A stretch of DNA of 64,000 nt, from positions 62,001-126,000 of the forward strand of contig NZ_AOLQ01000065.1 in the NCBI RefSeq assembly GCF_000337775.1. Reading direction: 5' to 3'. Under the pieces are notes generated by a model. The model did no database searches. It was given only the letters and a program-made list of their open reading frames with translations, and was not told the origin of the DNA. Position 1 is the stretch's first letter. The number at the start of each line of letters is the position of its first letter. Of the stretch, positions 1 through 64,000 are shown piece after piece. Position numbers and translations under genes: made by a program. Source of the stretch: Haloarcula vallismortis ATCC 29715 (GTDB taxonomy: Archaea; Halobacteriota; Halobacteria; Halobacteriales; Haloarculaceae).

Positions 1-2230
1 CTGGTATCGGCGATGACTATCGGCATCGGGGATGATTGGGGCTGGTATCTTCGTCCTTCCGGGGGTTGCCGCGAACGCGGCCGGTCCCATCGTTGTCGTC
101 TCGTTCGTCGTCGGCGGGCTGATTGCGATGGTGAACGCGCTCTCGGTTTCGGAGCTCGGCACGGCGATGCCGAAAGCCGGCGGCGGGTACTACTACATCA
201 ACAAATCGCTCGGGCCGATGTTCGGTTCGATAGCCGGGATGGGCGACTGGATGGGGCTGGCCTTCGCCTCGGCATTCTACTGTATCGGCTTTGGCCAGTA
301 TCTCGCTGTCTTCGTCCCGTTGCCCGACGTGGCCTTCCTCAATTCCATTCAGATAGGGGCGCTCATCGCCGGGGCGATATTCGTCGGTGTCAACTACATC
401 GGTGCCAAAGAGACCGGCGGCGTCCAGACAGTCATCGTCTTCATCCTGCTCTCGCTTCTCACCGTCTTTGCCGCTGCGGGCTTCTTTTCGTTTGATTACG
501 CCACGCTCGCCGGAGAGGACGGCCTTGCCCCGTTCGGGACCGGCGCGATTCTCCCGGTAACGGCACTCGTGTTCGTCTCGTTCCTGGGCTACGCGAAGAT
601 TGCCACTGTCGCCGAGGAGCTGAAGAACCCGGGTCGAAACCTCCCAATTGCGATTATCGGCAGTGTCGGTATCGTAACCGTCATTTACGCTATCCTCGTG
701 ACGACAATGCTCGGCGTCGTCCCGTGGCCCGACCTCAGCCAGGACGCGCCGGTTGCACAGGCCGCGCAGGTCGCGTTCCCGGCATCTATCGGCCCGATAA
801 GCGGCGTGGCCGCCGGTGCTGCGGCGATAATGACTGTTGGTGCGCTGCTGGCGACGGCCTCCTCCGCGAACGCGTCGATTCTGGCCTCGGCCCGGATCAA
901 CTTCGCGATGGGCCGAGACAAGATCGTCACGAACTGGCTCAACGAAATCCACCCGAACTACGCCACGCCGTATCGCTCGATTCTGGTCACTGGCGGCCTC
1001 ATCATCGTGTTCATCGCGTTCCTCGGCCGTGATATCGAGGTACTGGCGAAGGCGGCCAGCGTCCTCCATCTCATCGTCTACGCCCTGCTGAACGTGGGGC
1101 TCATCGTCTTTCGCGAGGCCGACACGCCGGAGTACGACCCGGACTTTACCGTGCCGCTCTACCCCATCACGCCGATACTCGGCGCAGTGCTGTCGCTCGG
1201 ACTCGTCGCGTTCATGGACCGTATCGAGATCGCGCTGTCGGCCGGATTCGTGCTCGTCGCAATCGTCTGGTATTTCGTCTACGCACGCGGCAAGACCACC
1301 CAGCACGGTGTGCTCTCCGACTACATCAGCAACCGTGAGGAACAGCTCCCGGACCAGGTGGTGAACGCGGCCGACGCGGTCGCACCAAACGGCACCGGGG
1401 GACCGACCATCATGGTCGCCCTGGCGAACCCACGTACCGAGAGCGCGCTCATCACCCTCGCTGGCGCGCTGGCGAAACATAAGGGCGGCCGGGTGCTCGC
1501 GACGCACATTGTGACGGTTCCCGACCAGACGGCACTGGAGACTGCCGCCGCGAACCGGGCACAGATCGACGCCTCCTCCGAAAGCTTGCTGGACGATGCG
1601 AAGGCCGACGCGGCGGCGTTCGACGTGCCAATCGAGACGAAGACGATTCTCTCACACCGCGGCATCGAGGAAGTGTTCGACGCGGCCCAGACGAACGACG
1701 CCGACACCGTCGTGATGGGCTACGGCGGCACCCGATTCGCTGGCGGTCGCGCCGAAGGAACGCTCGACGAACTGGCACACGACTTGCCGTGTGACTTCCT
1801 CGTGCTGGACGGGCAGGATCTGGACATCAGTGACGTTCTGGTTCCGACCGCCGGCGGTCTCTCGTCGGACCTCTCGGCGGAGGTCGCCAGTGCCCTGCAG
1901 GAAACTGTCGACGCGGCCGTTTCACTGCTTCACGTTGTCGACCCCGGTGAGGATGCAAGCGGTCGCGAATTCATCCGCGAGTGGGCGACAGAACACGACC
2001 TGTCGGATGCCGACATTCACATCGAAACCGGCGATGTCGAGACCACGATAGAGCGAGTTGGTCGCGACTACAGCTTGGTCATCGTCGGTGCGACAGAGCG
2101 CGGCTTACTTTCGCGTATCGTCCGCGGCTCACTGGTGTTCGACCTGATCGAAACGCTCGATACACCAGTCCTGCTGACCGAACGGCCGTCGTCACGCTCG
2201 CTCAGGGAGCGACTGTTCGGTCGGAAGTGA
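1..2230 (+). CDS. APC-family amino acid permease with C-terminal Usp domains, 5' partial and apparently frameshifted
   Basis: Membrane amino acid/cation symporter of the APC superfamily fused to two cytoplasmic universal-stress domains, an arrangement common in haloarchaea. The motif MIGAGIFVLPG at base 32 is the conserved first transmembrane helix. About 430 residues of hydrophobic helices follow, then two Usp-like domains (roughly residues 455-600 and 603-715, counted from base 32). The upstream part of helix 1 (SAMTIGIG) is read in another frame from base 1 to 30, so the two parts join only across a frameshift in the G-run at 28-31. A start at the ATG at 32 would remove the beginning of helix 1, so I treat the gene as beginning before the window. 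Whether the shift is real or a sequence error cannot be told here. Confidence 0.85.
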
Positions 2231-2247
2231 GCCGGCGGCGGCCGATA

Positions 2248-2670
2248 TCAGGCGTGGCCCTGCTCTTTTGCCCCGTCGCGGATCTTGGTCGCTCGCTTGC
2301 GAACGCGTGAGACGTACCGTTCGATTTTCTCCGGTTTTTCACCGTAGAACGATGCGGCCCAGTGGACATCGACATCGTGCTGGGTGAGGAAGTAAGCGAC
2401 CAGCGTATCACGGCCAGCCTGTATGACTGTCGGTGGCACGCCGCGCTCGCCAGTCCCGGCCTCCTGAAAGCCGTTCACGTCGAAGTACACGTCGGCGTAC
2501 AGCGTCGCCATCTCGGGGGCATCGAACTCGATGCCCTCGTGGTCCGGGGCCTCGAATCGATACCGTGTGTCACCCTCGCCTGTCGTTCGTTCGACGATAC
2601 GTATATCGAGGATGTACTCGCGGTAGGTGGTGCTGTCCGTCGGTGCGGCAGCGGTGTCTGATTGTGGCAT
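2248..2670 (-). CDS. Conserved haloarchaeal protein of unknown function
   Basis: A 140-residue soluble acidic protein with no signal peptide or membrane segment. The N-terminus is Ser/Thr/Ala-rich; the middle has alternating charged and hydrophobic stretches (DIRIVERTTGEGDTRYRFEAP) and the C-terminus is a basic helix (RYVSRVRKRATKIRDGA). It resembles small haloarchaea-specific DUF proteins, but I do not recognise a catalytic motif. It lies downstream of the cohesin-like gene on the same strand with an 18-base gap, so it may share its transcript, and is convergent with the permease. Function unknown. Confidence 0.75.
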   Translation of the reverse strand: MPQSDTAAAPTDSTTYREYILDIRIVERTTGEGDTRYRFEAPDHEGIEFDAPEMATLYADVYFDVNGFQEAGTGERGVPPTVIQAGRDTLVAYFLTQHDVDVHWAASFYGEKPEKIERYVSRVRKRATKIRDGAKEQGHA

Positions 2671-2688
2671 AGATCGGTTGGTCTGGTG

Positions 2689-3444
2689 TTACGGTTGTCG
2701 GCTGATTTTAGCTGCGAGGGCCGCCATCACGGCGAGTGCGGCGACGGTCAACATTATCGGAAGTGACCCGTTCGCGCCGGTCGTCGGCTGCTCGCCGCCG
2801 TCGCCCGCGGCATCGCCCTCTGTGGCACCCGCGGCGCTTGCGGTGCCCGCTGACTCGGCTGCGGCCTCGCTGGCGGATGTAGACGCTTCAGCCACAGCGG
2901 CCGCTGTCTCCGTCGACGCGTCTGGCGAGACTGTAAGCGCTGTCGGCTCAGTCGCTGGCTCGACTGCGCCGCCGCCGTCGGCATCGATTTGACTCGACGT
3001 GACGGTCACCTGCGTCTCGCCGCCGCTGACGCCAGCGAGCTGGACCGTCGCGAGCCCCACGTCGCTGGCACCGGGTTGGATCTGCCCGTCGAGATCAGCC
3101 GCCTCAAGCGTGATCGTCCCGCCGTCTGAACTAATGACGGGGTCGGTCGTGAGGCCGAGGCGGTCGGGGTAGCTCGCGTTCTCGAATCGGGCGACGGCGG
3201 GGTCGCCAACTGCGAGTTCGATCTGGTAGCCGGCCAGTCCGTCCGGCGCGCCGGTGAGGACGACCGAGACAGCCGCCGTTTCACCGGCGGCGACGGGGTC
3301 GGTCTCGATGCTGATTGTCGGCGTGCTCTGCCCTGCAGAGAGCGCGGGGACCGTCCCTGCAAGGAAGACGAGCGCGACGAGCGCGAGCGGGATGCCTGTG
3401 GCACGGACGCAACCGCGTATGGAACAAGTGGTGTCGTCGGTCAT
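2689..3444 (-). CDS. Exported cohesin-domain protein with C-terminal membrane anchor
   Basis: A 251-residue exported protein. Residues 14-38 form a Sec-type signal helix (LALVALVFLAG). Residues about 41-172 form a beta-rich cohesin-like domain, recognisable by the pattern YPDRLGL, ISSDGGTITLEAADLDG, GASDVGLATVQL. Residues 173-225 are an Ala/Ser/Thr-rich spacer, and residues 228-246 a transmembrane helix followed by a short basic tail (KISRQP), which would anchor the domain outside the cell. The same cohesin-like pattern occurs in the C-terminal part of the neighbouring phosphatase (FPDALGL, GAMDISLATLDV), so the two domains are homologous. It starts 44 bases after the phosphatase stop, probably as the second gene of one operon. 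Its likely role is a surface docking or scaffold module, inferred from domains. Confidence 0.8.
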   Translation of the reverse strand: MTDDTTCSIRGCVRATGIPLALVALVFLAGTVPALSAGQSTPTISIETDPVAAGETAAVSVVLTGAPDGLAGYQIELAVGDPAVARFENASYPDRLGLTTDPVISSDGGTITLEAADLDGQIQPGASDVGLATVQLAGVSGGETQVTVTSSQIDADGGGAVEPATEPTALTVSPDASTETAAAVAEASTSASEAAAESAGTASAAGATEGDAAGDGGEQPTTGANGSLPIMLTVAALAVMAALAAKISRQP

Positions 3445-3488
3445 TGTGTTGCTGTATCGAAAGATGGGAGGAGTCTCGGTCGCGGTCG

Positions 3489-6167
3489 TCAGTTGACCTC
3501 TTCGTAGAGTGCCGTCACGTCCGCGAAGTCGATCTTGCCGTTCTCGTTGAAGTCGTACGCGCCGGTGTTCAGCTGGACGCTGTCGGAGTCCATGTTCGAG
3601 AACAGTACCTGCACGTCCTCGTAGTCGAGGCGGCCGTTGCCGTTGAGATCCTCGAAGTGGCCGTCGCCATCAGGGTCAGTCGGCGCGGCGTCGCCGACGA
3701 CCGTCTGCGGGCCGCCAACGACGATGCCGTTTCGAGTTTCTGCCTCGATGGTGTTTCCGGCCTCGTCGTCCATTTGTTCGATGGAGACGCGCAGGTCGGT
3801 TGTACCACCGCCGTTGGCTCGGACATCGAGCGTTGCGAGTGAGATGTCCATCGCGCCGGACTGCACGTTGGTGTCGACATCGGCAACACGGATTGTCGCC
3901 GACGAGCCGTCGTCGCTGATAGAACTCTCAGTGAGTCCGAGCGCGTCCGGGAATGAGACGCCGGTGATAGACGCGATTTCGGGATTCGAGACGCTGACGG
4001 TGAGCCGAGCGCCTGAAAAGCCAGCGGGAAGCGACGAGGCAGTCAGTTGGACACGTCCCGTCGATCCACTGCCGACCGCGGCGGAGTTAGCGCTGACGAC
4101 GACGTCGGGCTGGTAGACGTAGAGCCCGTCGTTCGGGTACGAGCGCGCGGGACCGCCGAAGCCGTCCTCACAGCAGAGGACGCGACCGTCACGCATCGTG
4201 TAGACGTTGTCGACGTTTCGAAGCGCATCGTCGGCGTCCTCCGGCGAGTCGGTGAAGTCGGGGCCAGTGATGACCGGTTCGAGCGTCGAGACGTTGTAGT
4301 CCGATTCCAGCACCCCGCGGTAGACGACGCCGCCGTCGACGCGGTCCATCTGGATGTCGCCCTCGTCGTCCGCGAGCGCATCGTTGAACTCAGAGATGCC
4401 GAAGTAAATGAAATCACCGGGCTGGGAGTTATCGACACTGTCGACGCCTTCGGCCTTGTTGAACTCGATAGACGCGCCAATCTCTTTGGCGGCTGCACGG
4501 GTCTCAAGGAATGGGACGCGACGGAGTTCCTCGTCGACGCCGTTGGGGCCGTTAGCTTCGTACTGCTCGGCCCACTCGACGATTTCCTCGTTCGTGATGT
4601 AACTCTGATTGCCGCTTGCGCTCTGGAGGACTGTGAGGTCGGCTTCTCTGACCGCGTCGGACACCGAGACATCCGTCCCGATTTCGTCTACACTGTATTC
4701 GGTGTGCTCCGTGATGTAGTCGGCCTGCGTGACGTCGTCGTACTCCGCGATCCACTCGGCAGCCTCGCCGTTCGTGGCGTGACCGAGCTCTATCCATTCG
4801 ATTTCCAGCGGAGTCTGTGCGGGAGAGTTACGCTGACCGGCTTCGGCGACGTTGGCCGCGTCGTTGGTAATCTTTGGCGCGTACAGCGTGCCTGCGATGT
4901 CGTCGGTGTTGTCGTACTCCGGAATTGGCTCGTCGGCGACGAACTTGTAGATGCCCTTGCTATCGCCGTCAGAACAGCCGTAGACAGTCCGCTGGTCGCC
5001 CTGGATATCGGGTGCTTCCCAGGCGGCCCGACCCATGACGTAGTACTTCACCGGACTCGGCGTCTCGGCAGCCGGTTCCCGGATGTCGACGAAGTACCCG
5101 TAGCGGTACGGGTTCGGGTAGACGTCATCGATTAGCGTCATATCGTTCCCGTCCTCAGTCTGGTCGACCGTGTCCGCACCGAGGTAGTACGCCGCCTTCT
5201 CGACGCCGGCCTGAGACCAGTAGCCCTGGATAGTGAACTCTTCCTCAATGTCACCGGCCTCAACGTAGTCACCGAGTGCCGCCCCGATTTCCGACGGGTT
5301 CGGACGGTTCCAGAACTGACAGCCACCGATTTTTCCGACACCGGTGCCGGACTCCACGATGTCGCCCACTGTGTACGTGTATGAGACGCGCGGGTGGCTG
5401 TAGTTCTCCTCGGCGGAAATCATCGTCTCCCACGGGCTGAGGTCACCGTAACAGTTGACCCACGTCCCGCCGATATCGCGGAACGGCTCAGTGTTGACGA
5501 CGTTGAGCGTCATGTCCGAACCGACATCAGCACTCCACTCACCGCTTTCATCCTGGCTTATCGGGACCCGCGAGATGCAACCAGGGTAGTTCTCCCAGTT
5601 TGTGAACAGATATCCTTCGGTTCCCTCGTCGTCTGTTGCGACGAACTGGTTGCAGTCCGGATTTTGCCCATAGCCACCACTGCTTCCATTGAGCGCAGTA
5701 AGGTCGACGCCGTCGGGTGTCTGCGGGACACCAAGGCGCTCCTCGCCGCCCTGAATCTCTTCGCGGCCCTGAATAAGGACCTCGTAGTCACCGGCCGCGG
5801 ACCGGACCTGACGCTGTTTTTCCTCGGTGTCCGGAACCCCCACCTCCGGGAAATCGTCGTTGCTCCCGTCGAACTCGAACTGGAAACCGCTGAAATAGCC
5901 CACCGCGGCCCGTCCGAACGGTTCGGGATTCTCCCCTTCCGGGTGCTGGAGGCTATACAGCAGCGACCCGTCCTCGAAGACGAACGGCCCGGTCACCTCC
6001 GCGCCGAACGCCGTCGTCGAGAAGCGTTTGAGACTCCCGGCGACGCTGGGCGCGCCCGGTGTGTCCGATTCGTTGACCTCTTCCCCGCTTGCCACGCCGA
6101 TGACGCTGGCCCCAAGCGCAGCAGCCACCGACTGTGAAAGCACCTGCCGTCGAGTGAAATCGACCAT
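3489..6167 (-). CDS. Tat-exported PhoX-like phosphatase with cohesin-like and dockerin-like modules
   Basis: An 892-residue exported protein. The N-terminus has a twin-arginine signal (TRRQVLSQSVAAALGA). Residues about 45-680 match the PhoX/DUF839 family of calcium-dependent alkaline phosphatases; the family motif SPWETMISAEEN is present, with several Cys-containing loops. Residues about 689-818 are a cohesin-like domain. Residues 831-892 hold two EF-hand-like dockerin repeats, DLNGNGRLDYED and DFNENGKIDFAD, each with the Asp/Asn spacing of a calcium loop. PhoX enzymes are usually 600-700 residues, so the extra 200 residues are an added module. It is followed by the anchored cohesin-like gene. 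A likely role is release of phosphate from organic phosphate outside the cell; the attachment role of the modules is inferred. Confidence 0.88.
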   Translation of the reverse strand: MVDFTRRQVLSQSVAAALGASVIGVASGEEVNESDTPGAPSVAGSLKRFSTTAFGAEVTGPFVFEDGSLLYSLQHPEGENPEPFGRAAVGYFSGFQFEFDGSNDDFPEVGVPDTEEKQRQVRSAAGDYEVLIQGREEIQGGEERLGVPQTPDGVDLTALNGSSGGYGQNPDCNQFVATDDEGTEGYLFTNWENYPGCISRVPISQDESGEWSADVGSDMTLNVVNTEPFRDIGGTWVNCYGDLSPWETMISAEENYSHPRVSYTYTVGDIVESGTGVGKIGGCQFWNRPNPSEIGAALGDYVEAGDIEEEFTIQGYWSQAGVEKAAYYLGADTVDQTEDGNDMTLIDDVYPNPYRYGYFVDIREPAAETPSPVKYYVMGRAAWEAPDIQGDQRTVYGCSDGDSKGIYKFVADEPIPEYDNTDDIAGTLYAPKITNDAANVAEAGQRNSPAQTPLEIEWIELGHATNGEAAEWIAEYDDVTQADYITEHTEYSVDEIGTDVSVSDAVREADLTVLQSASGNQSYITNEEIVEWAEQYEANGPNGVDEELRRVPFLETRAAAKEIGASIEFNKAEGVDSVDNSQPGDFIYFGISEFNDALADDEGDIQMDRVDGGVVYRGVLESDYNVSTLEPVITGPDFTDSPEDADDALRNVDNVYTMRDGRVLCCEDGFGGPARSYPNDGLYVYQPDVVVSANSAAVGSGSTGRVQLTASSLPAGFSGARLTVSVSNPEIASITGVSFPDALGLTESSISDDGSSATIRVADVDTNVQSGAMDISLATLDVRANGGGTTDLRVSIEQMDDEAGNTIEAETRNGIVVGGPQTVVGDAAPTDPDGDGHFEDLNGNGRLDYEDVQVLFSNMDSDSVQLNTGAYDFNENGKIDFADVTALYEEVN

Positions 6168-6200
6168 GCGAGTGAGGGCTGGCAGTGATTATTAAAGGAA

Positions 6201-6219
6201 GTTTATAATACTTATATGA
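6201..6219 (-). promoter_or_regulatory. Candidate TATA region of the PhoX-cohesin operon
   Basis: Read on the minus strand this stretch gives CATATAAGTATTATAAAC, with TTATAAAC centred about 37 bases before the start codon. It is the most AT-rich part of the 284-base gap between 6168 and 6451. A short inverted repeat, GTGTC-N5-GACAC, lies further upstream at 6242-6256 and could be an operator. I see no gene in the gap. Confidence 0.5.
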
Positions 6220-6451
6220 CGGTTACCGGAACGGTTTCGTGGTGTCTGTTCGACACATACCGCTACGCTGGTGGACATATCACAAATACTGCTATTTTTA
6301 CGGGACACGTACTGGATGGCTCCGATGACAGTCTCTCACGAGTCGATTCGTCATCACCTACATACCAGTAGCCGAATCGGATAGTCGACGCAATGCATTC
6401 CGTCACGCTGTCAGGTCACAAATCACACGGACAGCCGCCGTCGCCCGGTGG

Positions 6452-6739
6452 CTACATCCCCATGTCGGCAGCCGGCTCTGGGACCGGAAGCGCGTTTGGA
6501 GACACACCGAGCAGTTCCGCCGCGTGGTCGAGTGCCATGTCGAAGCCGTAGTACCGCTCCAGTTCGTCGCCGTCGGCGGTCGGCCGAACCTTCAGCATCG
6601 CGTACCCCTCGATGTTCTGTGCGACCGCGGCGCTCCCGCCATCGCTCTCAAAGATCAGTAGCCGTTCCTCGTCCGTCTCTCGATATGTGGCCGTGATCCC
6701 GTCGGCCGACGCCTCGACGGGGAGTTCGGAATCGGTCAT
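6452..6739 (-). CDS. Small conserved haloarchaeal protein of unknown function
   Basis: A 95-residue protein starting at the ATG at 6739 (MTDSELPVEASADG). The reading frame stays open further upstream, but that extension is antisense to the PadR-like gene at 6827 and has the composition of a shadow, so I exclude it. The protein is acidic with no membrane segment; it has a compact alpha/beta pattern (ADGITATYRETDEERLLIF, EGYAMLKVRP) and an acidic helix (DMALDHAAELLGV). It diverges from the PadR-like gene with an 87-base gap. Function unknown. Confidence 0.75.
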   Translation of the reverse strand: MTDSELPVEASADGITATYRETDEERLLIFESDGGSAAVAQNIEGYAMLKVRPTADGDELERYYGFDMALDHAAELLGVSPNALPVPEPAADMGM

Positions 6740-6826
6740 CGGCGGTTCTAGGGACCGGGGGTATGCGAACTTGGCGGTCCGCTCGGAACCGCAAACGCGA
6801 AACCGGGCGGCTGTGACCGGACACCT

Positions 6827-7117
6827 ATGGCCAAGTGGCTCCAGAGCGGCCGCCGGCGCGATATGTGTGTCCTGCTGGCCGCCGCCGAGGACGGTGAACT
6901 CTCCGGCCAGCGGCTGAAGACGCGGCTCGAACGCCGCTATGACACGCGAATCGAACCGAAGAGCTTCTACGGCGCGCTCGACGCGCTGGAATCGGCCGGG
7001 TTTGTCTCCCACCGCGAAGACGGTATCGCTGACAAGTACTCGCTGACAGACGCCGGCGAGCAACGGCTTCGGGACCAGTTCGAGTGGATGCGCGAGGCGC
7101 TCGGCGAGGAGGACTAA
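6827..7117 (+). CDS. PadR-like winged-helix transcriptional regulator
   Basis: A 96-residue DNA-binding protein. The fold pattern of a PadR-type winged helix is clear: helix 1 (DMCVLLAAAEDGEL), helix 2 (SGQRLKTRLERRY), recognition helix (EPKSFYGALDALESAGFV) and wing (SHREDGIADKYSLTDAGEQRL). There is no effector domain beyond a short C-terminal helix, as in the smaller PadR group. It may control its divergent neighbour at 6452-6739, or itself; this is inferred from position only. Confidence 0.82.
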   Translation: MAKWLQSGRRRDMCVLLAAAEDGELSGQRLKTRLERRYDTRIEPKSFYGALDALESAGFVSHREDGIADKYSLTDAGEQRLRDQFEWMREALGEED

Positions 7118-7187
7118 ACCGAGAGTGGCGACGCCACTGCCAAGCGGTGACCCCATCTTTTTACTGGATGCCTATACAGAATAAAAT

Positions 7188-7442
7188 ATGTCCCTGTCTC
7201 GGTCACTCCTCTTGGCAGGCCTTGACGCCCTCCCGTTCGCAGCCCTCGCCAGCGTCGCGACGTTCGTCTTCGCACAGGCGGCCAAGCAGCCATCGACACT
7301 CGTCGGAATGCTCGCCGGGACCGTCGGCGTGGCGGTACTTCTGGCGCTGGGGACCATCAGCGCGAACCGCTACCGGGCGGACGGCAAACCGTTCTACTTC
7401 ACGCGCGCGGTCGTCGTCGAAGGGCTGCTTTCGCTCCCTTAG
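7188..7442 (+). CDS. Small membrane protein, two predicted helices
   Basis: An 84-residue protein with two hydrophobic helices (about residues 7-29 and 39-58) and a basic loop after the second (ANRYRADGKPFYFTR). It has no catalytic motif and I do not recognise the family. Its TAG stop at 7440-7442 overlaps the convergent TAA stop of the acyl-CoA dehydrogenase gene (7439-7441), so the two transcripts must run into each other. Confidence 0.7.
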   Translation: MSLSRSLLLAGLDALPFAALASVATFVFAQAAKQPSTLVGMLAGTVGVAVLLALGTISANRYRADGKPFYFTRAVVVEGLLSLP

Positions 7443-8587
7443 TCGAGCAGTTCGCTCGCGATAGTGTTGCGCAGCACTTCGCTGGTCCCCTCGTAGATCT
7501 CGTTGAGTTTGGCGTCGCGGTAGAACCGCTCGGCCGGGAAGTCCTTCGTGTAGCCGTAGCCGCCATGAACCTGAATGCCCTCGTTCGCCACTTCGCGAGA
7601 CACCTCTGAGGCGTACAGTTTGGCCTGTGCGGCCTCCTTGACGAAGGACTCACCGGCCATCTTCTTATCCGCGGCCTGGTGCATCAGCAGGCGGGCAGCC
7701 TGGGTCTTTGTGTCCATGTCGGCGAGTTTGTGCTGGATGGCCTGGAAGTCGCTGATTGGCTGGTCGAACTGCTCGCGGTCCTGCGCGTATTGCAGCGCCT
7801 CGTCCAGTGCGGCCTGAGCGATGCCGACGCCGCGGGCCGCGATGGTGATGCGCCCGCCGTTGAGCGTTTTGAGCGCGTGGACGAACCCGCGGCCTTCCTC
7901 GCCGAGCATACGGTCGGCGGGGATTCGCATGTCGTCGAACCGCAGTTCGGCGGTCGGACAGCCCTTGTCGCCGAGTTTGTGCTCGGTCCCTTCGACGATG
8001 AAGCCGTCGTCTTCCTCGGGGCGGACGATAAACGACGAGATGCCCTTGTTGCCGGCCTCGGGGTCGGTCTTGGCGAACAGGACAACGGTGTCGGCGACAG
8101 ACCCGTTTGAAATCCAGAGCTTGCCGCCGTTGACCAGATAGGCGTCACCGCCGTCGACCGGTTCGGCAGTAGTGTCCATCGACGGCACGTCACTGCCCGC
8201 ACCCGCTTCAGAGAGGGCGAACGCGCCGATTTCCTCGCCCGCTGCCAGCGGCGTGAGATAGGTCTCTTTCTGAGCCTCGTTCCCGAACTCGTAGATCATG
8301 TTGCAGGCCAGCGAGATGTGTGCGGCGACGATTGTGCCGAGCCCGCCGCTCCCACGCGAAATCTCTTCGAGGGCCATGGCGTAGCTGTGGTAGTCCAGTT
8401 CAGCCCCGCCGTACGTCTCCGGAATCGGCATCCCCATCAGGCCGAGGTCGGCCATCTCGTCGACGAGATCCCACGGGAACTCATCGGTTTCGTCGATCTC
8501 CGCCGCCCGTGGCTTGACTTCCTCGTCGACGAAGTCCGCGACCATGTCCTGTATCTGGCGTTGTTCCTGTGTGGGGCTAAAGTCCAT
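7439..8587 (-). CDS. Acyl-CoA dehydrogenase
   Basis: A 382-residue FAD enzyme that oxidises acyl-CoA to 2-enoyl-CoA, passing electrons to an electron-transfer flavoprotein. Length and domain order (alpha helical, beta, alpha helical) are typical. Diagnostic stretches include GAFALSEAGAGSDVPSM at the FAD/substrate region, LNGGRITIAARGVGIAQ, and GGYGYTKDFPAERFYRDAK followed by IYEGTSEVLRN, whose Glu is the usual catalytic base of short/medium-chain enzymes. The gene for a 3-hydroxyacyl-CoA dehydrogenase lies just upstream on the same strand, which fits a fatty or branched acyl-CoA breakdown group. Exact chain-length specificity cannot be read. Confidence 0.93.
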   Translation of the reverse strand: MDFSPTQEQRQIQDMVADFVDEEVKPRAAEIDETDEFPWDLVDEMADLGLMGMPIPETYGGAELDYHSYAMALEEISRGSGGLGTIVAAHISLACNMIYEFGNEAQKETYLTPLAAGEEIGAFALSEAGAGSDVPSMDTTAEPVDGGDAYLVNGGKLWISNGSVADTVVLFAKTDPEAGNKGISSFIVRPEEDDGFIVEGTEHKLGDKGCPTAELRFDDMRIPADRMLGEEGRGFVHALKTLNGGRITIAARGVGIAQAALDEALQYAQDREQFDQPISDFQAIQHKLADMDTKTQAARLLMHQAADKKMAGESFVKEAAQAKLYASEVSREVANEGIQVHGGYGYTKDFPAERFYRDAKLNEIYEGTSEVLRNTIASELLD

Positions 8588-8692
8588 GAAAGATTGTAAC
8601 GCTGGTTGGGTCTTTACTGTTGGCCAACGCGCGGCCCGTTGCCGGGTATCGTACTCAGTCCGCTACGGTCGGCATTTGCCACCGGGGACCTG

Positions 8693-9550
8693 TCAGTCGT
8701 AGTCGTAGAAGCCCTTGCCGGACTTTTTGCCGAGGTCGCCGGCCGAGACTTTCCGTTTGAGGAGGTATGCCGGCTTGTAGCGGTCACCCAACTCCTCATA
8801 CAGCGTCTCAGAGGCGTCAAGGACCACGTCGAGGCCGATGTGGTCGGCCAGTTCGAGCGGTCCCATCGGGACGTTCGTCCCGAGGGTCAGCCCGCGGTCG
8901 ATGTCGGCCTTGTCGGCGACACCCTCGTCGAACGCTCGAATGCCCTCGTTGATCCAGGGCATCAACACGCGGTTGACAACGAACCCGGGCTTGTCGTCGG
9001 CCTCCCAGGTCTCCTTGCCGATGTCGTGGGCGAACTCCCGGCCCAGCGTCACTGTCTCGTCGCTGGTTTTCTCACCGACGACAAGCTCGACACCTTTCAT
9101 CACTGGCACGGGGTTCATAAAGTGGAGCCCGAGGACCTGCTCGGGCCGTTCGGTGACACTGGCGATCGTTGTAATCGAGAGCGTACTCGTGTTGCTGGCT
9201 AGCACCGTGTCCGGCCCACAGACAGCGTCGAGTTCCTCAAACACAGACTGCTTGATATCCATGTCTTCCGTTACGGCCTCGACGACGAGGTCAGCAGCTG
9301 CGAGGTCGTCCATCTCGGTGGTCCCGGTGATGCGGGCTGTGGCCGCTTCTGCTTCCTGTTCTGTCACTGTGTCGCGCGCAACGAGTGTCTCGAAGCTCGC
9401 CTGTATGTCCTCGAATCCGGCGGCAACTAGCTCGTCTGTCACATCGCGCATGACGACATCGTAGCCGGCTGTCGCTGCGACCTGTGCGATGCCGTTGCCC
9501 ATCGTTCCCGCGCCGACGACGCCGACGGTGTCGACTGTTTCAAGATGCAT
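8693..9550 (-). CDS. 3-hydroxyacyl-CoA dehydrogenase (3-hydroxybutyryl-CoA type)
   Basis: A 285-residue NAD-dependent enzyme that oxidises 3-hydroxyacyl-CoA to 3-ketoacyl-CoA. The Rossmann motif VGVVGAGTMGNGIAQ is at residues 8-22. The substrate domain has ASNTSTLSITTIA, LGLHFMNPVPVMKGVELV (catalytic His region) and DKPGFVVNRVLMPWINE. The single-domain length matches the PaaH/Hbd group rather than the larger fused FadB. It lies upstream of an acyl-CoA dehydrogenase on the same strand with a 105-base gap, so they may be co-transcribed or have separate starts. Confidence 0.93.
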   Translation of the reverse strand: MHLETVDTVGVVGAGTMGNGIAQVAATAGYDVVMRDVTDELVAAGFEDIQASFETLVARDTVTEQEAEAATARITGTTEMDDLAAADLVVEAVTEDMDIKQSVFEELDAVCGPDTVLASNTSTLSITTIASVTERPEQVLGLHFMNPVPVMKGVELVVGEKTSDETVTLGREFAHDIGKETWEADDKPGFVVNRVLMPWINEGIRAFDEGVADKADIDRGLTLGTNVPMGPLELADHIGLDVVLDASETLYEELGDRYKPAYLLKRKVSAGDLGKKSGKGFYDYD

Positions 9551-9737
9551 ACTTGCGCCTTCGACCGGTGGTCGTGTAAGTCTGCCGACGGTATCGAATC
9601 GTCACAGAATCAGAAATCTACCGAGACACTCTGTCACAGGCTTAGCGGCAAGCACTGCCCCGCGGCAGAATATTCACTCGAAATGTAGTAAATGTCAGCA
9701 AAAAGATACTTATGATGTGCCGGAGAAGGAACTTGTG

Positions 9738-9827
9738 ATGAGAGAGCCCTGCGGGCAGCAGGCTTGGAGAAAATCCGACTGGTCTCCGTACGGCCAGTCT
9801 CTGCCCCTACATCTGACAAATGAGTAA
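9738..9827 (+). CDS. Possible 29-residue leader peptide overlapping fbp
   Basis: An ATG at 9738, preceded by purine-rich GGAGAAGGAAC, opens a 29-codon frame whose TAA stop at 9825-9827 lies inside the first codons of fbp (ATG at 9820, different frame, 8-base overlap). The peptide begins MREPCGQQAW and contains two Trp and one Cys; it uses AGA, an infrequent codon in this window. fbp itself has no ribosome-binding sequence ahead of its ATG, so coupled translation is plausible. No family is recognised; it may also be chance. Confidence 0.4.
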   Translation: MREPCGQQAWRKSDWSPYGQSLPLHLTNE

Positions 9828-10695
9828 GTCACTCGACATCTCGACCACCGAAGCCGAGCAGACAGTCACGGAAGTCATCGACACCATCGCCGCGACGACG
9901 CCGGATGTCCGCCGCGCTGTTGCCGACTACCGTGGCCAGAGCAACTCTGTCAACCCCACCGGTGACGACCAGCTTGCGGCTGACCTGCGCGCCGACGAAC
10001 TTTTCGAGCAGCGGGTGCTGGATATCGACGGTGTCGCCTCCTACGCCAGCGAAGAACGCGCAGAGGTGAAAACGACAGATGGTCGCCTCCACGTGGCGAT
10101 GGACCCCCTCGACGGGTCGAGCAACCTCGAACCCAACAGCGGGATGGGGACGATTTTCGGCGTTTACACCGGGCAGCCGCCGACCGTCGGCACCAATCTC
10201 CTCGCAGCCGGATTCGTCATCTACGGCCCCATCACCTCGATGGTCGTCGCTCGGGACGGCACCGTCCGCGAGTACATCCTCGAAGACGGTGACAAGCGGA
10301 TTGTCGACGACGAGGTGTCGGTCCCTGAAGACCCCACGGTGTTCGGGTTCGGCGGCGGCGTCGACTCCTGGACCGACGAATTTGAATCCTACGCTGAGGA
10401 CGTCCGCCACGAACTCAAACTCCGCTACGGCGGGGCGATGGTCGCAGACATCAATCAGGTGCTCACCTACGGCGGCATCTTCTCGTACCCCGCACTGGAG
10501 TCCCGCCCCGAAGGAAAGCTCCGGGTCCAGTTCGAAGGACACCCGATGGCCTACATCCTCGAGTCGGCCGGCGGTCGGTCCTCCGACGGCGAACAGTCAT
10601 TGCTCGAAATCGAACCCGACGAGCTACACGAACGGACGCCGCTGTATCTCGGGAACGACGATCTGATCGACCGGCTCGAAGCGAATATGGACTGA
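9820..10695 (+). CDS. fbp: Fructose-1,6-bisphosphatase, class I
   Basis: A 291-residue cytoplasmic enzyme that removes the 1-phosphate of fructose 1,6-bisphosphate, a committed step of gluconeogenesis. The metal and phosphate site is seen as MDPLDGSSNLEPNSGMGTIF (residues 91-110), the signature of the class I FBPase/inositol monophosphatase superfamily. An acidic metal-site stretch (YASEER) precedes it, and the C-terminal substrate loop (GGRSSDGEQSLLEI) is present. The gene has a roughly 250-base upstream region with a TATA-like ACTTATG near 9711 and a leader containing a short ORF that overlaps its start codon. That arrangement suggests translational control. Confidence 0.93.
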   Translation: MSKSLDISTTEAEQTVTEVIDTIAATTPDVRRAVADYRGQSNSVNPTGDDQLAADLRADELFEQRVLDIDGVASYASEERAEVKTTDGRLHVAMDPLDGSSNLEPNSGMGTIFGVYTGQPPTVGTNLLAAGFVIYGPITSMVVARDGTVREYILEDGDKRIVDDEVSVPEDPTVFGFGGGVDSWTDEFESYAEDVRHELKLRYGGAMVADINQVLTYGGIFSYPALESRPEGKLRVQFEGHPMAYILESAGGRSSDGEQSLLEIEPDELHERTPLYLGNDDLIDRLEANMD

Positions 10696-10713
10696 CGACC
10701 CAACTTCTGTCAG

Positions 10714-12723
10714 TCAGTAGCCGAGGTATATTGCCAGTGCTTTCAGGACGCTGTACAGCCCGACAGCGACGCCCAGTAGCCCGCCGAGAACGGTTCCGAC
10801 GATGCCGTCAGGCCAAAGCGAAAGCGGGTTCGGAACCCCGACCGACGGGAGCGCTGGAATCGGGAGGCCACCGCTGTCGCCCGTCACGTTCCCGACGCGT
10901 TGCCCATCGACAGTCAGTTTTCCAGTGGTGTTTTCCGGAACAGAGCGGGCAAACTCTGTCGTTCGCGTCTCACCGGCAGGGACAGTGACTGTCCGCGTTG
11001 TCAGTATCGAGGTGTTGAGCGAGATGATAACGTTGTGGTCGCCGCTCGCAGACCCCCGGTTTTCCAGCTCGACGGTAATCACAGTCTGGTCGCCCGGGCT
11101 GAGCGTCGATGGAACAGCCGTGGCGTTCGTAACCACGATGTCCGGTTGCCCGGGCTCTTCTGTCGGTGTCTCGGTCGTCTCAGATTCGGCCGCCGACGTT
11201 TCCGAGTCATTCGTCGCTGCCTCCGCATTCACGTCTGTCGCTGGCGTCTGCTCGACACCAACGACAAACGTCGAGAGGCCCGGCGATGTGGCCCGGTAGA
11301 CGATGTGTGACTCGCTCCGGCTGGCGATTTCAGTCGACAGCGGCATCCACCTGTCGCCGCTCCGGAACAGTGTCACGGCATCGGGTTCCGCACCGACCGT
11401 CGCCAGTGCATCACGGTCGACAGTAAACGTGAACGTCGCGTCCTCGGCCGGAACGGAGCCGTGGTCGACGTCGAACCGGCTGATGCTGGTGTGGCCGGTG
11501 GCGGTTGCAAACGCCGACGTAGGCTGACGAGCGTGGATAACGAGTGCGGCGGATTCGTTACGCGGGAACGACACAGCAAGTCGCTCCAGCGTTCCGTTCT
11601 GCCCGGTGACGAGTGCCCCCGCCGGGGATTGAATCCGCTGTGCCTGCCCGGATCCGTTCACTGAGACGTTCGCTGTGGTCGCGTTCGGCTGCCGCACGGT
11701 CACGTTCCCGGCGGTTCCATTCCCTGTCACAGACACGACTCTGGTTACGGTTTCCGTGTTGCCCAGCGGATCAGCAGCTGTCACTGTGACTTCGTGACTG
11801 CCGGGCGAGGCGAACGCCACGGTGATGTTCTCGCCGGTCAGAATGGTATCGCTCCCAACTTGCCACCGGACCGAGTCGACGCCCTGATCGTCTGTCGTCT
11901 CCGCTGTGGAGAAGGTCACCGACTCGCCGACGGTTGCGTTCTCCGGCCCAGTGACGGTGACGTTCGGCGCAGAGTCGTCGTAGAGGAACGTTTGCTGTCG
12001 TCCGAAAGAGTTCTCGTTTCCGTTCTCGTCGGTCACTGACATCAAAAGCAACGAGTATTCGCCTTCTTCCGGAAACATGTACGTTCGTGTATACGTGACT
12101 GTGTTACCGGTGCGTTCGGTGAATCCCGAAACGTTGAGTGTGTCTATCGACGGGCCACCGACGGAGACTCGGAGCTGCTGTATCGGTTCGTGCATCCCGA
12201 CAGAAATGCGGGCGGTGGAGCTATTGACGCGGCTCACATCGAACGACTGATACTTCGGTACGACGGAGTCCATCCCGGTAGCGGTGACTGACTTGCGAGG
12301 AAGCTCGTTCCCCGCTTCATCAGTGATGATGCCGGTGTCACGGAGGCTAACGGTGACGTTGTCCGTGTCGACTTTCGTTTCTAACAGCAGTGACACGCGC
12401 ACCCCCGTCCTGTTTGCTCCGGAGGCGTTGATCGATGCGACCGAGACGTTCTCTACTCGGCCAGTAGTTAGGTCGAAATCCGCCGCCTGAATCGTGCTCG
12501 TGTCTAGCGACCCGCCGTCGTCGTACAGAGACACCTCGATAGTCGTAGCGTTGCCCCGCGTCGCATTGCCCCACTCCGGTGACTCGGTGTCTTCGGCCGC
12601 GGCCGTGCCAGAAGTAAGGGCAACGAGCAACGGGAGCAATAGGAGTACCACGAGAAGCGGAAGCCACCAGCGACGACACCCGGCCGACAGCGGCGTCTCT
12701 CGCGGGTGACCGGCGGCATTCAT
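10714..12723 (-). CDS. Large exported surface protein with Ig-like, PGF-pre-PGF and CARDB domains
   Basis: A 669-residue exported protein (start at the ATG at 12723; an upstream GTG at 12744 would add seven residues). An arginine-containing signal helix (RRWWLPLLVVLLLLPLLVAL) is followed by Thr/Asn-rich beta domains. These include a PKD/Ig-like segment (NATVGESVTFSTAETTDD), a PGF-pre-PGF domain (DRWMPLSTEIASRSE to SPGLSTFVVGVEQ), a Thr/Glu-rich linker and a CARDB-like domain (PDIVVTNATAVPSTLSPGDQ). A C-terminal helix (IVGTVLGGLLGVAVGLYSVL) anchors it. Many NxT/NxS sites suggest heavy N-glycosylation. It is probably part of the cell envelope; its binding partner is unknown. Confidence 0.85.
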   Translation of the reverse strand: MNAAGHPRETPLSAGCRRWWLPLLVVLLLLPLLVALTSGTAAAEDTESPEWGNATRGNATTIEVSLYDDGGSLDTSTIQAADFDLTTGRVENVSVASINASGANRTGVRVSLLLETKVDTDNVTVSLRDTGIITDEAGNELPRKSVTATGMDSVVPKYQSFDVSRVNSSTARISVGMHEPIQQLRVSVGGPSIDTLNVSGFTERTGNTVTYTRTYMFPEEGEYSLLLMSVTDENGNENSFGRQQTFLYDDSAPNVTVTGPENATVGESVTFSTAETTDDQGVDSVRWQVGSDTILTGENITVAFASPGSHEVTVTAADPLGNTETVTRVVSVTGNGTAGNVTVRQPNATTANVSVNGSGQAQRIQSPAGALVTGQNGTLERLAVSFPRNESAALVIHARQPTSAFATATGHTSISRFDVDHGSVPAEDATFTFTVDRDALATVGAEPDAVTLFRSGDRWMPLSTEIASRSESHIVYRATSPGLSTFVVGVEQTPATDVNAEAATNDSETSAAESETTETPTEEPGQPDIVVTNATAVPSTLSPGDQTVITVELENRGSASGDHNVIISLNTSILTTRTVTVPAGETRTTEFARSVPENTTGKLTVDGQRVGNVTGDSGGLPIPALPSVGVPNPLSLWPDGIVGTVLGGLLGVAVGLYSVLKALAIYLGY

Positions 12724-12908
12724 AGTACATGAGTAGCCCGGCACCCGATATCAATGGTACGCCACCATTATGAGAGGTGATAATGTCGGGCGGTGACTAT
12801 CGACGAGACCCACCAGGGCACCGAACGCGTTGTTGAAAGTGTGCCCGTTGGCATCACGTTTCTCTGGAGTATACAGTCCCTACATATTCGATTTCAGTAG
12901 TAAACAGT

Positions 12909-12923
12909 GTGTATTTAATACAC
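12909..12923 (+). promoter_or_regulatory. Palindrome overlapping the TATA element of the membrane protein gene at 12958
   Basis: GTGTATTTAATACAC is a perfect 7+1+7 palindrome whose core TATTTAATA is also a good haloarchaeal TATA box, 35-49 bases before the GTG start. A repressor binding here would block transcription factor B/TBP. The surrounding gap 12724-12957 has no gene that I can support. Confidence 0.5.
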
Positions 12924-12957
12924 GGGGTGACAATGGAATAACAGACCACGTGGGGGC

Positions 12958-13341
12958 GTGGTTGCGGAGGGTGACGTGTTCACAACGGACCGACCGGTCC
13001 CGGTAGGGACCATCGACGGGTGGTGTAGCGCCCTGCTCGACGAACTCGCGGCCGTCGAGCGAGAACTATGGCTGGTAGTCGCCGTGACTCTTATCGTCGA
13101 CGTGTGGCTGACACACGTTGGCCTTCAGCACGGCCTACACGAGGGAAACCCTGTGATGCGGGCCGCGATAGAGACGTTCGGGATCGCTGTCCTCGGAGCG
13201 ACGAAAGTTGGTGTTCTCGGATTGGCGGGGGTGACCCGCCAACTGCTGAGCGATCAGCGTGGCGTCGTCGTCCCGCTCGGACTGGCGCTCCCCTGGGTAG
13301 TGGCCGTCGTGATCAACACGGCCCTCTTGATTAGCCTGTAG
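12958..13341 (+). CDS. Membrane protein, DUF5658-like
   Basis: A 127-residue protein with three to four hydrophobic helices (about residues 38-54, 74-92, 101-124). The first helix carries the pattern VDVWLTHVGLQHGLHEGNPVM, which resembles the DUF5658 family of small prokaryotic membrane proteins (D...T...L..G..E.NP). The start is a GTG; no ATG lies in a better place, and a TATA-like palindrome sits about 40 bases upstream. The function of the family is not known to me. Confidence 0.65.
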   Translation: MVAEGDVFTTDRPVPVGTIDGWCSALLDELAAVERELWLVVAVTLIVDVWLTHVGLQHGLHEGNPVMRAAIETFGIAVLGATKVGVLGLAGVTRQLLSDQRGVVVPLGLALPWVVAVVINTALLISL

Positions 13342-13532
13342 CTACCCTGTGGGGGAGACTGTCCTCAGCTTTCGTTCGCTCACCGGACCGACAGCCCGCG
13401 CGGCTCGCGTCGCCTACGGCGACGCCGTCACAGACATTCCGTTTGGCAACGGGCTCCGTTGTGGGTAATTGTTGTCTGGAAAATCCCATGGACGGCGGTA
13501 CCCTTTTGCCCACAGTCTGAGACGTTACACGT

Positions 13533-14789
13533 ATGTCGCCTGAGGTAAACCCATTTGAGAGTTTACAGGAGCAAATCGACGACGCGTCGGACTATCTCGA
13601 ATATTCGACTGACGTACTCGAACGGCTGAAACACCCCGAGCGAGTGCTTGAGACGAACCTCTCCGTGGAGATGGACGACGGCTCCGTCGAGGTGTTTCGT
13701 GCCTATCGCTCACAGTTCAACGGTGACAGAGGGCCGTACAAGGGTGGAATCCGCTATCATCCACAGGTCACGCGTGACGAAGTCAAAGCGTTGTCTGGTT
13801 GGATGGTGTATAAATGTGCTGCGGTAAACATCCCCTACGGCGGCGGGAAAGGCGGCATCGAAATCGACCCGCGCCAGTACTCGGCTGGCGAAATCGAGCG
13901 GATAACACGGTCGTTCGCAGAGGAACTTCGCCCGATTATCGGTGAGGACCGGGATATCCCCGCGCCAGACGTCAACACCGGCCAGCGCGAGATGAACTGG
14001 ATCAAAGACACCTACGAGACGCTGGAGAACACCACTGAACCCGGCGTCATCACCGGGAAGGCCCCGGAGTCGGGTGGCAGCGCAGGCCGCGTGGAAGCCA
14101 CCGGCCGCTCCGTGATGCTCACAGCCCGCGAGGCGTTCGACTATCTCGGCAAAGACATGGAAGACGCAACGGTGGCTGTGCAGGGCTACGGGAACGCCGG
14201 CTCCGTGGCGGCAAAACTCATCGAGGACCTCGGCGCAAACATCGTCGCAGTATCGGACTCCTCGGGAGCGGTCTACAATCCCGATGGGCTCGACGCACGC
14301 GACGCGAAGGCGTTCAAGAGCGAGACCGGGTCGCTGGCCGGCTACGAGGGCGCAACAGAGGAGCTGACGAACGAAGAGCTGCTGACGATGGGTGTGGACC
14401 TGCTCGTCCCAGCGGCGCTCGAAAACGCTATCGACGGCGACCTTGCGGAGGATGTACAGGCCGACATCGTCGTGGAGGCGGCAAACGGCCCGCTGACGCC
14501 GAACGCGGACGACGTTCTCACCGAACGTGACGTGGCGGTGTTCCCGGATATCCTCGCCAACGCCGGCGGCGTCACGGTGTCGTACTTCGAGTGGGTCCAG
14601 AACCGCCAGCGGTTCTACTGGTCCGAAGACCGCGTGAACGATGAACTGGAGACCATCATCACAAACGCGTTCGACGACCTTGTCGAGACCTATGAGGAGA
14701 CCGGTGCGCCGAACTTCCGGACGGCGATGTACGTCGTCGCAATCCAGCGGGTCGTCGCCGCCGCCGAGGAAGGCGGCATCTGGCCCTGA
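13533..14789 (+). CDS. gdhA: Glutamate dehydrogenase (Glu/Leu/Phe/Val dehydrogenase family)
   Basis: A 418-residue enzyme that interconverts glutamate and 2-oxoglutarate plus ammonia. The substrate domain has [20 protein letters not shown] and the signature [12 protein letters not shown] with the catalytic Lys. An Asp-containing stretch, [10 protein letters not shown], follows. The nucleotide domain has [16 protein letters not shown] with the GxGNxG motif. Length is typical of archaeal hexameric enzymes. Haloarchaea often carry several copies with different cofactor preference, which cannot be told from this sequence. Two small hairpins (13409-13423 and 13447-13461) lie in the upstream gap. 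Confidence 0.93.
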
Positions 14790-14852
14790 CCGCATTCCGG
14801 AATCAGTCGCGGCTATCGCGGGTGTTTTGCCAACGCTTCCCCTACTGCGTGT

Positions 14853-15338
14853 ATGGACATTTACGAGCGGCAGGTTCGCGTCGAAGCTCCGCTGTCAGAG
14901 GTCTGGAAATTCCACGCGACGGGCGATGGACTGGTCGCCCTGACTCCCGACTGGATGAACATCCGCATCGAGGCAGAACGGGGACCAGATGGCGAGCCAA
15001 ACCCTGAAGAACTGACCGCCGGGTCGGTCGTCGAATCCTCGATAAAGCCCTTTGGTGTGCCGCCCCGCCAGCAGTGGGTCTCGAATATCGTCGCCCGTGA
15101 AGAGGGCGAGGACGAAGCGATGTTCCGTGACGTGATGGCGGAGGGGCCGTTCCCCCACTGGGAGCACACGCACACGTTTCGGGCGCTGAGCGACAGGGAA
15201 ACGCTCGTCCACGACCACGTCGAGTTCGAACTGCCCGGCGGGCCGCTTGGGCGGGCACTTGGCCCATTCGGGTGTCTCGGGATGGAACCGATGTTTCGGT
15301 ATCGCCATCAGCAGACGAAGGAACTACTCGAAGGGTAG
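14853..15338 (+). CDS. SRPBCC (START-like) family protein
   Basis: A 161-residue protein with the helix-grip fold pattern of the SRPBCC superfamily: an opening strand MDIYERQVRVEAPLSEVWKF, a middle set of strands (HTHTFRALSDRETLVHDHVEFELP) and a long C-terminal helix (MFRYRHQQTKELLEG). Members bind hydrophobic small molecules or act as cyclases; no specific substrate can be assigned. It follows gdhA by 63 bases on the same strand and may be read from the same transcript. Confidence 0.82.
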   Translation: MDIYERQVRVEAPLSEVWKFHATGDGLVALTPDWMNIRIEAERGPDGEPNPEELTAGSVVESSIKPFGVPPRQQWVSNIVAREEGEDEAMFRDVMAEGPFPHWEHTHTFRALSDRETLVHDHVEFELPGGPLGRALGPFGCLGMEPMFRYRHQQTKELLEG

Positions 15339-15483
15339 CACACCCTCGCTTGCGGACGGGACGGACCCGACTATGATATCCGGTGTTTCTTTATCCCCGT
15401 GTCGGATACTGCCACGGGATGAGAGGACGTGTCGTCGCTGTAACTGATTGGGCTGTGCTGTCGCTGCGTCACAACGGAGCAGG

Positions 15484-16392
15484 ATGGCCGTGACCGGGCC
15501 GCGAATCGACCCGCGACTGGGGCTCGTCGTCGCCGTCCTCGCCGTTAGTACGAGCGCGATTCTCGTCCGGTGGAGCGATGCCGCGGCGTCGGTGGCGGCG
15601 TTTTACCGTGTTCTGTTGACAACGGCACTGCTGGCCCCGCTAGCGCTGGGACGGCATCGGTCGGCGTTCGGACGGCTCGCACGGCAGGACGTACTGGCGG
15701 CTGCGGCGACTGGTGTCGCACTCGCCGTTCACTTCGCGGCGTGGTTCGAGAGTCTGGCGTGGACCAGTGTCGCGGCATCGGTCACACTGGTCCAGTGCCA
15801 GCCCCTGTTCGTCGCCGTCGGCGCTTGGGCGCTGCTCGACGAACGCGTCACGCGTGGCACGGCCGCGGGCATTCTGGTCGCTATCGGTGGCATCGTCGTG
15901 ATGTCTATCGGCGAGCTGCTCGGCAGCGGGACCATCGGCCCGCGGCCACTGTACGGCAACGCCCTGGCCCTCGTTGGCGGCATCATGGCCGCTGGCTACG
16001 TGCTGGCCGGGCGCTCGCTCCGCCAGCGGTTCCCACTTATTCCGTACGTGACTGTCGTCTACAGCGTCGCGGCGGTGTGCCTGCTCGCCTTTGTCATCAC
16101 ATCGGGCCACCCCGTCACCGGCTACCCGCCGCGGGAGTGGGCGCTGTTTCTCGCGATGGCTGTCGGCCCCGGCGTGTTCGGCCACACTGTCCTCAACTGG
16201 GCGCTGGCACACGTCGAGTCCAGCATGGTCAGCGTCTCGCTGCTTGGCGAGCCGGTCGGGAGCGCGCTGCTGGCGCTGCTGTTGCTCGCGGAGCTACCCG
16301 GGCCGTCGACCATTGCCGGCGGGGCCGTCGTGCTCGTCGGTATCGGCGTCGTGGCCAGAAGCCGGGCAGTCGAGGCAACCCCAGCGGACTGA
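15484..16392 (+). CDS. DMT-superfamily (EamA) transporter
   Basis: A 302-residue integral membrane protein with ten predicted helices formed by two EamA repeats of five helices each. Repeat 1 begins DPRLGLVVAVLAVSTSAILVR and repeat 2 near YGNALALVGGIMAAGYVLAG. The typical end-of-repeat stretch ESSMVSVSLLGEPVGSALLALLLL is visible. The ATG at 15484 is chosen over an upstream TTG at 15448, which would add 12 residues without conserved character. It is probably an exporter of amino acids or metabolites; substrate unknown. It is convergent with the kinase-like gene. Confidence 0.88.
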   Translation: MAVTGPRIDPRLGLVVAVLAVSTSAILVRWSDAAASVAAFYRVLLTTALLAPLALGRHRSAFGRLARQDVLAAAATGVALAVHFAAWFESLAWTSVAASVTLVQCQPLFVAVGAWALLDERVTRGTAAGILVAIGGIVVMSIGELLGSGTIGPRPLYGNALALVGGIMAAGYVLAGRSLRQRFPLIPYVTVVYSVAAVCLLAFVITSGHPVTGYPPREWALFLAMAVGPGVFGHTVLNWALAHVESSMVSVSLLGEPVGSALLALLLLAELPGPSTIAGGAVVLVGIGVVARSRAVEATPAD

Positions 16393-16409
16393 GGCCGTTC
16401 CGCGCCAGC

Positions 16410-17204
16410 CTATGCGCGTTTCTCCACGGCCCCACGGATTTCAGCGGCGGCGAAGTCGTGGTCCGGGCGGATGTTGACGAAGTCGAGGAACTCCTCCGCA
16501 GCCAGCAACTCAGACATATCGTAGTGGCGTGCGGCGGCGGAGACGGCAGCCGGCGCACCGATGAGCGGCTCCAGCGCCCCCAGCGCACAGGCTAAGTCGT
16601 ATGCACGGGCGTCGCTGATTGCCGCCGCGCGGACGCTCGTTGCGTCGATGAAGTACAGGTCGTCGTGGGCCACGAGCACGTTCTCACAGCGGAAGTCGCC
16701 GTGTGCCAGGCCGTCCTCGTGCATTCGGTGGAGGAACTCAAACACCGCCGGGCTGTGTCCCTTGACCGTCTCGGGTGAAAGGTTGTCCAACGGCTCGAAG
16801 TCAGGGATGTACTCCAGCACGAGTATGCCCATCCCGTCGTACTCGAACGCCTCGATAGGCTTGGGAGCGTTGACGCCGATTTCTCGCATCCGCCGGGTCG
16901 CCGCCAGTTCGTGTTCCGCCATCTCGTAGGGCGTCCCGAAGTGCTCGAAAAAGCCCTCCGTCCCCGAGGAAAATGCGCCGATATTGCGGCCGGCGGTCAA
17001 CAGTGTGTGGACCAGCGAGTTCTGCTCCGTGATGACCTTCACGAACCACTGGTCGTTGACGACCAGCGGCGTCGAGAGCCAGTTGTCCGCCTCCAGAAAC
17101 GTTACGTGGGCCGCGGGCTCGTTATACCGTTCGATTACCGCCTGCACCACGCCTTCGAGTTGCTCCCAGGGGACCGTCCCGCGGAGGAGTCGCCGGAACG
17201 CCAT
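16410..17204 (-). CDS. RIO/Bud32-like protein kinase or aminoglycoside-type phosphotransferase
   Basis: A 264-residue protein with a minimal kinase fold. A lysine candidate sits in DQWFVKVITEQNS. The hinge is LVLEYIPDFEPLDN, the catalytic loop HEDGLAHGDFRCENVLV has the HGDxxxxN pattern, and DLYFIDATS supplies the metal-binding Asp in place of DFG. These are features of the RIO/Bud32 and lipopolysaccharide-kinase groups rather than classic eukaryotic kinases. The ATG at 17204 is chosen because the longer frame overlaps the divergent acyl-CoA dehydrogenase and its promoter. Substrate unknown. Confidence 0.78.
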   Translation of the reverse strand: MAFRRLLRGTVPWEQLEGVVQAVIERYNEPAAHVTFLEADNWLSTPLVVNDQWFVKVITEQNSLVHTLLTAGRNIGAFSSGTEGFFEHFGTPYEMAEHELAATRRMREIGVNAPKPIEAFEYDGMGILVLEYIPDFEPLDNLSPETVKGHSPAVFEFLHRMHEDGLAHGDFRCENVLVAHDDLYFIDATSVRAAAISDARAYDLACALGALEPLIGAPAAVSAAARHYDMSELLAAEEFLDFVNIRPDHDFAAAEIRGAVEKRA

Positions 17205-17256
17205 TCTCTCTAGGAAACGCCGTCGACGGGCAAATGGCTTGCGTCCGCACCTGTGG

Positions 17257-17265
17257 TATTTATTC
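17257..17265 (+). promoter_or_regulatory. TATA element of the acyl-CoA dehydrogenase at 17286
   Basis: TATTTATTC lies 21-29 bases before the ATG at 17286, the spacing expected for a leaderless haloarchaeal transcript. It supports that start over an in-frame GTG at 17253, which would place the element inside the coding region. Confidence 0.55.
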
Positions 17266-17285
17266 ACACAGCCCCTACGCTTGGT

Positions 17286-18425
17286 ATGGAGTTCGACGTG
17301 CCGGGCGAACACCGGATGATACGGGATTCGGTCCGTGAGTTCTGCGAGAACGAGATTCAGCCGGTAGCACAGGAGATAGAAGAGGAGCATCGCTTCCCGG
17401 CCGAGGTATTCGAGGAACTCGGCCAGCTAGACGTGATGGGCGTGCCTATCAGCGAGGAGTGGGGCGGGCTGGGCGGCGATACACTGATGTACGCGCTGGT
17501 CGCCGAGGAACTCGGACGCGTCTCCGGGAGTATCGGCCTCTCGTACGTCGCCCACACCTCGCTGGGAACCAAGCCGATAGAGCTGTTCGGCACCGACGCT
17601 CAGAAGGAGCGGTGGCTCACGCCGCTGGCTTCGGGCGACCAACTCGGCGGGTGGGCGCTGACAGAACCGGGCAGCGGGAGCGACGCCAGCGACATGGACA
17701 CGACGGCCGAGCGGGACGGCGACGAGTACGTCGTCAACGGCACCAAGCAGTTTATCACGAACGCCTCAGTCGCCGGGTCGATACTTGTCAAGGCCGTCAC
17801 CGACCCCGAGGCCGGCTACGACGGCATCTCGACGTTCATCGTTGCCCCCGAGGACGACGGCTGGGAAGTGACCACCGAGTGGGAGAAGATGGGACTGAAC
17901 GCCTCACCGACCTGCGAACTCCAGTTCGACGACTGCCGGGTTCCCGCGGACCGCCTGCTCGGCGAGGAAGGCGACGGCTGGGAGCAGACGCTGAAGACGC
18001 TCAACGGCGGGCGCATCTCTATCGCCGCGCTCTCGACGGGGCTGGCACAGGGCGCGTTCGAGGCCGCAAAGTCTTACGCCACCGAGCGCGAGCAGTTCGA
18101 CCGTCCCATCTCGAAGTTCGACGCCGTCCGGGACAAGATCGTCGAGATGGACCGCAAGATCGAGCGCGCCCGCCTGTTGACCCACAAGGCGGCGACGATG
18201 TACGACGCCGGCGAGGACGTGACGCGCATGTCGTCGCTGGCGAAACTCGACGCCAGCGAAATCTGCCGGCAGGTCGCCGAGGACGCCGTTCAGGTGCTTG
18301 GCGGGTACGGCTACACGACGGATTTCGCGCCACAGCGGTTCTACCGGGACGCAAAGCTCATGGAGATCGGCGAAGGGACGAGCGAGATACAGCGGATGGT
18401 GCTCGGCCGGGAACTTGGCCTATAA
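17286..18425 (+). CDS. Acyl-CoA dehydrogenase (short/branched-chain type)
   Basis: A 379-residue flavoenzyme of the acyl-CoA dehydrogenase family. Typical motifs are LGGWALTEPGSGSDASDMDT (FAD/substrate region), LNGGRISIAALSTGLAQGAFEAA, and LGGYGYTTDFAPQRFYRDAK followed by IGEGTSEIQRMVLG with the catalytic Glu. The ending EGTSEIQRM is of the kind seen in short-chain and isovaleryl/glutaryl-like enzymes. It starts MEFDVPGEHRMIRDSVREF. It is the second such enzyme in the window but is not closely linked to the other; the flanking genes (kinase-like, UspA) give no pathway clue. Confidence 0.93.
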   Translation: MEFDVPGEHRMIRDSVREFCENEIQPVAQEIEEEHRFPAEVFEELGQLDVMGVPISEEWGGLGGDTLMYALVAEELGRVSGSIGLSYVAHTSLGTKPIELFGTDAQKERWLTPLASGDQLGGWALTEPGSGSDASDMDTTAERDGDEYVVNGTKQFITNASVAGSILVKAVTDPEAGYDGISTFIVAPEDDGWEVTTEWEKMGLNASPTCELQFDDCRVPADRLLGEEGDGWEQTLKTLNGGRISIAALSTGLAQGAFEAAKSYATEREQFDRPISKFDAVRDKIVEMDRKIERARLLTHKAATMYDAGEDVTRMSSLAKLDASEICRQVAEDAVQVLGGYGYTTDFAPQRFYRDAKLMEIGEGTSEIQRMVLGRELGL

Positions 18426-18440
18426 CGACTCCTGTGGCGC

Positions 18441-18857
18441 TCAGGCGTCGGACGACCTCTCCGGAACGACTGTTACCGGGACGTCGGCGGCGTCGATGAC
18501 GGAAACCGCCGCGTCGCCTTCACGGATTTTGCCAGCCAGCCCCTTCGGCTCGTGGCCCATGACGATGTGCTGAACGTCCACGTCAGCCGCGAGTTCGAGC
18601 AGTTCGTTTCCAATCCGTGTGCCCGAGCGCATTGCAGACCGACCGACGTGTTCGATAGCGACCGTTGCCACGGCGGTGGCGTCGCGGAACCGGTCACGCA
18701 TCTCGTCCCGGAGTTGCATGGCCGTGCCGTCGGCGGTGTCTTCGTCGACGAGGTGGACGACGTACAGTTCCTCATCGAGTCCGTCGGCGAGTCGCACCGC
18801 AGTATCGATGACTGCCGGAGAGACTGAGTCGTTGGCGACCGCAACGAGAATGGTCAT
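18441..18857 (-). CDS. Universal stress protein, UspA family
   Basis: A 138-residue alpha/beta protein starting MTILVAVANDSVSPAVIDTAVRLA, the usual first strand and helix of the Usp fold. The C-terminal half has VDVQHIVMGHEPKGLAGKIREGDAAVSVI and ends DVPVTVVPE. The usual ATP-binding pattern G-x2-G-x9-G-S/T is not seen (the S/T is replaced by DAAVS), so it may be of the non-nucleotide-binding type. It is convergent with the acyl-CoA dehydrogenase gene, 15 bases apart. Confidence 0.88.
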   Translation of the reverse strand: MTILVAVANDSVSPAVIDTAVRLADGLDEELYVVHLVDEDTADGTAMQLRDEMRDRFRDATAVATVAIEHVGRSAMRSGTRIGNELLELAADVDVQHIVMGHEPKGLAGKIREGDAAVSVIDAADVPVTVVPERSSDA

Positions 18858-18912
18858 ACAGGACCCAAGGCCTTCGCGGCCAAATCACTTTCTGCCAGAC
18901 TAACAGGTTGGC

Positions 18913-20376
18913 TTACTCTGTCGCCTTCAGGTTGTGGACGGCGTCGACGTACTCGACGACTTCGGCAGTCGGCTGGATGGCCGAAAGAATCGCGTCAGCG
19001 TCCTTGTATGCCATCGGCGCTTCGTCCCGGACGCCTTCGATAACGGACTCCGAGTAAATGCCGTCCATCGCCGCGGCGAACTCGTCCATGTCGATATCGC
19101 TGTGGGCCTGCCGACGGCTCATCACGCGACCCGCGCCGTGTGGCGCTGTCTGGTGGTACTCATCGTTACCCTTCCCGCGTGCGATAATCGACCCGTCGGC
19201 CATGTTAAACGGGACCAGTAGCCGCTGGCCGTCGCGGGCCGGGGTCGCCCCCTTGCGGATGGTCAGGTCGCGGAAGTCGATGTAGTTGTGAATCGACTGG
19301 AACCGGTCGACGGGGTCGACGTCCAGCACGTCACAGATTGCGTCGCTCATCAGTTCGCGGTTCCAGCGGGCGTACTGCTGGGCGAACAGCATGTCGACGA
19401 GGTAGCCGTGGGCTTCGCGGCCTTCGAGCCAATCGAGGTCCGTGTTGCGGTCCTCGTCGTCGCTGCTGTGGATAGCGTCCTGTACCGTCCCCAGCTCGTC
19501 GAAGGCGTCCTCGATATCCTTACCGTCCAGTTCGCGGCGAAGTCGGTCCTTCCGGATGTATGACTCGCCCATGCCGCCGGTGACCCACGCGTAGAGGTCC
19601 CGTGATTCCACGGTGTCCGGGTCGAACTTCAGGTACTCGACGTACTCCTCGGGAATCTGTTCGCGGATTTCGCCGATGGTCCGGCGGTCCGTCGCCGTCG
19701 ACTGCCAATACTCGGCGACGGACTTACCGAGGTACCGGGAGCCGCTGTGGATGACCAGCCAGTAGTCGCCCGACTCGCGGGCCTGGCCGAACTCCACGAA
19801 GTGGTTCCCGCCGCCCAGCGTCCCAGCGCTCTTGATTATGTACCCCATTCCTTGCCGCTGGTCGGCCAGCACGCGGTCACACAGCGCCTCGAAGTAGTCT
19901 TCGTCGTAGCCGTCGAAGTCGAACTCGACGGGGTCGATGTGCTCGCCGAAGCGCTCGGCGTAGGCCGCGTCGAACTGCTCGAAGACGCGGTTGGCCCGCT
20001 CGAACGGGAACTCCTCGACGAAGTGGACTGCGTCGTCGTAATCGTGAACCGACCGCCCCATCGGGACCGCCTCGCGCACGCGTCGCTCGCGCTCCTCGTC
20101 TTCTAACGGGAGGTTCGGACCGAGGTTCGTCGCGGCCATCCCACAGCCCACGTCGACGCCGACGATATTCGGGACGACACGGTCGCCAAGTGGCATCGTG
20201 AAGCCGATGGGTGCGCCGGCCCCCCAGTGCGTGTCCGGCATGATCCGAACCGGTTCGGTGAACGCCGGGTGGTCGATGAGCGTCTCGATCTGTTCCCGAC
20301 ACCCTGCTTCGACGAGCGATTCGTCGTCGACCATCACCCGCGCCGTGGTGTGTTCGCCCGTCAGTTCGAGTACCAT
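18913..20376 (-). CDS. rtcB: RtcB-family RNA ligase
   Basis: A 487-residue RNA ligase of the RtcB family, which joins 2',3'-cyclic phosphate or 3'-phosphate ends to 5'-OH ends using GTP and manganese and seals archaeal tRNA exons. Ligand residues are recognisable: Cys in NIVGVDVGCGMAA, His in TLGGGNHFVEFG, His in WLVIHSGSRYLGK, His in FQSIHNYIDF and the guanylylated His in TAPHGAGRVMSRRQA. The N-terminus (IMPDTHWGAGAPIGFTMPLGDRV) differs from the more usual MPDGHxGYGFPIGG, so this may be a paralogous subgroup. No intein is seen. Confidence 0.9.
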   Translation of the reverse strand: MVLELTGEHTTARVMVDDESLVEAGCREQIETLIDHPAFTEPVRIMPDTHWGAGAPIGFTMPLGDRVVPNIVGVDVGCGMAATNLGPNLPLEDEERERRVREAVPMGRSVHDYDDAVHFVEEFPFERANRVFEQFDAAYAERFGEHIDPVEFDFDGYDEDYFEALCDRVLADQRQGMGYIIKSAGTLGGGNHFVEFGQARESGDYWLVIHSGSRYLGKSVAEYWQSTATDRRTIGEIREQIPEEYVEYLKFDPDTVESRDLYAWVTGGMGESYIRKDRLRRELDGKDIEDAFDELGTVQDAIHSSDDEDRNTDLDWLEGREAHGYLVDMLFAQQYARWNRELMSDAICDVLDVDPVDRFQSIHNYIDFRDLTIRKGATPARDGQRLLVPFNMADGSIIARGKGNDEYHQTAPHGAGRVMSRRQAHSDIDMDEFAAAMDGIYSESVIEGVRDEAPMAYKDADAILSAIQPTAEVVEYVDAVHNLKATE

Positions 20377-20400
20377 TGGTGTCGTAGCGTAGTCGCATGG

Positions 20401-20441
20401 AGGGTTTGAACCTCACGGTGGCCCGTGGGTGGGTCCCACGG
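20401..20441 (-). promoter_or_regulatory. Hairpins in the probable rtcB leader
   Basis: On the minus strand, between a TATA-like TTTTATGTAC (20450-20459) and the rtcB start at 20376, there is a 7-bp hairpin (CCGTGGG/CCCACGG, arms 20423-20429 and 20435-20441). It is followed by GAGG-TTCAAAC-CCTC (20401-20415), which has the loop sequence of a tRNA T-arm. The role is unknown. Confidence 0.35.
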
Positions 20442-20493
20442 CTGGGCAACGTACATAAAAACCCGCAGCCGAACGAATTGTCACATGATCAAT

Positions 20494-20540
20494 CACCGAT
20501 ATCTCCCTTCTCAGGCGCTGAGATGTGTTTTCAATCGGTG
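20494..20540. promoter_or_regulatory. Nested inverted repeats ahead of the DoxX gene
   Basis: An outer pair CACCGAT (20494-20500) and ATCGGTG (20534-20540) encloses an inner hairpin TCTCAG-GCG-CTGAGA (20509-20523). It ends 15 bases before the TATA element TTTATATG (20555-20562) of the operon starting at 20601. It could be an operator or a structured RNA from the rtcB side. Confidence 0.4.
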
Positions 20541-20554
20541 GGAACACGCTCTCA

Positions 20555-20562
20555 TTTATATG
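20555..20562 (+). promoter_or_regulatory. TATA element of the DoxX operon
   Basis: TTTATATG is 39-46 bases before the ATG at 20601. The predicted transcript would start near 20586 and carry the Shine-Dalgarno-like GAGGTGA at 20589-20595, a leadered transcript. Confidence 0.5.
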
Positions 20563-20600
20563 CTACCTGACCACGCAGGTACACATGTGAGGTGACACAG

Positions 20601-21125
20601 ATGTCCTATCAAGCGGCGAACCCCCTGGCAGACGAGTTCGAACTCGAGCTCGGCGGGGCCTGGACCGCGTACTGGCTGGCGTTCCTGCGTGTCGTGACCG
20701 GCTGGTGGTTCTTCCACGCAGGCGTAACGAAGCTCATCGAGGACGGACTGGCCTACACCTACGGGCCGGCGTACCTCAGGCAAATGACCGGCACGGCACT
20801 CGGTCCGATCCCCGTGCTGATGGGCGAGCACCTTGGCTGGCTCATTCAGGCGATGGTCCCGCTTGGCGAGACGCTCATCGGGCTCGGCCTGATGGTCGGC
20901 GCGCTGGTCAGGCTCGCCTCCGTGTTCGGGGTCTTCTTCATGTCCCTGTTCTGGATCGGCAACGCGGAGTTCGGCCACGGGCTGGTCAACAGCGACTTCA
21001 TGGGCCTGCTCCTGTTCATGACGATGATCGTGCTGGCCACCGGCCGCTACTATGGCCTCGACGCCATCATCGAGAAGACCAAACTGGTCAAACGACACCC
21101 GAAGCTCAGGTACCTGCTCGGTTAA
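20601..21125 (+). CDS. DoxX-family membrane protein
   Basis: A 174-residue protein with four hydrophobic helices (about residues 20-37, 72-96, 101-122, 130-150). The first helix region WLAFLRVVTGWWFFHAGVTKL is characteristic of the DoxX/DoxD group, members of which include the thiosulfate:quinone oxidoreductase subunit and SURF4-like proteins. The start is the ATG at 20601, preceded by GAGGTGA with six bases of spacing; an upstream GTG at 20592 overlaps that site. It forms an operon with the next gene, 14 bases downstream. Electron-transfer or redox function is inferred from the family. Confidence 0.88.
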   Translation: MSYQAANPLADEFELELGGAWTAYWLAFLRVVTGWWFFHAGVTKLIEDGLAYTYGPAYLRQMTGTALGPIPVLMGEHLGWLIQAMVPLGETLIGLGLMVGALVRLASVFGVFFMSLFWIGNAEFGHGLVNSDFMGLLLFMTMIVLATGRYYGLDAIIEKTKLVKRHPKLRYLLG

Positions 21126-21139
21126 GGAGGTGACCACCA

Positions 21140-21436
21140 ATGCAACAACACACCACCGTCATCGACAAAGCGGCGATGGCACTCAGCGGCGGACTGATGC
21201 TGCTGGGCGTCGTCGTCCTCGGCATCGTGGAGATACTGGCGGGTAAGCCCTACAGCGCGGCACCGCTGACCAACGACGCGGGCGAGATAATCGCAACTCC
21301 GATGATCGATCCGACGCTGCGGACTGGGCTGGTCCTCGCCGGTATCCTAGTCCTGGCCCTGTACGGGCTCTACAAGCTCGTGGTCCCGATGGAGAATGAG
21401 GCGACCACGGCACAGCAGGAAATCACGGCAGACTAG
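21140..21436 (+). CDS. Small membrane protein of the DoxX operon
   Basis: A 98-residue protein with two transmembrane helices (about residues 13-34 and 63-83: GGLMLLGVVVLGIVEIL and TGLVLAGILVLALYGLYKL). The loop between them (residues 35-62) would be outside. The start ATG is preceded by a complete GGAGGTGA (21126-21133) directly after the DoxX stop. It is probably a subunit of the same complex as DoxX; I do not know its family. Confidence 0.75.
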   Translation: MQQHTTVIDKAAMALSGGLMLLGVVVLGIVEILAGKPYSAAPLTNDAGEIIATPMIDPTLRTGLVLAGILVLALYGLYKLVVPMENEATTAQQEITAD

Positions 21437-21458
21437 GCGGTTCTCTTTTTCGCTGTTT
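21437..21458 (+). terminator. T-rich terminator of the DoxX operon
   Basis: The stop codon is followed within 25 bases by TTCTCTTTTTCGCTGTTTT, the T-run type of archaeal termination signal. Confidence 0.45.
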
Positions 21459-21627
21459 TGACTCGCCGTGTCGCTCCTATCGATAGAAGTGTTAATGGGT
21501 GCCGTTCCACCCCACCAGTTCCCCACTGACAATGTATTTACTGTGACCATATTAATCAAGTGGGGTAGTTTCTCATTCTGATAGAGCCCACCACAACGCT
21601 CATTTTTGTGGTAGTACTGATATCTAT

Positions 21628-22320
21628 ATGCCTTCGCTGGTGGTTCACTACGCCTTTGTGGGGTTACTCGCTGCGACGCTACTGGGTGCTGCATTCGATA
21701 AACGGTCGCTTCTCCTGTCGATACTCGTCGTCACATTCCCCGATATAGACGCGTTCATCGGCCTCTACTGGCAGGCCGGCCACCGGGCCGCGACGACGAA
21801 CCTCGTCATCCCGGCGGTGCTGGCCCTCCTCATCGCGGTCGACCTGTACGTGCGGGAGGAGTCGTATATCAAGGGCCGCTGGGGGGCCTACGGCGTTCGG
21901 GTCAGTTGGTTCTGTGTCATCGTGTACGCAGTGGGTCACGTACTGCTGGACCTAATTACGGGCGGTGCGAACCTCTTCTGGCCGCTGTACGACCAGTTCT
22001 ATCAGCTCAGCGGCCACCTCGAACTTTCGAGCCAGCGCGGCATCGTCCAGACATTCGTCGAACTTCCCGAGCCAACCGCTCAGACACCCAGCGGCGGCGG
22101 GAGCGACGGAAGCGGTGGCTCGACCACCCAATCGATGGGCAACTCCAGCGAGGTCCAGATGAGTACCGGTGTCGACCCCACCCCGGGACAGCGAGAACCT
22201 GAGGCCGTCGACCGCGTGTTCCCCATCGCCCGGAGCGGCTGGGAACTGGTCATCCTCGTCGTCGGGTCGCTCGCCACCGCTGCTCGCCTCCGCTTCGGCC
22301 ACGAACTCCCAGACGAGTGA
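21628..22320 (+). CDS. Membrane-bound metal-dependent hydrolase (YdjM/DUF457-like)
   Basis: A 230-residue protein with about five hydrophobic helices. Metal-ligand candidates of the YdjM/LexA-binding hydrolase family are in place: VVHYAF near residue 7, FPDIDAF near residue 38, AGHRAATTN near residue 52 and VGHVLLDL near residue 100. Residues 150-195 form a Gly/Ser/Thr-rich loop, and a last hydrophobic segment is near residue 210. Substrate is unknown for most members; phospholipid or lipid-linked substrates have been suggested. It is followed by a CDP-alcohol phosphatidyltransferase, which suggests lipid metabolism. Confidence 0.8.
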   Translation: MPSLVVHYAFVGLLAATLLGAAFDKRSLLLSILVVTFPDIDAFIGLYWQAGHRAATTNLVIPAVLALLIAVDLYVREESYIKGRWGAYGVRVSWFCVIVYAVGHVLLDLITGGANLFWPLYDQFYQLSGHLELSSQRGIVQTFVELPEPTAQTPSGGGSDGSGGSTTQSMGNSSEVQMSTGVDPTPGQREPEAVDRVFPIARSGWELVILVVGSLATAARLRFGHELPDE

Positions 22321-22362
22321 TGGATGGCTGGTCGGAACCGCGGCGCGTTCGCTTTCGAGTCC

Positions 22363-22371
22363 TTCATATAC
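22363..22371 (+). promoter_or_regulatory. TATA element of the CDP-alcohol phosphatidyltransferase gene
   Basis: TTCATATAC lies 22-30 bases before the ATG at 22393, fitting a leaderless transcript and supporting that start rather than the upstream in-frame ATG at 22324. Confidence 0.5.
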
Positions 22372-22392
22372 GCCGTGGCCAACCGGGGAACC

Positions 22393-23079
22393 ATGGGCTT
22401 CGAGGTACGCCGACGACTCAGTGTCGCCGACACGGTGACGTTGTGCAATGCCGTCGTCGGATTCGTCGCCGGAGCCATCGCGTTCACCGACCTGCAACTG
22501 GCCGCTCGGCTCATCCTGCTGGCGGTCATTGCCGACGCAATCGACGGAATCGTCGCCCGGAACGGCGACAGTTCGGCGGTCGGCCCACTGCTTGACTCCG
22601 TGACTGACGTGGTCTCGTTCGGCGCGACGCCGAGCCTCTTTCTTTACGTGTTGTTGACAGACGCATACGGCGGTATCGAGTCCGCCAATCCGGGCGTGTT
22701 CGTCGGCCTCGTGTTGCTCGCTTCCGCATACGTCGTGTGCTCCATCGTCAGGACGGCATTCTACTCGACGTACTTCGATTCTCCCGACGAGCGGCCGGGG
22801 ATGCCCAACACGCTTGGGAGTATCATCATCGCGACGGCGTATCTGAGCGGCGTCACGAACCCACTGGTGCTGAGTGTTGGCGCGCTCGCGCTCTCACTTG
22901 CGATGGTCGCGCCATTCGACTACCCAAAGCCGGGGCCGAAAACCGCGGTTCCGATGGGTGTCGTGCAGACGGTCGCTGTTGTTGCGCCGACGGCGTTCTT
23001 CCGGGCCGGGCCACGGGCGATGCTCGCTATTGCCCTGCTGTTTTTCGCGCTCGGCCCGTGGGTCTACCCCGGAGAGTAA
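22393..23079 (+). CDS. pssA: CDP-alcohol phosphatidyltransferase, probable archaetidylserine synthase
   Basis: A 228-residue membrane enzyme that transfers a CDP-activated lipid to an alcohol head group. The full family signature D-x2-DG-x2-AR-x8-G-x3-D-x3-D is seen in DAIDGIVAR, followed by the G, D and D of VGPLLDSVTD. The continuation DVVSFGATPSLFLY is typical of the serine-using (PssA-like) branch. Six to seven hydrophobic helices follow. The ATG at 22393 (MGFEVRRRLSVAD) is chosen because a TATA element sits just upstream. It probably makes archaetidylserine, a precursor of archaetidylethanolamine; the head group is inferred. Confidence 0.88.
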   Translation: MGFEVRRRLSVADTVTLCNAVVGFVAGAIAFTDLQLAARLILLAVIADAIDGIVARNGDSSAVGPLLDSVTDVVSFGATPSLFLYVLLTDAYGGIESANPGVFVGLVLLASAYVVCSIVRTAFYSTYFDSPDERPGMPNTLGSIIIATAYLSGVTNPLVLSVGALALSLAMVAPFDYPKPGPKTAVPMGVVQTVAVVAPTAFFRAGPRAMLAIALLFFALGPWVYPGE

Positions 23080-23204
23080 GACGCCAACAGCGTCAGCCGT
23101 TCAGTTCCGCTTAGGCTCATATAAGGCTCGATATTGAGCGGTGTATCTGGTAGTTTAAAGTCTATTAATCGCATACATGTGGGGTACGGAGTTCAACAGT
23201 AGGA

Positions 23205-24935
23205 ATGAAGTTCCAGTTCTCTTGGTATCTGTTTACTCCACTCCTATCCGCCGCAGTTTCGCTTCTCATCGCTGGCGTTGGCGTGTACTATCGCGACTGC
23301 ACGGGGTCTCGCTCTCTGGCTTTTTTGATGCTTGCAATCGCGTGGTGGTCGGTGATGTCTCTGGTTGAACTCGGGGCAGCCGACCTTGCAACTAAGCGCC
23401 TCGCACTCAAGCTCATGTATCCCGCAATTGGAGCCGTTCCCGTCGCGTGGCTCCTGTTCACTATCCAGTACACGGGTCAGACTCGCCTTCCGACCCGGAA
23501 AGAGCTGGGTGGCATACTCCTCGGGCCTGCCCTGATGATCTCGCTCGCGTGGACGAACCAGTACCATGGGCTGTTCTGGTCCTCGATGGAGTTGGCCTTC
23601 AGCGGATCACTCGTCGTTTTGGTAACAGAGCGAGGCCCCGCGTTCTGGGCGTGGACCGCCTACGCGTATACCGTGATGGCTGTGGGGACCGGCCTCATTC
23701 TGAAGTTGGCGCTACTCTCAGGACGCGTCTACCGTACGCAGGCACTTGGACTCAGCCTGGCAGCACTCCTCCCGTGGAGCGGGAACGTCCTGTATCTGAC
23801 CGGCGTCTCGAGCGTATTTGACCTGACCAAGATCGGATTCGTGTTCACCGGCGTCCTTCTGGGGGGCGCTGTTTTTCGTCGGCAGTTGCTACAGATCATT
23901 CCTGCCGCCCGAGAAATCGCCCGGGACGAGATCGTCGCGTCGATGCAAGAGGCCGTCATCGTCGTCGACGAACGCGACGTTGTCATCGATCTCAATCCAC
24001 AGGCGAAAGCCATTATCGGGACATCGGGGGCAGCGTGGATCGGCCGGCCACTCGGAGATGTGCTTCCCAGTTTGATGGACCTCCGTGACTCGCCAACCGA
24101 CGACTCCCCTGACCGTGCCGAAATTACCGTTCCCGTGGACGGCGAAGAGCGAGCATACGAAGTCCGACAGACACCGCTGTATCGTGGCTACGGCACAGTC
24201 ACGGGACAACTGATCACACTGACTGATGTAACCGAGCGCAAACAGCGCGAACAACGCATCGAGCGCCAGCGCCAGCGCCTGGAGGTCGTCAACCGCGTCC
24301 TCCGCCACGACATCCGTAACGATATGCAGGTCATTCTGGGGACCACTGAGAACCTCCTCAAATCACAGCAGGCTCAGCCACAACTGAAGCGAATCAAACG
24401 GAAAGGCGAGGATATTGTCACATTAAGCGAGAAGGCCCGCGACCTAGAGCGGTTCGTCGGGGACGGGGCAGTCGAAACTACGACCGTCGATCTCAGCGCT
24501 GTCGTTGCAGACGTAATAGCTGACCTCGAACGGACGTATCCAGACGCGGAGTTTCGCGTCGAACGGCCGGACCGGGCGACGGTATCTGCCGTAGATTTGA
24601 TCGACTCCGCGCTGCGAAACGTTCTGGAAAATGCGGCCGAACACAACGACCAGTCGGTCCCAGAGGTATCGGTGACAGTCACTGGACCCACGGCTGACGG
24701 GAAAGTTACGGTTGCGGTCGCTGATAACGGTCCCGGGCTCCCTGACCGGGAGCAGGAAGTGATCGAAACGGGGACAGAGACAGCTCTCAAGCACAGCAAC
24801 GGGCTGGGTCTCTGGATCGCCTACTGGACTATCACTACCTCCGGCGGAACCATCACGTTTGCCGAAAATACGCCACGGGGTTCGGTCATCACTATTCGAC
24901 TGCCATCGGCTTCAGCAGAACAGTCGCAACTGTGA
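23205..24935 (+). CDS. Histidine kinase with N-terminal 7TM sensor and PAS domain
   Basis: A 576-residue sensor kinase. Residues 1-230 form seven hydrophobic helices of the histidine-kinase 7TM type. Residues about 235-350 form a PAS domain (ASMQEAVIVVDERDVVIDLNPQA to LITLTDVTERKQRE) and a short coiled coil follows. The phosphoacceptor box is VVNRVLRHDIRNDMQ. The ATPase domain has the N-box NVLENAAEHN, G1 DNGPGLPDRE and G2 SNGLGLWIAYW, so it should be active. No response regulator is adjacent, which is common in haloarchaea. The signal is unknown. Confidence 0.92.
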   Translation: MKFQFSWYLFTPLLSAAVSLLIAGVGVYYRDCTGSRSLAFLMLAIAWWSVMSLVELGAADLATKRLALKLMYPAIGAVPVAWLLFTIQYTGQTRLPTRKELGGILLGPALMISLAWTNQYHGLFWSSMELAFSGSLVVLVTERGPAFWAWTAYAYTVMAVGTGLILKLALLSGRVYRTQALGLSLAALLPWSGNVLYLTGVSSVFDLTKIGFVFTGVLLGGAVFRRQLLQIIPAAREIARDEIVASMQEAVIVVDERDVVIDLNPQAKAIIGTSGAAWIGRPLGDVLPSLMDLRDSPTDDSPDRAEITVPVDGEERAYEVRQTPLYRGYGTVTGQLITLTDVTERKQREQRIERQRQRLEVVNRVLRHDIRNDMQVILGTTENLLKSQQAQPQLKRIKRKGEDIVTLSEKARDLERFVGDGAVETTTVDLSAVVADVIADLERTYPDAEFRVERPDRATVSAVDLIDSALRNVLENAAEHNDQSVPEVSVTVTGPTADGKVTVAVADNGPGLPDREQEVIETGTETALKHSNGLGLWIAYWTITTSGGTITFAENTPRGSVITIRLPSASAEQSQL

Positions 24936-24997
24936 CGGTCGCTGTAGCCCCCTACAGTCAGTAGTTGTGTGTCTCGGTGGCGCTGGTGCAGGATCTC

Positions 24998-25774
24998 TCA
25001 AACCGCATCCTCGATAAACTCCGCTAGGATGTCGTTGAACACCCCGGCCTGTTCGACCATCGCCAGGTGGGCAGCGTCGGGGACGAACGACACCTCGCCG
25101 TCGGGGACCTCGCGGGCAAGCGTCTCGTGATACGCACGCGGAGTCAGTTTGTCGTGCTCGCCGCAGATAGCCAGCACGGGTACGTCAATCTCGCCGAGTC
25201 GGTCACGCACGTCGAATTCGTGACAGGTCATGAAATCACGGCGTGTCACTGCCTGCCCGACATCTTCCATCTCCTCGTGGGAGCGGGACAGGGCCTCGTG
25301 GTCGGTATCGTGGAACAGGCGGTCCCGGTCGTGCAGGAACTCGACGGCGCGGTCCCAGTCGTTCGCAAGCCACTCCTGGAGCCCGTCGAACACCGGGAGT
25401 TCGGGGCCGGTCCCCAGCAACACTATGGCTTCGAGCGACCAGTCCCGTTCGAGCGCGACCCACTGGGCGACGGCCCCACCGAGCGAGTTCCCGACCAGTA
25501 CATCTGCGTCCGTCTCCTGCCCCACAGCGACCACATCGTCTGCGTAGGCGTCGAGCGTCGCGGTCCCGGCCCCAGTGTCGATATCGTCGGACTCTCCGTG
25601 GCCTGACAGGTCCAGCGCGACGGCGGGATGGGTCGGTCCGGATGGGGCGTACTGATGCCCCCACACGCGGTGTGTCGCGCCGCTGCCGTGGACATACAGC
25701 GCTGTCGGTCCTGTACCAGCAGACTGCGCCTGTCTGTACGTCGTGACTCGCCCGTCGTGGGTGACCCAGTTCAT
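24998..25774 (-). CDS. Alpha/beta hydrolase
   Basis: A 258-residue soluble hydrolase. The oxyanion region is YVHGSGATHRVWG, the nucleophile elbow is VLVGNSLGGAVAQW (GNSLGG), the acid is probably the Asp in ICGEHDKLTP, and the His is in PDAAHLAMVEQ. A helical cap lies around residues 130-185. The ATG at 25774 (MNWVTHDGRVTTY) is chosen; the frame extends further, but those residues look non-coding. It may be an esterase or a C-C hydrolase; substrate unknown. Confidence 0.87.
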   Translation of the reverse strand: MNWVTHDGRVTTYRQAQSAGTGPTALYVHGSGATHRVWGHQYAPSGPTHPAVALDLSGHGESDDIDTGAGTATLDAYADDVVAVGQETDADVLVGNSLGGAVAQWVALERDWSLEAIVLLGTGPELPVFDGLQEWLANDWDRAVEFLHDRDRLFHDTDHEALSRSHEEMEDVGQAVTRRDFMTCHEFDVRDRLGEIDVPVLAICGEHDKLTPRAYHETLAREVPDGEVSFVPDAAHLAMVEQAGVFNDILAEFIEDAV

Positions 25775-25888
25775 GCACCACGGTTCGGAAGCGGTGTGGA
25801 TAAAAGGTTGGCGCGACAAGAACAGGTGTGAACCGCATTCAAGCAACTCGCTGAATTTTTTTGCCGTATGGCGTATTTCTGCGATGGA

Positions 25889-25896
25889 TTTATATA
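25889..25896 (+). promoter_or_regulatory. TATA element of the DUF7127-cdc48 operon
   Basis: TTTATATA ends 26 bases before the ATG at 25922, the textbook spacing for a leaderless haloarchaeal gene. Confidence 0.6.
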
Positions 25897-25921
25897 CTTA
25901 CCTCGCTTACTTTGAGTTAGT

Positions 25922-26167
25922 ATGACTTCAGAACAGCAGTTGTTCGACGAGACGCCCCTCCGCCGATTCGAGTACGACGACACCGTCGTGCTCGCGGCGG
26001 ACGTGGGACCTGCCGCCGATGCGAGTGTCGATGTGGTCGACGGGACCGTCATCGTCGTCGCGGACGGCCACCAGCACGAACAGGAGATCCCTGCCGGCGA
26101 CGCACGAGCGTTTATGAATCACGGGGTCCTCACTATCGAACTGTCAGAGGAGGAGGGAGATAACTGA
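25922..26167 (+). CDS. Small Hsp20-like haloarchaeal protein coupled to Cdc48
   Basis: An 81-residue acidic protein with an Hsp20/alpha-crystallin-like beta pattern ([45 protein letters not shown]). I believe it matches the haloarchaeal DUF7127 group. Its stop codon TGA overlaps the ATG of the Cdc48 gene by one base (TGATG), so the two are translationally coupled. A role as a cofactor or substrate adaptor of the ATPase is inferred from this linkage only. Confidence 0.75.
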
Positions 26168-28440
26168 TGAGACTTACTGTTAAACCACTCAAACAGAAAG
26201 ACGCCGGCCGTGGCCTCGCGGCTATCGACCGTGCCGCGATGGACGAACTCGATCTCGAGAACGGCGATTACATCGTTCTCGAAGGAAAGCAGGACAGTCG
26301 CGCGGTCGCCCGTGTCTGGCCTGGCTACCCCGAGGATGAGGGGAACGGCATCGTCCGTATCGACGGCCAACTCCGCCAGGAGGCCAACGTCGGTATCGAC
26401 GACCACGTGAATATCGAGAAAGCCGACGTGAACCCCGCGACCTCGGTCACCGTCGCGCTGCCCCAGAACCTTCGGGTCCGGGGCAACGTCGGCCCGATGA
26501 TTCGCAACAACCTCAGCGGCCAAGCCGTCACGCAGGGCCAGACGGTACCAGTGAGCTTCGGCCTTGGCCCGCTCTCTTCGATGTCCGGCCAGAAGATTCC
26601 GCTGAAAATCGCTGAGACCGAACCATCCGGAACGGTCGTCGTGACCGACTCCACGGACATTCAGGTTAGCGAGATGCCCGCCGAGCAGGTCCACAGCGGC
26701 GAGGGTGCGCCCGAAGCCCGCGACACGCCCGACGTGACTTACGAGGACATCGGCGGCCTCGACCGGGAGCTCGAACAGGTCCGGGAGATGATCGAGCTGC
26801 CGATGCGCCACCCCGAACTGTTCCAGCAGCTCGGCATCGAACCGCCAAAGGGCGTCCTCCTCCACGGCCCGCCCGGCACGGGGAAGACGCTGATGGCGAA
26901 AGCTGTCGCCAACGAGATTGACGCGTACTTTACGACCATCTCCGGCCCGGAGATCATGTCGAAGTACTACGGCGAGAGCGAGGAGCAACTCCGCGAGATC
27001 TTCGACGAGGCCTCGGAGAACTCCCCCGCCATCGTCTTCATCGACGAGATCGACTCCATCGCCCCCAAGCGCGGCGAGACGCAGGGCGACGTGGAACGGC
27101 GCGTCGTCGCCCAGCTACTCAGCCTGATGGACGGGCTCGAAGAGCGCGGGCAGGTCATCGTCATCGGCGCGACGAACCGCGTCGACGCCATCGACCCGGC
27201 ACTGCGCCGTGGTGGCCGCTTCGACCGTGAAATCGAGATCGGCGTCCCGGATAAGGAGGGCCGCAAGGAGATCCTGCAGGTGCACACCCGCGGGATGCCC
27301 CTCTCCGAGAAAATCGACATCGAGAACTACGCCGAGAACACCCACGGCTTCGTCGGCGCTGACCTCGCCTCCCTGACCAAAGAGAGCGCGATGAACGCGC
27401 TCCGACGTATCCGCCCCGAGCTCGACCTCGAATCCGACGAGATCGACGCCGAGGTCCTCGAACGCCTGGAAATCAGCGACACGGACTTCCGCGAGGCGAT
27501 GAAGGGCATCGAGCCCTCCGCGCTCCGGGAGGTCTTCGTCGAAGTCCCGGATGTCACCTGGGACTCCGTCGGTGGCCTCGAAGACACCAAGGAACGGCTC
27601 CGAGAGACCATCCAGTGGCCTCTGGAGTACGAAGACGTGTTCGAGTCGATGGACCTCGAAGCCGCAAAGGGCGTGCTGATGTACGGTCCGCCCGGCACCG
27701 GGAAGACGCTGCTGGCGAAGGCCGTCGCCAACGAGGCCCAGTCCAACTTCATCTCGGTGAAGGGGCCGGAGCTGCTGAACAAGTTCGTCGGTGAGTCCGA
27801 GAAGGGCGTCCGCGAAGTGTTCAGCAAGGCCCGCGAGAACGCCCCGACTGTGGTGTTCTTCGACGAGATCGACTCCATCGCCGGCGAACGCGGCGGCGGG
27901 ACGACCGACTCCGGTGTTGGCGAACGCGTTGTCTCCCAGCTCCTGACGGAGCTTGACGGCATCGAGGAGATGGAGAACGTCGTGGTCGTCGCGACCACGA
28001 ACCGGCCGGACCTCATCGACGACGCGCTCTTGCGCCCCGGTCGCCTCGACAGGCACGTTCACGTGCCCGTCCCGGACGAGGACGCCCGCCGCGCCATCTT
28101 CCAGGTCCACACCCGGAACAAGCCACTGGCCGACGGCGTCGACCTCGACGAACTGGCCCGCCGCACTGACGGCTACGTCGGCGCGGACATCGAAGCGGTC
28201 GCCCGCGAGGCGTCGATGGCCGCGACCCGGGAGTTCATCAACAGCGTGGACCCCGAGGAAATCGGCGACAGCGTCAGCAACGTCCGCGTGACGATGGACC
28301 ACTTCGAGCACGCGCTCGAAGAAGTCGGTCCCAGCGTCACCGAGGAGACCCGCGAGCGCTACGAGGAAATCGAACAGCGCTTCGACCGGGCCGAACCCGG
28401 TGTCGCCGACGAGAGCACGGCCAGCCGCACCTTCCAGTAA
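26167..28440 (+). CDS. cdcH: Cdc48/VCP-family AAA ATPase (CdcH)
   Basis: A 757-residue double-ring unfoldase. An N-terminal substrate domain (residues 1-180; double-psi barrel start [21 protein letters not shown]) is followed by two AAA modules. D1 has Walker [14 protein letters not shown], Walker [14 protein letters not shown] and second region of homology [21 protein letters not shown]2 has [30 protein letters not shown] and [20 protein letters not shown]. Archaeal Cdc48 unfolds proteins, often feeding the proteasome. The C-terminal tail (residues 722-757) is acidic. A paralogue lies about 11 kb downstream. Confidence 0.95.
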
Positions 28441-28465
28441 CGACGGTCGACACACCGACGCCGAC

Positions 28466-28489
28466 TTTTCCCCACTGCAGGCGGTTTTT
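28466..28489 (+). terminator. T-rich terminator after cdcH
   Basis: Two T-runs, TTTT (28466-28469) and TTTTT (28485-28489), lie within 50 bases of the stop codon and before the convergent gene ending at 28497. Confidence 0.4.
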
Positions 28490-28496
28490 CGCTACG

Positions 28497-29249
28497 TCAT
28501 TCCCCGTCAGCGCTGTCCAGCGTGATTTCGCGGCATTCATAGGTTTCCTTCGTAGCACCGGTCCCACCGACAGTGACCGGTCCGGCATCGGTTTCGATAG
28601 TGAGTGACCGCTCGGCCGGGTTCTTGCTCGATGCGGGGTAAACGATGCTCTGGCGGACGTTTATCACCGGTCCCGATATCGTCGTCTCCGTTCGGTCCGT
28701 CGTCGAGACCACCCGAGCACGAGCAGTGATCGGCGTCCCCGCCCGCAGCGCCAGCGCTGCCATGAGTACTGCGAACTGGAATGTGGAGAACGTCCGCGGG
28801 AACGCACACACGGGAGCGACGTAGTGTTCCGTCCCCATCAGCCAGTGGGTGCCGAGAAACATCGTGAACTCGTCGTGAGCGAGGTTCTCATTGTCGAACT
28901 CCGTTGCCTGACGGTCCACTCCCGAGTCAGTCACCATCCCGACGTGGCCGGTGAGTCCCCGCCGAACATCGGCGGTCACGAGTAGCGGGGTGATACCGCT
29001 CTCGATTGTCCTGACCGCCGTTGCAATATTCTCGTACGCTGGAGTCGGCGCTGGGGCGTCGCCATGGATCAGTAACAGCACCAGTACATCCCGCTCGATA
29101 GCGGCGCTTAGTTGGGGCACAAACACAGAGAGAGCTGATTTCGGGACCGCAATCGTTAGACTCTCGGTAGCAGAGTCAATAAGTGATTGTATCGCAGCGA
29201 TGACTGCCGACTGGGTCCGATGCGTTTCCAGCCCCGTGTGTGCCATCAT
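28497..29249 (-). CDS. Stand-alone TrmB effector-binding domain protein (no DNA-binding domain)
   Basis: A 250-residue protein that matches the effector part of TrmB-family regulators. A PLD-like half (AVIAAIQSLIDSATESLTIAVPKSALSVFV) is followed by the TrmB C-terminal sugar-sensing domain, seen as FPRTFSTFQFAVLMAALALRAG, GPVINVRQSIVYPAS, TIETDAGPVTVGGTGATKE and YECREITLD. TrmB proteins normally begin with a winged helix of about 70-100 residues; none is present here. The start (ATG at 29249 or 29246) is set by a TATA element, TTTATA on the minus strand (29271-29276), 22 bases upstream. It diverges from a sensor kinase gene. It could act as a ligand-binding partner. Confidence 0.8.
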   Translation of the reverse strand: MMAHTGLETHRTQSAVIAAIQSLIDSATESLTIAVPKSALSVFVPQLSAAIERDVLVLLLIHGDAPAPTPAYENIATAVRTIESGITPLLVTADVRRGLTGHVGMVTDSGVDRQATEFDNENLAHDEFTMFLGTHWLMGTEHYVAPVCAFPRTFSTFQFAVLMAALALRAGTPITARARVVSTTDRTETTISGPVINVRQSIVYPASSKNPAERSLTIETDAGPVTVGGTGATKETYECREITLDSADGE

Positions 29250-29270
29250 CAGAGAATACGGTGCTGTGTG

Positions 29271-29276
29271 TATAAA
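29271..29276 (-). promoter_or_regulatory. TATA element of the TrmB-domain gene
   Basis: On the minus strand CGATTTATACAC places TTTATA 22-27 bases before the ATG at 29249, fitting a leaderless transcript. The 130-base divergent region 29250-29379 also holds the promoter of the kinase gene. Confidence 0.5.
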
Positions 29277-29379
29277 TCGTCCCCTGAACTGGGCGGTAGC
29301 GTCGCTGAGAAGAGGAAATGACAGCTGTAGAGAAAGATAGGGTGTAACTTCTTTATGTGTGTATCTCCTCGGAAGGGTG

Positions 29380-30915
29380 ATGAAGCCACAGCCCACCGTC
29401 CTGTTCGTTCGCAGTCCACGTCAGGACAGGGCTGCGATTTCGATGCTCCGGGACAGTGGTCTCACCGTCCGCGAATTCGACGGTGTCCGTGATCTGGAGC
29501 GTGCGCTTGACGAGTACGACACTGACTGTGTCGTCACGAACTGCGAAGTGGAGAACCCGGACGGAACACAGTACCTCGGTGGATTGACGCTTCTCGACCG
29601 ACTGCAACGGGAGCAGCCCGAGCTTCCGGTTATCCTCTTTGCTGAGGTGACAAACGGCGACATCGCCCGCGAGGCCTACAGCCGTGACGTGTTCGGCTAC
29701 GTTCCGAGTACAGTGAGTGACGCTCACCAGCGGCTACTGGCGCAGGTCGACGCAGCCGTCGCTTCCAGCCCGGCCCGTCAGCGGGCGAATAAACGAAAAC
29801 ATCTCAACGAGGCCGTCCGACTCGTCAATCAGGCCCTCATCCGCTCACAGTCTCGGATGGACATCGAACGCGATGTCACGGCGGTTCTGGCGGGCACGGA
29901 CAGGTACAGCGAGGCCTGTACGGTGACCTGTCAGCACGACAGGCCGGTCGTTCGAGCGCTGGGGTCACAGCGCGACAGTGTCACTATCACCGCGCCGGAG
30001 CCGCTGGTCCGTGCCGAATCAGAAGACCGACTGGTCGTTGCAGATATCGACCCGACAGCGTCTGGGGACGACACGAATGCACTGGAGACGGACTGTGTTC
30101 GCGCTCTCGCCGTCCCACTGGTGTACGATGGGACGTCCTACGGCGTCCTTGGAGTGTACGCTGACCGTGTCGATATCTTCGACACGGAAGAACAGGATAC
30201 GTTCAGGGAGGTCGGCCACAATATTGCGCTGGCTATCGACGCGAGCCAGACGAAAAACGCGCTCCAGCAGCGGACGACGGAACTTGAACAGCAGAAAGAA
30301 CGGCTCCGAGAGCTCGCACAGATAATCTCACACGAACTCCGGAACCCGCTTCAGGCGGCGATGGGACGCGTCGACCTGTTAGCTGCTGAACACGCCGCCG
30401 AGGAGTTCGACGCCATCCAGCGAAGCCACACCCGGATGTCGTTTCTCATCGACGACCTCATGGAGATCGCCCGACAGGGCGGCCGGCAGTACACCGTCGA
30501 GCCGGTCACGCTTTCCGACGTGATGGCGGACGCCTGGACGACGGTCAACACCGATGGGTCGACTATCGAAATCGACTGTACCGAGACGATACTGGCCGAT
30601 AGTAGCCGGCTGTGTCAGCTCGCAGAGAACTTCTTCCGGCTTGCTATGGAGCAGGGGGATACCGGGAAAATAACGATCATCGACACGGCCGACGGATTCG
30701 CCTTCGAGCACGACAGTATCCCGGTAGCGGTGGAGAACGAGGGCCCGTTTGAACTCTATTACGCCTCCAGTGACGAGGGGGTCGGGCTCCATCTCGCTGT
30801 GATCCGGGAGATCGCACAGGGTCACGGATGGGAAATCGGGTTCTCCAACGAACCGATGGGACGGGTCCGGCTGAACGTAGCCGGCGTTGAGCGGCCGTCA
30901 GCGGAACCCACGTAG
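29380..30915 (+). CDS. Sensor kinase-like protein with receiver-like, GAF and HisKA domains and degenerate ATPase
   Basis: A 511-residue cytoplasmic protein. Residues 1-125 resemble a response-regulator receiver fold (TVLFVRSPRQDRAAISML, CVVTNCEVENP, LPVILFAEVTNGD). Residues 145-290 are GAF-like (CVRALAVPLVYDGTSYGVLGVY). A coiled coil leads to the phosphoacceptor box IISHELRNPLQAAMGRVD. The expected ATPase motifs are missing: no N-box Asn cluster (LAENFFRLAMEQGD) and no DxGxG (FAFEHDSIPV), though a G2-like EGVGLHLAVI remains. It may be an inactive or unusual kinase. The ATG at 29380 is chosen; a GTG at 29359 would add seven residues. Confidence 0.82.
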   Translation: MKPQPTVLFVRSPRQDRAAISMLRDSGLTVREFDGVRDLERALDEYDTDCVVTNCEVENPDGTQYLGGLTLLDRLQREQPELPVILFAEVTNGDIAREAYSRDVFGYVPSTVSDAHQRLLAQVDAAVASSPARQRANKRKHLNEAVRLVNQALIRSQSRMDIERDVTAVLAGTDRYSEACTVTCQHDRPVVRALGSQRDSVTITAPEPLVRAESEDRLVVADIDPTASGDDTNALETDCVRALAVPLVYDGTSYGVLGVYADRVDIFDTEEQDTFREVGHNIALAIDASQTKNALQQRTTELEQQKERLRELAQIISHELRNPLQAAMGRVDLLAAEHAAEEFDAIQRSHTRMSFLIDDLMEIARQGGRQYTVEPVTLSDVMADAWTTVNTDGSTIEIDCTETILADSSRLCQLAENFFRLAMEQGDTGKITIIDTADGFAFEHDSIPVAVENEGPFELYYASSDEGVGLHLAVIREIAQGHGWEIGFSNEPMGRVRLNVAGVERPSAEPT

Positions 30916-30976
30916 CGATCCTGCCTCGCGGTACGTGACTCGAAACCGTATTTTGCGTCCAGTCCGGAGTCGTGAT

Positions 30977-31537
30977 ATGGATCTTCAGGCGCGGTATCGC
31001 GTGCCAGCACTCACTGGCCTGTTGACGGTTGTGTCGCTCGCCCTCGTGTTTGGGGCCGTTCTCGGGGCGATTCCCCAGTCGGCTCTCCCCGCTGCGCCCG
31101 CGAGCGTTCTCGGAGCGATCCCCCACGCTAACGCTGTAGTCAGCGCCCTCGCTATCGGTACAATCGTCGGTGGCGTTCGAGCAATCCGCCGTGGCAACGT
31201 CACCCGACACCGGAAGCTAATGGTCTCCTCGTTTGGCCTGTTCGCCCTGTTTCTCGTGCTGTACCTCTATCGGATAACGCTTGTCGGGCCAACGGAGTTC
31301 ACCGGTCCGTCAGTCGTCGAGACGTACTTTTACCTGCCGTTTCTCGCTGTCCACATCCTGCTTGCCATCATCGCCATCCCGGCAGTGTACTACGTCCTGC
31401 TGCTGGCCTACACCTACCCTGTCTCGGAGCTACCGTCGACGAACCACCCGCGGGCCGGCAAGCTGGCCGCAGGGCTGTGGCTGATCTCCTTCTCGATGGG
31501 CATCGCTGTGTACGTGATGCTGTATCTGGTCTGGTAG
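30977..31537 (+). CDS. DUF420-family membrane protein
   Basis: A 186-residue protein with five hydrophobic helices. Conserved His residues of the DUF420 family are at helix ends: AIPHANAVVSALA, VTRHRKLMVSSFGLFALF, LAVHILLAIIAIPAVYY and STNHPRAGKLAAGLWLISF. DUF420 proteins resemble heme-copper oxidase assembly or small subunits (CtaM-like). The ATG at 30977 (MDLQARYRVPAL) is chosen; upstream in-frame residues are charged and overlap the kinase stop region. A role in oxidase assembly is inferred from the family. Confidence 0.85.
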   Translation: MDLQARYRVPALTGLLTVVSLALVFGAVLGAIPQSALPAAPASVLGAIPHANAVVSALAIGTIVGGVRAIRRGNVTRHRKLMVSSFGLFALFLVLYLYRITLVGPTEFTGPSVVETYFYLPFLAVHILLAIIAIPAVYYVLLLAYTYPVSELPSTNHPRAGKLAAGLWLISFSMGIAVYVMLYLVW

Positions 31538-31622
31538 CGTCACAGTGATTGTTGCGACCGGTTGCCGCTCCGACCACACGCTGTCGTGCGGTCGATGTGG
31601 TACTGACTCGCAATAGTCACTA

Positions 31623-32183
31623 TCAGTTGCTCTCCGTTTGGAGCAGGCCGAACCACAGCATATCGCGCCACTCGCCGTCGAGATACCACTCCTCTCGGTG
31701 GGTCCCTTCCTCCGTGAATCCGAGTCGTTCGACCACTGCGACGGAGCGGTCGTTTCCGCCCACGATCTTCGCCGACCACTTCCGGAGCGCCCGCTGGTCG
31801 AAGCCATACTGGACCAGTCTGCCCGCCGCTTCAGTGGCGTACCCCTGTCCCCAGGCGTCCGGGTCGAGCCAGTAAGCCAGTTCAGCTGTGCCCCGCTCCG
31901 GGTCGTGGTCTGTCATGGCGACAAGTCCGACTGGCTCGGTTCGGTCCTCGACTGCGCCGGGACTTCCAGCCGGGTCGGCACAGATCAGCAGATGAACCGA
32001 GTCCTCATCGGAGAGCGTCTCCTCGTAGAAGGTCTCCATCTGGTCGCTGGTCGGGGGGCGGGCGTACGTGCCCAGTCCCCAGACCTTCTCGTCGTGGAAG
32101 ACGCGCTGTATCCAGTCGAGATCGTCTCGCTCCGGGGACCGGAGGGCGGTGCGGTCGGTTGCGAGGAAGGACGGCCCTGGCAT
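31623..32183 (-). CDS. GNAT-family N-acetyltransferase (RimJ/RimL type)
   Basis: A 186-residue acetyltransferase that uses acetyl-CoA. The RimJ/RimL-like start MPGPSFLATDRTALRSPERDDLDWI is followed by the central beta region (PVGLVAMTDHDPERGTAELAYWLDP) and the acetyl-CoA loop AWGQGYATEAAGRLVQYGF (Q/RxxGxA pattern). NDRSVAVVERLGFTEEG and the C-terminal strand complete the fold. The ATG at 32183 is chosen; upstream residues are extra. The substrate is a protein N-terminus or small amine, not determinable here. Confidence 0.9.
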   Translation of the reverse strand: MPGPSFLATDRTALRSPERDDLDWIQRVFHDEKVWGLGTYARPPTSDQMETFYEETLSDEDSVHLLICADPAGSPGAVEDRTEPVGLVAMTDHDPERGTAELAYWLDPDAWGQGYATEAAGRLVQYGFDQRALRKWSAKIVGGNDRSVAVVERLGFTEEGTHREEWYLDGEWRDMLWFGLLQTESN

Positions 32184-32239
32184 GCGCGATTCCTCGCTCG
32201 GACTGCGGAAAAATGTGGTGACAGCCCGCACCGCCGACG

Positions 32240-33682
32240 CTAGTCGTCAGCCGGCCTCGACTGCGTCCCGATATCGGGGCGGGCAACGTCGCGGTCCGTC
32301 GCCTCGCCCTCGATGTCGTAGGGGTATTCGCCCGTGACACAGCCAAGACAGAGGTCTGTCTGGCTCTTATCAAGCGTCTCCGCGATGGCGTCGATAGAGA
32401 GATACGACAGTGAGTCCGCCTCGATTTCCTCGCGGATCTCGTCGACGGACTGGTTCCCGGCGATGAGTTCGTCCCGGGAGGCCATGTCGATGCCCATGTA
32501 ACAGGGTGCGACGATTGGTGGCGCGCCGATGCGAACGTTGACCTCCTCGGCCCCGGCGTCTTTCAGCAGCTGAATCAGCTGGGTCGAGGTGGTCCCGCGG
32601 ACGATAGAGTCGTCGATGATGGTGACGCTTTTTCCTTCGATGGTCGACTTGATGGGGTTGAGCTTCAGTCGGACGGCCCGCTCGCGTTCGTCCTGGGTCG
32701 GCATGATGAACGTGCGGCCGACGTACCGGTTTTTCATCAGCCCCTCGGCGAACTCGATGTCCGAGCCGTCGTCCTGTGCGGCCTCGGCGTAGCCGGAGGC
32801 GAACGCGCGCCCGGAGTCTGGAACCGGCAACACCACGTCTGATTCGACCCCGGACTCCGCCCAGAGCTTGCGGCCCAGTTCGCGCCGGACCTCGTAAACG
32901 AGGTTCTCGTCGATGGTCGAGTCCGGTCGCGCGAAGTAGACGTGTTCGAAGAAGCAGTGGGCCGTGTTCTCGGGCTCGACGAGCTGGTAGGTGTCGTAGC
33001 CGGTCCCGTCGGCGTGCAGGACGACGAGTTCGCCGGGCTTGACATCCCGGATGAGTTCGCCGTCGAGCGTGTCGATGGCGGCTGACTCGGAGGCCAGCAC
33101 GTACCCGTCTTCGAGTTCGCCGATGCACAGCGGTCGGTTCCCCTGCGGGTCGCGCACGCCGAGGACCGTCTCGTCGTGCATGATGGTCAGCGAGTACGAC
33201 CCGTGGATGCGGTTCATCGTCCGCTTGACGGCCCGAACCAGATCCTCCTCTAGGAGATTACGCGCGAGGTCGTGGGCGATGACCTCAGTGTCGCCGTCCG
33301 AGGTGAAGGCGTGGCCGAGGTCGGCCAGTTCGTCGCCGATCTCGTCGGCATTGACGAGGTTCCCGTTGTGGGACAGCCCCAGCGACCCCGACTTGAACGA
33401 GACCGAAAAGGGCTGGGCACAGCAGGCGTTGACGCTTCCGGCGGTCGGGTATCGGACGTGGCCGATGCCGTTCGAGCCGTTGAGCGCCTCCAGGTCGCCG
33501 GGGTCGAATGCGTCACCGACGAGTCCCATTTCGACGTGACTGTACTGCTGGAACCCGTCGTGGGTGACGATACCGGCCGATTCCTGGCCGCGGTGCTGAA
33601 GCGCGTACAAGGAGTAGTAAAGCGGTCGGGCGGCGTCACGGTCCTCCAAAGAGATGCCAACAACGCCGCACTTCTCGTGCAT
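32240..33682 (-). CDS. purF: Amidophosphoribosyltransferase
   Basis: A 480-residue enzyme for the first committed step of purine synthesis, making 5-phosphoribosylamine from PRPP and glutamine. The glutaminase domain begins MHEKCGVVGISLED; the Cys at position 5 would be the N-terminal nucleophile after removal of a four-residue propeptide. RGQESAGIV and SLGLSHNGNLVNA are typical of the amidotransferase. The PRPP-binding loop is SVTIIDDSIVRGTTSTQLI. Cys residues near DLCLGCVTGEYPYD fit an Fe-S or structural site. The ATG at 33682 is chosen over an upstream one. It follows rpl37e by 14 bases. Confidence 0.95.
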   Translation of the reverse strand: MHEKCGVVGISLEDRDAARPLYYSLYALQHRGQESAGIVTHDGFQQYSHVEMGLVGDAFDPGDLEALNGSNGIGHVRYPTAGSVNACCAQPFSVSFKSGSLGLSHNGNLVNADEIGDELADLGHAFTSDGDTEVIAHDLARNLLEEDLVRAVKRTMNRIHGSYSLTIMHDETVLGVRDPQGNRPLCIGELEDGYVLASESAAIDTLDGELIRDVKPGELVVLHADGTGYDTYQLVEPENTAHCFFEHVYFARPDSTIDENLVYEVRRELGRKLWAESGVESDVVLPVPDSGRAFASGYAEAAQDDGSDIEFAEGLMKNRYVGRTFIMPTQDERERAVRLKLNPIKSTIEGKSVTIIDDSIVRGTTSTQLIQLLKDAGAEEVNVRIGAPPIVAPCYMGIDMASRDELIAGNQSVDEIREEIEADSLSYLSIDAIAETLDKSQTDLCLGCVTGEYPYDIEGEATDRDVARPDIGTQSRPADD

Positions 33683-33696
33683 TTGTGTTGAGTGTG

Positions 33697-33870
33697 TTAT
33701 TCGCCCGCTTTCGACTGCCACTCGTAGTCACGCCGCTTGGCCGACTTGCCGAAACCGCACGACGAGCAGACCTTCTTTTTCGTGTGATACGACTTTTCAC
33801 CACAGCGACGACACTTCGTGTGCGTCGTGGTGTTTTTCTTGCCCTGACTCGGAGTTCCTGCGCCAGTCAT
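33697..33870 (-). CDS. rpl37e: 50S ribosomal protein eL37
   Basis: A 57-residue zinc-ribbon ribosomal protein. Translation of the minus strand gives a start of [20 protein letters not shown], then [20 protein letters not shown] with the two CxxC pairs that hold zinc, and the basic tail [13 protein letters not shown]. It binds 23S rRNA in the large subunit. Its ATG overlaps the stop of the Lsm gene by four bases (ATGA, 33867-33870), and purF lies just downstream: the lsm-rpl37e pairing is conserved in archaea. Confidence 0.95.
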
Positions 33871-34049
33871 GGAGTAATTGAGACGACGTTATCGCCGCGT
33901 ATAATCGTTGTGTCTTCATCCTCGACGACGAGGTTCATGTGTTGGTCGTAGCCGGTGAGTTCCCCTTCGAACAGCTCGCCACCCTTCAGCTGTACGGTGA
34001 CTGTCTCACCGAGGGACGCTTCGAGTACATCCAGCGGTCGTCCACTCAT
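33867..34049 (-). CDS. lsm: Sm-like archaeal protein (Lsm)
   Basis: A 60-residue RNA-binding protein, probably forming a heptameric ring. Sm1 is seen as [31 protein letters not shown] and Sm2 as [11 protein letters not shown], with the RNA-contacting Asp/Asn (DQHMN) and RGD present. At 60 residues it is among the shortest Lsm proteins, as usual for haloarchaea. It leads a tight cluster with rpl37e (four-base overlap) and purF. Confidence 0.95.
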
Positions 34050-34123
34050 GTACGGTTTGGATAGTGATGGCCGCTTAAACGTACCGTTTGCGCGGTGGCA
34101 CAGCCGCCTACTGGTCCGATATC

Positions 34124-35182
34124 CTACACGTCGACGCGAAAGGGCGCTCGGTCGGCCGCTCGGACGGCGAAGCCGGCCAGCAGGTCCGCGAGCGCGTCGA
34201 GGTCGTCGGGGTCGATAACCTCGACCGGCGTGTGCATATAACGGTTCGGCAGTCCGACGTTGACCGACGGAATCCCACCGCGGGAGGTGTAGAAGGCGTC
34301 CGCGTCGGTCCCGGTCCGGATACCCGTCGCCTGCAACTGGATGTCGATGTCCTCGGCGTCGCTCGTCTCTCGGAGGGCGTCGACGGCGACCGGATGGTTC
34401 GCGCTCCCGCGAGCGACGACCGGTCCAGCGCCGAGTTCGACACCCGTCGCGGCCTTGCCGGGCGAGCCGGGCGCGTCCGTCGCGTGAGTCACGTCAGCGG
34501 CAATAGCCACGTCCGGCGCGAGGTCGAACCCGACCATCTTCGCGCCTTGCACGCCGACCTCTTCCTGGACCGTGGAGACGGCGTACACCGTTGCGTCTGC
34601 ATCCGACTCTGCCGCGCGTCGGAGCCCCTCCGCGGCCGCCCAGATACCGATGCGGTTGTCCATCCCCCGCGCGGCGAGGCGGCCGTTCTCCAGTTCGCTC
34701 AGCGTCTGGACGAACGTCACCGGGTCGCCGCGGTCGACGAGCGACTCGACCTCGTCGCCGTCTTCGGCCCCCACGTCGACGTGCTGTTCGGCGATCTCCG
34801 GGACGGAGTCGTCGTCTGAATCCCGGAGGTGAATCGCGGTCTGGCCCACGACACCCGATACCGGCCCGTCGGCCGTGTGAATGGTGACGTGTTGCCCGCG
34901 CGAGACGGTCTTGTCTGAGCCGCCGATGCGGCCCAGTTTGACGAAGCCGTCGTCGGTGAAGTCACGAACGATGAAGCCGATCTCGTCACCGTGGCCCGCG
35001 AGCGCAACAGTCGTGTCGCCACCTTCGACTTTGGCGACGGCGTTCCCGTAATCGTCAGTTCGGACCTCGTCGGCGAACTCGCTGACGTAGTCGAGCCACA
35101 CCCGCTGGCTGTCGGCCTCGTACCCCGACGGGCCGGGCGTTGTCAGAAGCGATTCAAGGAACTCTCGTCGTCGTGTGTCCAT
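34124..35182 (-). CDS. M42-family metallo-aminopeptidase
   Basis: A 352-residue peptidase of family M42 (tetrahedral aminopeptidase/endoglucanase M type). Metal-site stretches are VALAGHGDEIGFIVRDF (His and Asp), ARGMDNRIGIWAAAE (bridging Asp), VQEEVGVQGA (Glu pair), VAIAADVTHATDAPG (Asp) and NRYMHTPVEVID (His). These enzymes form large dodecamers that trim peptides left by the proteasome. The gene stands alone, divergent from a small membrane protein gene. Confidence 0.93.
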   Translation of the reverse strand: MDTRRREFLESLLTTPGPSGYEADSQRVWLDYVSEFADEVRTDDYGNAVAKVEGGDTTVALAGHGDEIGFIVRDFTDDGFVKLGRIGGSDKTVSRGQHVTIHTADGPVSGVVGQTAIHLRDSDDDSVPEIAEQHVDVGAEDGDEVESLVDRGDPVTFVQTLSELENGRLAARGMDNRIGIWAAAEGLRRAAESDADATVYAVSTVQEEVGVQGAKMVGFDLAPDVAIAADVTHATDAPGSPGKAATGVELGAGPVVARGSANHPVAVDALRETSDAEDIDIQLQATGIRTGTDADAFYTSRGGIPSVNVGLPNRYMHTPVEVIDPDDLDALADLLAGFAVRAADRAPFRVDV

Positions 35183-35283
35183 AGGTGCGATAACTGCCCC
35201 GTGGTCATGAAAACAGCGGACTGCACACGGACGGAATCACTCGGTACCGCCACGGCTAAGAGCCGCGGCGTCGAACTGTCACT

Positions 35284-35562
35284 ATGGCAGAATTCACCTT
35301 CCTCGAAGTGCATCTCGACGGTGCGGAGTTTGCTGCGAATGCGCCGTTCAGCGCCAGTGACGATGCAGACGAATCAGACAGCAAGTCGCGGTGGTCGCGG
35401 ACGGATAGAGCGAGCGACGAAACGGACGCCGAAGGCGGCAGTGGCCCCAGTGTCGGTCGCCTCGCGCTTGTCGGACTCGGTGTTGTCGTCGCTGTCGCGC
35501 TCATTTTGCGCCTGTATCTCGGCGGGTCCGGAGACGCTGACGACAGCGATGTCGACCTGTAG
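35284..35562 (+). CDS. Small protein with one transmembrane helix
   Basis: A 92-residue protein. Residues 1-58 are acidic and polar (MAEFTFLEVHLDGAEFAANAPF, then Asp/Ser-rich); residues 58-80 form a single helix (RLALVGLGVVVAVALILRLYL); the tail is short and acidic. It is conserved-looking but of unknown function. It is divergent from the M42 peptidase and precedes the zinc metalloprotease by 84 bases. Confidence 0.7.
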   Translation: MAEFTFLEVHLDGAEFAANAPFSASDDADESDSKSRWSRTDRASDETDAEGGSGPSVGRLALVGLGVVVAVALILRLYLGGSGDADDSDVDL

Positions 35563-35646
35563 CGGCTAGGCCACGCCTCCGAACCGAACGCGGGTCGTCG
35601 GTTTCACAGGGAGAAGGCCTATTTTCTCCCGCCACATTTCAGACGT

Positions 35647-36597
35647 ATGGGATTATACCACAGTGTGCAGGCTGTCGCCGGCGCGACCGGCGACGGCCCC
35701 ATCGACTGGAGTGCTGTCGCCGACGCCGCAAAGGGCGCCACCGATACAGGTGACCTCACCGTCGAGACGCCCGAACGCGACGGCTACGCGACCGACGTTC
35801 GGGACGCGAGAGACCGCGTCCGAGAGGTCGGTGAACTCGCGTTTGATCTGCCCGAAACTGTCGAAATCCAGAACCGCCACCACTGGATCGACGCCAACGT
35901 CGCTACGTTCAGTCGCGTGATGGAGCCGATTGAACAGCAGGCCGAGTACATGCCCGGCATCGCCCGCGTCGTCAACACCGGCTCGATGGCTGTTGCACTG
36001 TCGTTCCTCGGCAATAACGTTCTTGGCCAGTACGACCCCGTCTTGCTCGCGGACAACGACGCCCACGCGCTGTACTTCGTCCGCCCCAATATCAACCGGG
36101 TCGCCGACCAGTTGAACGCCGAGCGGGACCGATTCCGCCGCTGGATCGCGTTCCACGAGGTCACCCACGCAGCGGAGTTCGGCGCGGCCCCGTGGCTGTC
36201 CGACCACCTCGAAACAGCGATGGAAGACGCCATCGACAACCTCACCGACGGCAATATCGACCGGGCGACACTCGGCGAACTCGACACGACGATGACCGCC
36301 GTCGAGGGGTACGCGGAACTGCTGATGGACCGCGCCTTCGACGACGAGTACGACGACCTGCGACGGAAAGTCGATCAGCGCCGACAGGGACGTGGCCCCA
36401 TCGCGTCGCTCATGCGCCGGCTGCTCGGTCTCGGGATGAAACGACAGCAGTACGAACGCGGAAAAGCGTTTTTCGACACAGTCGCAGATGCCCGCGGCGT
36501 CGCCGCGGCCGGGCGCGTCTGGGACTCACCGGACACCCTCCCCACCGAAGACGAAATAGAGACGCCGACGCTGTGGATTGACCGGGTCGACCCCTGA
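35647..36597 (+). CDS. Zinc-dependent metalloprotease (DUF2342/zincin-like)
   Basis: A 316-residue protein with the zinc-binding motif FHEVTHAAEFGAAPWL (HExxH) and a downstream Glu-containing helix (TTMTAVEGYAELLMDRAF), as in the DUF2342/'coenzyme F420 biosynthesis-associated' zincin family. A semi-hydrophobic segment lies near residues 103-125 (ARVVNTGSMAVALSFLGNNV). No signal peptide is evident, so it is likely cytoplasmic or membrane-associated. The true substrate is unknown and the old F420 link is not proof of function. Confidence 0.85.
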   Translation: MGLYHSVQAVAGATGDGPIDWSAVADAAKGATDTGDLTVETPERDGYATDVRDARDRVREVGELAFDLPETVEIQNRHHWIDANVATFSRVMEPIEQQAEYMPGIARVVNTGSMAVALSFLGNNVLGQYDPVLLADNDAHALYFVRPNINRVADQLNAERDRFRRWIAFHEVTHAAEFGAAPWLSDHLETAMEDAIDNLTDGNIDRATLGELDTTMTAVEGYAELLMDRAFDDEYDDLRRKVDQRRQGRGPIASLMRRLLGLGMKRQQYERGKAFFDTVADARGVAAAGRVWDSPDTLPTEDEIETPTLWIDRVDP

Positions 36598-36646
36598 ATC
36601 AAGACTTCTGAGGCAGCCGTCTTAGCCTGCCAGCTGTATGGCTCGC

Positions 36647-37177
36647 TTACTTGTCCGGTTCTTCGACAGGGGCGTCGATTTTCGCAACGTCAAGGAGGAT
36701 CTCGCTGTTCGATTCGTCGACCGCGACAACCGTCCCGGCGACGACGAGCTTTGAAATCGGTGTTGGTCCGAGGATAACGGCCTGCCCCTCGCTGAAGTCC
36801 TGCACCGAACTCTGGAGGTGGAACCGGGCGCGGCACTTCTCCGGGTCGTGGACGTTGGTGAAGTTGATTTCCTCGACGGTGACGTCGACGCGCTCGTAGT
36901 CGTGGGCGACGACGACGCTCTCGGCCTCGTCGATCTGTTGACGGTCGATCGCGTCGAAGGCCTCGGATGTCGGCTTGTACCCGCCCGTCGGGCCGGGAAT
37001 GCCTTCGACGAGTCCCAGCGAGGTCAGACTCTGCATCTGGTTCCGCACCGTGCCGGGGTTTCGGTCGATCTCTTCCGCGATTGTCTCGCCGGTGACCGCC
37101 TCACCGGTCTGTTGATACCTGTTTACCAGCGTCGTAAGCATCGTTCGCTGGCTGTTGTTCAGATCGATGCTAACCAT
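36647..37177 (-). CDS. Winged-helix regulator with C-terminal ligand-like domain (Rrf2/HrcA-like HTH)
   Basis: A 176-residue protein. Residues 1-75 form a winged helix (SQRTMLTTLVNRYQQTGEAV, GETIAEEIDRNPGTVRNQMQSL, TSLGLVEGIPGPTGGYKPT). Residues 85-170 form a beta-rich domain (VDVTVEEINFTNVHDPEKC, GQAVILGPTPISKLVVAG, SEILLDVAKID). It has no Cys cluster for an Fe-S centre. Haloarchaeal proteins of this type are annotated as Rrf2-like regulators. Its targets are unknown; it lies downstream of the phosphodiesterase gene on the same strand, with a 75-base gap. Confidence 0.8.
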   Translation of the reverse strand: MVSIDLNNSQRTMLTTLVNRYQQTGEAVTGETIAEEIDRNPGTVRNQMQSLTSLGLVEGIPGPTGGYKPTSEAFDAIDRQQIDEAESVVVAHDYERVDVTVEEINFTNVHDPEKCRARFHLQSSVQDFSEGQAVILGPTPISKLVVAGTVVAVDESNSEILLDVAKIDAPVEEPDK

Positions 37178-37252
37178 ACCGGAGTGTATCGGGAGCGGCT
37201 ACTTATCCCATTGGGTTCACTCATTCGACGCCAGTCGCTGACACGGTCGGGG

Positions 37253-38797
37253 CTACTCCATGTACCCCAGTTGCTTCAGGCGGTCCTCAACGGCGTCGCC
37301 GTCGTCGCTTCCGACCGCATCCTCGATACTAAGCGGGTCGCGCTCGCCGACGGCGGGGTCCTCGTCGAACACCGGGAGCACCTCGCCGCGCATATCAGTC
37401 GGGACGGGACAGCCGTGGGCGGCCAGCACCGTCGGTGCGATGTCGAGAATGCTGATACGGTCGAGTTCGCCCTGTGGCTCGAAGTCCGGCCCGCTGGCGG
37501 CAAAGATGCCGTACGGCGTGTTCTCGGCCGCCCAGCGGTCGGGACCGCTCTGGATGGTCCCGCCGCCGATGCCGTCGTTGACGTGGACGCCCGGTCGCTG
37601 GTCGACGACGACCTCCGGACCGGCGTCGACGTAGGGGCCGTTGTACACGTCCTCGCCCCGGTACACGTCGGTAAACAGCGGCCCGTGTTCATCCTCGACC
37701 TCGCGCAGATCGGCCATCAACGACTCACGGACCGATTCCACGTCGAACCGGGAGTTGATGTACACCGGCCCCTGGCCGCTCGCGACGACCTTCGTCTGTT
37801 CAAGGTCGATGGCCTCCAGTTTACGGTCCCGCTTGACGCCGTCTTTCTGCGGGACCAGTTGCTGGATGGACTCCGGGACGACGCGAGCAAGCGTATCCAC
37901 CAATCCGGCTCGCTTCGCCACTGCGAGCAGGTTCTCCCGGTCGAGCCCGACCCGGGTGAGCACGGCGTCGACGCTCGTGTCTCGGACCTGATAGCCGTTC
38001 TCGGCCAACCACTCGTTGATGTAGAACTCCGTCTGGGTCGCGTCACAGCCGTGGTCGGACATCAGGACGAGGTTCAGGTCCGTACGGTCGTCGAGCCGGC
38101 CGACCCACTCGTCGACGAGCTGCCACGCGCGCAGGCTCGGCTCGTCGTCCCAGAAGAAGTGATGGAGGACGTTCAGATAGAACAGCGTCACGTGGACGAA
38201 ATCGAGGTCCCGTTCGTCCATGAGCGTTGTCGCGACCTCGAAGCGCTTCTCTAAGAGGTCGAGGATAGCGTCGACCTCCGCGCCACGCTCGTCATTTGAG
38301 GACAGGAGCGGGTCCGGATGGACGCTGTATTTGAACCGGTTTTCGAGTTCCTCCGCCAGCTCCGGCGGCGAGGTGTAGCCAGAACTGATCGAGCGGTACT
38401 CGCCCTCGACGGCGTCCGGGCCGCCGGCGACGACGAGGTCGTCGATGTCCCGCGGGGGGTACATCGTGGGCATATTGATGACGCCGGCCGACTGGCCTTC
38501 GTCGTTGAGATAGTCCCACAGCTCGGCGGTGTCGTAGTCGCCGCCGTTCATCACGTTGATTTCGCCCGCGGCGAGGTCGACGTTCTCGAACCAGAACACG
38601 CCGAATCCGCCGGGGTCTTTCCCCGAGGAGTAGCACTTCCAGTTCGGGAAGGTCACGGGTGGCAGACAGCTCCGCGTCCCCGCCCACGTTCCGGTGTCCC
38701 GCAGCGCGGCCAGATTCGGGAGCTTGCCGGCCTCGATCCACGGGTCGAGCAGTTCCCAGCTCGCTCCGTCGAGGCCAACGACGAGGGTCTTCGTCAT
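37253..38797 (-). CDS. Alkaline-phosphatase-superfamily protein (phosphodiesterase/nucleotide pyrophosphatase type)
   Basis: A 514-residue enzyme-like protein. The start MTKTLVVGLDGASWELLDPW supplies the first metal Asp; the nucleophile Thr is in LPPVTFPNWKCYSSG. LNVLHHFFWDDE and LMSDHGCDATQTEFYINEWL (second metal site, DHG) and NTPYGIFAASGPDFE with ISILDIAPTVLAAHG (final His region) complete the fold. There is no signal peptide, so it is cytoplasmic. Members cleave phosphodiesters or transfer phospho-groups in envelope synthesis; substrate not determinable. Confidence 0.9.
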   Translation of the reverse strand: MTKTLVVGLDGASWELLDPWIEAGKLPNLAALRDTGTWAGTRSCLPPVTFPNWKCYSSGKDPGGFGVFWFENVDLAAGEINVMNGGDYDTAELWDYLNDEGQSAGVINMPTMYPPRDIDDLVVAGGPDAVEGEYRSISSGYTSPPELAEELENRFKYSVHPDPLLSSNDERGAEVDAILDLLEKRFEVATTLMDERDLDFVHVTLFYLNVLHHFFWDDEPSLRAWQLVDEWVGRLDDRTDLNLVLMSDHGCDATQTEFYINEWLAENGYQVRDTSVDAVLTRVGLDRENLLAVAKRAGLVDTLARVVPESIQQLVPQKDGVKRDRKLEAIDLEQTKVVASGQGPVYINSRFDVESVRESLMADLREVEDEHGPLFTDVYRGEDVYNGPYVDAGPEVVVDQRPGVHVNDGIGGGTIQSGPDRWAAENTPYGIFAASGPDFEPQGELDRISILDIAPTVLAAHGCPVPTDMRGEVLPVFDEDPAVGERDPLSIEDAVGSDDGDAVEDRLKQLGYME

Positions 38798-38931
38798 GTT
38801 GAGACGGAGACAGGCGAGTCACTAGTCCCTTTCGCACCCCGTCTGCTGGTGCTGTCCGAGGTGAGTTGCCGACCAGCACCGGACGAAGCGGACAACGCGT
38901 CACTTTTCAGCGCGCCGCTGGAACTGCCAGT

Positions 38932-39357
38932 ATGAGCAACCGGTCGGACATCGCACCGGACACCGTCTCGGTCGAGCTGACCGAGGATGGCATCGTCGTG
39001 GAGTACCTCGACGGTCGGCAGGCGTTCTATCACGGCGTCCCAACGGCGGTCGAAGGGAGTATCCAGACAGCGCCGGGGAAAGACACACACGTCCTGATTA
39101 CCGACAAGACGGAGACGTCAGGTATCCTCGTGTACGTCAACGACCTCCGCACACATGACGATATTCTCGAAGAGACGGGCGTCGGACGTGTCATCCTCGA
39201 CGACGGCGAGGAAGACGAACTGTTCCCGGGAGTTACGGTTCGGGACAATCAGATGCGGACGGAAGTCGAGGTGGACTACGAGGTGACAAACGGCCGCGTG
39301 TTCGTCTTCGAGGAGGATGAACTCGGCGAGCGGAGCTTCGAAATCGTCGAGGCGTGA
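38932..39357 (+). CDS. Conserved haloarchaeal protein, DUF5796-like
   Basis: A 141-residue acidic protein, mostly beta strands (SVELTEDGIVVEYLDGRQAFYHG, HVLITDKTETSGILVYVND, GRVILDDGEEDELFPGV, NGRVFVFEEDELGE). I recall this pattern from a haloarchaea-only family annotated DUF5796; the number is uncertain. The ATG at 38932 is chosen over upstream codons. It diverges from the phosphodiesterase gene. No function is known to me. Confidence 0.78.
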   Translation: MSNRSDIAPDTVSVELTEDGIVVEYLDGRQAFYHGVPTAVEGSIQTAPGKDTHVLITDKTETSGILVYVNDLRTHDDILEETGVGRVILDDGEEDELFPGVTVRDNQMRTEVEVDYEVTNGRVFVFEEDELGERSFEIVEA

Positions 39358-39396
39358 TGCCTGCGTGAGGCGGACGTGACCGCGGAACGAGGACCG

Positions 39397-39531
39397 TTAC
39401 TGGATGTAGGACGGGTCTTCGTCGTCACAGTTCTCCTCGTGCTGACGCGCGTCGCTCTGGTCGTCGAACATCAGGCCACAGGTCTCGCACTTGTACCACG
39501 TGACCTCGTCTCGCTCGGTTTGGACAACCAT
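39397..39531 (-). CDS. 44-residue C2H2 zinc-finger microprotein
   Basis: A 44-residue protein starting MVVQTERDEVTWYKCETCGL. It has one C2H2-like finger: Cys-x2-Cys in YKCETCGLMF and, 14-19 residues later, His and Cys in DARQHEENCDDE. The frame extends upstream but that part is antisense to the start of the Cdc48-like gene. It diverges from that gene (85-base gap). Such single-finger microproteins are common in haloarchaea and mostly uncharacterised. Confidence 0.78.
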   Translation of the reverse strand: MVVQTERDEVTWYKCETCGLMFDDQSDARQHEENCDDEDPSYIQ

Positions 39532-39616
39532 ACCAGAGATTCCGACGGCCGCCCGTATATTATTTTCCCGCAACACAACGGGAACCCTCAAGGAAGTTCG
39601 ATTGCAAGAAAGCGCC

Positions 39617-41737
39617 ATGAGCGGGTCCACTGACGCCGGTATCGAACTCACCGTCGAGGGTGCGAACAAGCGCGACGCCGGGCGCGGTATCGCACGGTTG
39701 CCAGACTCGGCACGCAGCGAGCTACGTGTTTTGAGTGGCTCACCTGTTATCATTGAGGGTGAGGATAAGACGGTAGTGAAGGTCTGGCCAGATGACGACG
39801 ACGACGGCTCGTTCGTCCGCATTGATTCAGACACCCGAGCGAACGCCGGCGTCAACATCGGCGACACGGTGACAGTGACCAGCGGGACAGTCTCCGAAGC
39901 CACTGAAATAGCCATCCAGCCGGTCGAACCGATGCCGGGCAGCGAGGATTACGAGCGCCTGGCCAGAAAGCGGCTAGTCGACCAGATTATCCAGGCCGAC
40001 GAGCGGACGCACATCGAGGGACTGGGGACGTTCCTCGTCCGCAAAACGTCTCCGTCAGGACCGGTTCGGGTCACCAGCGAGACGGCAGTGACTGTGCTGC
40101 CCGGCCTCGACGGCGGCAGCGATACGGGTCAGTCGCCATCCGATGAGGCAACAGCGGCGAACAAACCGGCCGCCGAGACTGAGTCCGGGGTGAGCTACGA
40201 GGACATCGGCGGCCTCGACGAGGAACTGGACCGCATCCGCGAGATGATAGAGATGCCCCTCTCGGAACCCGAGGAGTTCCGCCGTCTGGGTATCGACCCG
40301 CCAAGCGGCGTGTTGCTCCACGGCCCGCCCGGGACGGGGAAAACCCTCATCGCCCGTGCCGTCGCCAACGAAGTTGACGCCTACTTTGACACCATCTCCG
40401 GCCCCGAAATCGTCTCGAAGTACAAAGGCGAAAGCGAGGAACGCCTGCGCGAGGCCTTCGAGAAGGCTGAGGCCAATGCCCCGGCTATCCTGTTCGTCGA
40501 CGAGATCGACTCCATCGCCGGCTCTCGCGACGAGGACGCCGACATGGAGAACCGGGTCGTCGCCCAGTTGCTCACGCTGATGGACGGCCTCGAAGACCGC
40601 GGCCGGGTCGTCGTCATTGGGGCGACGAACCGCGTCGACGCCATCGACCCGGCGTTGCGCCGTGGCGGCCGCTTCGACCGCGAAATCGAGATCGGCGTCC
40701 CCGGCGAGAACGGCCGTCGCGAGATTATGGATGTCCACACGCGGGACATGCCGCTGCACGAGGACGTGAATCTGGACCGCATCGCCGCACAGACCCACGG
40801 GTTCGTCGGGGCCGACCTCGCGTCGCTGACCACCGAAGCCGCGATGGCCGCGCTCCGGGCCGACCGCGACGACGGCGACGTCCACGGCGACGATTTCGAA
40901 AGCGCGCTCGCGACGGTCGACCCCAGCGCGATGCGGGAATACGTCGCCGAGTCGCCGAGCGCGACCTTCGACGACGTGGGTGGGCTGTCCGATGTCAAAC
41001 AGACGCTGACCGAGACCATCGAGTGGCCGCTGTCGTACGGTGAGTTGTTCACCGCGACCAACACCGACCCGCCGAGTGGCATCTTGCTGTACGGGCCTCC
41101 GGGGACCGGCAAAACCCTGCTCGCTCGGGCCGTCGCCGGCGAGAGCGACGTGAACTTCATCCACGTCGCCGGTCCCGAAATCATGGACCGCTACGTCGGC
41201 GAGAGCGAGGAAGCCGTCCGGGAACTGTTCGAGCGCGCCCGACAGACTGCCCCGAGTATCATCTTCCTCGACGAGATCGACGCCATCGCCAGCCACCGCG
41301 GGCAGGGCAACGAGGTCACCGAGCGCGTCGTCTCGCAACTGCTCGCCGAACTGGACGGCATCACCGAGAACCCCAATCTGGTCGTGCTGGCCGCGACCAA
41401 CCGCCGGGACATGATCGACGACGCGCTGTTGCGGCCGGGCCGTCTCGAACAGCACGTCGAAGTGCCGAACCCCGACCACCAAGCCCGCGAAGAGATTCTG
41501 GCCGTCCACACCGAGGGGAAACCGCTCGCGGAGACGGTCGCTATCGAGGACCTCGCCGAAGAGACTGACGGCTTCTCCGGTGCAGAGCTTGAGGCCGTCG
41601 TCCGGGAAGCGTCGATGCTAGCGATCCGAGAGGTCGCGTCTGCCTACGGCCCGGAAGAGGCGACAGAGAACGCCAGCGAAGTGGAGATTACCCCCGAACA
41701 CTTCCGGGAAGCGCTGGCGCGGGAACGGACGCGGTAG
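39617..41737 (+). CDS. Second Cdc48-family AAA ATPase
   Basis: A 706-residue double AAA ATPase paralogous to CdcH. The N domain is present ([22 protein letters not shown]). D1 has [30 protein letters not shown] and [21 protein letters not shown]2 has [30 protein letters not shown] and [20 protein letters not shown]. The ATG at 39617 is chosen because the longer frame overlaps the divergent zinc-finger gene. The N domain to D1 linker is shorter and more polar than in CdcH, and the C-terminal acidic tail is missing, so partner choice may differ. Confidence 0.93.
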
Positions 41738-41852
41738 CTCGCAGTGCCCGCTGCGTATCGTCGTCGCAGTATCTTCTGAGTGAACGTTCTAGATCGGTAG
41801 TATCTGAAAGGCGAGGAGAGGCGAAAGGGTCGACTCCGGGATAGGAGTGAAA

Positions 41853-41870
41853 AGGCTGTCCGGACAGCCT
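41853..41870. repeat. Perfect 18-bp palindrome in the gap between Cdc48-like and DUF4349 genes
   Basis: AGGCTGTCCGGACAGCCT is its own reverse complement. It lies in the 264-base gap 41738-42001, which also holds smaller hairpins such as ACTCG-TAG-CGAGT (41956-41968). I see no convincing protein gene in the gap. Confidence 0.5.
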
Positions 41871-41975
41871 TGGCGGACGAGCGACGCCGAGTGGCCGAGC
41901 AGCGAGACGGGCGTTAGCGCCGGCATCGACGTGAAAAGCGCCTTGCCGGCAGCTACTCGTAGCGAGTGCACACGC

Positions 41976-41981
41976 AAAAAA
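41976..41981 (-). terminator. T-run after the DUF4349 gene
   Basis: Six T on the minus strand, 20 bases past the stop codon of the gene ending at 42002. Confidence 0.4.
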
Positions 41982-42001
41982 GGCCCGGTGTCGGGTTCCA
42001 G

Positions 42002-43012
42002 CTACGTCTGGTCATCAGGCGACTCTGTATCCGGTGCCGCAGTGGATTCCCGCTGTGGGTCGTCACTACCATTGCCGCCGCCCTCTGTGCCAGATTCCGA
42101 CCCGCCACGTCGGCCCAGCAGCGGCAGCGACCGATTGCGGAGGAGTCGCCGGCCGCCGACAACTGGGACGGCGAGGGCGACGAGCCACGGCGCGAGACTC
42201 GCGGCAGTCACCAGCAGGCCTCGGGTGAACACGTACACGTCGGTGGCTGACGAGAGGAACGCAGCGACCAGTGACCGTTCGTGGTACGGCACTTGCTGAG
42301 CCGACGGCTCCGGGGCTGGTTCGCGGATTTCGACACGCAACGTCGAATAGGCGACCCGCTGTTCGAGCGAACGCTTCTGGGCTTCGAGACGTTCGATGTC
42401 GCTCTGGACCGACGACAGTTCTTCCTCGATTCGGAGCAACTCCTCGGTGCTGTTTGCCTGCTCGTAGAAGGTCCGCAGCCGGTCGCGGCGCTCCCGGAGG
42501 TTCGTCAGCCGCGCTTCGAGGTCGACCAGTTTGTCGGTCACGTCGTTTGTGGTCGTTTCCTCGGAGCGCACCGTCCCCTGTTTGCTCACCATCGATTGCG
42601 TCGGTTCGTACTCCTCGCTGGGCACTCTGACGACGATATAGCCGGTGTACCACGTCTCGTTGCCGTCGCGGTGGAGTTCGCGGTTCGAGTCGCTCACGTA
42701 CCCACCGGTCGTGCGAGCCCGGGCGGCGATTGCGTCGGCTGTCGTGGAGTAGTTCTCCACCTCGATGACCATCCGCCCGTTGCGAATAATAGCGCGGTCA
42801 GCCGCTGCGTCGCCGGCCTGAATGCTCTCGCCGGCCTCATCGCTTGCCCCGGCGTCCGCTTCGACGGGTTGGCTTGACCCGTCGCCGCCGGACATCTGTG
42901 CGCCGTCACCGCCGCCCTGTGCCTCGCTTGCATCGCCGCTCCCGCCCATGCCAGTACAACCGGCAAGGAGGAGGAGACCGACGACAGCGAGGACCCTGAT
43001 TCGCGAAGCCAT
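42002..43012 (-). CDS. DUF4349 lipoprotein
   Basis: A 336-residue exported lipoprotein. The signal MASRIRVLAVVGLLLLAGCTG ends in an LAGC lipobox. Residues 25-75 are a Gly/Ser/Asp-rich spacer. The DUF4349 domain follows: IIRNGRMVIEVENYSTTADAI, TGGYVSDSNRELHRDG, GYIVVRVPSEEYEP and a coiled coil (residues about 165-225, LVDLEARLTNLRERRDRLRT, IERLEAQKRSLEQRV). RVEIREPAPEPS closes it. A helix near residue 265-290 (ASLAPWLVALAVPVV) and a Gly/Ser tail end the protein. The start at 43012 is set by the signal peptide. DUF4349 is found widely in bacteria and archaea; role unknown. Confidence 0.9.
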   Translation of the reverse strand: MASRIRVLAVVGLLLLAGCTGMGGSGDASEAQGGGDGAQMSGGDGSSQPVEADAGASDEAGESIQAGDAAADRAIIRNGRMVIEVENYSTTADAIAARARTTGGYVSDSNRELHRDGNETWYTGYIVVRVPSEEYEPTQSMVSKQGTVRSEETTTNDVTDKLVDLEARLTNLRERRDRLRTFYEQANSTEELLRIEEELSSVQSDIERLEAQKRSLEQRVAYSTLRVEIREPAPEPSAQQVPYHERSLVAAFLSSATDVYVFTRGLLVTAASLAPWLVALAVPVVGGRRLLRNRSLPLLGRRGGSESGTEGGGNGSDDPQRESTAAPDTESPDDQT

Positions 43013-43090
43013 ACGAGACGTACTCCTCCTGAGAGCGGGATAATGACGGCGAACGCTCAAAAGCCGCTTTTTGTAAAACGACGATTGCAG

Positions 43091-43909
43091 TTATGACCAG
43101 TCCGTCCGGCGGTCCGCGAGCGCCGGGAACTCCTCACGGACCTGATTGACGCGAGCGGGGTCGAGGGTGGCAGTCACCAGCGCCGGGTGGTCGTCGGCGC
43201 TGGCCAGCGTCGTTCCCCACGGGTCGTACACCGTCGACCGACCCAGCAGTTCTGCGTCCTCGAATTCCCCGACGCCGTTCGCTGTGGCGACGTACAGCTG
43301 ATTCTCGACGGCGCGAGCGCGACCGAACAGTTTCCAGTGTTCGACGCGCGGATAGGGCCATGCACTTGGCACGAGCGTCAGCGTTACGCCTTCGTCAACA
43401 AGGTGGCGGTACAGCTCCGGAAACCGGAGGTCGTAGCAAGTGGTAACCCCGACCGTGAAGTCCTCGAAGTCGACAGTCGGAACTGTCTCACCCGGCTCCA
43501 GTAACTGCGATTCTGCAGAATCGTAGCCAAACAGATGGTGCTTTCGGTACACCGCCCGGCGCTCTCCGTCACGGTCAAAGAACACAGCGGTGTTCGCCAG
43601 CCCCTCATCTGTAGGCACGTCGAACCCACTGTCAGCGCTGGTTTCAAGGTCCTCAACGATACTCCCGGCCAGTACCGCCACGTCGTGCTCCGTGGCGACG
43701 CTTCGAATTTGACCGAGTGTCTCACCCGCCAGCCCTTCCGCTTCGCGAGCGTAGCGGTCGAACGCAAAGTAGCCGACGTTGAACAGTTCCGGAAGCACGA
43801 CGAGGTCCGCGCCGTCCGCGGCCGCGTCCCTGATAGCGGTCGTCGCACGGCCGACGTTCTCGGCCACCGAGCCCGACGACACGTCTAGCTGGGCGAGCGT
43901 GAGCCTCAT
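43091..43909 (-). CDS. Carbon-nitrogen hydrolase (nitrilase superfamily, omega-amidase-like)
   Basis: A 272-residue amidase of the nitrilase superfamily. The catalytic triad is visible: Glu in LVVLPELFNVG, Lys in YRKHHLFGYD, Cys in GVTTCYDLRFPEL. The rest (WPYPRVEHWKLFGRARAVENQ, ANGVGEF, STVYDPWGTTLA) fits the family, especially the omega-amidase/Nit group. It overlaps the upstream SRPBCC gene by four bases (43906-43909), so they are coupled. Substrate unknown. Confidence 0.92.
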   Translation of the reverse strand: MRLTLAQLDVSSGSVAENVGRATTAIRDAAADGADLVVLPELFNVGYFAFDRYAREAEGLAGETLGQIRSVATEHDVAVLAGSIVEDLETSADSGFDVPTDEGLANTAVFFDRDGERRAVYRKHHLFGYDSAESQLLEPGETVPTVDFEDFTVGVTTCYDLRFPELYRHLVDEGVTLTLVPSAWPYPRVEHWKLFGRARAVENQLYVATANGVGEFEDAELLGRSTVYDPWGTTLASADDHPALVTATLDPARVNQVREEFPALADRRTDWS

Positions 43910-44337
43910 GCTTCGACTTCGAGGTCGTCCCGCAGCGCCTGTTCGAGGTTCTGCATCTCGTCGTCGAGGTTCCGCTTGAAGAATCGTTCGACGCCCGGCA
44001 GCTTGCCGTCGACGATGAACCGGTTCGTCAGCTTCGTGCCGCCGTCGGCTGTCTCTTCGAGTTCGTGTTCACCTTGGACGGTCATCACCTTCGAACGACC
44101 GATGAAGCGAGCGTACTCCGGGCGACGCTGTTCGACATCTTCAGTTTTCACCGTCATTGTCTGGTTGACCACCGGAATCGGGAGCTCGATCGACCAGTTC
44201 GCGTGCGTGTCGTCGATGATTTCCCAGTCGGTGACGACACTAATTGGCCGAGCCCGTTTATCCGGGTCAGTGATGAATTCCCAGACACGCTCCGGTGTGG
44301 CCGGCACAGTCATCGTTCGTTCGACCCGGACAGTCAT
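43906..44337 (-). CDS. SRPBCC (START-like) family protein
   Basis: A 143-residue helix-grip protein: MTVRVERTMTVPATPERVWEFITDPDKRARP, then long strands (HANWSIELPIPVVNQTMTVKT, SKVMTVQGEHELEETADGGTKLTNRF) and a C-terminal helix (PGVERFFKRNLDDEMQNLEQA). It resembles coenzyme Q-binding or polyketide-cyclase-like small-molecule carriers. The stop overlaps the start of the nitrilase-family gene, suggesting a two-gene operon. The ligand is unknown. Confidence 0.85.
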   Translation of the reverse strand: MTVRVERTMTVPATPERVWEFITDPDKRARPISVVTDWEIIDDTHANWSIELPIPVVNQTMTVKTEDVEQRRPEYARFIGRSKVMTVQGEHELEETADGGTKLTNRFIVDGKLPGVERFFKRNLDDEMQNLEQALRDDLEVEA

Positions 44338-44404
44338 GGGGAATACTGAGAACTACTGTCCGATGAATCCACCGATTATCACAGTGCGCAAAACCCGGCG
44401 GCCG

Positions 44405-44632
44405 CTATCCAGTCGGCGTGACACGCCACGTCGTCGACCGTGCGCGTCCCCACTTCTCGATATCGACTTCGTCGGCCTCCTCAGCTAAGCGTGGGAGTCG
44501 CGCGCCCACTTGCTTCGACGAGAGGCCGAGCTGCTCAGCGATGTTCTTCGCGCGGAAGTAACTCTCCCCACGCGAGACGCTGTCCCGGAGATATTCGAGA
44601 ATGCGTCGGTCTTCCTTGCTGTAATCGGCCAT
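44405..44632 (-). CDS. Small winged-helix protein, DUF7123-like
   Basis: A 75-residue DNA-binding-type protein. Helix-turn-helix: EDRRILEYLRDSVSRGESYF, RAKNIAEQLGLSSKQVGARLPRLAEEA, followed by a wing (DEVDIEKWGRARSTTWRV). I recall this as a strongly conserved haloarchaeal protein (DUF7123); the number is from memory. A regulatory role is likely; targets are unknown. It stands alone between the SRPBCC gene and a small membrane protein. Confidence 0.85.
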   Translation of the reverse strand: MADYSKEDRRILEYLRDSVSRGESYFRAKNIAEQLGLSSKQVGARLPRLAEEADEVDIEKWGRARSTTWRVTPTG

Positions 44633-44695
44633 ACTAGAGAATAGGTCTCAGCGTTTTTAACGGTTCCCTTCACACTCTCGCAGCTGATACCGGTA

Positions 44696-44926
44696 TCAGG
44701 CGTCGTAGGCGTGGATGGCCACGATAGCCACGGCCGCGGCCAGCATCGCGAGCCCGAACGCGCCGCCCGATGTCACCAGCAGGTTGCCGGTATCAAGCTC
44801 CTGTGCGTGCAAAATAGCGTAGTTGTAGCTGTTGGTTGCTGTGGCCACGGCTGCACCGACCGAGACGAGTCCGAACAGCAGGGCCAGACCCATCCCCATG
44901 TCGCTTTTGGACGCCTTGGAACTCAT
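44696..44926 (-). CDS. Small membrane protein, two predicted helices
   Basis: A 76-residue protein: residues 10-30 (MGMGLALLFGLVSVGAAVA) and residues 50-73 (VTSGGAFGLAMLAAAVAIVAIH) form transmembrane helices joined by a polar loop. It resembles a conserved haloarchaeal two-helix family (possibly DUF7525; from memory). Function unknown. Confidence 0.72.
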   Translation of the reverse strand: MSSKASKSDMGMGLALLFGLVSVGAAVATATNSYNYAILHAQELDTGNLLVTSGGAFGLAMLAAAVAIVAIHAYDA

Positions 44927-44979
44927 GTACGACGCTTTCGGTGTTGCCCACTTAGTTCATTCGGGCTGGAGCCACAGGA

Positions 44980-44986
44980 CATATAC
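44980..44986 (+). promoter_or_regulatory. TATA-like element of the LEA-2 gene
   Basis: CATATAC lies 28-34 bases before the ATG at 45014, supporting that start and a short or absent leader. Confidence 0.45.
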
Positions 44987-45013
44987 CTCCCCGTCGAAGA
45001 TGGATGTGCAACT

Positions 45014-46234
45014 ATGGGCCGGTTGAAAATAGTTGGAGTTCTGGTCGTCGTCGCCGCCGCTGCCGTGGGGGGCAGCGTTGCGCTTGGCGTGCTGGGTGCG
45101 CCCAGCGTCACGTCCGTGGACAACCACTTCGCGGGCGTCTCGAACCAGACGACCGCTGTGGCGACGAATCTGACCGTGAACAACCCCAACCCCGTCGGTG
45201 TCCAGCTTGGCGGCGTGGCAATCAATTATACCATCTCAATGAACGGCGTGGAAATGGCACAAGGGGCCAAGGAGGGCGTCGGAGTTGGGACTGGGAACAC
45301 GACGCTGCCGTTCAGCACCGAGATGCAAAACGACCGCATCCCGCCGTGGTGGGTCACCCACATCGACAACGGCGAGACGACCACGGTCGGTATCGACGCC
45401 ACCGTCACGTCCTCGGCGCTCGGCGGGCGGTCGGTGTCCGCTAGCCAGGCACGAACCATCGAGACGGACCTCCTCGGACAGTTCAACAGTAGCGAGACGC
45501 GCCCGGTCGAAGCGAACCAGCCGCTCGTCTCGGACCCCGTACTCTACATCAACGAGACACGCGGCGCGTGGGACCAGGAGAACCTCACCCAGTCAGAGAC
45601 GCCGATGAACCTCGCGTTCGACGTGTACAACCCCAAGCCGTACCCCTACACGGTCACGAAGGTCGGCTACACGATTCGGATGAACGACGTGACCGTCGGC
45701 GAGGGCGAGACGGACCGCGGTTACATCCTCAGTCCCGGTCAGGAGACGACGCTGGAAGCGAACACCGCCATCCAGAACGAGAACTTAGACCGCTGGTGGG
45801 TGACGCATCTCCAGCGTAATCAGCGAACGGACCTCTACATCGACTTCTATCTCGTGCTTGAGGGCGGCGGGGAGCAGTTCCGGGTCGACCTCGATTCCAT
45901 CGACTACCAGCAGGAGATCGAGACGGACATCTTCGGCAACAAGGCACAGTACCCGACCGGCGACGAGGCCGCTAACAATTCCGGCGACGGGGCAGCTAGT
46001 TCGACGACAGACGGTGAATCGACGGCGACCCCGACACCGAGCGACACGGAGACGGAGACAGACGACGGCCTACTGGGCAGCGAGGACACAGAAACGGACG
46101 ACGGCCTACTGGACGGCAGCGAGACAGAGACTGCGACTGACACAGCTACGCCAACTCCGACTGAGTCTGTAGCTGGGACAGAGACTGCCACTCCGACTGA
46201 AACAGAGACCGACGACGGCGGACTCCTCGGATAG
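45014..46234 (+). CDS. Membrane-anchored LEA type 2 (WHy) domain protein
   Basis: A 406-residue exported protein. One N-terminal helix (LKIVGVLVVVAAAAVGGSVALGV) anchors it. Two LEA-14/WHy-like domains follow: residues about 33-150 (TTAVATNLTVNNPNPVGVQLGG) and residues about 175-310 (PMNLAFDVYNPKPYPYTVTK), each with the NPNP/NPKP turn and a late WWVTH motif. The C-terminal 80 residues are Thr/Glu/Asp-rich and repeat TDDGLLG-like units three times. The ATG at 45014 is preceded by a TATA element. The family binds or protects proteins or surfaces under desiccation; the role here is inferred. Confidence 0.85.
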   Translation: MGRLKIVGVLVVVAAAAVGGSVALGVLGAPSVTSVDNHFAGVSNQTTAVATNLTVNNPNPVGVQLGGVAINYTISMNGVEMAQGAKEGVGVGTGNTTLPFSTEMQNDRIPPWWVTHIDNGETTTVGIDATVTSSALGGRSVSASQARTIETDLLGQFNSSETRPVEANQPLVSDPVLYINETRGAWDQENLTQSETPMNLAFDVYNPKPYPYTVTKVGYTIRMNDVTVGEGETDRGYILSPGQETTLEANTAIQNENLDRWWVTHLQRNQRTDLYIDFYLVLEGGGEQFRVDLDSIDYQQEIETDIFGNKAQYPTGDEAANNSGDGAASSTTDGESTATPTPSDTETETDDGLLGSEDTETDDGLLDGSETETATDTATPTPTESVAGTETATPTETETDDGGLLG

Positions 46235-46275
46235 GAGAGAGCCGTAGCCAGTCGGCCACGTCCGACAGTACCGAG

Positions 46276-47310
46276 CTATTCGATGGTCGTGTGTTCGGAC
46301 TCCTCGTTGAGCGCGAGATTCGTCGCAATCTCGGCGCTCCGGACCGCGAACTCGGCCGTCTGCTGGAGGCTGACGAGCACTTCACGCACTTCCAGCAGTG
46401 CCTCGTTGTCCATCTCCGGCAGGTCGTCGAGGATCTCGTGTTCCTTGTCGCCGATGTCCTTGTACAGCTCCCGGACCTGAATCGCAGTGTCGTAGTTGCG
46501 GTCGACGGCCGCCTGAACCGCAAGCTCGGTGATGTCGTTGACCTGGTCGGTGAACTCGCGGATGCGGCGCATCGTCGAACTGTCGACGTTGAGCGAGTGG
46601 TCGTCGGTCTCCAGCGCGATCTCGGCGATGTCCTCGGCGTTGTCGGCGGTCAGTTCGAGGTTCTTCGCGATGGAGCGGTAGCCGATGAGCGGGAAGCCGT
46701 CGTTGAGGCCGATAGCCCGTGCGAGGTTCGGGTTCTGATAGGCCGTGAAGATGAGCCGAAGCAAGAGAACGAATATCTTATTGGCCTGCCGCTCGCGGTT
46801 GAGCGCCCGCTGGGCGAGGTCGGGGTTGCCGTGTGCGAGTGATTTCACCGCTTCGTTGCGCATCGTCGAGCCGGTCGATTCCAGCCGTTCGAGGAGGTTG
46901 TTAAGCGTGAAGTCTTCCGGGTCGACGGAACAGCGAATCGCGATTCTGTCCGGTGTCTCTTCGATGACGCCCAGCCCCATCAACTGGGTTTCGGCGTTGT
47001 AGACGGCGTTAATGTGGGAGGATTCCAGCGTCTCGCCCTCCGGGACTTCGACGTGGATGACGCGCCGGCCGAGCACGTACTGGGCGACGATGGCCCGCTC
47101 GACAGAGTCGGCGTCGAGGTTCTCCGCGTGGATGATAGCCTCTGACTCCTCAGTCTGGACAGACTCGGGCATGACTGTCAGCGTGCCTTTGCCGCCCATC
47201 CGAAGCGACACCTCGTCGCCTTTTTCAACGTCGTGCGCACTGGCCCACTCCGCCGGCAACGTCATCGCAAGCGTTGACGGTCCCAACCGCTGGACTTTCC
47301 GGGTTTCCAT
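46276..47310 (-). CDS. PhoU-domain regulator with N-terminal AbrB/SpoVT domain
   Basis: A 344-residue protein. Residues 1-48 are an AbrB-type swapped-hairpin DNA-binding domain (METRKVQRLGPSTLAMTLPAEWA, DEVSLRMGGKGTLTVMPE). Residues about 105-335 hold PhoU-like helical bundles (ERLESTGSTMRNEAVKSLAHG, KNLELTADNAEDIAEIALET, RELYKDIGDKEHEILDD). In archaea such fusions are thought to link phosphate status to transcription. No pst genes lie nearby. A PhoX-like phosphatase lies 40 kb away in this window, but a link is speculative. Confidence 0.9.
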   Translation of the reverse strand: METRKVQRLGPSTLAMTLPAEWASAHDVEKGDEVSLRMGGKGTLTVMPESVQTEESEAIIHAENLDADSVERAIVAQYVLGRRVIHVEVPEGETLESSHINAVYNAETQLMGLGVIEETPDRIAIRCSVDPEDFTLNNLLERLESTGSTMRNEAVKSLAHGNPDLAQRALNRERQANKIFVLLLRLIFTAYQNPNLARAIGLNDGFPLIGYRSIAKNLELTADNAEDIAEIALETDDHSLNVDSSTMRRIREFTDQVNDITELAVQAAVDRNYDTAIQVRELYKDIGDKEHEILDDLPEMDNEALLEVREVLVSLQQTAEFAVRSAEIATNLALNEESEHTTIE

Positions 47311-47408
47311 ATGTCCTTTGTGGGGGACGAGATACCTTAATCTTGACTATACATGATAAAATACCGGTGCCGATATATCATGGCTTGTCGCCACCAGTTG
47401 CTGGGAGA

Positions 47409-48479
47409 TCAGACGACTTCGACGAGTCTGCGCTCGTGTCGTCCGACGCGGACCCGCAGCCAGCCGCGCAGTTCTTCGTCTAACTCCGGGTCGCCAGTGT
47501 CGACACGGAGCGTGCCGATGCCGTCCAGCTTCCGCCGCGAGGCGACGACTTCGAGGTCACACTTCCTGATGACCGCCGGCGATAGCTGCTGGTTCCCCCG
47601 GCCGAACACGAACCCTTGCCCGCCGATAGGCGAGACGACGATGACGTTCCGGTCGCCGAGGGCATCGAGGATATTTGATTCGGCGGCATCGCGGGCGAGC
47701 AACTGCCCGTCTCGCCACACATCTACGCCGAGGGTCGTCCCGTCGAACCCGAGTTGTTCCTTGATAGCGCCGACAGTGCTCCCGGGTCCGAGGACATACG
47801 TGACGCCCGGTTCGGCGGCGTCAGCGACGCTCTCGGCGAGGGATTCGACGCTCCCGCCGCCCAGTTGCTTTGCGGACTGGCGCTGGTCGGCGATAGGGAC
47901 CGTGGCGACGGCCCGCAGTTCCGTGACGACCTCCCCGCCCCTGAACGCATCCTCGTCGATGTCGTTGACCTCCGCGCGCTCCGTCTCGGAGAAGCGGGCG
48001 ACGATGCGGCCGGCCGCCCGCGGCGACACGCCGAACACGGAGGAGTACACCTTGACTCCGGCCGGGACACCCAGAATCGGAATGTCCGCGTTCAGTCTGT
48101 CGAGGGTCGTTGCAACGTCGACAGCTGTGCCGTCACCGCCGACAAACAAGATGGCGTCCACATCCGACTCGACGAACGCTTGGACTGCATCCTGAGTGTC
48201 CTCACTGCCTGTTTCATCAGCGCTTGCCGGGGTGCCAACGACTGTCGGATCGAACCCCGCCTCGCGAGCGATGGACTCGCCCATCGGGTCGCCGTACGTG
48301 AGCAGCTCCACATCCCGCCCGACCTCGGCAAGCGATTCCAGCGCTATCCGTGCCCGGTCCGGGGCGCGTTGTTCCGCACCGCGGCGGCGCGCCTCTTCGA
48401 CTTTCCCGTCAGTGCCCTTGAGGCCGACGCGGCCGCCCATGCCGGCGATGGGGTTGACCACGACACCGATTCGTCGCAT
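47409..48479 (-). CDS. ATP-NAD kinase family protein
   Basis: A 356-residue kinase-like protein. The start MRRIGVVVNPIAGMGGRVGLKG and DAILFVGGDGTAVDVA (GGDGT motif) define the NAD kinase/diacylglycerol kinase superfamily. GVPAGVKVYSSVFGVSPRAAGRI is a second conserved loop, and VLGPGSTVGAIKEQLG and VSPIGGQGFVFGRGNQQLSP mark the larger 'ATP-NAD kinase-like/AcoX' subgroup. Its true substrate may not be NAD; that is not decided by sequence. It stands alone on the minus strand. Confidence 0.88.
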   Translation of the reverse strand: MRRIGVVVNPIAGMGGRVGLKGTDGKVEEARRRGAEQRAPDRARIALESLAEVGRDVELLTYGDPMGESIAREAGFDPTVVGTPASADETGSEDTQDAVQAFVESDVDAILFVGGDGTAVDVATTLDRLNADIPILGVPAGVKVYSSVFGVSPRAAGRIVARFSETERAEVNDIDEDAFRGGEVVTELRAVATVPIADQRQSAKQLGGGSVESLAESVADAAEPGVTYVLGPGSTVGAIKEQLGFDGTTLGVDVWRDGQLLARDAAESNILDALGDRNVIVVSPIGGQGFVFGRGNQQLSPAVIRKCDLEVVASRRKLDGIGTLRVDTGDPELDEELRGWLRVRVGRHERRLVEVV

Positions 48480-48558
48480 TCGTCGTCACTACGCGACCCT
48501 GCGGCAAAAGCGGCCCGGGAGCGTGCCTTTCAAGCCACCCCACGCAGAACGCACAGCT

Positions 48559-48675
48559 ATGTCAGTCGTACTCCAGAGTGGCGTCCAGACAGGAATTATC
48601 AACGCGTCCGGCGCGGTCATCACGCTCGGTGGCCTGCTACTTACGTTTCTCTGGCTGAACCATCTCTACCGGTAG
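48559..48675 (+). CDS. 38-residue single-helix membrane microprotein
   Basis: The frame from the ATG at 48559 encodes 38 residues: a short polar N-terminus (MSVVLQSGVQTGI) and one hydrophobic helix (GAVITLGGLLLTFLWLNH) with a basic end. The stop (48673-48675) directly abuts the convergent cinA-like stop (48676). Its clean helix and the tight fit between neighbours support a real gene; the family is unknown. Confidence 0.6.
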   Translation: MSVVLQSGVQTGIINASGAVITLGGLLLTFLWLNHLYR

Positions 48676-49371
48676 TCACTCCGCTGTCGGTGACTCGACG
48701 CGCTCGCTGAACCACGCCGCCGCCTCCTCGACTAGCGCTTCCTCTGTCCCCTCGAACCGGACGGTCACGTGGCTGCCCGGATAGCTACCCACTTTGACCG
48801 GGAACTGCTCCTGTACCTCCGCCAGTCGATCCAGCAGCGCGCTCTCTGGTTCAGCGGCGTCGACAGTGCGAACGTACCGCTGCTCGCCGGTGAACTCGTC
48901 GGCGACCTCCTCGAACATCCGCTTCATCTCGGCCGGCACGCCCGGCAAGACGTAACAGCTCTCGACGACACAGCCGGGCGCGACGCCTTCGTGGTTTGGC
49001 AGGACACGGGACCCCTCCGGCACCTCGCCGGTTCCGTCGGTCAGGTCGTCGCGCGTGTAGCCGCCGTGTTCCTCCAGCCACGCGAGGGCGTCCCCGCTCT
49101 CGACGACATCTCGACCGAACGCCGCGGCGACAGCTTCGATGGTTTTGTCGTCGTGGGTCGGTCCGAGGCCGCCGGTGACGATGACGGCGTCGAACTCCGC
49201 GTGATACTCGTTGACCACGCGGGCGATGTCCGATATCTCGTCGGGGACGACCGTTGTCCGCCCGACGGTGACGCCGCGCCCCGCGAGCTGTTGCCCCAGC
49301 CATGCGGCGTTCGTGTTGACCGTCTCGCCACTGAGCAGTTCGTCTCCGACGGTGACTACCGCGACGCGCAT
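48676..49371 (-). CDS. CinA N-terminal (MoaB-like) domain protein
   Basis: A 231-residue protein with the molybdopterin-binding-like fold of CinA: MRVAVVTVGDELLSGETVNTNAAWL, FDAVIVTGGLGPTHDDKTIEA and GVAPGCVVESCYVLPGVPAEMKRMFEE. It lacks the C-terminal nicotinamide-nucleotide amidase domain of bacterial CinA, as usual in archaea. COG1058 proteins hydrolyse ADP-ribose or similar nucleotides in some bacteria; the archaeal role is less clear. The ATG at 49371 is chosen over one nine codons upstream. Confidence 0.88.
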   Translation of the reverse strand: MRVAVVTVGDELLSGETVNTNAAWLGQQLAGRGVTVGRTTVVPDEISDIARVVNEYHAEFDAVIVTGGLGPTHDDKTIEAVAAAFGRDVVESGDALAWLEEHGGYTRDDLTDGTGEVPEGSRVLPNHEGVAPGCVVESCYVLPGVPAEMKRMFEEVADEFTGEQRYVRTVDAAEPESALLDRLAEVQEQFPVKVGSYPGSHVTVRFEGTEEALVEEAAAWFSERVESPTAE

Positions 49372-49451
49372 ACCGCTCAGTTGTACTGGGAGACACAAAT
49401 ACTGTCGGTCATGGGACTCGGCAGTATCGGTTTCAGTGAATCGGAGAGAAA

Positions 49452-49526
49452 TGCTCCGTCAGGGATTTGAACCCTAGTCATCACCGTGAGAGGGTGATAT
49501 GATTGGCCGGACTACACCAACGGAGC
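49452..49526 (-). tRNA. tRNA-Glu (anticodon CUC)
   Basis: On the minus strand a 75-base cloverleaf runs from 49526 to 49452. Acceptor arms GCTCCGT and ACGGAGC pair fully; the discriminator is A and no CCA is encoded. The D-arm contains TGGTGTAGTCCGGCCAA. The anticodon stem TCACC/GGTGA encloses the loop CTCTCAC, giving CUC. The T-arm carries GGTTCAAATCC. There is no intron, so RtcB-type splicing is not needed for it. Confidence 0.96.
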
Positions 49527-49550
49527 GTACACATCTTCGTAGCGAGGAGA

Positions 49551-49560
49551 TACGTATAAT
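49551..49560 (-). promoter_or_regulatory. TATA element of tRNA-Glu
   Basis: On the minus strand ATTATACGTA is 25 bases before the first base of the mature tRNA, normal archaeal spacing. Confidence 0.6.
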
Positions 49561-49660
49561 CATTGCGTTTCAGCCCCGCCCTGTGCTGGTTTATCATACT
49601 GTTGGCTGTAACTATTACAGACATCCGCGGTACCGAAATGCCACACAACCGCCGACAGGT

Positions 49661-50839
49661 TCACTCGTCGTCGAACGGTGACCCCGCGGCATCGGGTTCC
49701 TGACCGGCGAGGCTGATGATGTTCTCGCGGCCGACCCTGAGTTTCGAGATGTCGCCGTCGTCCTCCATATCCGAGAGGAGCATGCTCACCTTCGATTTCG
49801 ACCAGTCGGTGCTGTCGACGATGTCGACCTGCTTCATTCGACCGCCGTTCTCCTCCAGCAGTTTGCGGACGCGGTCGCTGTCGGTGAGTAGTTCCTCGTC
49901 GGGGACTGCCGGTTCGTCGGTGTCAGCCGTTGCAGCGCCCGACGCAGCCGTCGACGGCTCCGCTGTGTTCGCAGTGGCCGACGGTGTCGAAGCCTGCGGT
50001 TCGTCGTCGTCGGTCCCCAGCACCTGTCCCAGCGCGCCGGACCGCCACGCGGCCACACCGCCAGCGACGATGACGATGAAGACGACAGCGGCCGGGAGCA
50101 TCCACGACGGCCCGCCGGCGACCTCGTCGGGGCTGTCACCGCCCGCCGTGGTGTCTCGCTCAGTACCAGCGCTCTGTCCGGTTTCGCGCGGCCGTAGTTC
50201 CACGTATGGCCGACGGTCGTTGAACGACTGCTCGCCGTTCCACGTGACGCTCGTGCTGCTTTCGAGTGAGCCGGGAGCGCTCTGTGAGTCCGGTTCTGGC
50301 TGGACGTCGACGAACGCCAGCTCGGGGCCGCGCTCAAAAACGAACGACTGGCTCGGCCCGATGTAGAACCCGCCATCGAATACGTCACTGACCACGACAG
50401 AGTCACCCTCAACGACAGCGAAGTTTTGCCAGCGGAACGACATCCGCACCGTGCCGGTGTTCTGTAGCGGGTCGACCGTCGCCGACCGGTCGTAGTCGGT
50501 TGCACTCATGGTCCGGCCAGTCACGTTCGTCCCGTACTGTGTCAGCAGCGTCGATTGCTCGACGAAGCTCTGGTATAATGGCTGCTCCGACTGCTCGAAC
50601 TCCGTGGCGAACTCCTCGAACTGCTGTTGCTCGGATTCGTTCACGAGCGGGGTCCTGTGGACGATGGCCCACTCCGCAGATCCGTTTTGATACAGCGTGA
50701 CCTGAAACGTCGTCCGGTCGAACCTGTCGGGCGTCTGGACGCCGACGCTCTCGTCGGCCGACTGTGCCACCGCCAGCGGCGCGGCACCGCTTCCAAGCAA
50801 GAGAACCAGCACGAGACTGGCGACGACCAGGCGTACCAT
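49661..50839 (-). CDS. Membrane-anchored protein with C-terminal winged helix
   Basis: A 392-residue protein. A signal helix (MVRLVVASLVLVLLLGSGAAP) leads to an extracellular beta-rich domain (residues about 25-215: DRTTFQVTLYQNGSAEWAIVH). A Ser/Thr-rich spacer, a transmembrane helix (WMLPAAVVFIVIVAGGVAAW) and an acidic cytoplasmic linker follow. The end is a winged helix (DSDRVRKLLEENGGRMKQVDI, STDWSKSKVSMLLSDMEDDGDI, SKLRVGRENIISL). A longer start at 50866 is possible. It is probably a one-component sensor that acts on DNA from the membrane; its target is unknown, but livH diverges from it. Confidence 0.85.
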   Translation of the reverse strand: MVRLVVASLVLVLLLGSGAAPLAVAQSADESVGVQTPDRFDRTTFQVTLYQNGSAEWAIVHRTPLVNESEQQQFEEFATEFEQSEQPLYQSFVEQSTLLTQYGTNVTGRTMSATDYDRSATVDPLQNTGTVRMSFRWQNFAVVEGDSVVVSDVFDGGFYIGPSQSFVFERGPELAFVDVQPEPDSQSAPGSLESSTSVTWNGEQSFNDRRPYVELRPRETGQSAGTERDTTAGGDSPDEVAGGPSWMLPAAVVFIVIVAGGVAAWRSGALGQVLGTDDDEPQASTPSATANTAEPSTAASGAATADTDEPAVPDEELLTDSDRVRKLLEENGGRMKQVDIVDSTDWSKSKVSMLLSDMEDDGDISKLRVGRENIISLAGQEPDAAGSPFDDE

Positions 50840-51098
50840 CTGTCGTATATCATCGATGGACCGCATAAAAGCGCTGTGAATAGCACTGTTCTCAGTCAGT
50901 ATCGGGCCGATGTCCGGCGATTTCTCGATACGAGGACAACGCAAAGTGCCAGTGCCCGAAACCGGTGTCGCGGGCTGTGCGGGCGCTCGATCACACAGCC
51001 CTCACTCGGTTCGAAGCGGTCCCAATCGCCACTCTGTCCCGTGGTATTGATTGTCTCTCGCTCGACACGTGACCATGGGAGGGGGCGATTTCTGTTTT

Positions 51099-51158
51099 GA
51101 CACCGGTGTCTTGGCTTCTACACCGGTATTTCACACGAATTTCCGGTGGGTTATTTAG
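51099..51158 (+). promoter_or_regulatory. livH promoter with three CCGG-centred sites 20 bp apart
   Basis: The gap 50840-51185 has no gene that I can support. It contains a perfect palindrome GACACCGGTGTC (centre 51104.5), a half-match TACACCGGTATT (centre 51124.5) and TTCCGGTGGG (centre 51144.5), exactly 20 bp apart, followed by TATA-like TTATTTAG (51151-51158). One more ACCGGTGTC copy lies at 50961. The phasing puts all sites on one DNA face, as for a cooperating regulator. Confidence 0.5.
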
Positions 51159-51185
51159 AGAGGAGGGTCCAACGAACGGTAACCT

Positions 51186-52301
51186 ATGGGAATTGCTGAG
51201 TTCGCAAGAGACGGCCGCGTAGTGGTGGGCGAACGGCCGGGAGCAGCAGTGGTGGCCGCTGTCGGTGGCTTCCTCTTGCTGGATTTAGTTGCAAAGCTTG
51301 CTGGGACAACCGTGTTCTTCGTCGGGACCAAGTTGCTGGGTGGCTCCCTCACTGTGAGCTCGTTGCTCTCGATGGTGGTAGACGGGCTGCTCGTCGGACT
51401 GGCGGTCGGGCTCGCCGGAATCGGCCTGTCGATGACATACAGCATCCTCGATTTCGCCAACTTCGCACACGGGGACACAGTAACTGTCGGGGCGTTCCTG
51501 GGGTGGGTCGCCGCGTATATCACCGCCGGCCTCGGGACCGGTGCCCCGATTGCAGAGCTGTTCATGCTCAATTCGGGACGGCAGTTAAGCACCGTTTCGA
51601 CGTTGGCTCCAGTGCTTCTGGGTCTCGTCGTCGCCGGCGTCGGCTCAATCGGCATCGTATTACTCATCGACCGCCTCACCTATCGCCCCATGCGCGACAC
51701 GGACAACATCTCCTTACTGATCGCGTCAATCGGTGTCGCGCTCGCATTGCGCTATCTCATCGCGTTCGTCTTCGGCACGGAAACGAGTGGCGTTGCAAGC
51801 GGCGGGCTCCGGGTGACGGTTTTCTCGATGATCTCGGTGACCGACAACGAAATCACTCTGCTGGTGGTGTCGGTCCTGCTGATGCTCGGCGTCCACCTCC
51901 TGCTACAGCGGACGAAGCTCGGCAAAGCAATGCGGGCGATGGCCGATAACGAAGACCTCGCACGCGTGACTGGGATTCCAACAGAGCGCGTGATTCGGCT
52001 CACGTGGATTCTCGGCGGCGGTCTGGCGGGCATCGGCGGCTACCTGCTCGTGCTGGAAAGCGGGACGATATCGTTCAACTTCGGCTGGATTCTGCTCCTG
52101 CTCATCTTCGCCGCCGTCATCGTCGGCGGCATCGGCTCGATATACGGGGCGATGGCCGGCGGGATTCTCATCGGGCTGGTCGATAGTCTGGCCCTGATCT
52201 GGCTGCCGTCCGGGCTGACGCGGGCCTCCGCGTTTCTGGTGCTCATCGTCGTCCTGTTGTTGCGCCCGTCCGGTATCTTCGGGGGGGTGTCGACAGCATG
52301 A
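51186..52301 (+). CDS. livH: Branched-chain amino acid ABC transporter permease LivH
   Basis: A 371-residue permease with about nine to ten helices. The LivH pattern is visible in LLVGLAVGLAGIGLSMTYSILDFANFAHGDTVTVGAF and the late cytoplasmic loop AMRAMADNEDLARVTGIPTERVIRLTW, the EAA-like ATPase contact. The N-terminal 60 residues include an extra helix (GAAVVAAVGGFLLLDLVAKLA). Its stop overlaps the livM start by four bases (ATGA). It is the first gene of a four-gene operon; substrate (branched-chain amino acids, amides or urea) is not fixed by sequence. Confidence 0.93.
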   Translation: MGIAEFARDGRVVVGERPGAAVVAAVGGFLLLDLVAKLAGTTVFFVGTKLLGGSLTVSSLLSMVVDGLLVGLAVGLAGIGLSMTYSILDFANFAHGDTVTVGAFLGWVAAYITAGLGTGAPIAELFMLNSGRQLSTVSTLAPVLLGLVVAGVGSIGIVLLIDRLTYRPMRDTDNISLLIASIGVALALRYLIAFVFGTETSGVASGGLRVTVFSMISVTDNEITLLVVSVLLMLGVHLLLQRTKLGKAMRAMADNEDLARVTGIPTERVIRLTWILGGGLAGIGGYLLVLESGTISFNFGWILLLLIFAAVIVGGIGSIYGAMAGGILIGLVDSLALIWLPSGLTRASAFLVLIVVLLLRPSGIFGGVSTA

Positions 52302-53581
52302 GTACTGTTGACACTATCCGAGGCCGTCTGGACGCACTCCCGGACGTGGGGCTGGTGGTCGGCTTCATCGGCGCTATCTGGGCCGTCATGCTCGTGCTGG
52401 CTATTGCTGTCGGCGGGGCAAACTGGGCGAACCTCGCCGCTGGCTTCGTCGGCAGCGTAACCGTGCTCATCGGCGGCTACGCGATTCTCGCGCTGGCACT
52501 GAATCTCCAGTGGGGGTACACCGGCCTGTTCAACATCGGTATTGCGGGATTCATGGCCGTCGGTGCATACACGACAGCGATTCTGACCGCACCAACTGAC
52601 CCGGCTGCCGGAGCAGTTCCGGGGCTTGGACTCCCGCTGTGGGTTGGCCTCATCGGCGGCATGGTGATGGCCGCTATCGTCGGGGGTCTCGCGGCGCTGC
52701 CGGCGCTCCGACTGAAAGCCGACTACCTCGCTATCGTGACGGTCGCGTTCTCCGAAATCATCCGGCTCATCGTCAACTGGGACGGTCTCGCCGAGGTCTC
52801 GCTGTTCGGGGTGCCGGTCGGAACCGGCGGCGCGACCGGCATCTCGTTCAAGTCCGCGAACGATGTGGCGTCGACGCTCATCAACGGCGTCGGGCAGCCG
52901 CTCGTAACTGCCGCGGAAGGCGTCGGCGTCTCCGGGCCGAACCTGGCGAATCTCACCTACGGGATACTCCTCCTGCTGGTCGTGGCCGCGAGCTACTGGG
53001 TGCTTGCCCGCATTACGGACTCGCCGTTCGGTCGCGTGCTGAAGGCGATCCGTGAGGACGAGACCGTGACCCAGTCACTCGGCAAGGACACCCGTCTGTT
53101 CAAGATCAAGACCTTCATGATCGGTTGCGCGCTGATGGGGCTGGCCGGCGTCCTGTTCCGTGGCCAGGCGGGCTACATCAGCCCACAGCAGTTCAGACCG
53201 ACAATCACGTTCTACGTGTTCGCGGCGCTCATCATCGGCGGCTCCGGGTCCAACACCGGCAGTATCGTCGGTGCAGCGACGTTCTCGGGGCTGCTGTTCT
53301 ATCTGCCGGCTCGGTTAGGGGAGAACATCTCGCTGGGCGGCACCCGCGCACCCGGCAACATCGTCGACGCGGTCGCTGGATTCGCGTCGCTGGACCCGGC
53401 TCCACTCCTCGCATACATCATTAGCAACGTCAGCACGCTCCGGTTCGTCCTCATCGGTGTCGTACTGATATACATCATCCAGAACCAGCCAGATGGGCTG
53501 CTCGGGCATCGGAACGAACCCGCAACGAGCGTGAGTCTGGACAGACCACAGTCCGGGTCCGGAGGTGAGACCGATGAGTGA
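52298..53581 (+). CDS. livM: Branched-chain amino acid ABC transporter permease LivM
   Basis: A 427-residue permease with about ten helices. Characteristic regions are LALNLQWGYTGLFNIGIAGFMAVGAYTTAIL and LPALRLKADYLAIVTVAFSEIIRLIV, typical of LivM. The ATPase contact loop is GRVLKAIREDETVTQSLGKDTRLFKIKTF. FRGQAGYISPQQFRPTITF follows. It overlaps livH by four bases and livG by eight, so translation is coupled. It pairs with LivH as the transport channel. Confidence 0.93.
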   Translation: MSTVDTIRGRLDALPDVGLVVGFIGAIWAVMLVLAIAVGGANWANLAAGFVGSVTVLIGGYAILALALNLQWGYTGLFNIGIAGFMAVGAYTTAILTAPTDPAAGAVPGLGLPLWVGLIGGMVMAAIVGGLAALPALRLKADYLAIVTVAFSEIIRLIVNWDGLAEVSLFGVPVGTGGATGISFKSANDVASTLINGVGQPLVTAAEGVGVSGPNLANLTYGILLLLVVAASYWVLARITDSPFGRVLKAIREDETVTQSLGKDTRLFKIKTFMIGCALMGLAGVLFRGQAGYISPQQFRPTITFYVFAALIIGGSGSNTGSIVGAATFSGLLFYLPARLGENISLGGTRAPGNIVDAVAGFASLDPAPLLAYIISNVSTLRFVLIGVVLIYIIQNQPDGLLGHRNEPATSVSLDRPQSGSGGETDE

Positions 53582-54404
53582 ACCCGAGGCTGCACCGCGA
53601 CAGGAGACCGCCGTTACAAGTGACGCCATCGAGTCGCCGCTGCTGGAGGTCGACGGCCTCCGAAAGGAGTTCGGCGGTGTCGTCGCGGTCGACGGGGCGA
53701 CGTTCTCCGTGGCAGAGGGGTCGCTCACCGGCCTTATCGGTCCGAACGGGGCCGGCAAATCGACGACGTTCAACTGCATCACGGGCATTCACGAGCCGAC
53801 CGGCGGGCGGGTCACCTTCGACGGGCAGGACATTACCGGGCTCGCGCCGTACACGCTCGCGAACCGCGGGCTGGTTCGGACGTTCCAGATCGCGCGTGAA
53901 CTGTCCGAGATGACCGTTCTGGAGAACGTGATGCTCGCGCCGGGCGGGCAGGTCGGGGAATCGGTCCTCCGCTCGGTGACGCCGGGGCTTCGCAGCGAGG
54001 TCATCAAAGCCGAAGCGGCTGTTCGGGACCGCGCGTGGGAGACACTGGAGTTCTTCGAGATCGACCACCTCGCCCACGAGAACGCCGGAAATCTCTCGGG
54101 CGGCCAGCGGAAACTGCTTGAGATGGCCCGGGTCCTGATGACCGACCCCGAGATGATTCTGCTGGACGAACCGCTCGCCGGCGTCAATCCGACGCTCGAA
54201 GAGAAACTGCTGGAGCGAATCCACGAGCTCCGCCGAGAGCAGGGGCTGACCTTCCTGCTCGTCGAACACGACATGGATGTCATCATGAACAACTGCGAAC
54301 ACATCATCGTCATGCATCAGGGGAGCGTCCTCGCCGAAGGGGACGCCGAGACTATCACATCGGACGAGCGGGTACTTGAGGCGTATCTTGGAGGGGATGT
54401 ATGA
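53574..54404 (+). CDS. livG: Branched-chain amino acid ABC transporter ATPase LivG
   Basis: A 276-residue ATPase. Walker A is GPNGAGKSTTFNC, the signature NLSGGQRKLLEMAR, Walker B MILLDEPLAGVNP and the H-loop LLVEHDMDVIM. The LivG-type insertion (residues about 110-165, PGGQVGESVLRSVTPG) is present. The start at 53574 is supported by a full GGAGGTGA at 53561-53568; a frame start nine bases upstream is ignored. It overlaps livF by four bases (ATGA). Confidence 0.94.
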   Translation: MSEPEAAPRQETAVTSDAIESPLLEVDGLRKEFGGVVAVDGATFSVAEGSLTGLIGPNGAGKSTTFNCITGIHEPTGGRVTFDGQDITGLAPYTLANRGLVRTFQIARELSEMTVLENVMLAPGGQVGESVLRSVTPGLRSEVIKAEAAVRDRAWETLEFFEIDHLAHENAGNLSGGQRKLLEMARVLMTDPEMILLDEPLAGVNPTLEEKLLERIHELRREQGLTFLLVEHDMDVIMNNCEHIIVMHQGSVLAEGDAETITSDERVLEAYLGGDV

Positions 54405-55156
54405 GCCAGCGCGCAACGGCGTCAGAGACCGTTACGCTCCCCGACCCGGCCGAGCGACTCCTTGCTATCCGAAACCTCGACGCAGGCTACGGCGACTTGC
54501 AGGTGCTCAGCGACGTTCACATGGACGTTGCCGACGGCGAGTACGTGGTCATCGTCGGCCCGAACGGAGCCGGCAAGTCGACAGTGATGAAATCCGTCTT
54601 CGGCCTGACGACGTATATGGGCGGAGAGGTCATCTTCGACGAGACCGACATCAGCCAGCGCAACCCCGACGAAATTATTTACGAGGGCATCAGCTACGTT
54701 CCCCAGACTGGGAACGTATTCGGCTCGCTGAGTGTGCGCGAGAATCTCGAAATGGGCGCGTACATCCTCGATGAAGTGCCGGAGGACCGGATCGAAGACG
54801 TGTACGACCGGTTCCCCATTCTCCGGGAGCGGTCCGAGCAGTCGGCCGGAACGCTGTCGGGCGGCCAACAGCAGATGCTCGCCATGGGCCGGGCGCTGAT
54901 GCTCGACCCCGACCTGCTGTTGCTCGACGAGCCCTCTGCTGGGCTCGCGCCCGACCTCGTCGAGGATATGTTCGACCGCATCGACCGCATCAACGACGAC
55001 GGCACGGCTATTCTGATGGTCGAGCAAAACGCCAAGGAAGCACTCCGGCGGTGTGACCGAGGCTACGTGCTCGTGCAGGGTCAGAACCGCTACGAGGACG
55101 ACGGGACGGTCCTCCTAAACGACGAGCAGGTTCGTCAGGACTTCCTCGGCGGATAA
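54401..55156 (+). CDS. livF: Branched-chain amino acid ABC transporter ATPase LivF
   Basis: A 251-residue ATPase. Walker A is GPNGAGKSTVMKS, the signature TLSGGQQQMLAMGRAL, Walker B LLLLDEPSAGLAP and the switch MVEQNAKEALRRCDRGYVLVQG. The short length with no LivG insertion marks it as LivF. It is the last gene of the liv operon and faces the binding-protein gene across 29 bases. Confidence 0.94.
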   Translation: MSQRATASETVTLPDPAERLLAIRNLDAGYGDLQVLSDVHMDVADGEYVVIVGPNGAGKSTVMKSVFGLTTYMGGEVIFDETDISQRNPDEIIYEGISYVPQTGNVFGSLSVRENLEMGAYILDEVPEDRIEDVYDRFPILRERSEQSAGTLSGGQQQMLAMGRALMLDPDLLLLDEPSAGLAPDLVEDMFDRIDRINDDGTAILMVEQNAKEALRRCDRGYVLVQGQNRYEDDGTVLLNDEQVRQDFLGG

Positions 55157-55160
55157 CTCC

Positions 55161-55166
55161 AAAAAA
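55161..55166 (-). terminator. T-run after the binding-protein gene
   Basis: Six T on the minus strand just past the stop at 55186, between the convergent livF and binding-protein genes. Confidence 0.4.
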
Positions 55167-55185
55167 GGCGGCGCTGACAGCTCTG

Positions 55186-56553
55186 TTACTGGTTCATCGC
55201 GCTGTTGATTTCAGACGTGTAGGAGGACTGCTGTTGCTCGAAGCCGACCTGATTGACGATGGTCCCGCCTTCCGCTTCGAACGCGCCGGCGAACGCCTCC
55301 TGTAGCGCCTGCCCGTAGCTGTTGTTCACGTACAGTGTCGATGCGGTCTCGGCACCGAGTTCGTCCACGCCGACTTGCGCCAGAACCTGCCCCTGCAGGG
55401 CGTCGCTTGGCGGGGTACGGAACATGTAGTCGTTGTCTTCGAGGTCGGTGATCGTCGGCGACGTAGACGCCGGTGAACAGCCGACGACGCTGTTGTCGAT
55501 GAGTACGTTCCTGGCGACCTGTATGGACGTTTCGGAGCTTGCCGCCCCGGTAATCGACGGATAGCCCGCGCTGACGAGGGAGTTGGCCGCGTCGATGCCC
55601 GCCTGTGCCTGCGTCTGGGTGTCGCCGACCTGATAGTCGAACTCGAAGTCGACTTCGCCTTCGAGTTGCAGGGCCGGAAGTATCGCGCCGTCGCGGATCG
55701 GCCTGCCGAGCGGCCCGAGGTCGCCGGTTTCGGGCATCAGCACACCGAACCGAATCGTCCGTCCGGAGTCGCTCCCGGAGCCGTTCGGTTCCGGCTGTGG
55801 GATGTCGTCGCCAGCGCTGAAGTCCACAGTGTTGAGCGTATCGACGCCCCCACCGTCCTGAAAGCCAAAGACCTGATACTGGGCCGATGCCATGTCTCCG
55901 TTTTCGTCGAAGTCGACCGCACTCGAGGCACCCTCGTACTGGATGTTCTCGCCTGCGGCGGCCGCTTCGACGGCCGCTGGCAACTCGGAGGGACCGTACG
56001 TGTCACCCCCGGGATTGGCGACAACGCGCATGTGGTCCCGGACGGCCTGTCCGTCGTTTTCCCCGGCCAGCAGGTTGGCGAGGATCTGGACCGCTGTCGC
56101 GTCGTAGGCCTGTGACGTGAACACGCCGGCTTCGTCGTAGTCAAACTCAGAGGTGAACTGCTCGGTGAACGTGTCGACGCCCGGCCCGGCCGCTGACGGG
56201 GCTGTGCCGCGGACGTTCGACATGTCGTTGCCGACGTTGCTCGGGAGTTCGCCGTCTTGCAGCCCGTCGGTCACGAGGATGTCGGCGGCGTCGTCACCGT
56301 AGTCGGCGTAGAAGTCCTTGAACAGTTGGACACCGCTTTGGGGGTAGCCGACGACCATCAGCACGTCCGGCGACTCCGGACCGCTGTCGCCACCGGATTC
56401 GGTCCCGGTTCCGGTCATGCCGCCGTCGCCGCCATCGCCGCCGTCTCCGCCGGTCTGTTCAGTCGAACAGCCTGCTAACCCGCCAAGCAGACCGACAGTG
56501 CTTATCGCCCCGGTGCGCTTCAGGAACGCTCGCCGATTGATATCGCGAGACAT
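55186..56553 (-). CDS. Type I solute-binding lipoprotein with halves in swapped order (LivJ-like, circularly permuted)
   Basis: A 455-residue exported lipoprotein. A Tat signal (NRRAFLKRTG) and LAGC lipobox are followed by a Gly-rich spacer. Residues 62-236 resemble the second half of LivJ-type proteins (PDVLMVVGYPQSGVQLFKDF to MASAQYQVFGFQDGG). After the linker PQPEPNGSGSDSG, residues 266-455 resemble the first half (TIRFGVLMPETGDLGPLGRP to SSYTSEINSAMNQ), so the normal order is reversed. Normally these halves are joined at ...SEINSAMNQ-PDVLMVVGY..., where here the chain ends and begins. The start at 56553 is set by the signal. It faces the liv operon tail-to-tail and probably serves that transporter. 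Confidence 0.88.
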   Translation of the reverse strand: MSRDINRRAFLKRTGAISTVGLLGGLAGCSTEQTGGDGGDGGDGGMTGTGTESGGDSGPESPDVLMVVGYPQSGVQLFKDFYADYGDDAADILVTDGLQDGELPSNVGNDMSNVRGTAPSAAGPGVDTFTEQFTSEFDYDEAGVFTSQAYDATAVQILANLLAGENDGQAVRDHMRVVANPGGDTYGPSELPAAVEAAAAGENIQYEGASSAVDFDENGDMASAQYQVFGFQDGGGVDTLNTVDFSAGDDIPQPEPNGSGSDSGRTIRFGVLMPETGDLGPLGRPIRDGAILPALQLEGEVDFEFDYQVGDTQTQAQAGIDAANSLVSAGYPSITGAASSETSIQVARNVLIDNSVVGCSPASTSPTITDLEDNDYMFRTPPSDALQGQVLAQVGVDELGAETASTLYVNNSYGQALQEAFAGAFEAEGGTIVNQVGFEQQQSSYTSEINSAMNQ

Positions 56554-56718
56554 ACCACTTACCACTGCTGGACATCTTATAAAACTATATCCTCCCGTAA
56601 CCCTGCTGTTCCGTAGTCTGCTCCTGTCCCATCGATATTTTTTGTCGTCGTCGTCAGATATTAACGCCGGGCGACTCGCTATCAGTGGAGAGTGCACTCA
56701 GAGGGGCGGCAGCGTCAC

Positions 56719-56724
56719 AAAAAA
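56719..56724 (-). terminator. T-run after sod
   Basis: Six T on the minus strand, 17 bases past the sod stop at 56741. Confidence 0.4.
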
Positions 56725-56740
56725 TGTCGGGTGCTATCCC

Positions 56741-57352
56741 TTATTCGACGCGACCGACGACCTTCTCGTACTCTTCAGCAGCCTTGTCCCAGTCGACAAC
56801 CTCGAAGAAGGCGTCGATGAAGTCACCGCGGGCGGGACCGTAGTCGTAGTAATAGGAGTGCTCCCAGACATCGAGTGCGAGGATGGGATGGGAGCCCCAG
56901 AGCGCGCCCTGATCGTGCTTGTCGACCGGCACGTTGCGCAGTTGCTTGGCAACGGGGTCGTACACGAGCAGCGCCCAGCCGCCGGCGGCTGATGCGGCGG
57001 CTTCGAACTCGCCCTTCCAGCCTTCGTAGGAACCGAAGTCCTCCTCGATGCGGTCGCGGAGGTCTCCGTCCGGCTCACCGCCGCCGTTGGGGTCCATGTT
57101 CTCCCAGAACAGCGTGTGGAGGTAGTGACCACAGCCGTTGTGGGTGACGTTCCCCATCGCAGCAGCGCTCGAACCGAAGTCGCCGGACTCACGGTTCTCG
57201 GCGAGTGTCTCCTCGGCCGATTCGAGGCCGTTTACGTACCCCTGATGGTGGGTGTCGTGGTGCCAGGTGAGCACCTGCTCGGAGATGTGTGGCTCCAGTG
57301 CGTCGTAGTCGTACGGGAGCGGTGGCAGTTCGGGATTTGAATGTTCGGACAT
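56741..57352 (-). CDS. sod: Superoxide dismutase (Fe/Mn)
   Basis: A 203-residue cytoplasmic enzyme that converts superoxide to oxygen and peroxide. The start region PPLPYDYDALEPHISEQV is typical. Metal ligands are in EPHISEQVLTWHHDTHHQGYV (first His), GCGHYLHTLFWENM (second His) and LALDVWEHSYYYDYG (Asp and His). The stretch GGWALLVYDPVAKQL fits the family. Haloarchaeal enzymes of this kind use manganese; the metal is inferred. Confidence 0.96.
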   Translation of the reverse strand: MSEHSNPELPPLPYDYDALEPHISEQVLTWHHDTHHQGYVNGLESAEETLAENRESGDFGSSAAAMGNVTHNGCGHYLHTLFWENMDPNGGGEPDGDLRDRIEEDFGSYEGWKGEFEAAASAAGGWALLVYDPVAKQLRNVPVDKHDQGALWGSHPILALDVWEHSYYYDYGPARGDFIDAFFEVVDWDKAAEEYEKVVGRVE

Positions 57353-57534
57353 ATGAAAACGCCTCCATCAGTACTTGTCGCGCGGCTGCCTGTTAAACGT
57401 TTAGGAGCCATTTGGTATCATATAACACGAGCAGCGGGACGGGGCCGTAGCGGCCCGGGACACTGACGCCACCCAGTGGCTCCGTCTCGCATGTAAGCAC
57501 CCGGGAGAGTTCAGTGAAACGAACAGTAGCTGCG

Positions 57535-58932
57535 TTAGTCGTCGCCTCTGGCCTGTTCGAACATCGAGAGCGCTTCCTCGCGGCGCTCGCTGTGTTTCAC
57601 CACCGGGTCCGGATACTCCGGCGCAGCGCTGCGCCGTTGTGTGAGCGAGCACTCGTTCCAGTCGTGGATAACTTCTGGCGCAGCGTCCTGTAGCTCCGGG
57701 ACGTACTCCTTGATGTACTCGGCGTTCGGGTCGTAGTCTTCGCCCTGCGTCATCGGATTGAAGATGCGGAAATAGGGCTGAGCGTCAGTTCCTGTGGAGG
57801 CCGCCCACTGCCAACCACCGTTGTCGTTGGCCGTGTCGTGGTCGACCAGTTTCTCCCGGAACCACTCGTAGCCGTGTCGCCAGTCGATGAGCAGATCCTT
57901 GGTGAGGAAGGAGGCGACAATCATCCGGACGCGGTTGTGCATGTAGGCCTCCTCTCGGAGCTGTCGCATTCCGGCGTCGACGATGGGATAGCCCGTCTCA
58001 CCGTCCTTCCAGGCCTGCAACAGCTCTTCGTCGTTCTCCCACTCGATTGGATTCTCGTAGGACTTGTAGTTCGAACTGACGACGTGTGGATGGGCGAACA
58101 GCACCTGCGTGTAGAACTCTCGCCAAGCCAGCTGGGACTGGAACTCACGGACGGACTCGCGGCGGTCGCCACCGGTCCCCTCTTTGGCGTCCTGCGTTCG
58201 CTCGTACACCTCTCGAATACCGATGGTTCCGAACTTCAGATGGGCCGAGAGCCGTGACGTGCATTCGTCAGCCGGGAAGTCTCGGCGCTCCTCGTACTCG
58301 TAGACGTTCTCGTCGAGGAAGTCATCGAGCAGGGCGCGTGCTTCGTCGGTTCCCGCCGTGGGCACGTCCGCTTCTGGCTCCTCGAAACCGAGGTCGGCCA
58401 GTGTCGGGGGCGCGTCACCGTCGACATCGGCCAGTTCATCGGCTGACGGTGGTTCGTAGGCGGTATCCTTCTCCCGGTCGTGCCACTTCCGGCCGAAGTA
58501 GGTGAACACGCTGTATGGGTCGCCGTCGTTCGTCGTTATCTCGCCCGGCTCGTGCAACACGGCGTTCTGGACGGCCTCGCGGGCCACGTCCGCGTCGTCG
58601 AGCGCTTGCCGGACGGCCGCGTCACGTTCCCGTGCAAGCCCAGAGTAGTCTTTGCCCCAGGTGACTTTCTCCGCGCCGTACTCTGCTGCCAGTTCTGGCA
58701 GGACATTCGTGGGGTCACCTTCGGCAATGACAAGGTCGCTGTCGCGGTCGCGGTACCACTCGCGCAAACTGTCGAGAGCGTCAAGCATGAACGCGACCCG
58801 GGGTGAGCCGGCGTGGTCGAGAACGGCCCTGTCGAAGACGAACACCGGGACAACCGGGTCGGACGGTGTCGCCGCGGCGAGGCCAGCGTTGTCCGCTGCC
58901 CGGAGGTCACGGCGGTGCCAGTGCAGGCGCAT
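57535..58932 (-). CDS. phr: Deoxyribodipyrimidine photolyase
   Basis: A 465-residue light-driven DNA repair enzyme. The antenna domain begins MRLHWHRRDLRAADNAGL and continues VVPVFVFDRAVL. The FAD domain has SRLSAHLKFGTIGIREVYER, QLAWREFYTQVLFAHPHVV, GYPIVDAGMRQLREEAYMHNRVRMIVASFL and DANDNGGWQWAASTGTDAQPYFRIFNP (reading ...TANDNGGWQWAASTG), all class I CPD photolyase signatures. The ATG at 58932 is chosen. High-light repair is expected in salt lakes, and sod lies next to it. Confidence 0.94.
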   Translation of the reverse strand: MRLHWHRRDLRAADNAGLAAATPSDPVVPVFVFDRAVLDHAGSPRVAFMLDALDSLREWYRDRDSDLVIAEGDPTNVLPELAAEYGAEKVTWGKDYSGLARERDAAVRQALDDADVAREAVQNAVLHEPGEITTNDGDPYSVFTYFGRKWHDREKDTAYEPPSADELADVDGDAPPTLADLGFEEPEADVPTAGTDEARALLDDFLDENVYEYEERRDFPADECTSRLSAHLKFGTIGIREVYERTQDAKEGTGGDRRESVREFQSQLAWREFYTQVLFAHPHVVSSNYKSYENPIEWENDEELLQAWKDGETGYPIVDAGMRQLREEAYMHNRVRMIVASFLTKDLLIDWRHGYEWFREKLVDHDTANDNGGWQWAASTGTDAQPYFRIFNPMTQGEDYDPNAEYIKEYVPELQDAAPEVIHDWNECSLTQRRSAAPEYPDPVVKHSERREEALSMFEQARGDD

Positions 58933-59038
58933 ATAGTATACATGTGCCAGCCCGGTCAAAAGGTACTGCCCAACGATGTTGGTCTGTCAGGCGCTGACGG
59001 ACACCACTGTTATCTTGCCGCCGGTCGAGGGCCAACGT

Positions 59039-59833
59039 ATGGAAGACGCGACCGTGACGCTGTCTGTTGACGAGGGGATCGCCACAGTAACGCTGAACCA
59101 GCCGGAGTCGCGAAACGCCCTGTCGGCAGAGTTGGCCGACGCACTCACTGCCCAGTTCGAATCGGTGACCGACAGCGACGCCCGGTGTGTCGTGCTGGAG
59201 GGCGCGGGACCGGCGTTTTGCGCCGGCGGAGACATCAATGCGATGCTACAGGGCGTGAAACACGACCGACCGCCAGCCACACAGGTCGACTTGGTGGTCT
59301 CATCACTCCACGAAGCGATCCGGACCGTCCACAGCTGTCCCCTCCCAGTCGTCGCAAAAATCGACGGCCCCGCATTTGGTGCCGGTGCTGGACTGGCGCT
59401 GGCCTGTGATATACAGGTCGCAAGCAGTGCCGGTCAGATCGGCTTTGGCTTCCGGCAGGTCGGACTGGCGAGTGACTCCGGCGTGTCCTACTTCCTGCCG
59501 CGAATCGTCGGCCCGAACAAGGCCAAAGACCTCCTGTTTACCGGCGAACTGCTGGACGCTGAGGCGGCCGGAGAACTCGGGCTCTTCACACGAGTATTCG
59601 ACGCAGAAACGTTCGAATCAGCGTTTTCGGGACTCGTCGCAGACATCGCCGCCGGACCGACAGTCGCACTCGGGCACGCGAAGCGGCTGGTCAACCGAAG
59701 CCTGGACAGTTCACTCGAGCAGGCACTCGAAAACGAAGCCACCGCGCAGGGCGTTGCCTTCACTACGGACGACCACGAGGAAGGGACAACTGCGTTCGTC
59801 GAGAAACGCGACCCGGAGTTTGAGGGTCAGTAA
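59039..59833 (+). CDS. Enoyl-CoA hydratase/isomerase family protein
   Basis: A 264-residue crotonase-fold enzyme. VTLNQPESRNALSAELADAL, the oxyanion segment GPAFCAGGDINAMLQ and PLPVVAKIDGPAFGAGAGLALACDIQVAS are typical, and FRQVGLASDSGVSYFLPRIVG follows. The residue usually Glu in the second catalytic position is replaced near FRQVGLASDSG, so hydratase activity is uncertain; an isomerase or other acyl-CoA activity is possible. The ATG at 59039 is chosen. It fits the fatty/aromatic acyl-CoA genes of the window. Confidence 0.88.
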   Translation: MEDATVTLSVDEGIATVTLNQPESRNALSAELADALTAQFESVTDSDARCVVLEGAGPAFCAGGDINAMLQGVKHDRPPATQVDLVVSSLHEAIRTVHSCPLPVVAKIDGPAFGAGAGLALACDIQVASSAGQIGFGFRQVGLASDSGVSYFLPRIVGPNKAKDLLFTGELLDAEAAGELGLFTRVFDAETFESAFSGLVADIAAGPTVALGHAKRLVNRSLDSSLEQALENEATAQGVAFTTDDHEEGTTAFVEKRDPEFEGQ

Positions 59834-59981
59834 ACTGATGACTGTGACCGACGCCAATACTGATTCGATCACCATCAGCTAGCAGATAGATGACGCCTAT
59901 GAGTTTTCCTACACAGATTCGACCGGCCACCAGTACCGTGACTGAGCGCGTCTGTCCCTCTGCTGGGACGGGGGGTCCGAC

Positions 59982-60500
59982 ATGACCGACGACCCCCCGG
60001 ACTGGGAGTTCAGCGAGCGGGATATGTACATTCTACGAGAGCTTTCGGCGGACCCCCAGCGGTCGTCCCGCGAGCTTGCGGACCTGCTAGCGTCCGAGTA
60101 CGGCATCGACGTGTCCCACGTAACGGTCAGCGAATCGATCCGGGAGATGCGCGATGCGGATGTCTTCCGGGAGACTATTGTCCCGAACGAAGAACTGTTC
60201 AATTTCGCGCTGTTCGAATTCAAGTTCAACCCAGAGCACTTCGCCGACTCTTGGCACGATGCAATGGTGTCCATCCGGGACGACTGCCACACACTGTTTT
60301 ACTTCCTCTCCGACGGCGAGTATCAGTGGAAGTCAGTAATGATGTTCCCGAGCCGAACGGCCGAGTCTCGCTGGATACACGACTTCTACAAGGAGCACGG
60401 CGACGTGATTCAGAACGTTCGGAACTCGGTCGTCCATAATGTCCTGAAGTTCAAGACAGATCCGGAGCTGTTCACAGAACTCGACGGAGAGAGGTCGTAA
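59982..60500 (+). CDS. Lrp/AsnC-like winged-helix regulator
   Basis: A 172-residue protein. Residues 10-70 are a helix-turn-helix (DMYILRELSADPQRSSRELADLL, DVSHVTVSESIREMRDADVF). The rest (residues 75-165) is an alpha/beta domain (FNFALFEFKFNPEHFADSWHDAM, CHTLFYFLSDGEYQWKSVMMF) that is not a standard Lrp RAM domain. It follows the enoyl-CoA hydratase gene on the same strand (148-base gap) and may control it; this is inferred. The intervening gap holds nothing that I recognise. Confidence 0.82.
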   Translation: MTDDPPDWEFSERDMYILRELSADPQRSSRELADLLASEYGIDVSHVTVSESIREMRDADVFRETIVPNEELFNFALFEFKFNPEHFADSWHDAMVSIRDDCHTLFYFLSDGEYQWKSVMMFPSRTAESRWIHDFYKEHGDVIQNVRNSVVHNVLKFKTDPELFTELDGERS

Positions 60501-60562
60501 TCAGGCGGAGAAGACGGATCAGAATAAAGACGAGAGAGACGGCAACTCGATAGCGGTCCCAG

Positions 60563-60844
60563 TTACAGTTTCCGCTCTGCGTCCTCGGCCAGTTCCTTCA
60601 TCCGCTTGCTGACCCGGCCCGCATCCGAGAACTCGTCTTCGCTCATCGCCGTCGCTAGGGAGTTCCCGAGTACGAACACGGCGTGTTTGTGCTCGCTTTT
60701 CGACTTGTGGACGTCCGATGGCCGTACGTCAAGCTCCTGGTACGCGTCGAACAGGTCCGGATCGACCGAGTCCATATCGTCGCGGAAGTACTCCATAATC
60801 GTCACCATCTGCTCGTGTAGCTCGAGAAGCTCGTCTTTGTGCAT
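60563..60844 (-). CDS. UPF0058-family protein
   Basis: A 93-residue, mostly helical, acidic protein: MHKDELLELHEQMVTIMEYFRDD, LDVRPSDVHKSKSEHKHAVFVLG, ATAMSEDEFSDAGRVSKRMKE. The family UPF0058 is archaea-specific; its function is unknown. The ATG at 60844 is supported by a TATA-like TTCTTATGC (60868-60876, minus strand) 24-32 bases upstream. Confidence 0.88.
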   Translation of the reverse strand: MHKDELLELHEQMVTIMEYFRDDMDSVDPDLFDAYQELDVRPSDVHKSKSEHKHAVFVLGNSLATAMSEDEFSDAGRVSKRMKELAEDAERKL

Positions 60845-60867
60845 AGCTACAGTATGCGGTGGGACGT

Positions 60868-60876
60868 GCATAAGAA
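60868..60876 (-). promoter_or_regulatory. TATA-like element of the UPF0058 gene
   Basis: TTCTTATGC on the minus strand, 24-32 bases before the ATG at 60844, fitting a leaderless transcript. Confidence 0.45.
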
Positions 60877-60915
60877 TTGCTTGAGAAGGGATACCAGACG
60901 CTCACGCCTGTATTT

Positions 60916-61131
60916 TCAGAAGACGTACTCGTCGTCGTGGCCCATCATGCCGTCTTCTTCGAACCCTGGCTCCTCGTCTTCGTCCTGTGGTCCGGAGGTT
61001 TTGTACGCCTTGAGCCCGGTCGACAGGAGGTCTTCGATAGCTTCCTCGCGGTTGAGGAACTCGCCTTTTTCGACGAGCTGCGCGATCTGCATCTCCAGAT
61101 GTTCCGGGATATTGATCTCTACCTTAGGCAT
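60916..61131 (-). CDS. Ribbon-helix-helix (CopG/MetJ-type) regulator
   Basis: A 71-residue protein. The ribbon MPKVEINIPEHLEMQIAQLVEKGEF and two helices (LNREEAIEDLLSTGLKAYK) are a classic ribbon-helix-helix DNA-binding fold. The C-terminal 25 residues are acidic (DEDEEPGFEEDGMMGHDDEY). It should bind DNA as a dimer; targets are unknown and autoregulation is likely. A palindrome TACAATTGTA (61200-61209) lies upstream of its TATA region (TTTAAAT, 61161-61167). Confidence 0.85.
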   Translation of the reverse strand: MPKVEINIPEHLEMQIAQLVEKGEFLNREEAIEDLLSTGLKAYKTSGPQDEDEEPGFEEDGMMGHDDEYVF

Positions 61132-61160
61132 CGCAACATAGGGGGCTTCGACTATGCCCT

Positions 61161-61167
61161 ATTTAAA
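61161..61167 (-). promoter_or_regulatory. TATA-like element of the ribbon-helix-helix gene
   Basis: ATTTAAAT on the minus strand, 30 bases before the ATG at 61131. The 260-base gap 61132-61391 also contains the menF promoter; the palindrome TACAATTGTA lies at 61200-61209. No further gene is seen. Confidence 0.45.
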
Positions 61168-61391
61168 TTTGACGGGGGTATGTTCGGATATTGCAGAATT
61201 ACAATTGTAGAACTGAGAGAGGAAGTTTGTGAACCCAGATATTAATTTGCGCGAATCGGAACCCAGTTACAGTTATCTCGCGTGGCGGGTCAGAACGGCG
61301 TGAAATCGGCGGCTCTAGTACGGCGGTCCGGGTGTATGCAGAATCGAGCGTATAGTTAGGCTCAAAGGTGCGCAATCCTAAGACATGGCTG

Positions 61392-62729
61392 ATGGAACCA
61401 CTGCGTGGTGACGAGACGACGGTTGGTGAGACAACGGTCGTCGCACGCGGGTGTCGCCTCGACGATGCACCGGTGCGGGCGGTACTGGAGACGGACGCTC
61501 GCCCCCGGTTCTTCTGGGCGGCCGGTACAGAGTCAATCGCAGCCCGCGGGAGCGCGGCGACTGTGACTGCCGACGGGCAGTCGCGGTTCGACGACGTGCG
61601 GACAGCGCTCGAAGCGCTGTTCGATGACTGCTCAGTTCCCGACAGCCTCTCGAGCATCGCTCGACCGCGCGCGTTCGGGGGATTCGCGTTCCACAATGGA
61701 ACGCACGAAGGGGAGGACTCTCCCTGGGACGGGTTTCCCAGTGCGGCGTTTTTCGTCCCCGAGATACAGGTAACGAAGCGGGACGACGATACCTGGCTCA
61801 CGACGGTCGCGACAGGTCCCGAGGCCGAGACCGAAGCGGAGGCGCTACTGGAGGAGTGGCGCGACCGACTGACCACAGACACCGAACGCGAGCCGGGCAC
61901 TCCCCCAGGAATTTCACACCGGGAGCGCACGCCAACACAGGACGGGTGGCGCGAGCAGGTGTCGGCCGCCATCTCCAGTGTCGACCGGGGTGACCTCCAG
62001 AAGGTCGTCCTCGCACAGAGCCTCACGGTCGCGCTGGCGGCTGACCTGTCGGTCCCGGACGTGATGGCCCGACTCTCTCGGACGTACCCGGACTGCTACC
62101 GGTTCATGCTGTCGCCCGAGGCCGGCGGCACCTTCTTTGGAGCCACGCCGGAGCGGCTGGTCTCGGTTCGCGGGCGAACCGTCCGGACAGAGGCGCTGGC
62201 TGGCTCGACCGGGCGGGGCGACACCCCTGCCGAGGACGAGTGGCTTGCCGCTGAACTCCTCGACAGCGAGAAGGACCGCCACGAGCAGAAGCTCGTCGCC
62301 GACGCGATACGGGACCAGCTCGAACCGTTCGCCTCGACGGTCCGCATCGGCGACCGGACCATCCGCCGGCTCGCCACGGTGCAGCACCTCCGAACGTCGA
62401 TAACGGCGGAACTCGACGACGACGAGCACGTCCTCTCGCTGGTCGAGGCGCTGCACCCGACGCCGGCCGTCGGCGGCCTGCCGCCGGACGCGGCGCTGCG
62501 AACCATCCGCGAGACAGAGGCGTTCGACCGCGGCTGGTACGCCGCCCCGATTGGCTGGGTCGACGCCGCCGGCAACGGGACCTTCGCCGTCGGCATCCGC
62601 TCGGCCGTCGCCACGGCGCGCGAGGCGACCCTCTTCGCGGGTGCGGGCATCGTCGCGGACAGCGACCCCGACCGCGAGTGGGACGAGGTCCAGCTCAAGT
62701 ACCGGCCGATACTGGACGAACTAGAATGA
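61392..62729 (+). CDS. menF: Isochorismate synthase
   Basis: A 445-residue enzyme that makes isochorismate from chorismate, opening the menaquinone pathway. The chorismate-binding fold is clear: FGGFAFHNGTHE, QKVVLAQSLTVALAADL, MLSPEAGGTFFGATPERLVSV, TEALAGSTGRGDTPAEDEWLA, LLDSEKDRHEQKLVADAI, LHPTPAVGGLPPDAALRTI, FDRGWYAAPIGWVDAAGNG and FAGAGIVADSDPDREWDEVQLK. The ATG at 61392 is used; an in-frame GTG at 61368 would add eight residues. It overlaps menD by four bases (ATGA). Confidence 0.93.
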   Translation: MEPLRGDETTVGETTVVARGCRLDDAPVRAVLETDARPRFFWAAGTESIAARGSAATVTADGQSRFDDVRTALEALFDDCSVPDSLSSIARPRAFGGFAFHNGTHEGEDSPWDGFPSAAFFVPEIQVTKRDDDTWLTTVATGPEAETEAEALLEEWRDRLTTDTEREPGTPPGISHRERTPTQDGWREQVSAAISSVDRGDLQKVVLAQSLTVALAADLSVPDVMARLSRTYPDCYRFMLSPEAGGTFFGATPERLVSVRGRTVRTEALAGSTGRGDTPAEDEWLAAELLDSEKDRHEQKLVADAIRDQLEPFASTVRIGDRTIRRLATVQHLRTSITAELDDDEHVLSLVEALHPTPAVGGLPPDAALRTIRETEAFDRGWYAAPIGWVDAAGNGTFAVGIRSAVATAREATLFAGAGIVADSDPDREWDEVQLKYRPILDELE

Positions 62730-64000
62730 CGGCCCCGAACGTCAACACGCTGTGGGCCGAGACGCTCGTGTCCGAACTCGCCGCGGGCGGTGTCGACGCG
62801 GTGTGTCTCTCGCCCGGCAGTCGCTCGACGCCGCTGACGGTCGCGTTCGCCGAGCACCCCGATATCGAGGTGTTCTCCCATCTCGACGAACGGTCAGCGG
62901 CCTTCTTCGCGCTTGGGCGCGCCCGTCGAACTGGCGAGCCAACGCCGCTGGTCTGCACATCGGGAACCGCTGCGGCGAACTACCACCCGGCGGTCATCGA
63001 AGCCAATCAGTCGGGCGTTCCGCTGCTCCTGCTGACGGCGGACCGTCCGCCGGAACTCATCGACAGCGGGGCGAACCAGACCGTCGACCAGGAGAAACTG
63101 TACGGCGACGCCGTCCGCTGGTATCGGGATATGCCCGAGCCGGAGGCCGAGCCACGGAAAATGCGGATGCTTCGGACGACGGCGGCCCGGGCACTCGCGA
63201 AGAGTACCGGACGCAATCCTGGCCCGGTCCACCTGAACTGTCGGTTCCGGAAGCCGCTGGAACCGACGCCGACGCCCGACGACGACCCGGCGGGCGTGCC
63301 GGCCGACTGGGCGGGCGGCGACGACGCGGCCGAAGCCGGCCGCGACGGCCCGTTCGTCTCGACGAGCGAAGGAGTCGCCACGCCGGACGAGCGGACGGTG
63401 CGCCGTGTACAGGACGCGCTTCGGGCCGCCGAACGGGGCCTCATCGTCGCTGGTCCGGCCGATCAAGGGCTCAGCGCAGAATCGCTTGAACAGCTGGCGT
63501 CGGCGACTGGCTTCCCCGTCCTCGCAGACCCGCTCTCTGGCCTGCGGTTCGGCCCGCATGTCGACCGCCTTGACGTGCCGGTCTGTAGCGGCTATGACGG
63601 CTATCTCGGCAGTGATGGCGTCGAGTGGAGCGACCCCGACGTGGTCGTCCGCTTCGGCGCGTCGCCGACCTCGAAGCCGCTGCGTCACTACCTCCGGGAC
63701 GCCGACTGTCGGCAGTTTGTCGTCGACCCGAGCGGGGGATGGCCAGAGGCGGAGTTCACCGCCACGGACCTGCTCGTCGCCGACGAAGACGCCACCGCGG
63801 ACGCGCTCGCATCAGGGTCGCTGGGTAGCGTTGCGGCATCGTGGCGCGAGCGGTTCGCCAGGGCGGAACGAATTCACTGGGACGCCGTCGACGATGCTGC
63901 CGCCGAAACCTACTGGGAGGGGGGCGTCCTCGCAGACGTGGCGGCACTGGCCCCTGACCCGGCCACGCTGTTCGTCTCAAACAGCATGCCGATACGGGAC
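62726..64000 (+). CDS. menD: SEPHCHC synthase MenD, 3' partial
   Basis: The first 425 residues of a thiamine-diphosphate enzyme that joins 2-oxoglutarate to isochorismate, giving the next menaquinone intermediate (SEPHCHC). Its stop is beyond the window. MenD motifs are CLSPGSRSTPLTVAF, FSHLDERSAAFFALG (ThDP Glu region), CTSGTAAANYHPAVIEA, LLLTADRPPELIDSGANQTVDQ and, at the window edge, FVSNSMPIRD. The ATG at 62726 overlaps the menF stop by four bases, so the pair is coupled. The reading frame is uninterrupted to base 64000. Confidence 0.95.
   Translation, partial: MTAPNVNTLWAETLVSELAAGGVDAVCLSPGSRSTPLTVAFAEHPDIEVFSHLDERSAAFFALGRARRTGEPTPLVCTSGTAAANYHPAVIEANQSGVPLLLLTADRPPELIDSGANQTVDQEKLYGDAVRWYRDMPEPEAEPRKMRMLRTTAARALAKSTGRNPGPVHLNCRFRKPLEPTPTPDDDPAGVPADWAGGDDAAEAGRDGPFVSTSEGVATPDERTVRRVQDALRAAERGLIVAGPADQGLSAESLEQLASATGFPVLADPLSGLRFGPHVDRLDVPVCSGYDGYLGSDGVEWSDPDVVVRFGASPTSKPLRHYLRDADCRQFVVDPSGGWPEAEFTATDLLVADEDATADALASGSLGSVAASWRERFARAERIHWDAVDDAAAETYWEGGVLADVAALAPDPATLFVSNSMPIRD

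Follow-up and report, generated by a model that had tools for sequence, protein, structure and literature searches.

The locus studied here raises the question of whether a gene for a LivJ-type substrate-binding lipoprotein, with the two halves of its chain in swapped order, is a natural circular permutation in use beside its transporter, and how such an order could have come about. It lies in a 64,000-nucleotide stretch (the window) of Haloarcula vallismortis ATCC 29715 (contig NZ_AOLQ01000065.1, positions 62,001 to 126,000). We consider it very probable that the gene codes for a naturally circularly permuted type I (LivJ/HAAT-type) binding lipoprotein serving LivHMGF, and that the order of halves has switched in place more than once.

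The permuted gene and its surroundings

The relevant features, in window coordinates, are the following.

51186 to 52301, forward strand: LivH permease (PF02653)
52298 to 53581, forward strand: LivM permease (PF02653)
53565 to 54404, forward strand: LivG ATPase (profile matches)
54401 to 55156, forward strand: LivF ATPase, tail-to-tail with the receptor gene (profile matches)
55186 to 56553, reverse strand: circularly permuted (CP1) LivJ-type substrate-binding lipoprotein gene, 455 amino acids (sequence, doubled profile, orthologues)
56467 to 56553, reverse strand: Tat signal (NRRAFLKR) and lipobox LAGC (Cys29), residues 1 to 29 (sequence)
56374 to 56466, reverse strand: Gly/Asp-rich tether, residues 30 to 60 (sequence)
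55813 to 56373, reverse strand: C-half of the LivJ fold (canonical columns 199 to 383), residues 61 to 247 (doubled profile, model)
55762 to 55812, reverse strand: junction linker from the old C terminus to the old N terminus, about residues 248 to 264 (alignment, model)
55189 to 55761, reverse strand: N-half of the LivJ fold (canonical columns 1 to 198), residues 265 to 455 (PF13458, doubled profile, structure match)

By open reading frame, the gene starts with the ATG at 56553. Its product matches PF13458 (Peripla_BP_6) with 84 bits against a cutoff of 31.7, in two out-of-order stretches, the better one aligning residues 266 to 454 with profile positions 1 to 188. A 383-column profile of normal-order haloarchaeal relatives was concatenated to itself (2x383), and against this doubled profile the window protein gave a single unbroken match of 566 bits, from column 199 to column 581, i.e., columns 199 to 383 followed by 1 to 198. 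Such an unbroken match is the signature of a circular permutation. By the doubled profile, the protein does not have the canonical order of N-half before C-half, and the gene is a natural circular permutation running C-half, linker, N-half after the Tat/lipobox signal, exactly as the original prediction had read it from the sequence. The cut falls between the strand PDVLMVVGY and the helix that precedes it, and the N-half ends in ...SYTSEINSAMNQ. The tether differs in length among orthologues. The junction linker (ca. 17 to 20 residues) is neither helix nor strand in the AlphaFold2 model. As for the putative ligand site, its acid, Asp96, sits in the C-half, while Ser340, Thr364 and Tyr413 are in the N-half.

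The livH-livM-livG-livF operon (51186 to 55156, forward strand) is complete, and only 29 bp separate its end from the stop codon of the receptor gene, which is linked to it. On the other side, upstream of the receptor gene, there is a superoxide dismutase-like gene (56741 to 57352, reverse strand), an adjacency that is conserved in close relatives. The same genome also carries a normal-order LivJ-type paralogue (contig C55, 18226 to 19359; locus L116) in a separate liv operon. It has 47 and 43% identity to the window protein in the two halves and its own adjoining livHMGF, and differs in having the normal order and a conventional co-directional livJHMGF arrangement.

Distribution across the Halobacteriales

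The window genome is a draft of 69 contigs, and one could suspect an assembly error or a chimaeric contig that put together an ordinary gene with its two halves reversed. The distribution of CP1 makes this extremely improbable. The permuted order was found colinear and at full length in 28 of the 32 genomes of the genus (73 to 98% identity), in many genera of the family (46 to 61%) and, beyond this family, in several others of the order. Full-length colinear matches span from 98% down to 46% identity, with E values down to 1e-290, which excludes chance. Within an even sample of the order (392 genomes), CP1 was present at E values up to 1e-76 in 159 genomes belonging to 36 of the 95 genera, among them Haloarcula, Halorubrum, Haloferax, Halobellus, Natrialba, Natronorubrum, Haloquadratum, Halorussus and Haladaptatus. 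An unbroken match to a normal-order query (E up to 1e-80) was obtained for 177 of the 392, and some genomes carry both orders. Identical order and cut thus recur in more than 150 species, in independent assemblies and in complete chromosomes (Haladaptatus and Halomicrococcus), always as a single open reading frame at the same locus. The finished chromosome of Halomicrococcus gelatinilyticus has one permuted and one normal copy. With this conservation across species and in finished genomes, we discarded an assembly join; the search of haloarchaeal genomes with the whole chain had been proposed as a check on the prediction, and it recovered conserved permuted orthologues. Outside the Halobacteriales, no permutation appeared in the sample of the phylum, where hits were split and in normal order only.

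The two halves of the CP1 gene are both under purifying selection, with dN/dS values of 0.01 to 0.13 in each when the window gene is compared with its relatives. A decaying or chimaeric gene was also considered, and is rejected by these values together with the intact ligand residues. The claim that both halves are intact is supported by the evidence of selection and of the invariant ligand-site positions described below.

Some individual loci deserve mention. Halorussus halobius (G287) has two permuted copies with equal scores on separate contigs (C4:10425 and C7:71955). At locus L104 (G288, 7095 to 8476), the permuted gene is interrupted by an insertion of ca. 1.4 kb that is probably a mobile element. 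At two others (L127, in G086, and L252), an in-frame stop splits a normal-order gene into separate N-half and C-half frames.

Predicted fold and ligand site

The mature window protein was modelled with AlphaFold2 from 69 CP1 sequences (pLDDT 89.9, pTM 0.86), and in this confident model the chain is predicted to close into a single two-lobe type I fold. By prediction, then, the protein belongs to this fold class, in line with what had been expected of it. Model residues 208 to 398 match residues 1 to 192 of LivJ-type crystal structures (e.g., 3ipc, Z 13.0 over 189 residues). Both aligners used, Foldseek and VIA-align, work sequentially and covered model residues 206 to 398; for the closure of the whole CP1 chain, the evidence is the confident global model and not a direct superposition. 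A phmmer search with the C-half alone gave no PDB relatives at useful E values; the homology of this half to the fold is based on haloarchaeal homologues in normal order, whose match to LivK 3td9 is a single stretch.

Ser79, Thr102, Tyr150 and Asp226, the amino-acid contact positions of Atu2422, correspond to Ser340, Thr364, Tyr413 and Asp96 here. The window protein carries all four predicted ligand-site residues, and they are invariant in all permuted sequences (CP1 and the second permutation, CP2, described below) and nearly so in normal ones. As both halves contribute to these four, the site can form only if the swapped halves still come together.

A second permutation at the same locus

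At five loci (L111 to L115, in G140, G139, G133, G127 and G124) the gene in the same place beside livF has another order, CP2, whose match to the doubled profile runs over columns 46 to 426. Here, the first strand and helix alone have been relocated to the C terminus. All five loci come from fragmentary assemblies with high contig counts, and they are mutually consistent with open frames; one could be placed in a named collection, as a metagenome-assembled genome (PXRL01000007.1). The AlphaFold2 model of CP2 (pLDDT 90.2, pTM 0.85) matched 3td9 with a Z of 30.1 over 304 residues, with the opening strand and helix of the target unmatched. CP2 originated within a CP1 lineage, and its linker resembles that of the CP1 group within which it nests.

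Hence, depending on the species, one locus tail-to-tail with livHMGF holds three topologies: normal, CP1 and CP2. The tail-to-tail placement with livF was seen for 97 of 111 CP1 gene copies, 5 of 5 CP2 and 47 of 61 normal ones, some loci being counted twice. The complete operon and its retained placement in relatives lend support to the earlier suggestion that the gene is likely in use.

Evolution of the half order

All binding-protein sequences were put into canonical order before the tree was built. CP1 fell into separate blocks, the first made up of the window genus and a few other members of the family, the second a Halorubrum-type group paired with normal-order proteins (100/98), and the third a large group (100/100) with CP2 nested inside. 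A single permuted clade was rejected with the whole binding protein (p = 1.2e-4) and with the N-half alone (p = 5.5e-5). How the binding protein was rearranged for the analysis has no bearing on the LivHMGF tree, which recovered the same key groupings, with the Halorubrum-type group again beside normal-order relatives (97), and rejected one clade of transporters partnered with permuted proteins (p = 5e-69). Together, both trees indicate that the order changed on more than one occasion while the transporter at the locus stayed in place, i.e., the halves have apparently switched repeatedly in place at the livHMGF locus. Relatives of the binding protein outside the order (the outgroup, from the phylum sample) are all in normal order, which makes this the ancestral state.

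The number of origins is a different matter. All CP1 groups have an identical cut point, and their junction linkers are alike (similar length and an AD..PG motif), and these features favour one old permutation, followed by reversions or module exchange, over independent origins. Reversion to the normal order or exchange of N-halves between genes may account for the pattern in place of fully independent origins. In keeping with a single ancient event, after which later reversion or N-half exchange between normal and permuted genes would have created the appearance of multiple origins, one permuted clade was not rejected by the C-half alone (p = 0.13), and the window block and the large block were compatible with one clade (p = 0.315). 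However, the real conflict comes from the Halorubrum-type group, whose pairing with normal-order relatives is found in both trees and whose C-half fits beside them as well (p = 0.57). The outcome of the transporter tree also stands against a single event, and a reversion to normal order is itself a switch of topology. Altogether, we regard one ancient permutation as possible though rather unlikely. The AD..PG motif, common to CP1 groups that are separated in the trees, would be unexplained if their origins were independent.

We lean instead toward the locus being a hot spot of circular permutation, at which normal, CP1 and CP2 genes replaced each other several times while the cognate transporter was kept. 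The likeliest route for a change of topology is that the mature part was duplicated in tandem and then trimmed; each topology may have been cut out of short-lived fused tandem duplicates (N-C-N-C). Tandem CP1 pairs beside livHMGF in Haladaptatus-type genomes (L079, L080, L081, L084, L117 and L178) indicate that duplication does happen at this locus. Fused N-C-N-C or three-half intermediates were absent from the ca. 270 loci examined. Tandem duplication with loss of the ends, the origin put forward at the outset, thus remains the preferred mechanism, but within a more complex history of three topologies and repeated switching.

Proposed export and function of the permuted receptor

For the export, ligand and transporter coupling of the CP1 protein, we infer a working cycle like that of an ordinary LivJ. 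The chain would fold in the cytoplasm, be exported folded by Tat and become lipid anchored through the Gly/Asp tether; it would then bind an amino acid between its lobes and deliver it to LivHMGF. The main physical change may be that the membrane tether leads into lobe 2, where it joins the strand PDVLMVVGY, and no longer into lobe 1 (lobes assigned as in LivJ), the former termini being bridged by the linker of ca. 17 to 20 residues.

The gene converges on livHMGF and is therefore transcribed separately, and other LivJ-like proteins are present in these genomes. Both facts would suit a stand-alone sensor or binding lipoprotein, with another LivJ serving this LivHMGF. However, normal-order homologues in sister lineages hold the same position beside the same transporter, and the LivHMGF tree follows that of the binding protein at key nodes, making a stand-alone role improbable. 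In Haloquadratum, high expression is recorded for a protein named LivJ1 (PMC9684190), and a LivJ1 changes in the proteome of Haloferax (PMC12240190); either may be the product of the permuted gene or another LivJ.

Comparison with other binding proteins

The window protein shares with LivJ/LivK-type (HAAT, PF13458) proteins the family, the (predicted) two-lobe fold, the ligand-site residues, the liv operon partner and export as a lipoprotein. It differs from them in its swapped halves, in the tether leading into lobe 2 and in the extra linker of ca. 17 to 20 residues. Its normal-order haloarchaeal homologues at the same locus are 50 to 63% identical per half.

When the gene was first noticed, no described natural permutation in this transporter family was known. 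For type I binding proteins at large this does not hold, as one is on record, in a sugar-binding family and with another cut: TpMglB-2 (Tp0684) of Treponema pallidum, a tethered glucose receptor that is a natural circular permutation (PMC4990184). For haloarchaea or liv transporters, we found none described in the open literature searched, most subscription journals being outside its scope. TpMglB-2 was not among the PDB sequence matches of the window protein (E up to 0.1). Both are naturally permuted, tethered type I proteins of an ABC importer, and TpMglB-2 keeps binding and closing (PMC4990184). The window protein is of the same kind, differing in family, domain of life and cut. TpMglB-2 is bacterial and sugar binding, with the cut after the third N-lobe strand and a poorly alignable permuted part (13%) (PMC4990184), whereas the window protein is archaeal and of an amino-acid-type family, and the cuts at its locus fall within lobe 2 in CP1 and behind the first strand and helix in CP2. 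The authors proposed a "Type Ic / Cluster Bc" for TpMglB-2 and raised a possible connection with anchoring (PMC4990184). By the doubled profile and the model, the window protein agrees with this class in having a type I fold in permuted order, but its C terminus holds the whole N-half rather than the three N-lobe strands by which the class is defined (PMC4990184). Beyond TpMglB-2, the haloarchaeal locus adds a second topology at the same place, close normal-order orthologues and repeated switching.

Profile annotation misses the permuted topology, as Pfam gives two ordinary-looking partial matches. The usual picture of a natural circular permutation is of one event, long past, whose products align badly. 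At this locus, the normal order and two different permutations are orthologous, share 45 to 65% identity and adjoin the same transporter, and some of the genera concerned (Haloferax) can be manipulated genetically in the laboratory. Engineered biosensors are widely built from circularly permuted binding proteins, for which cut points tolerated in nature are of use. If the locus is indeed a hot spot of permutation, topology in this family would be an evolving trait, near-neutral or tuning the anchor, and not something fixed once and for all with the fold.
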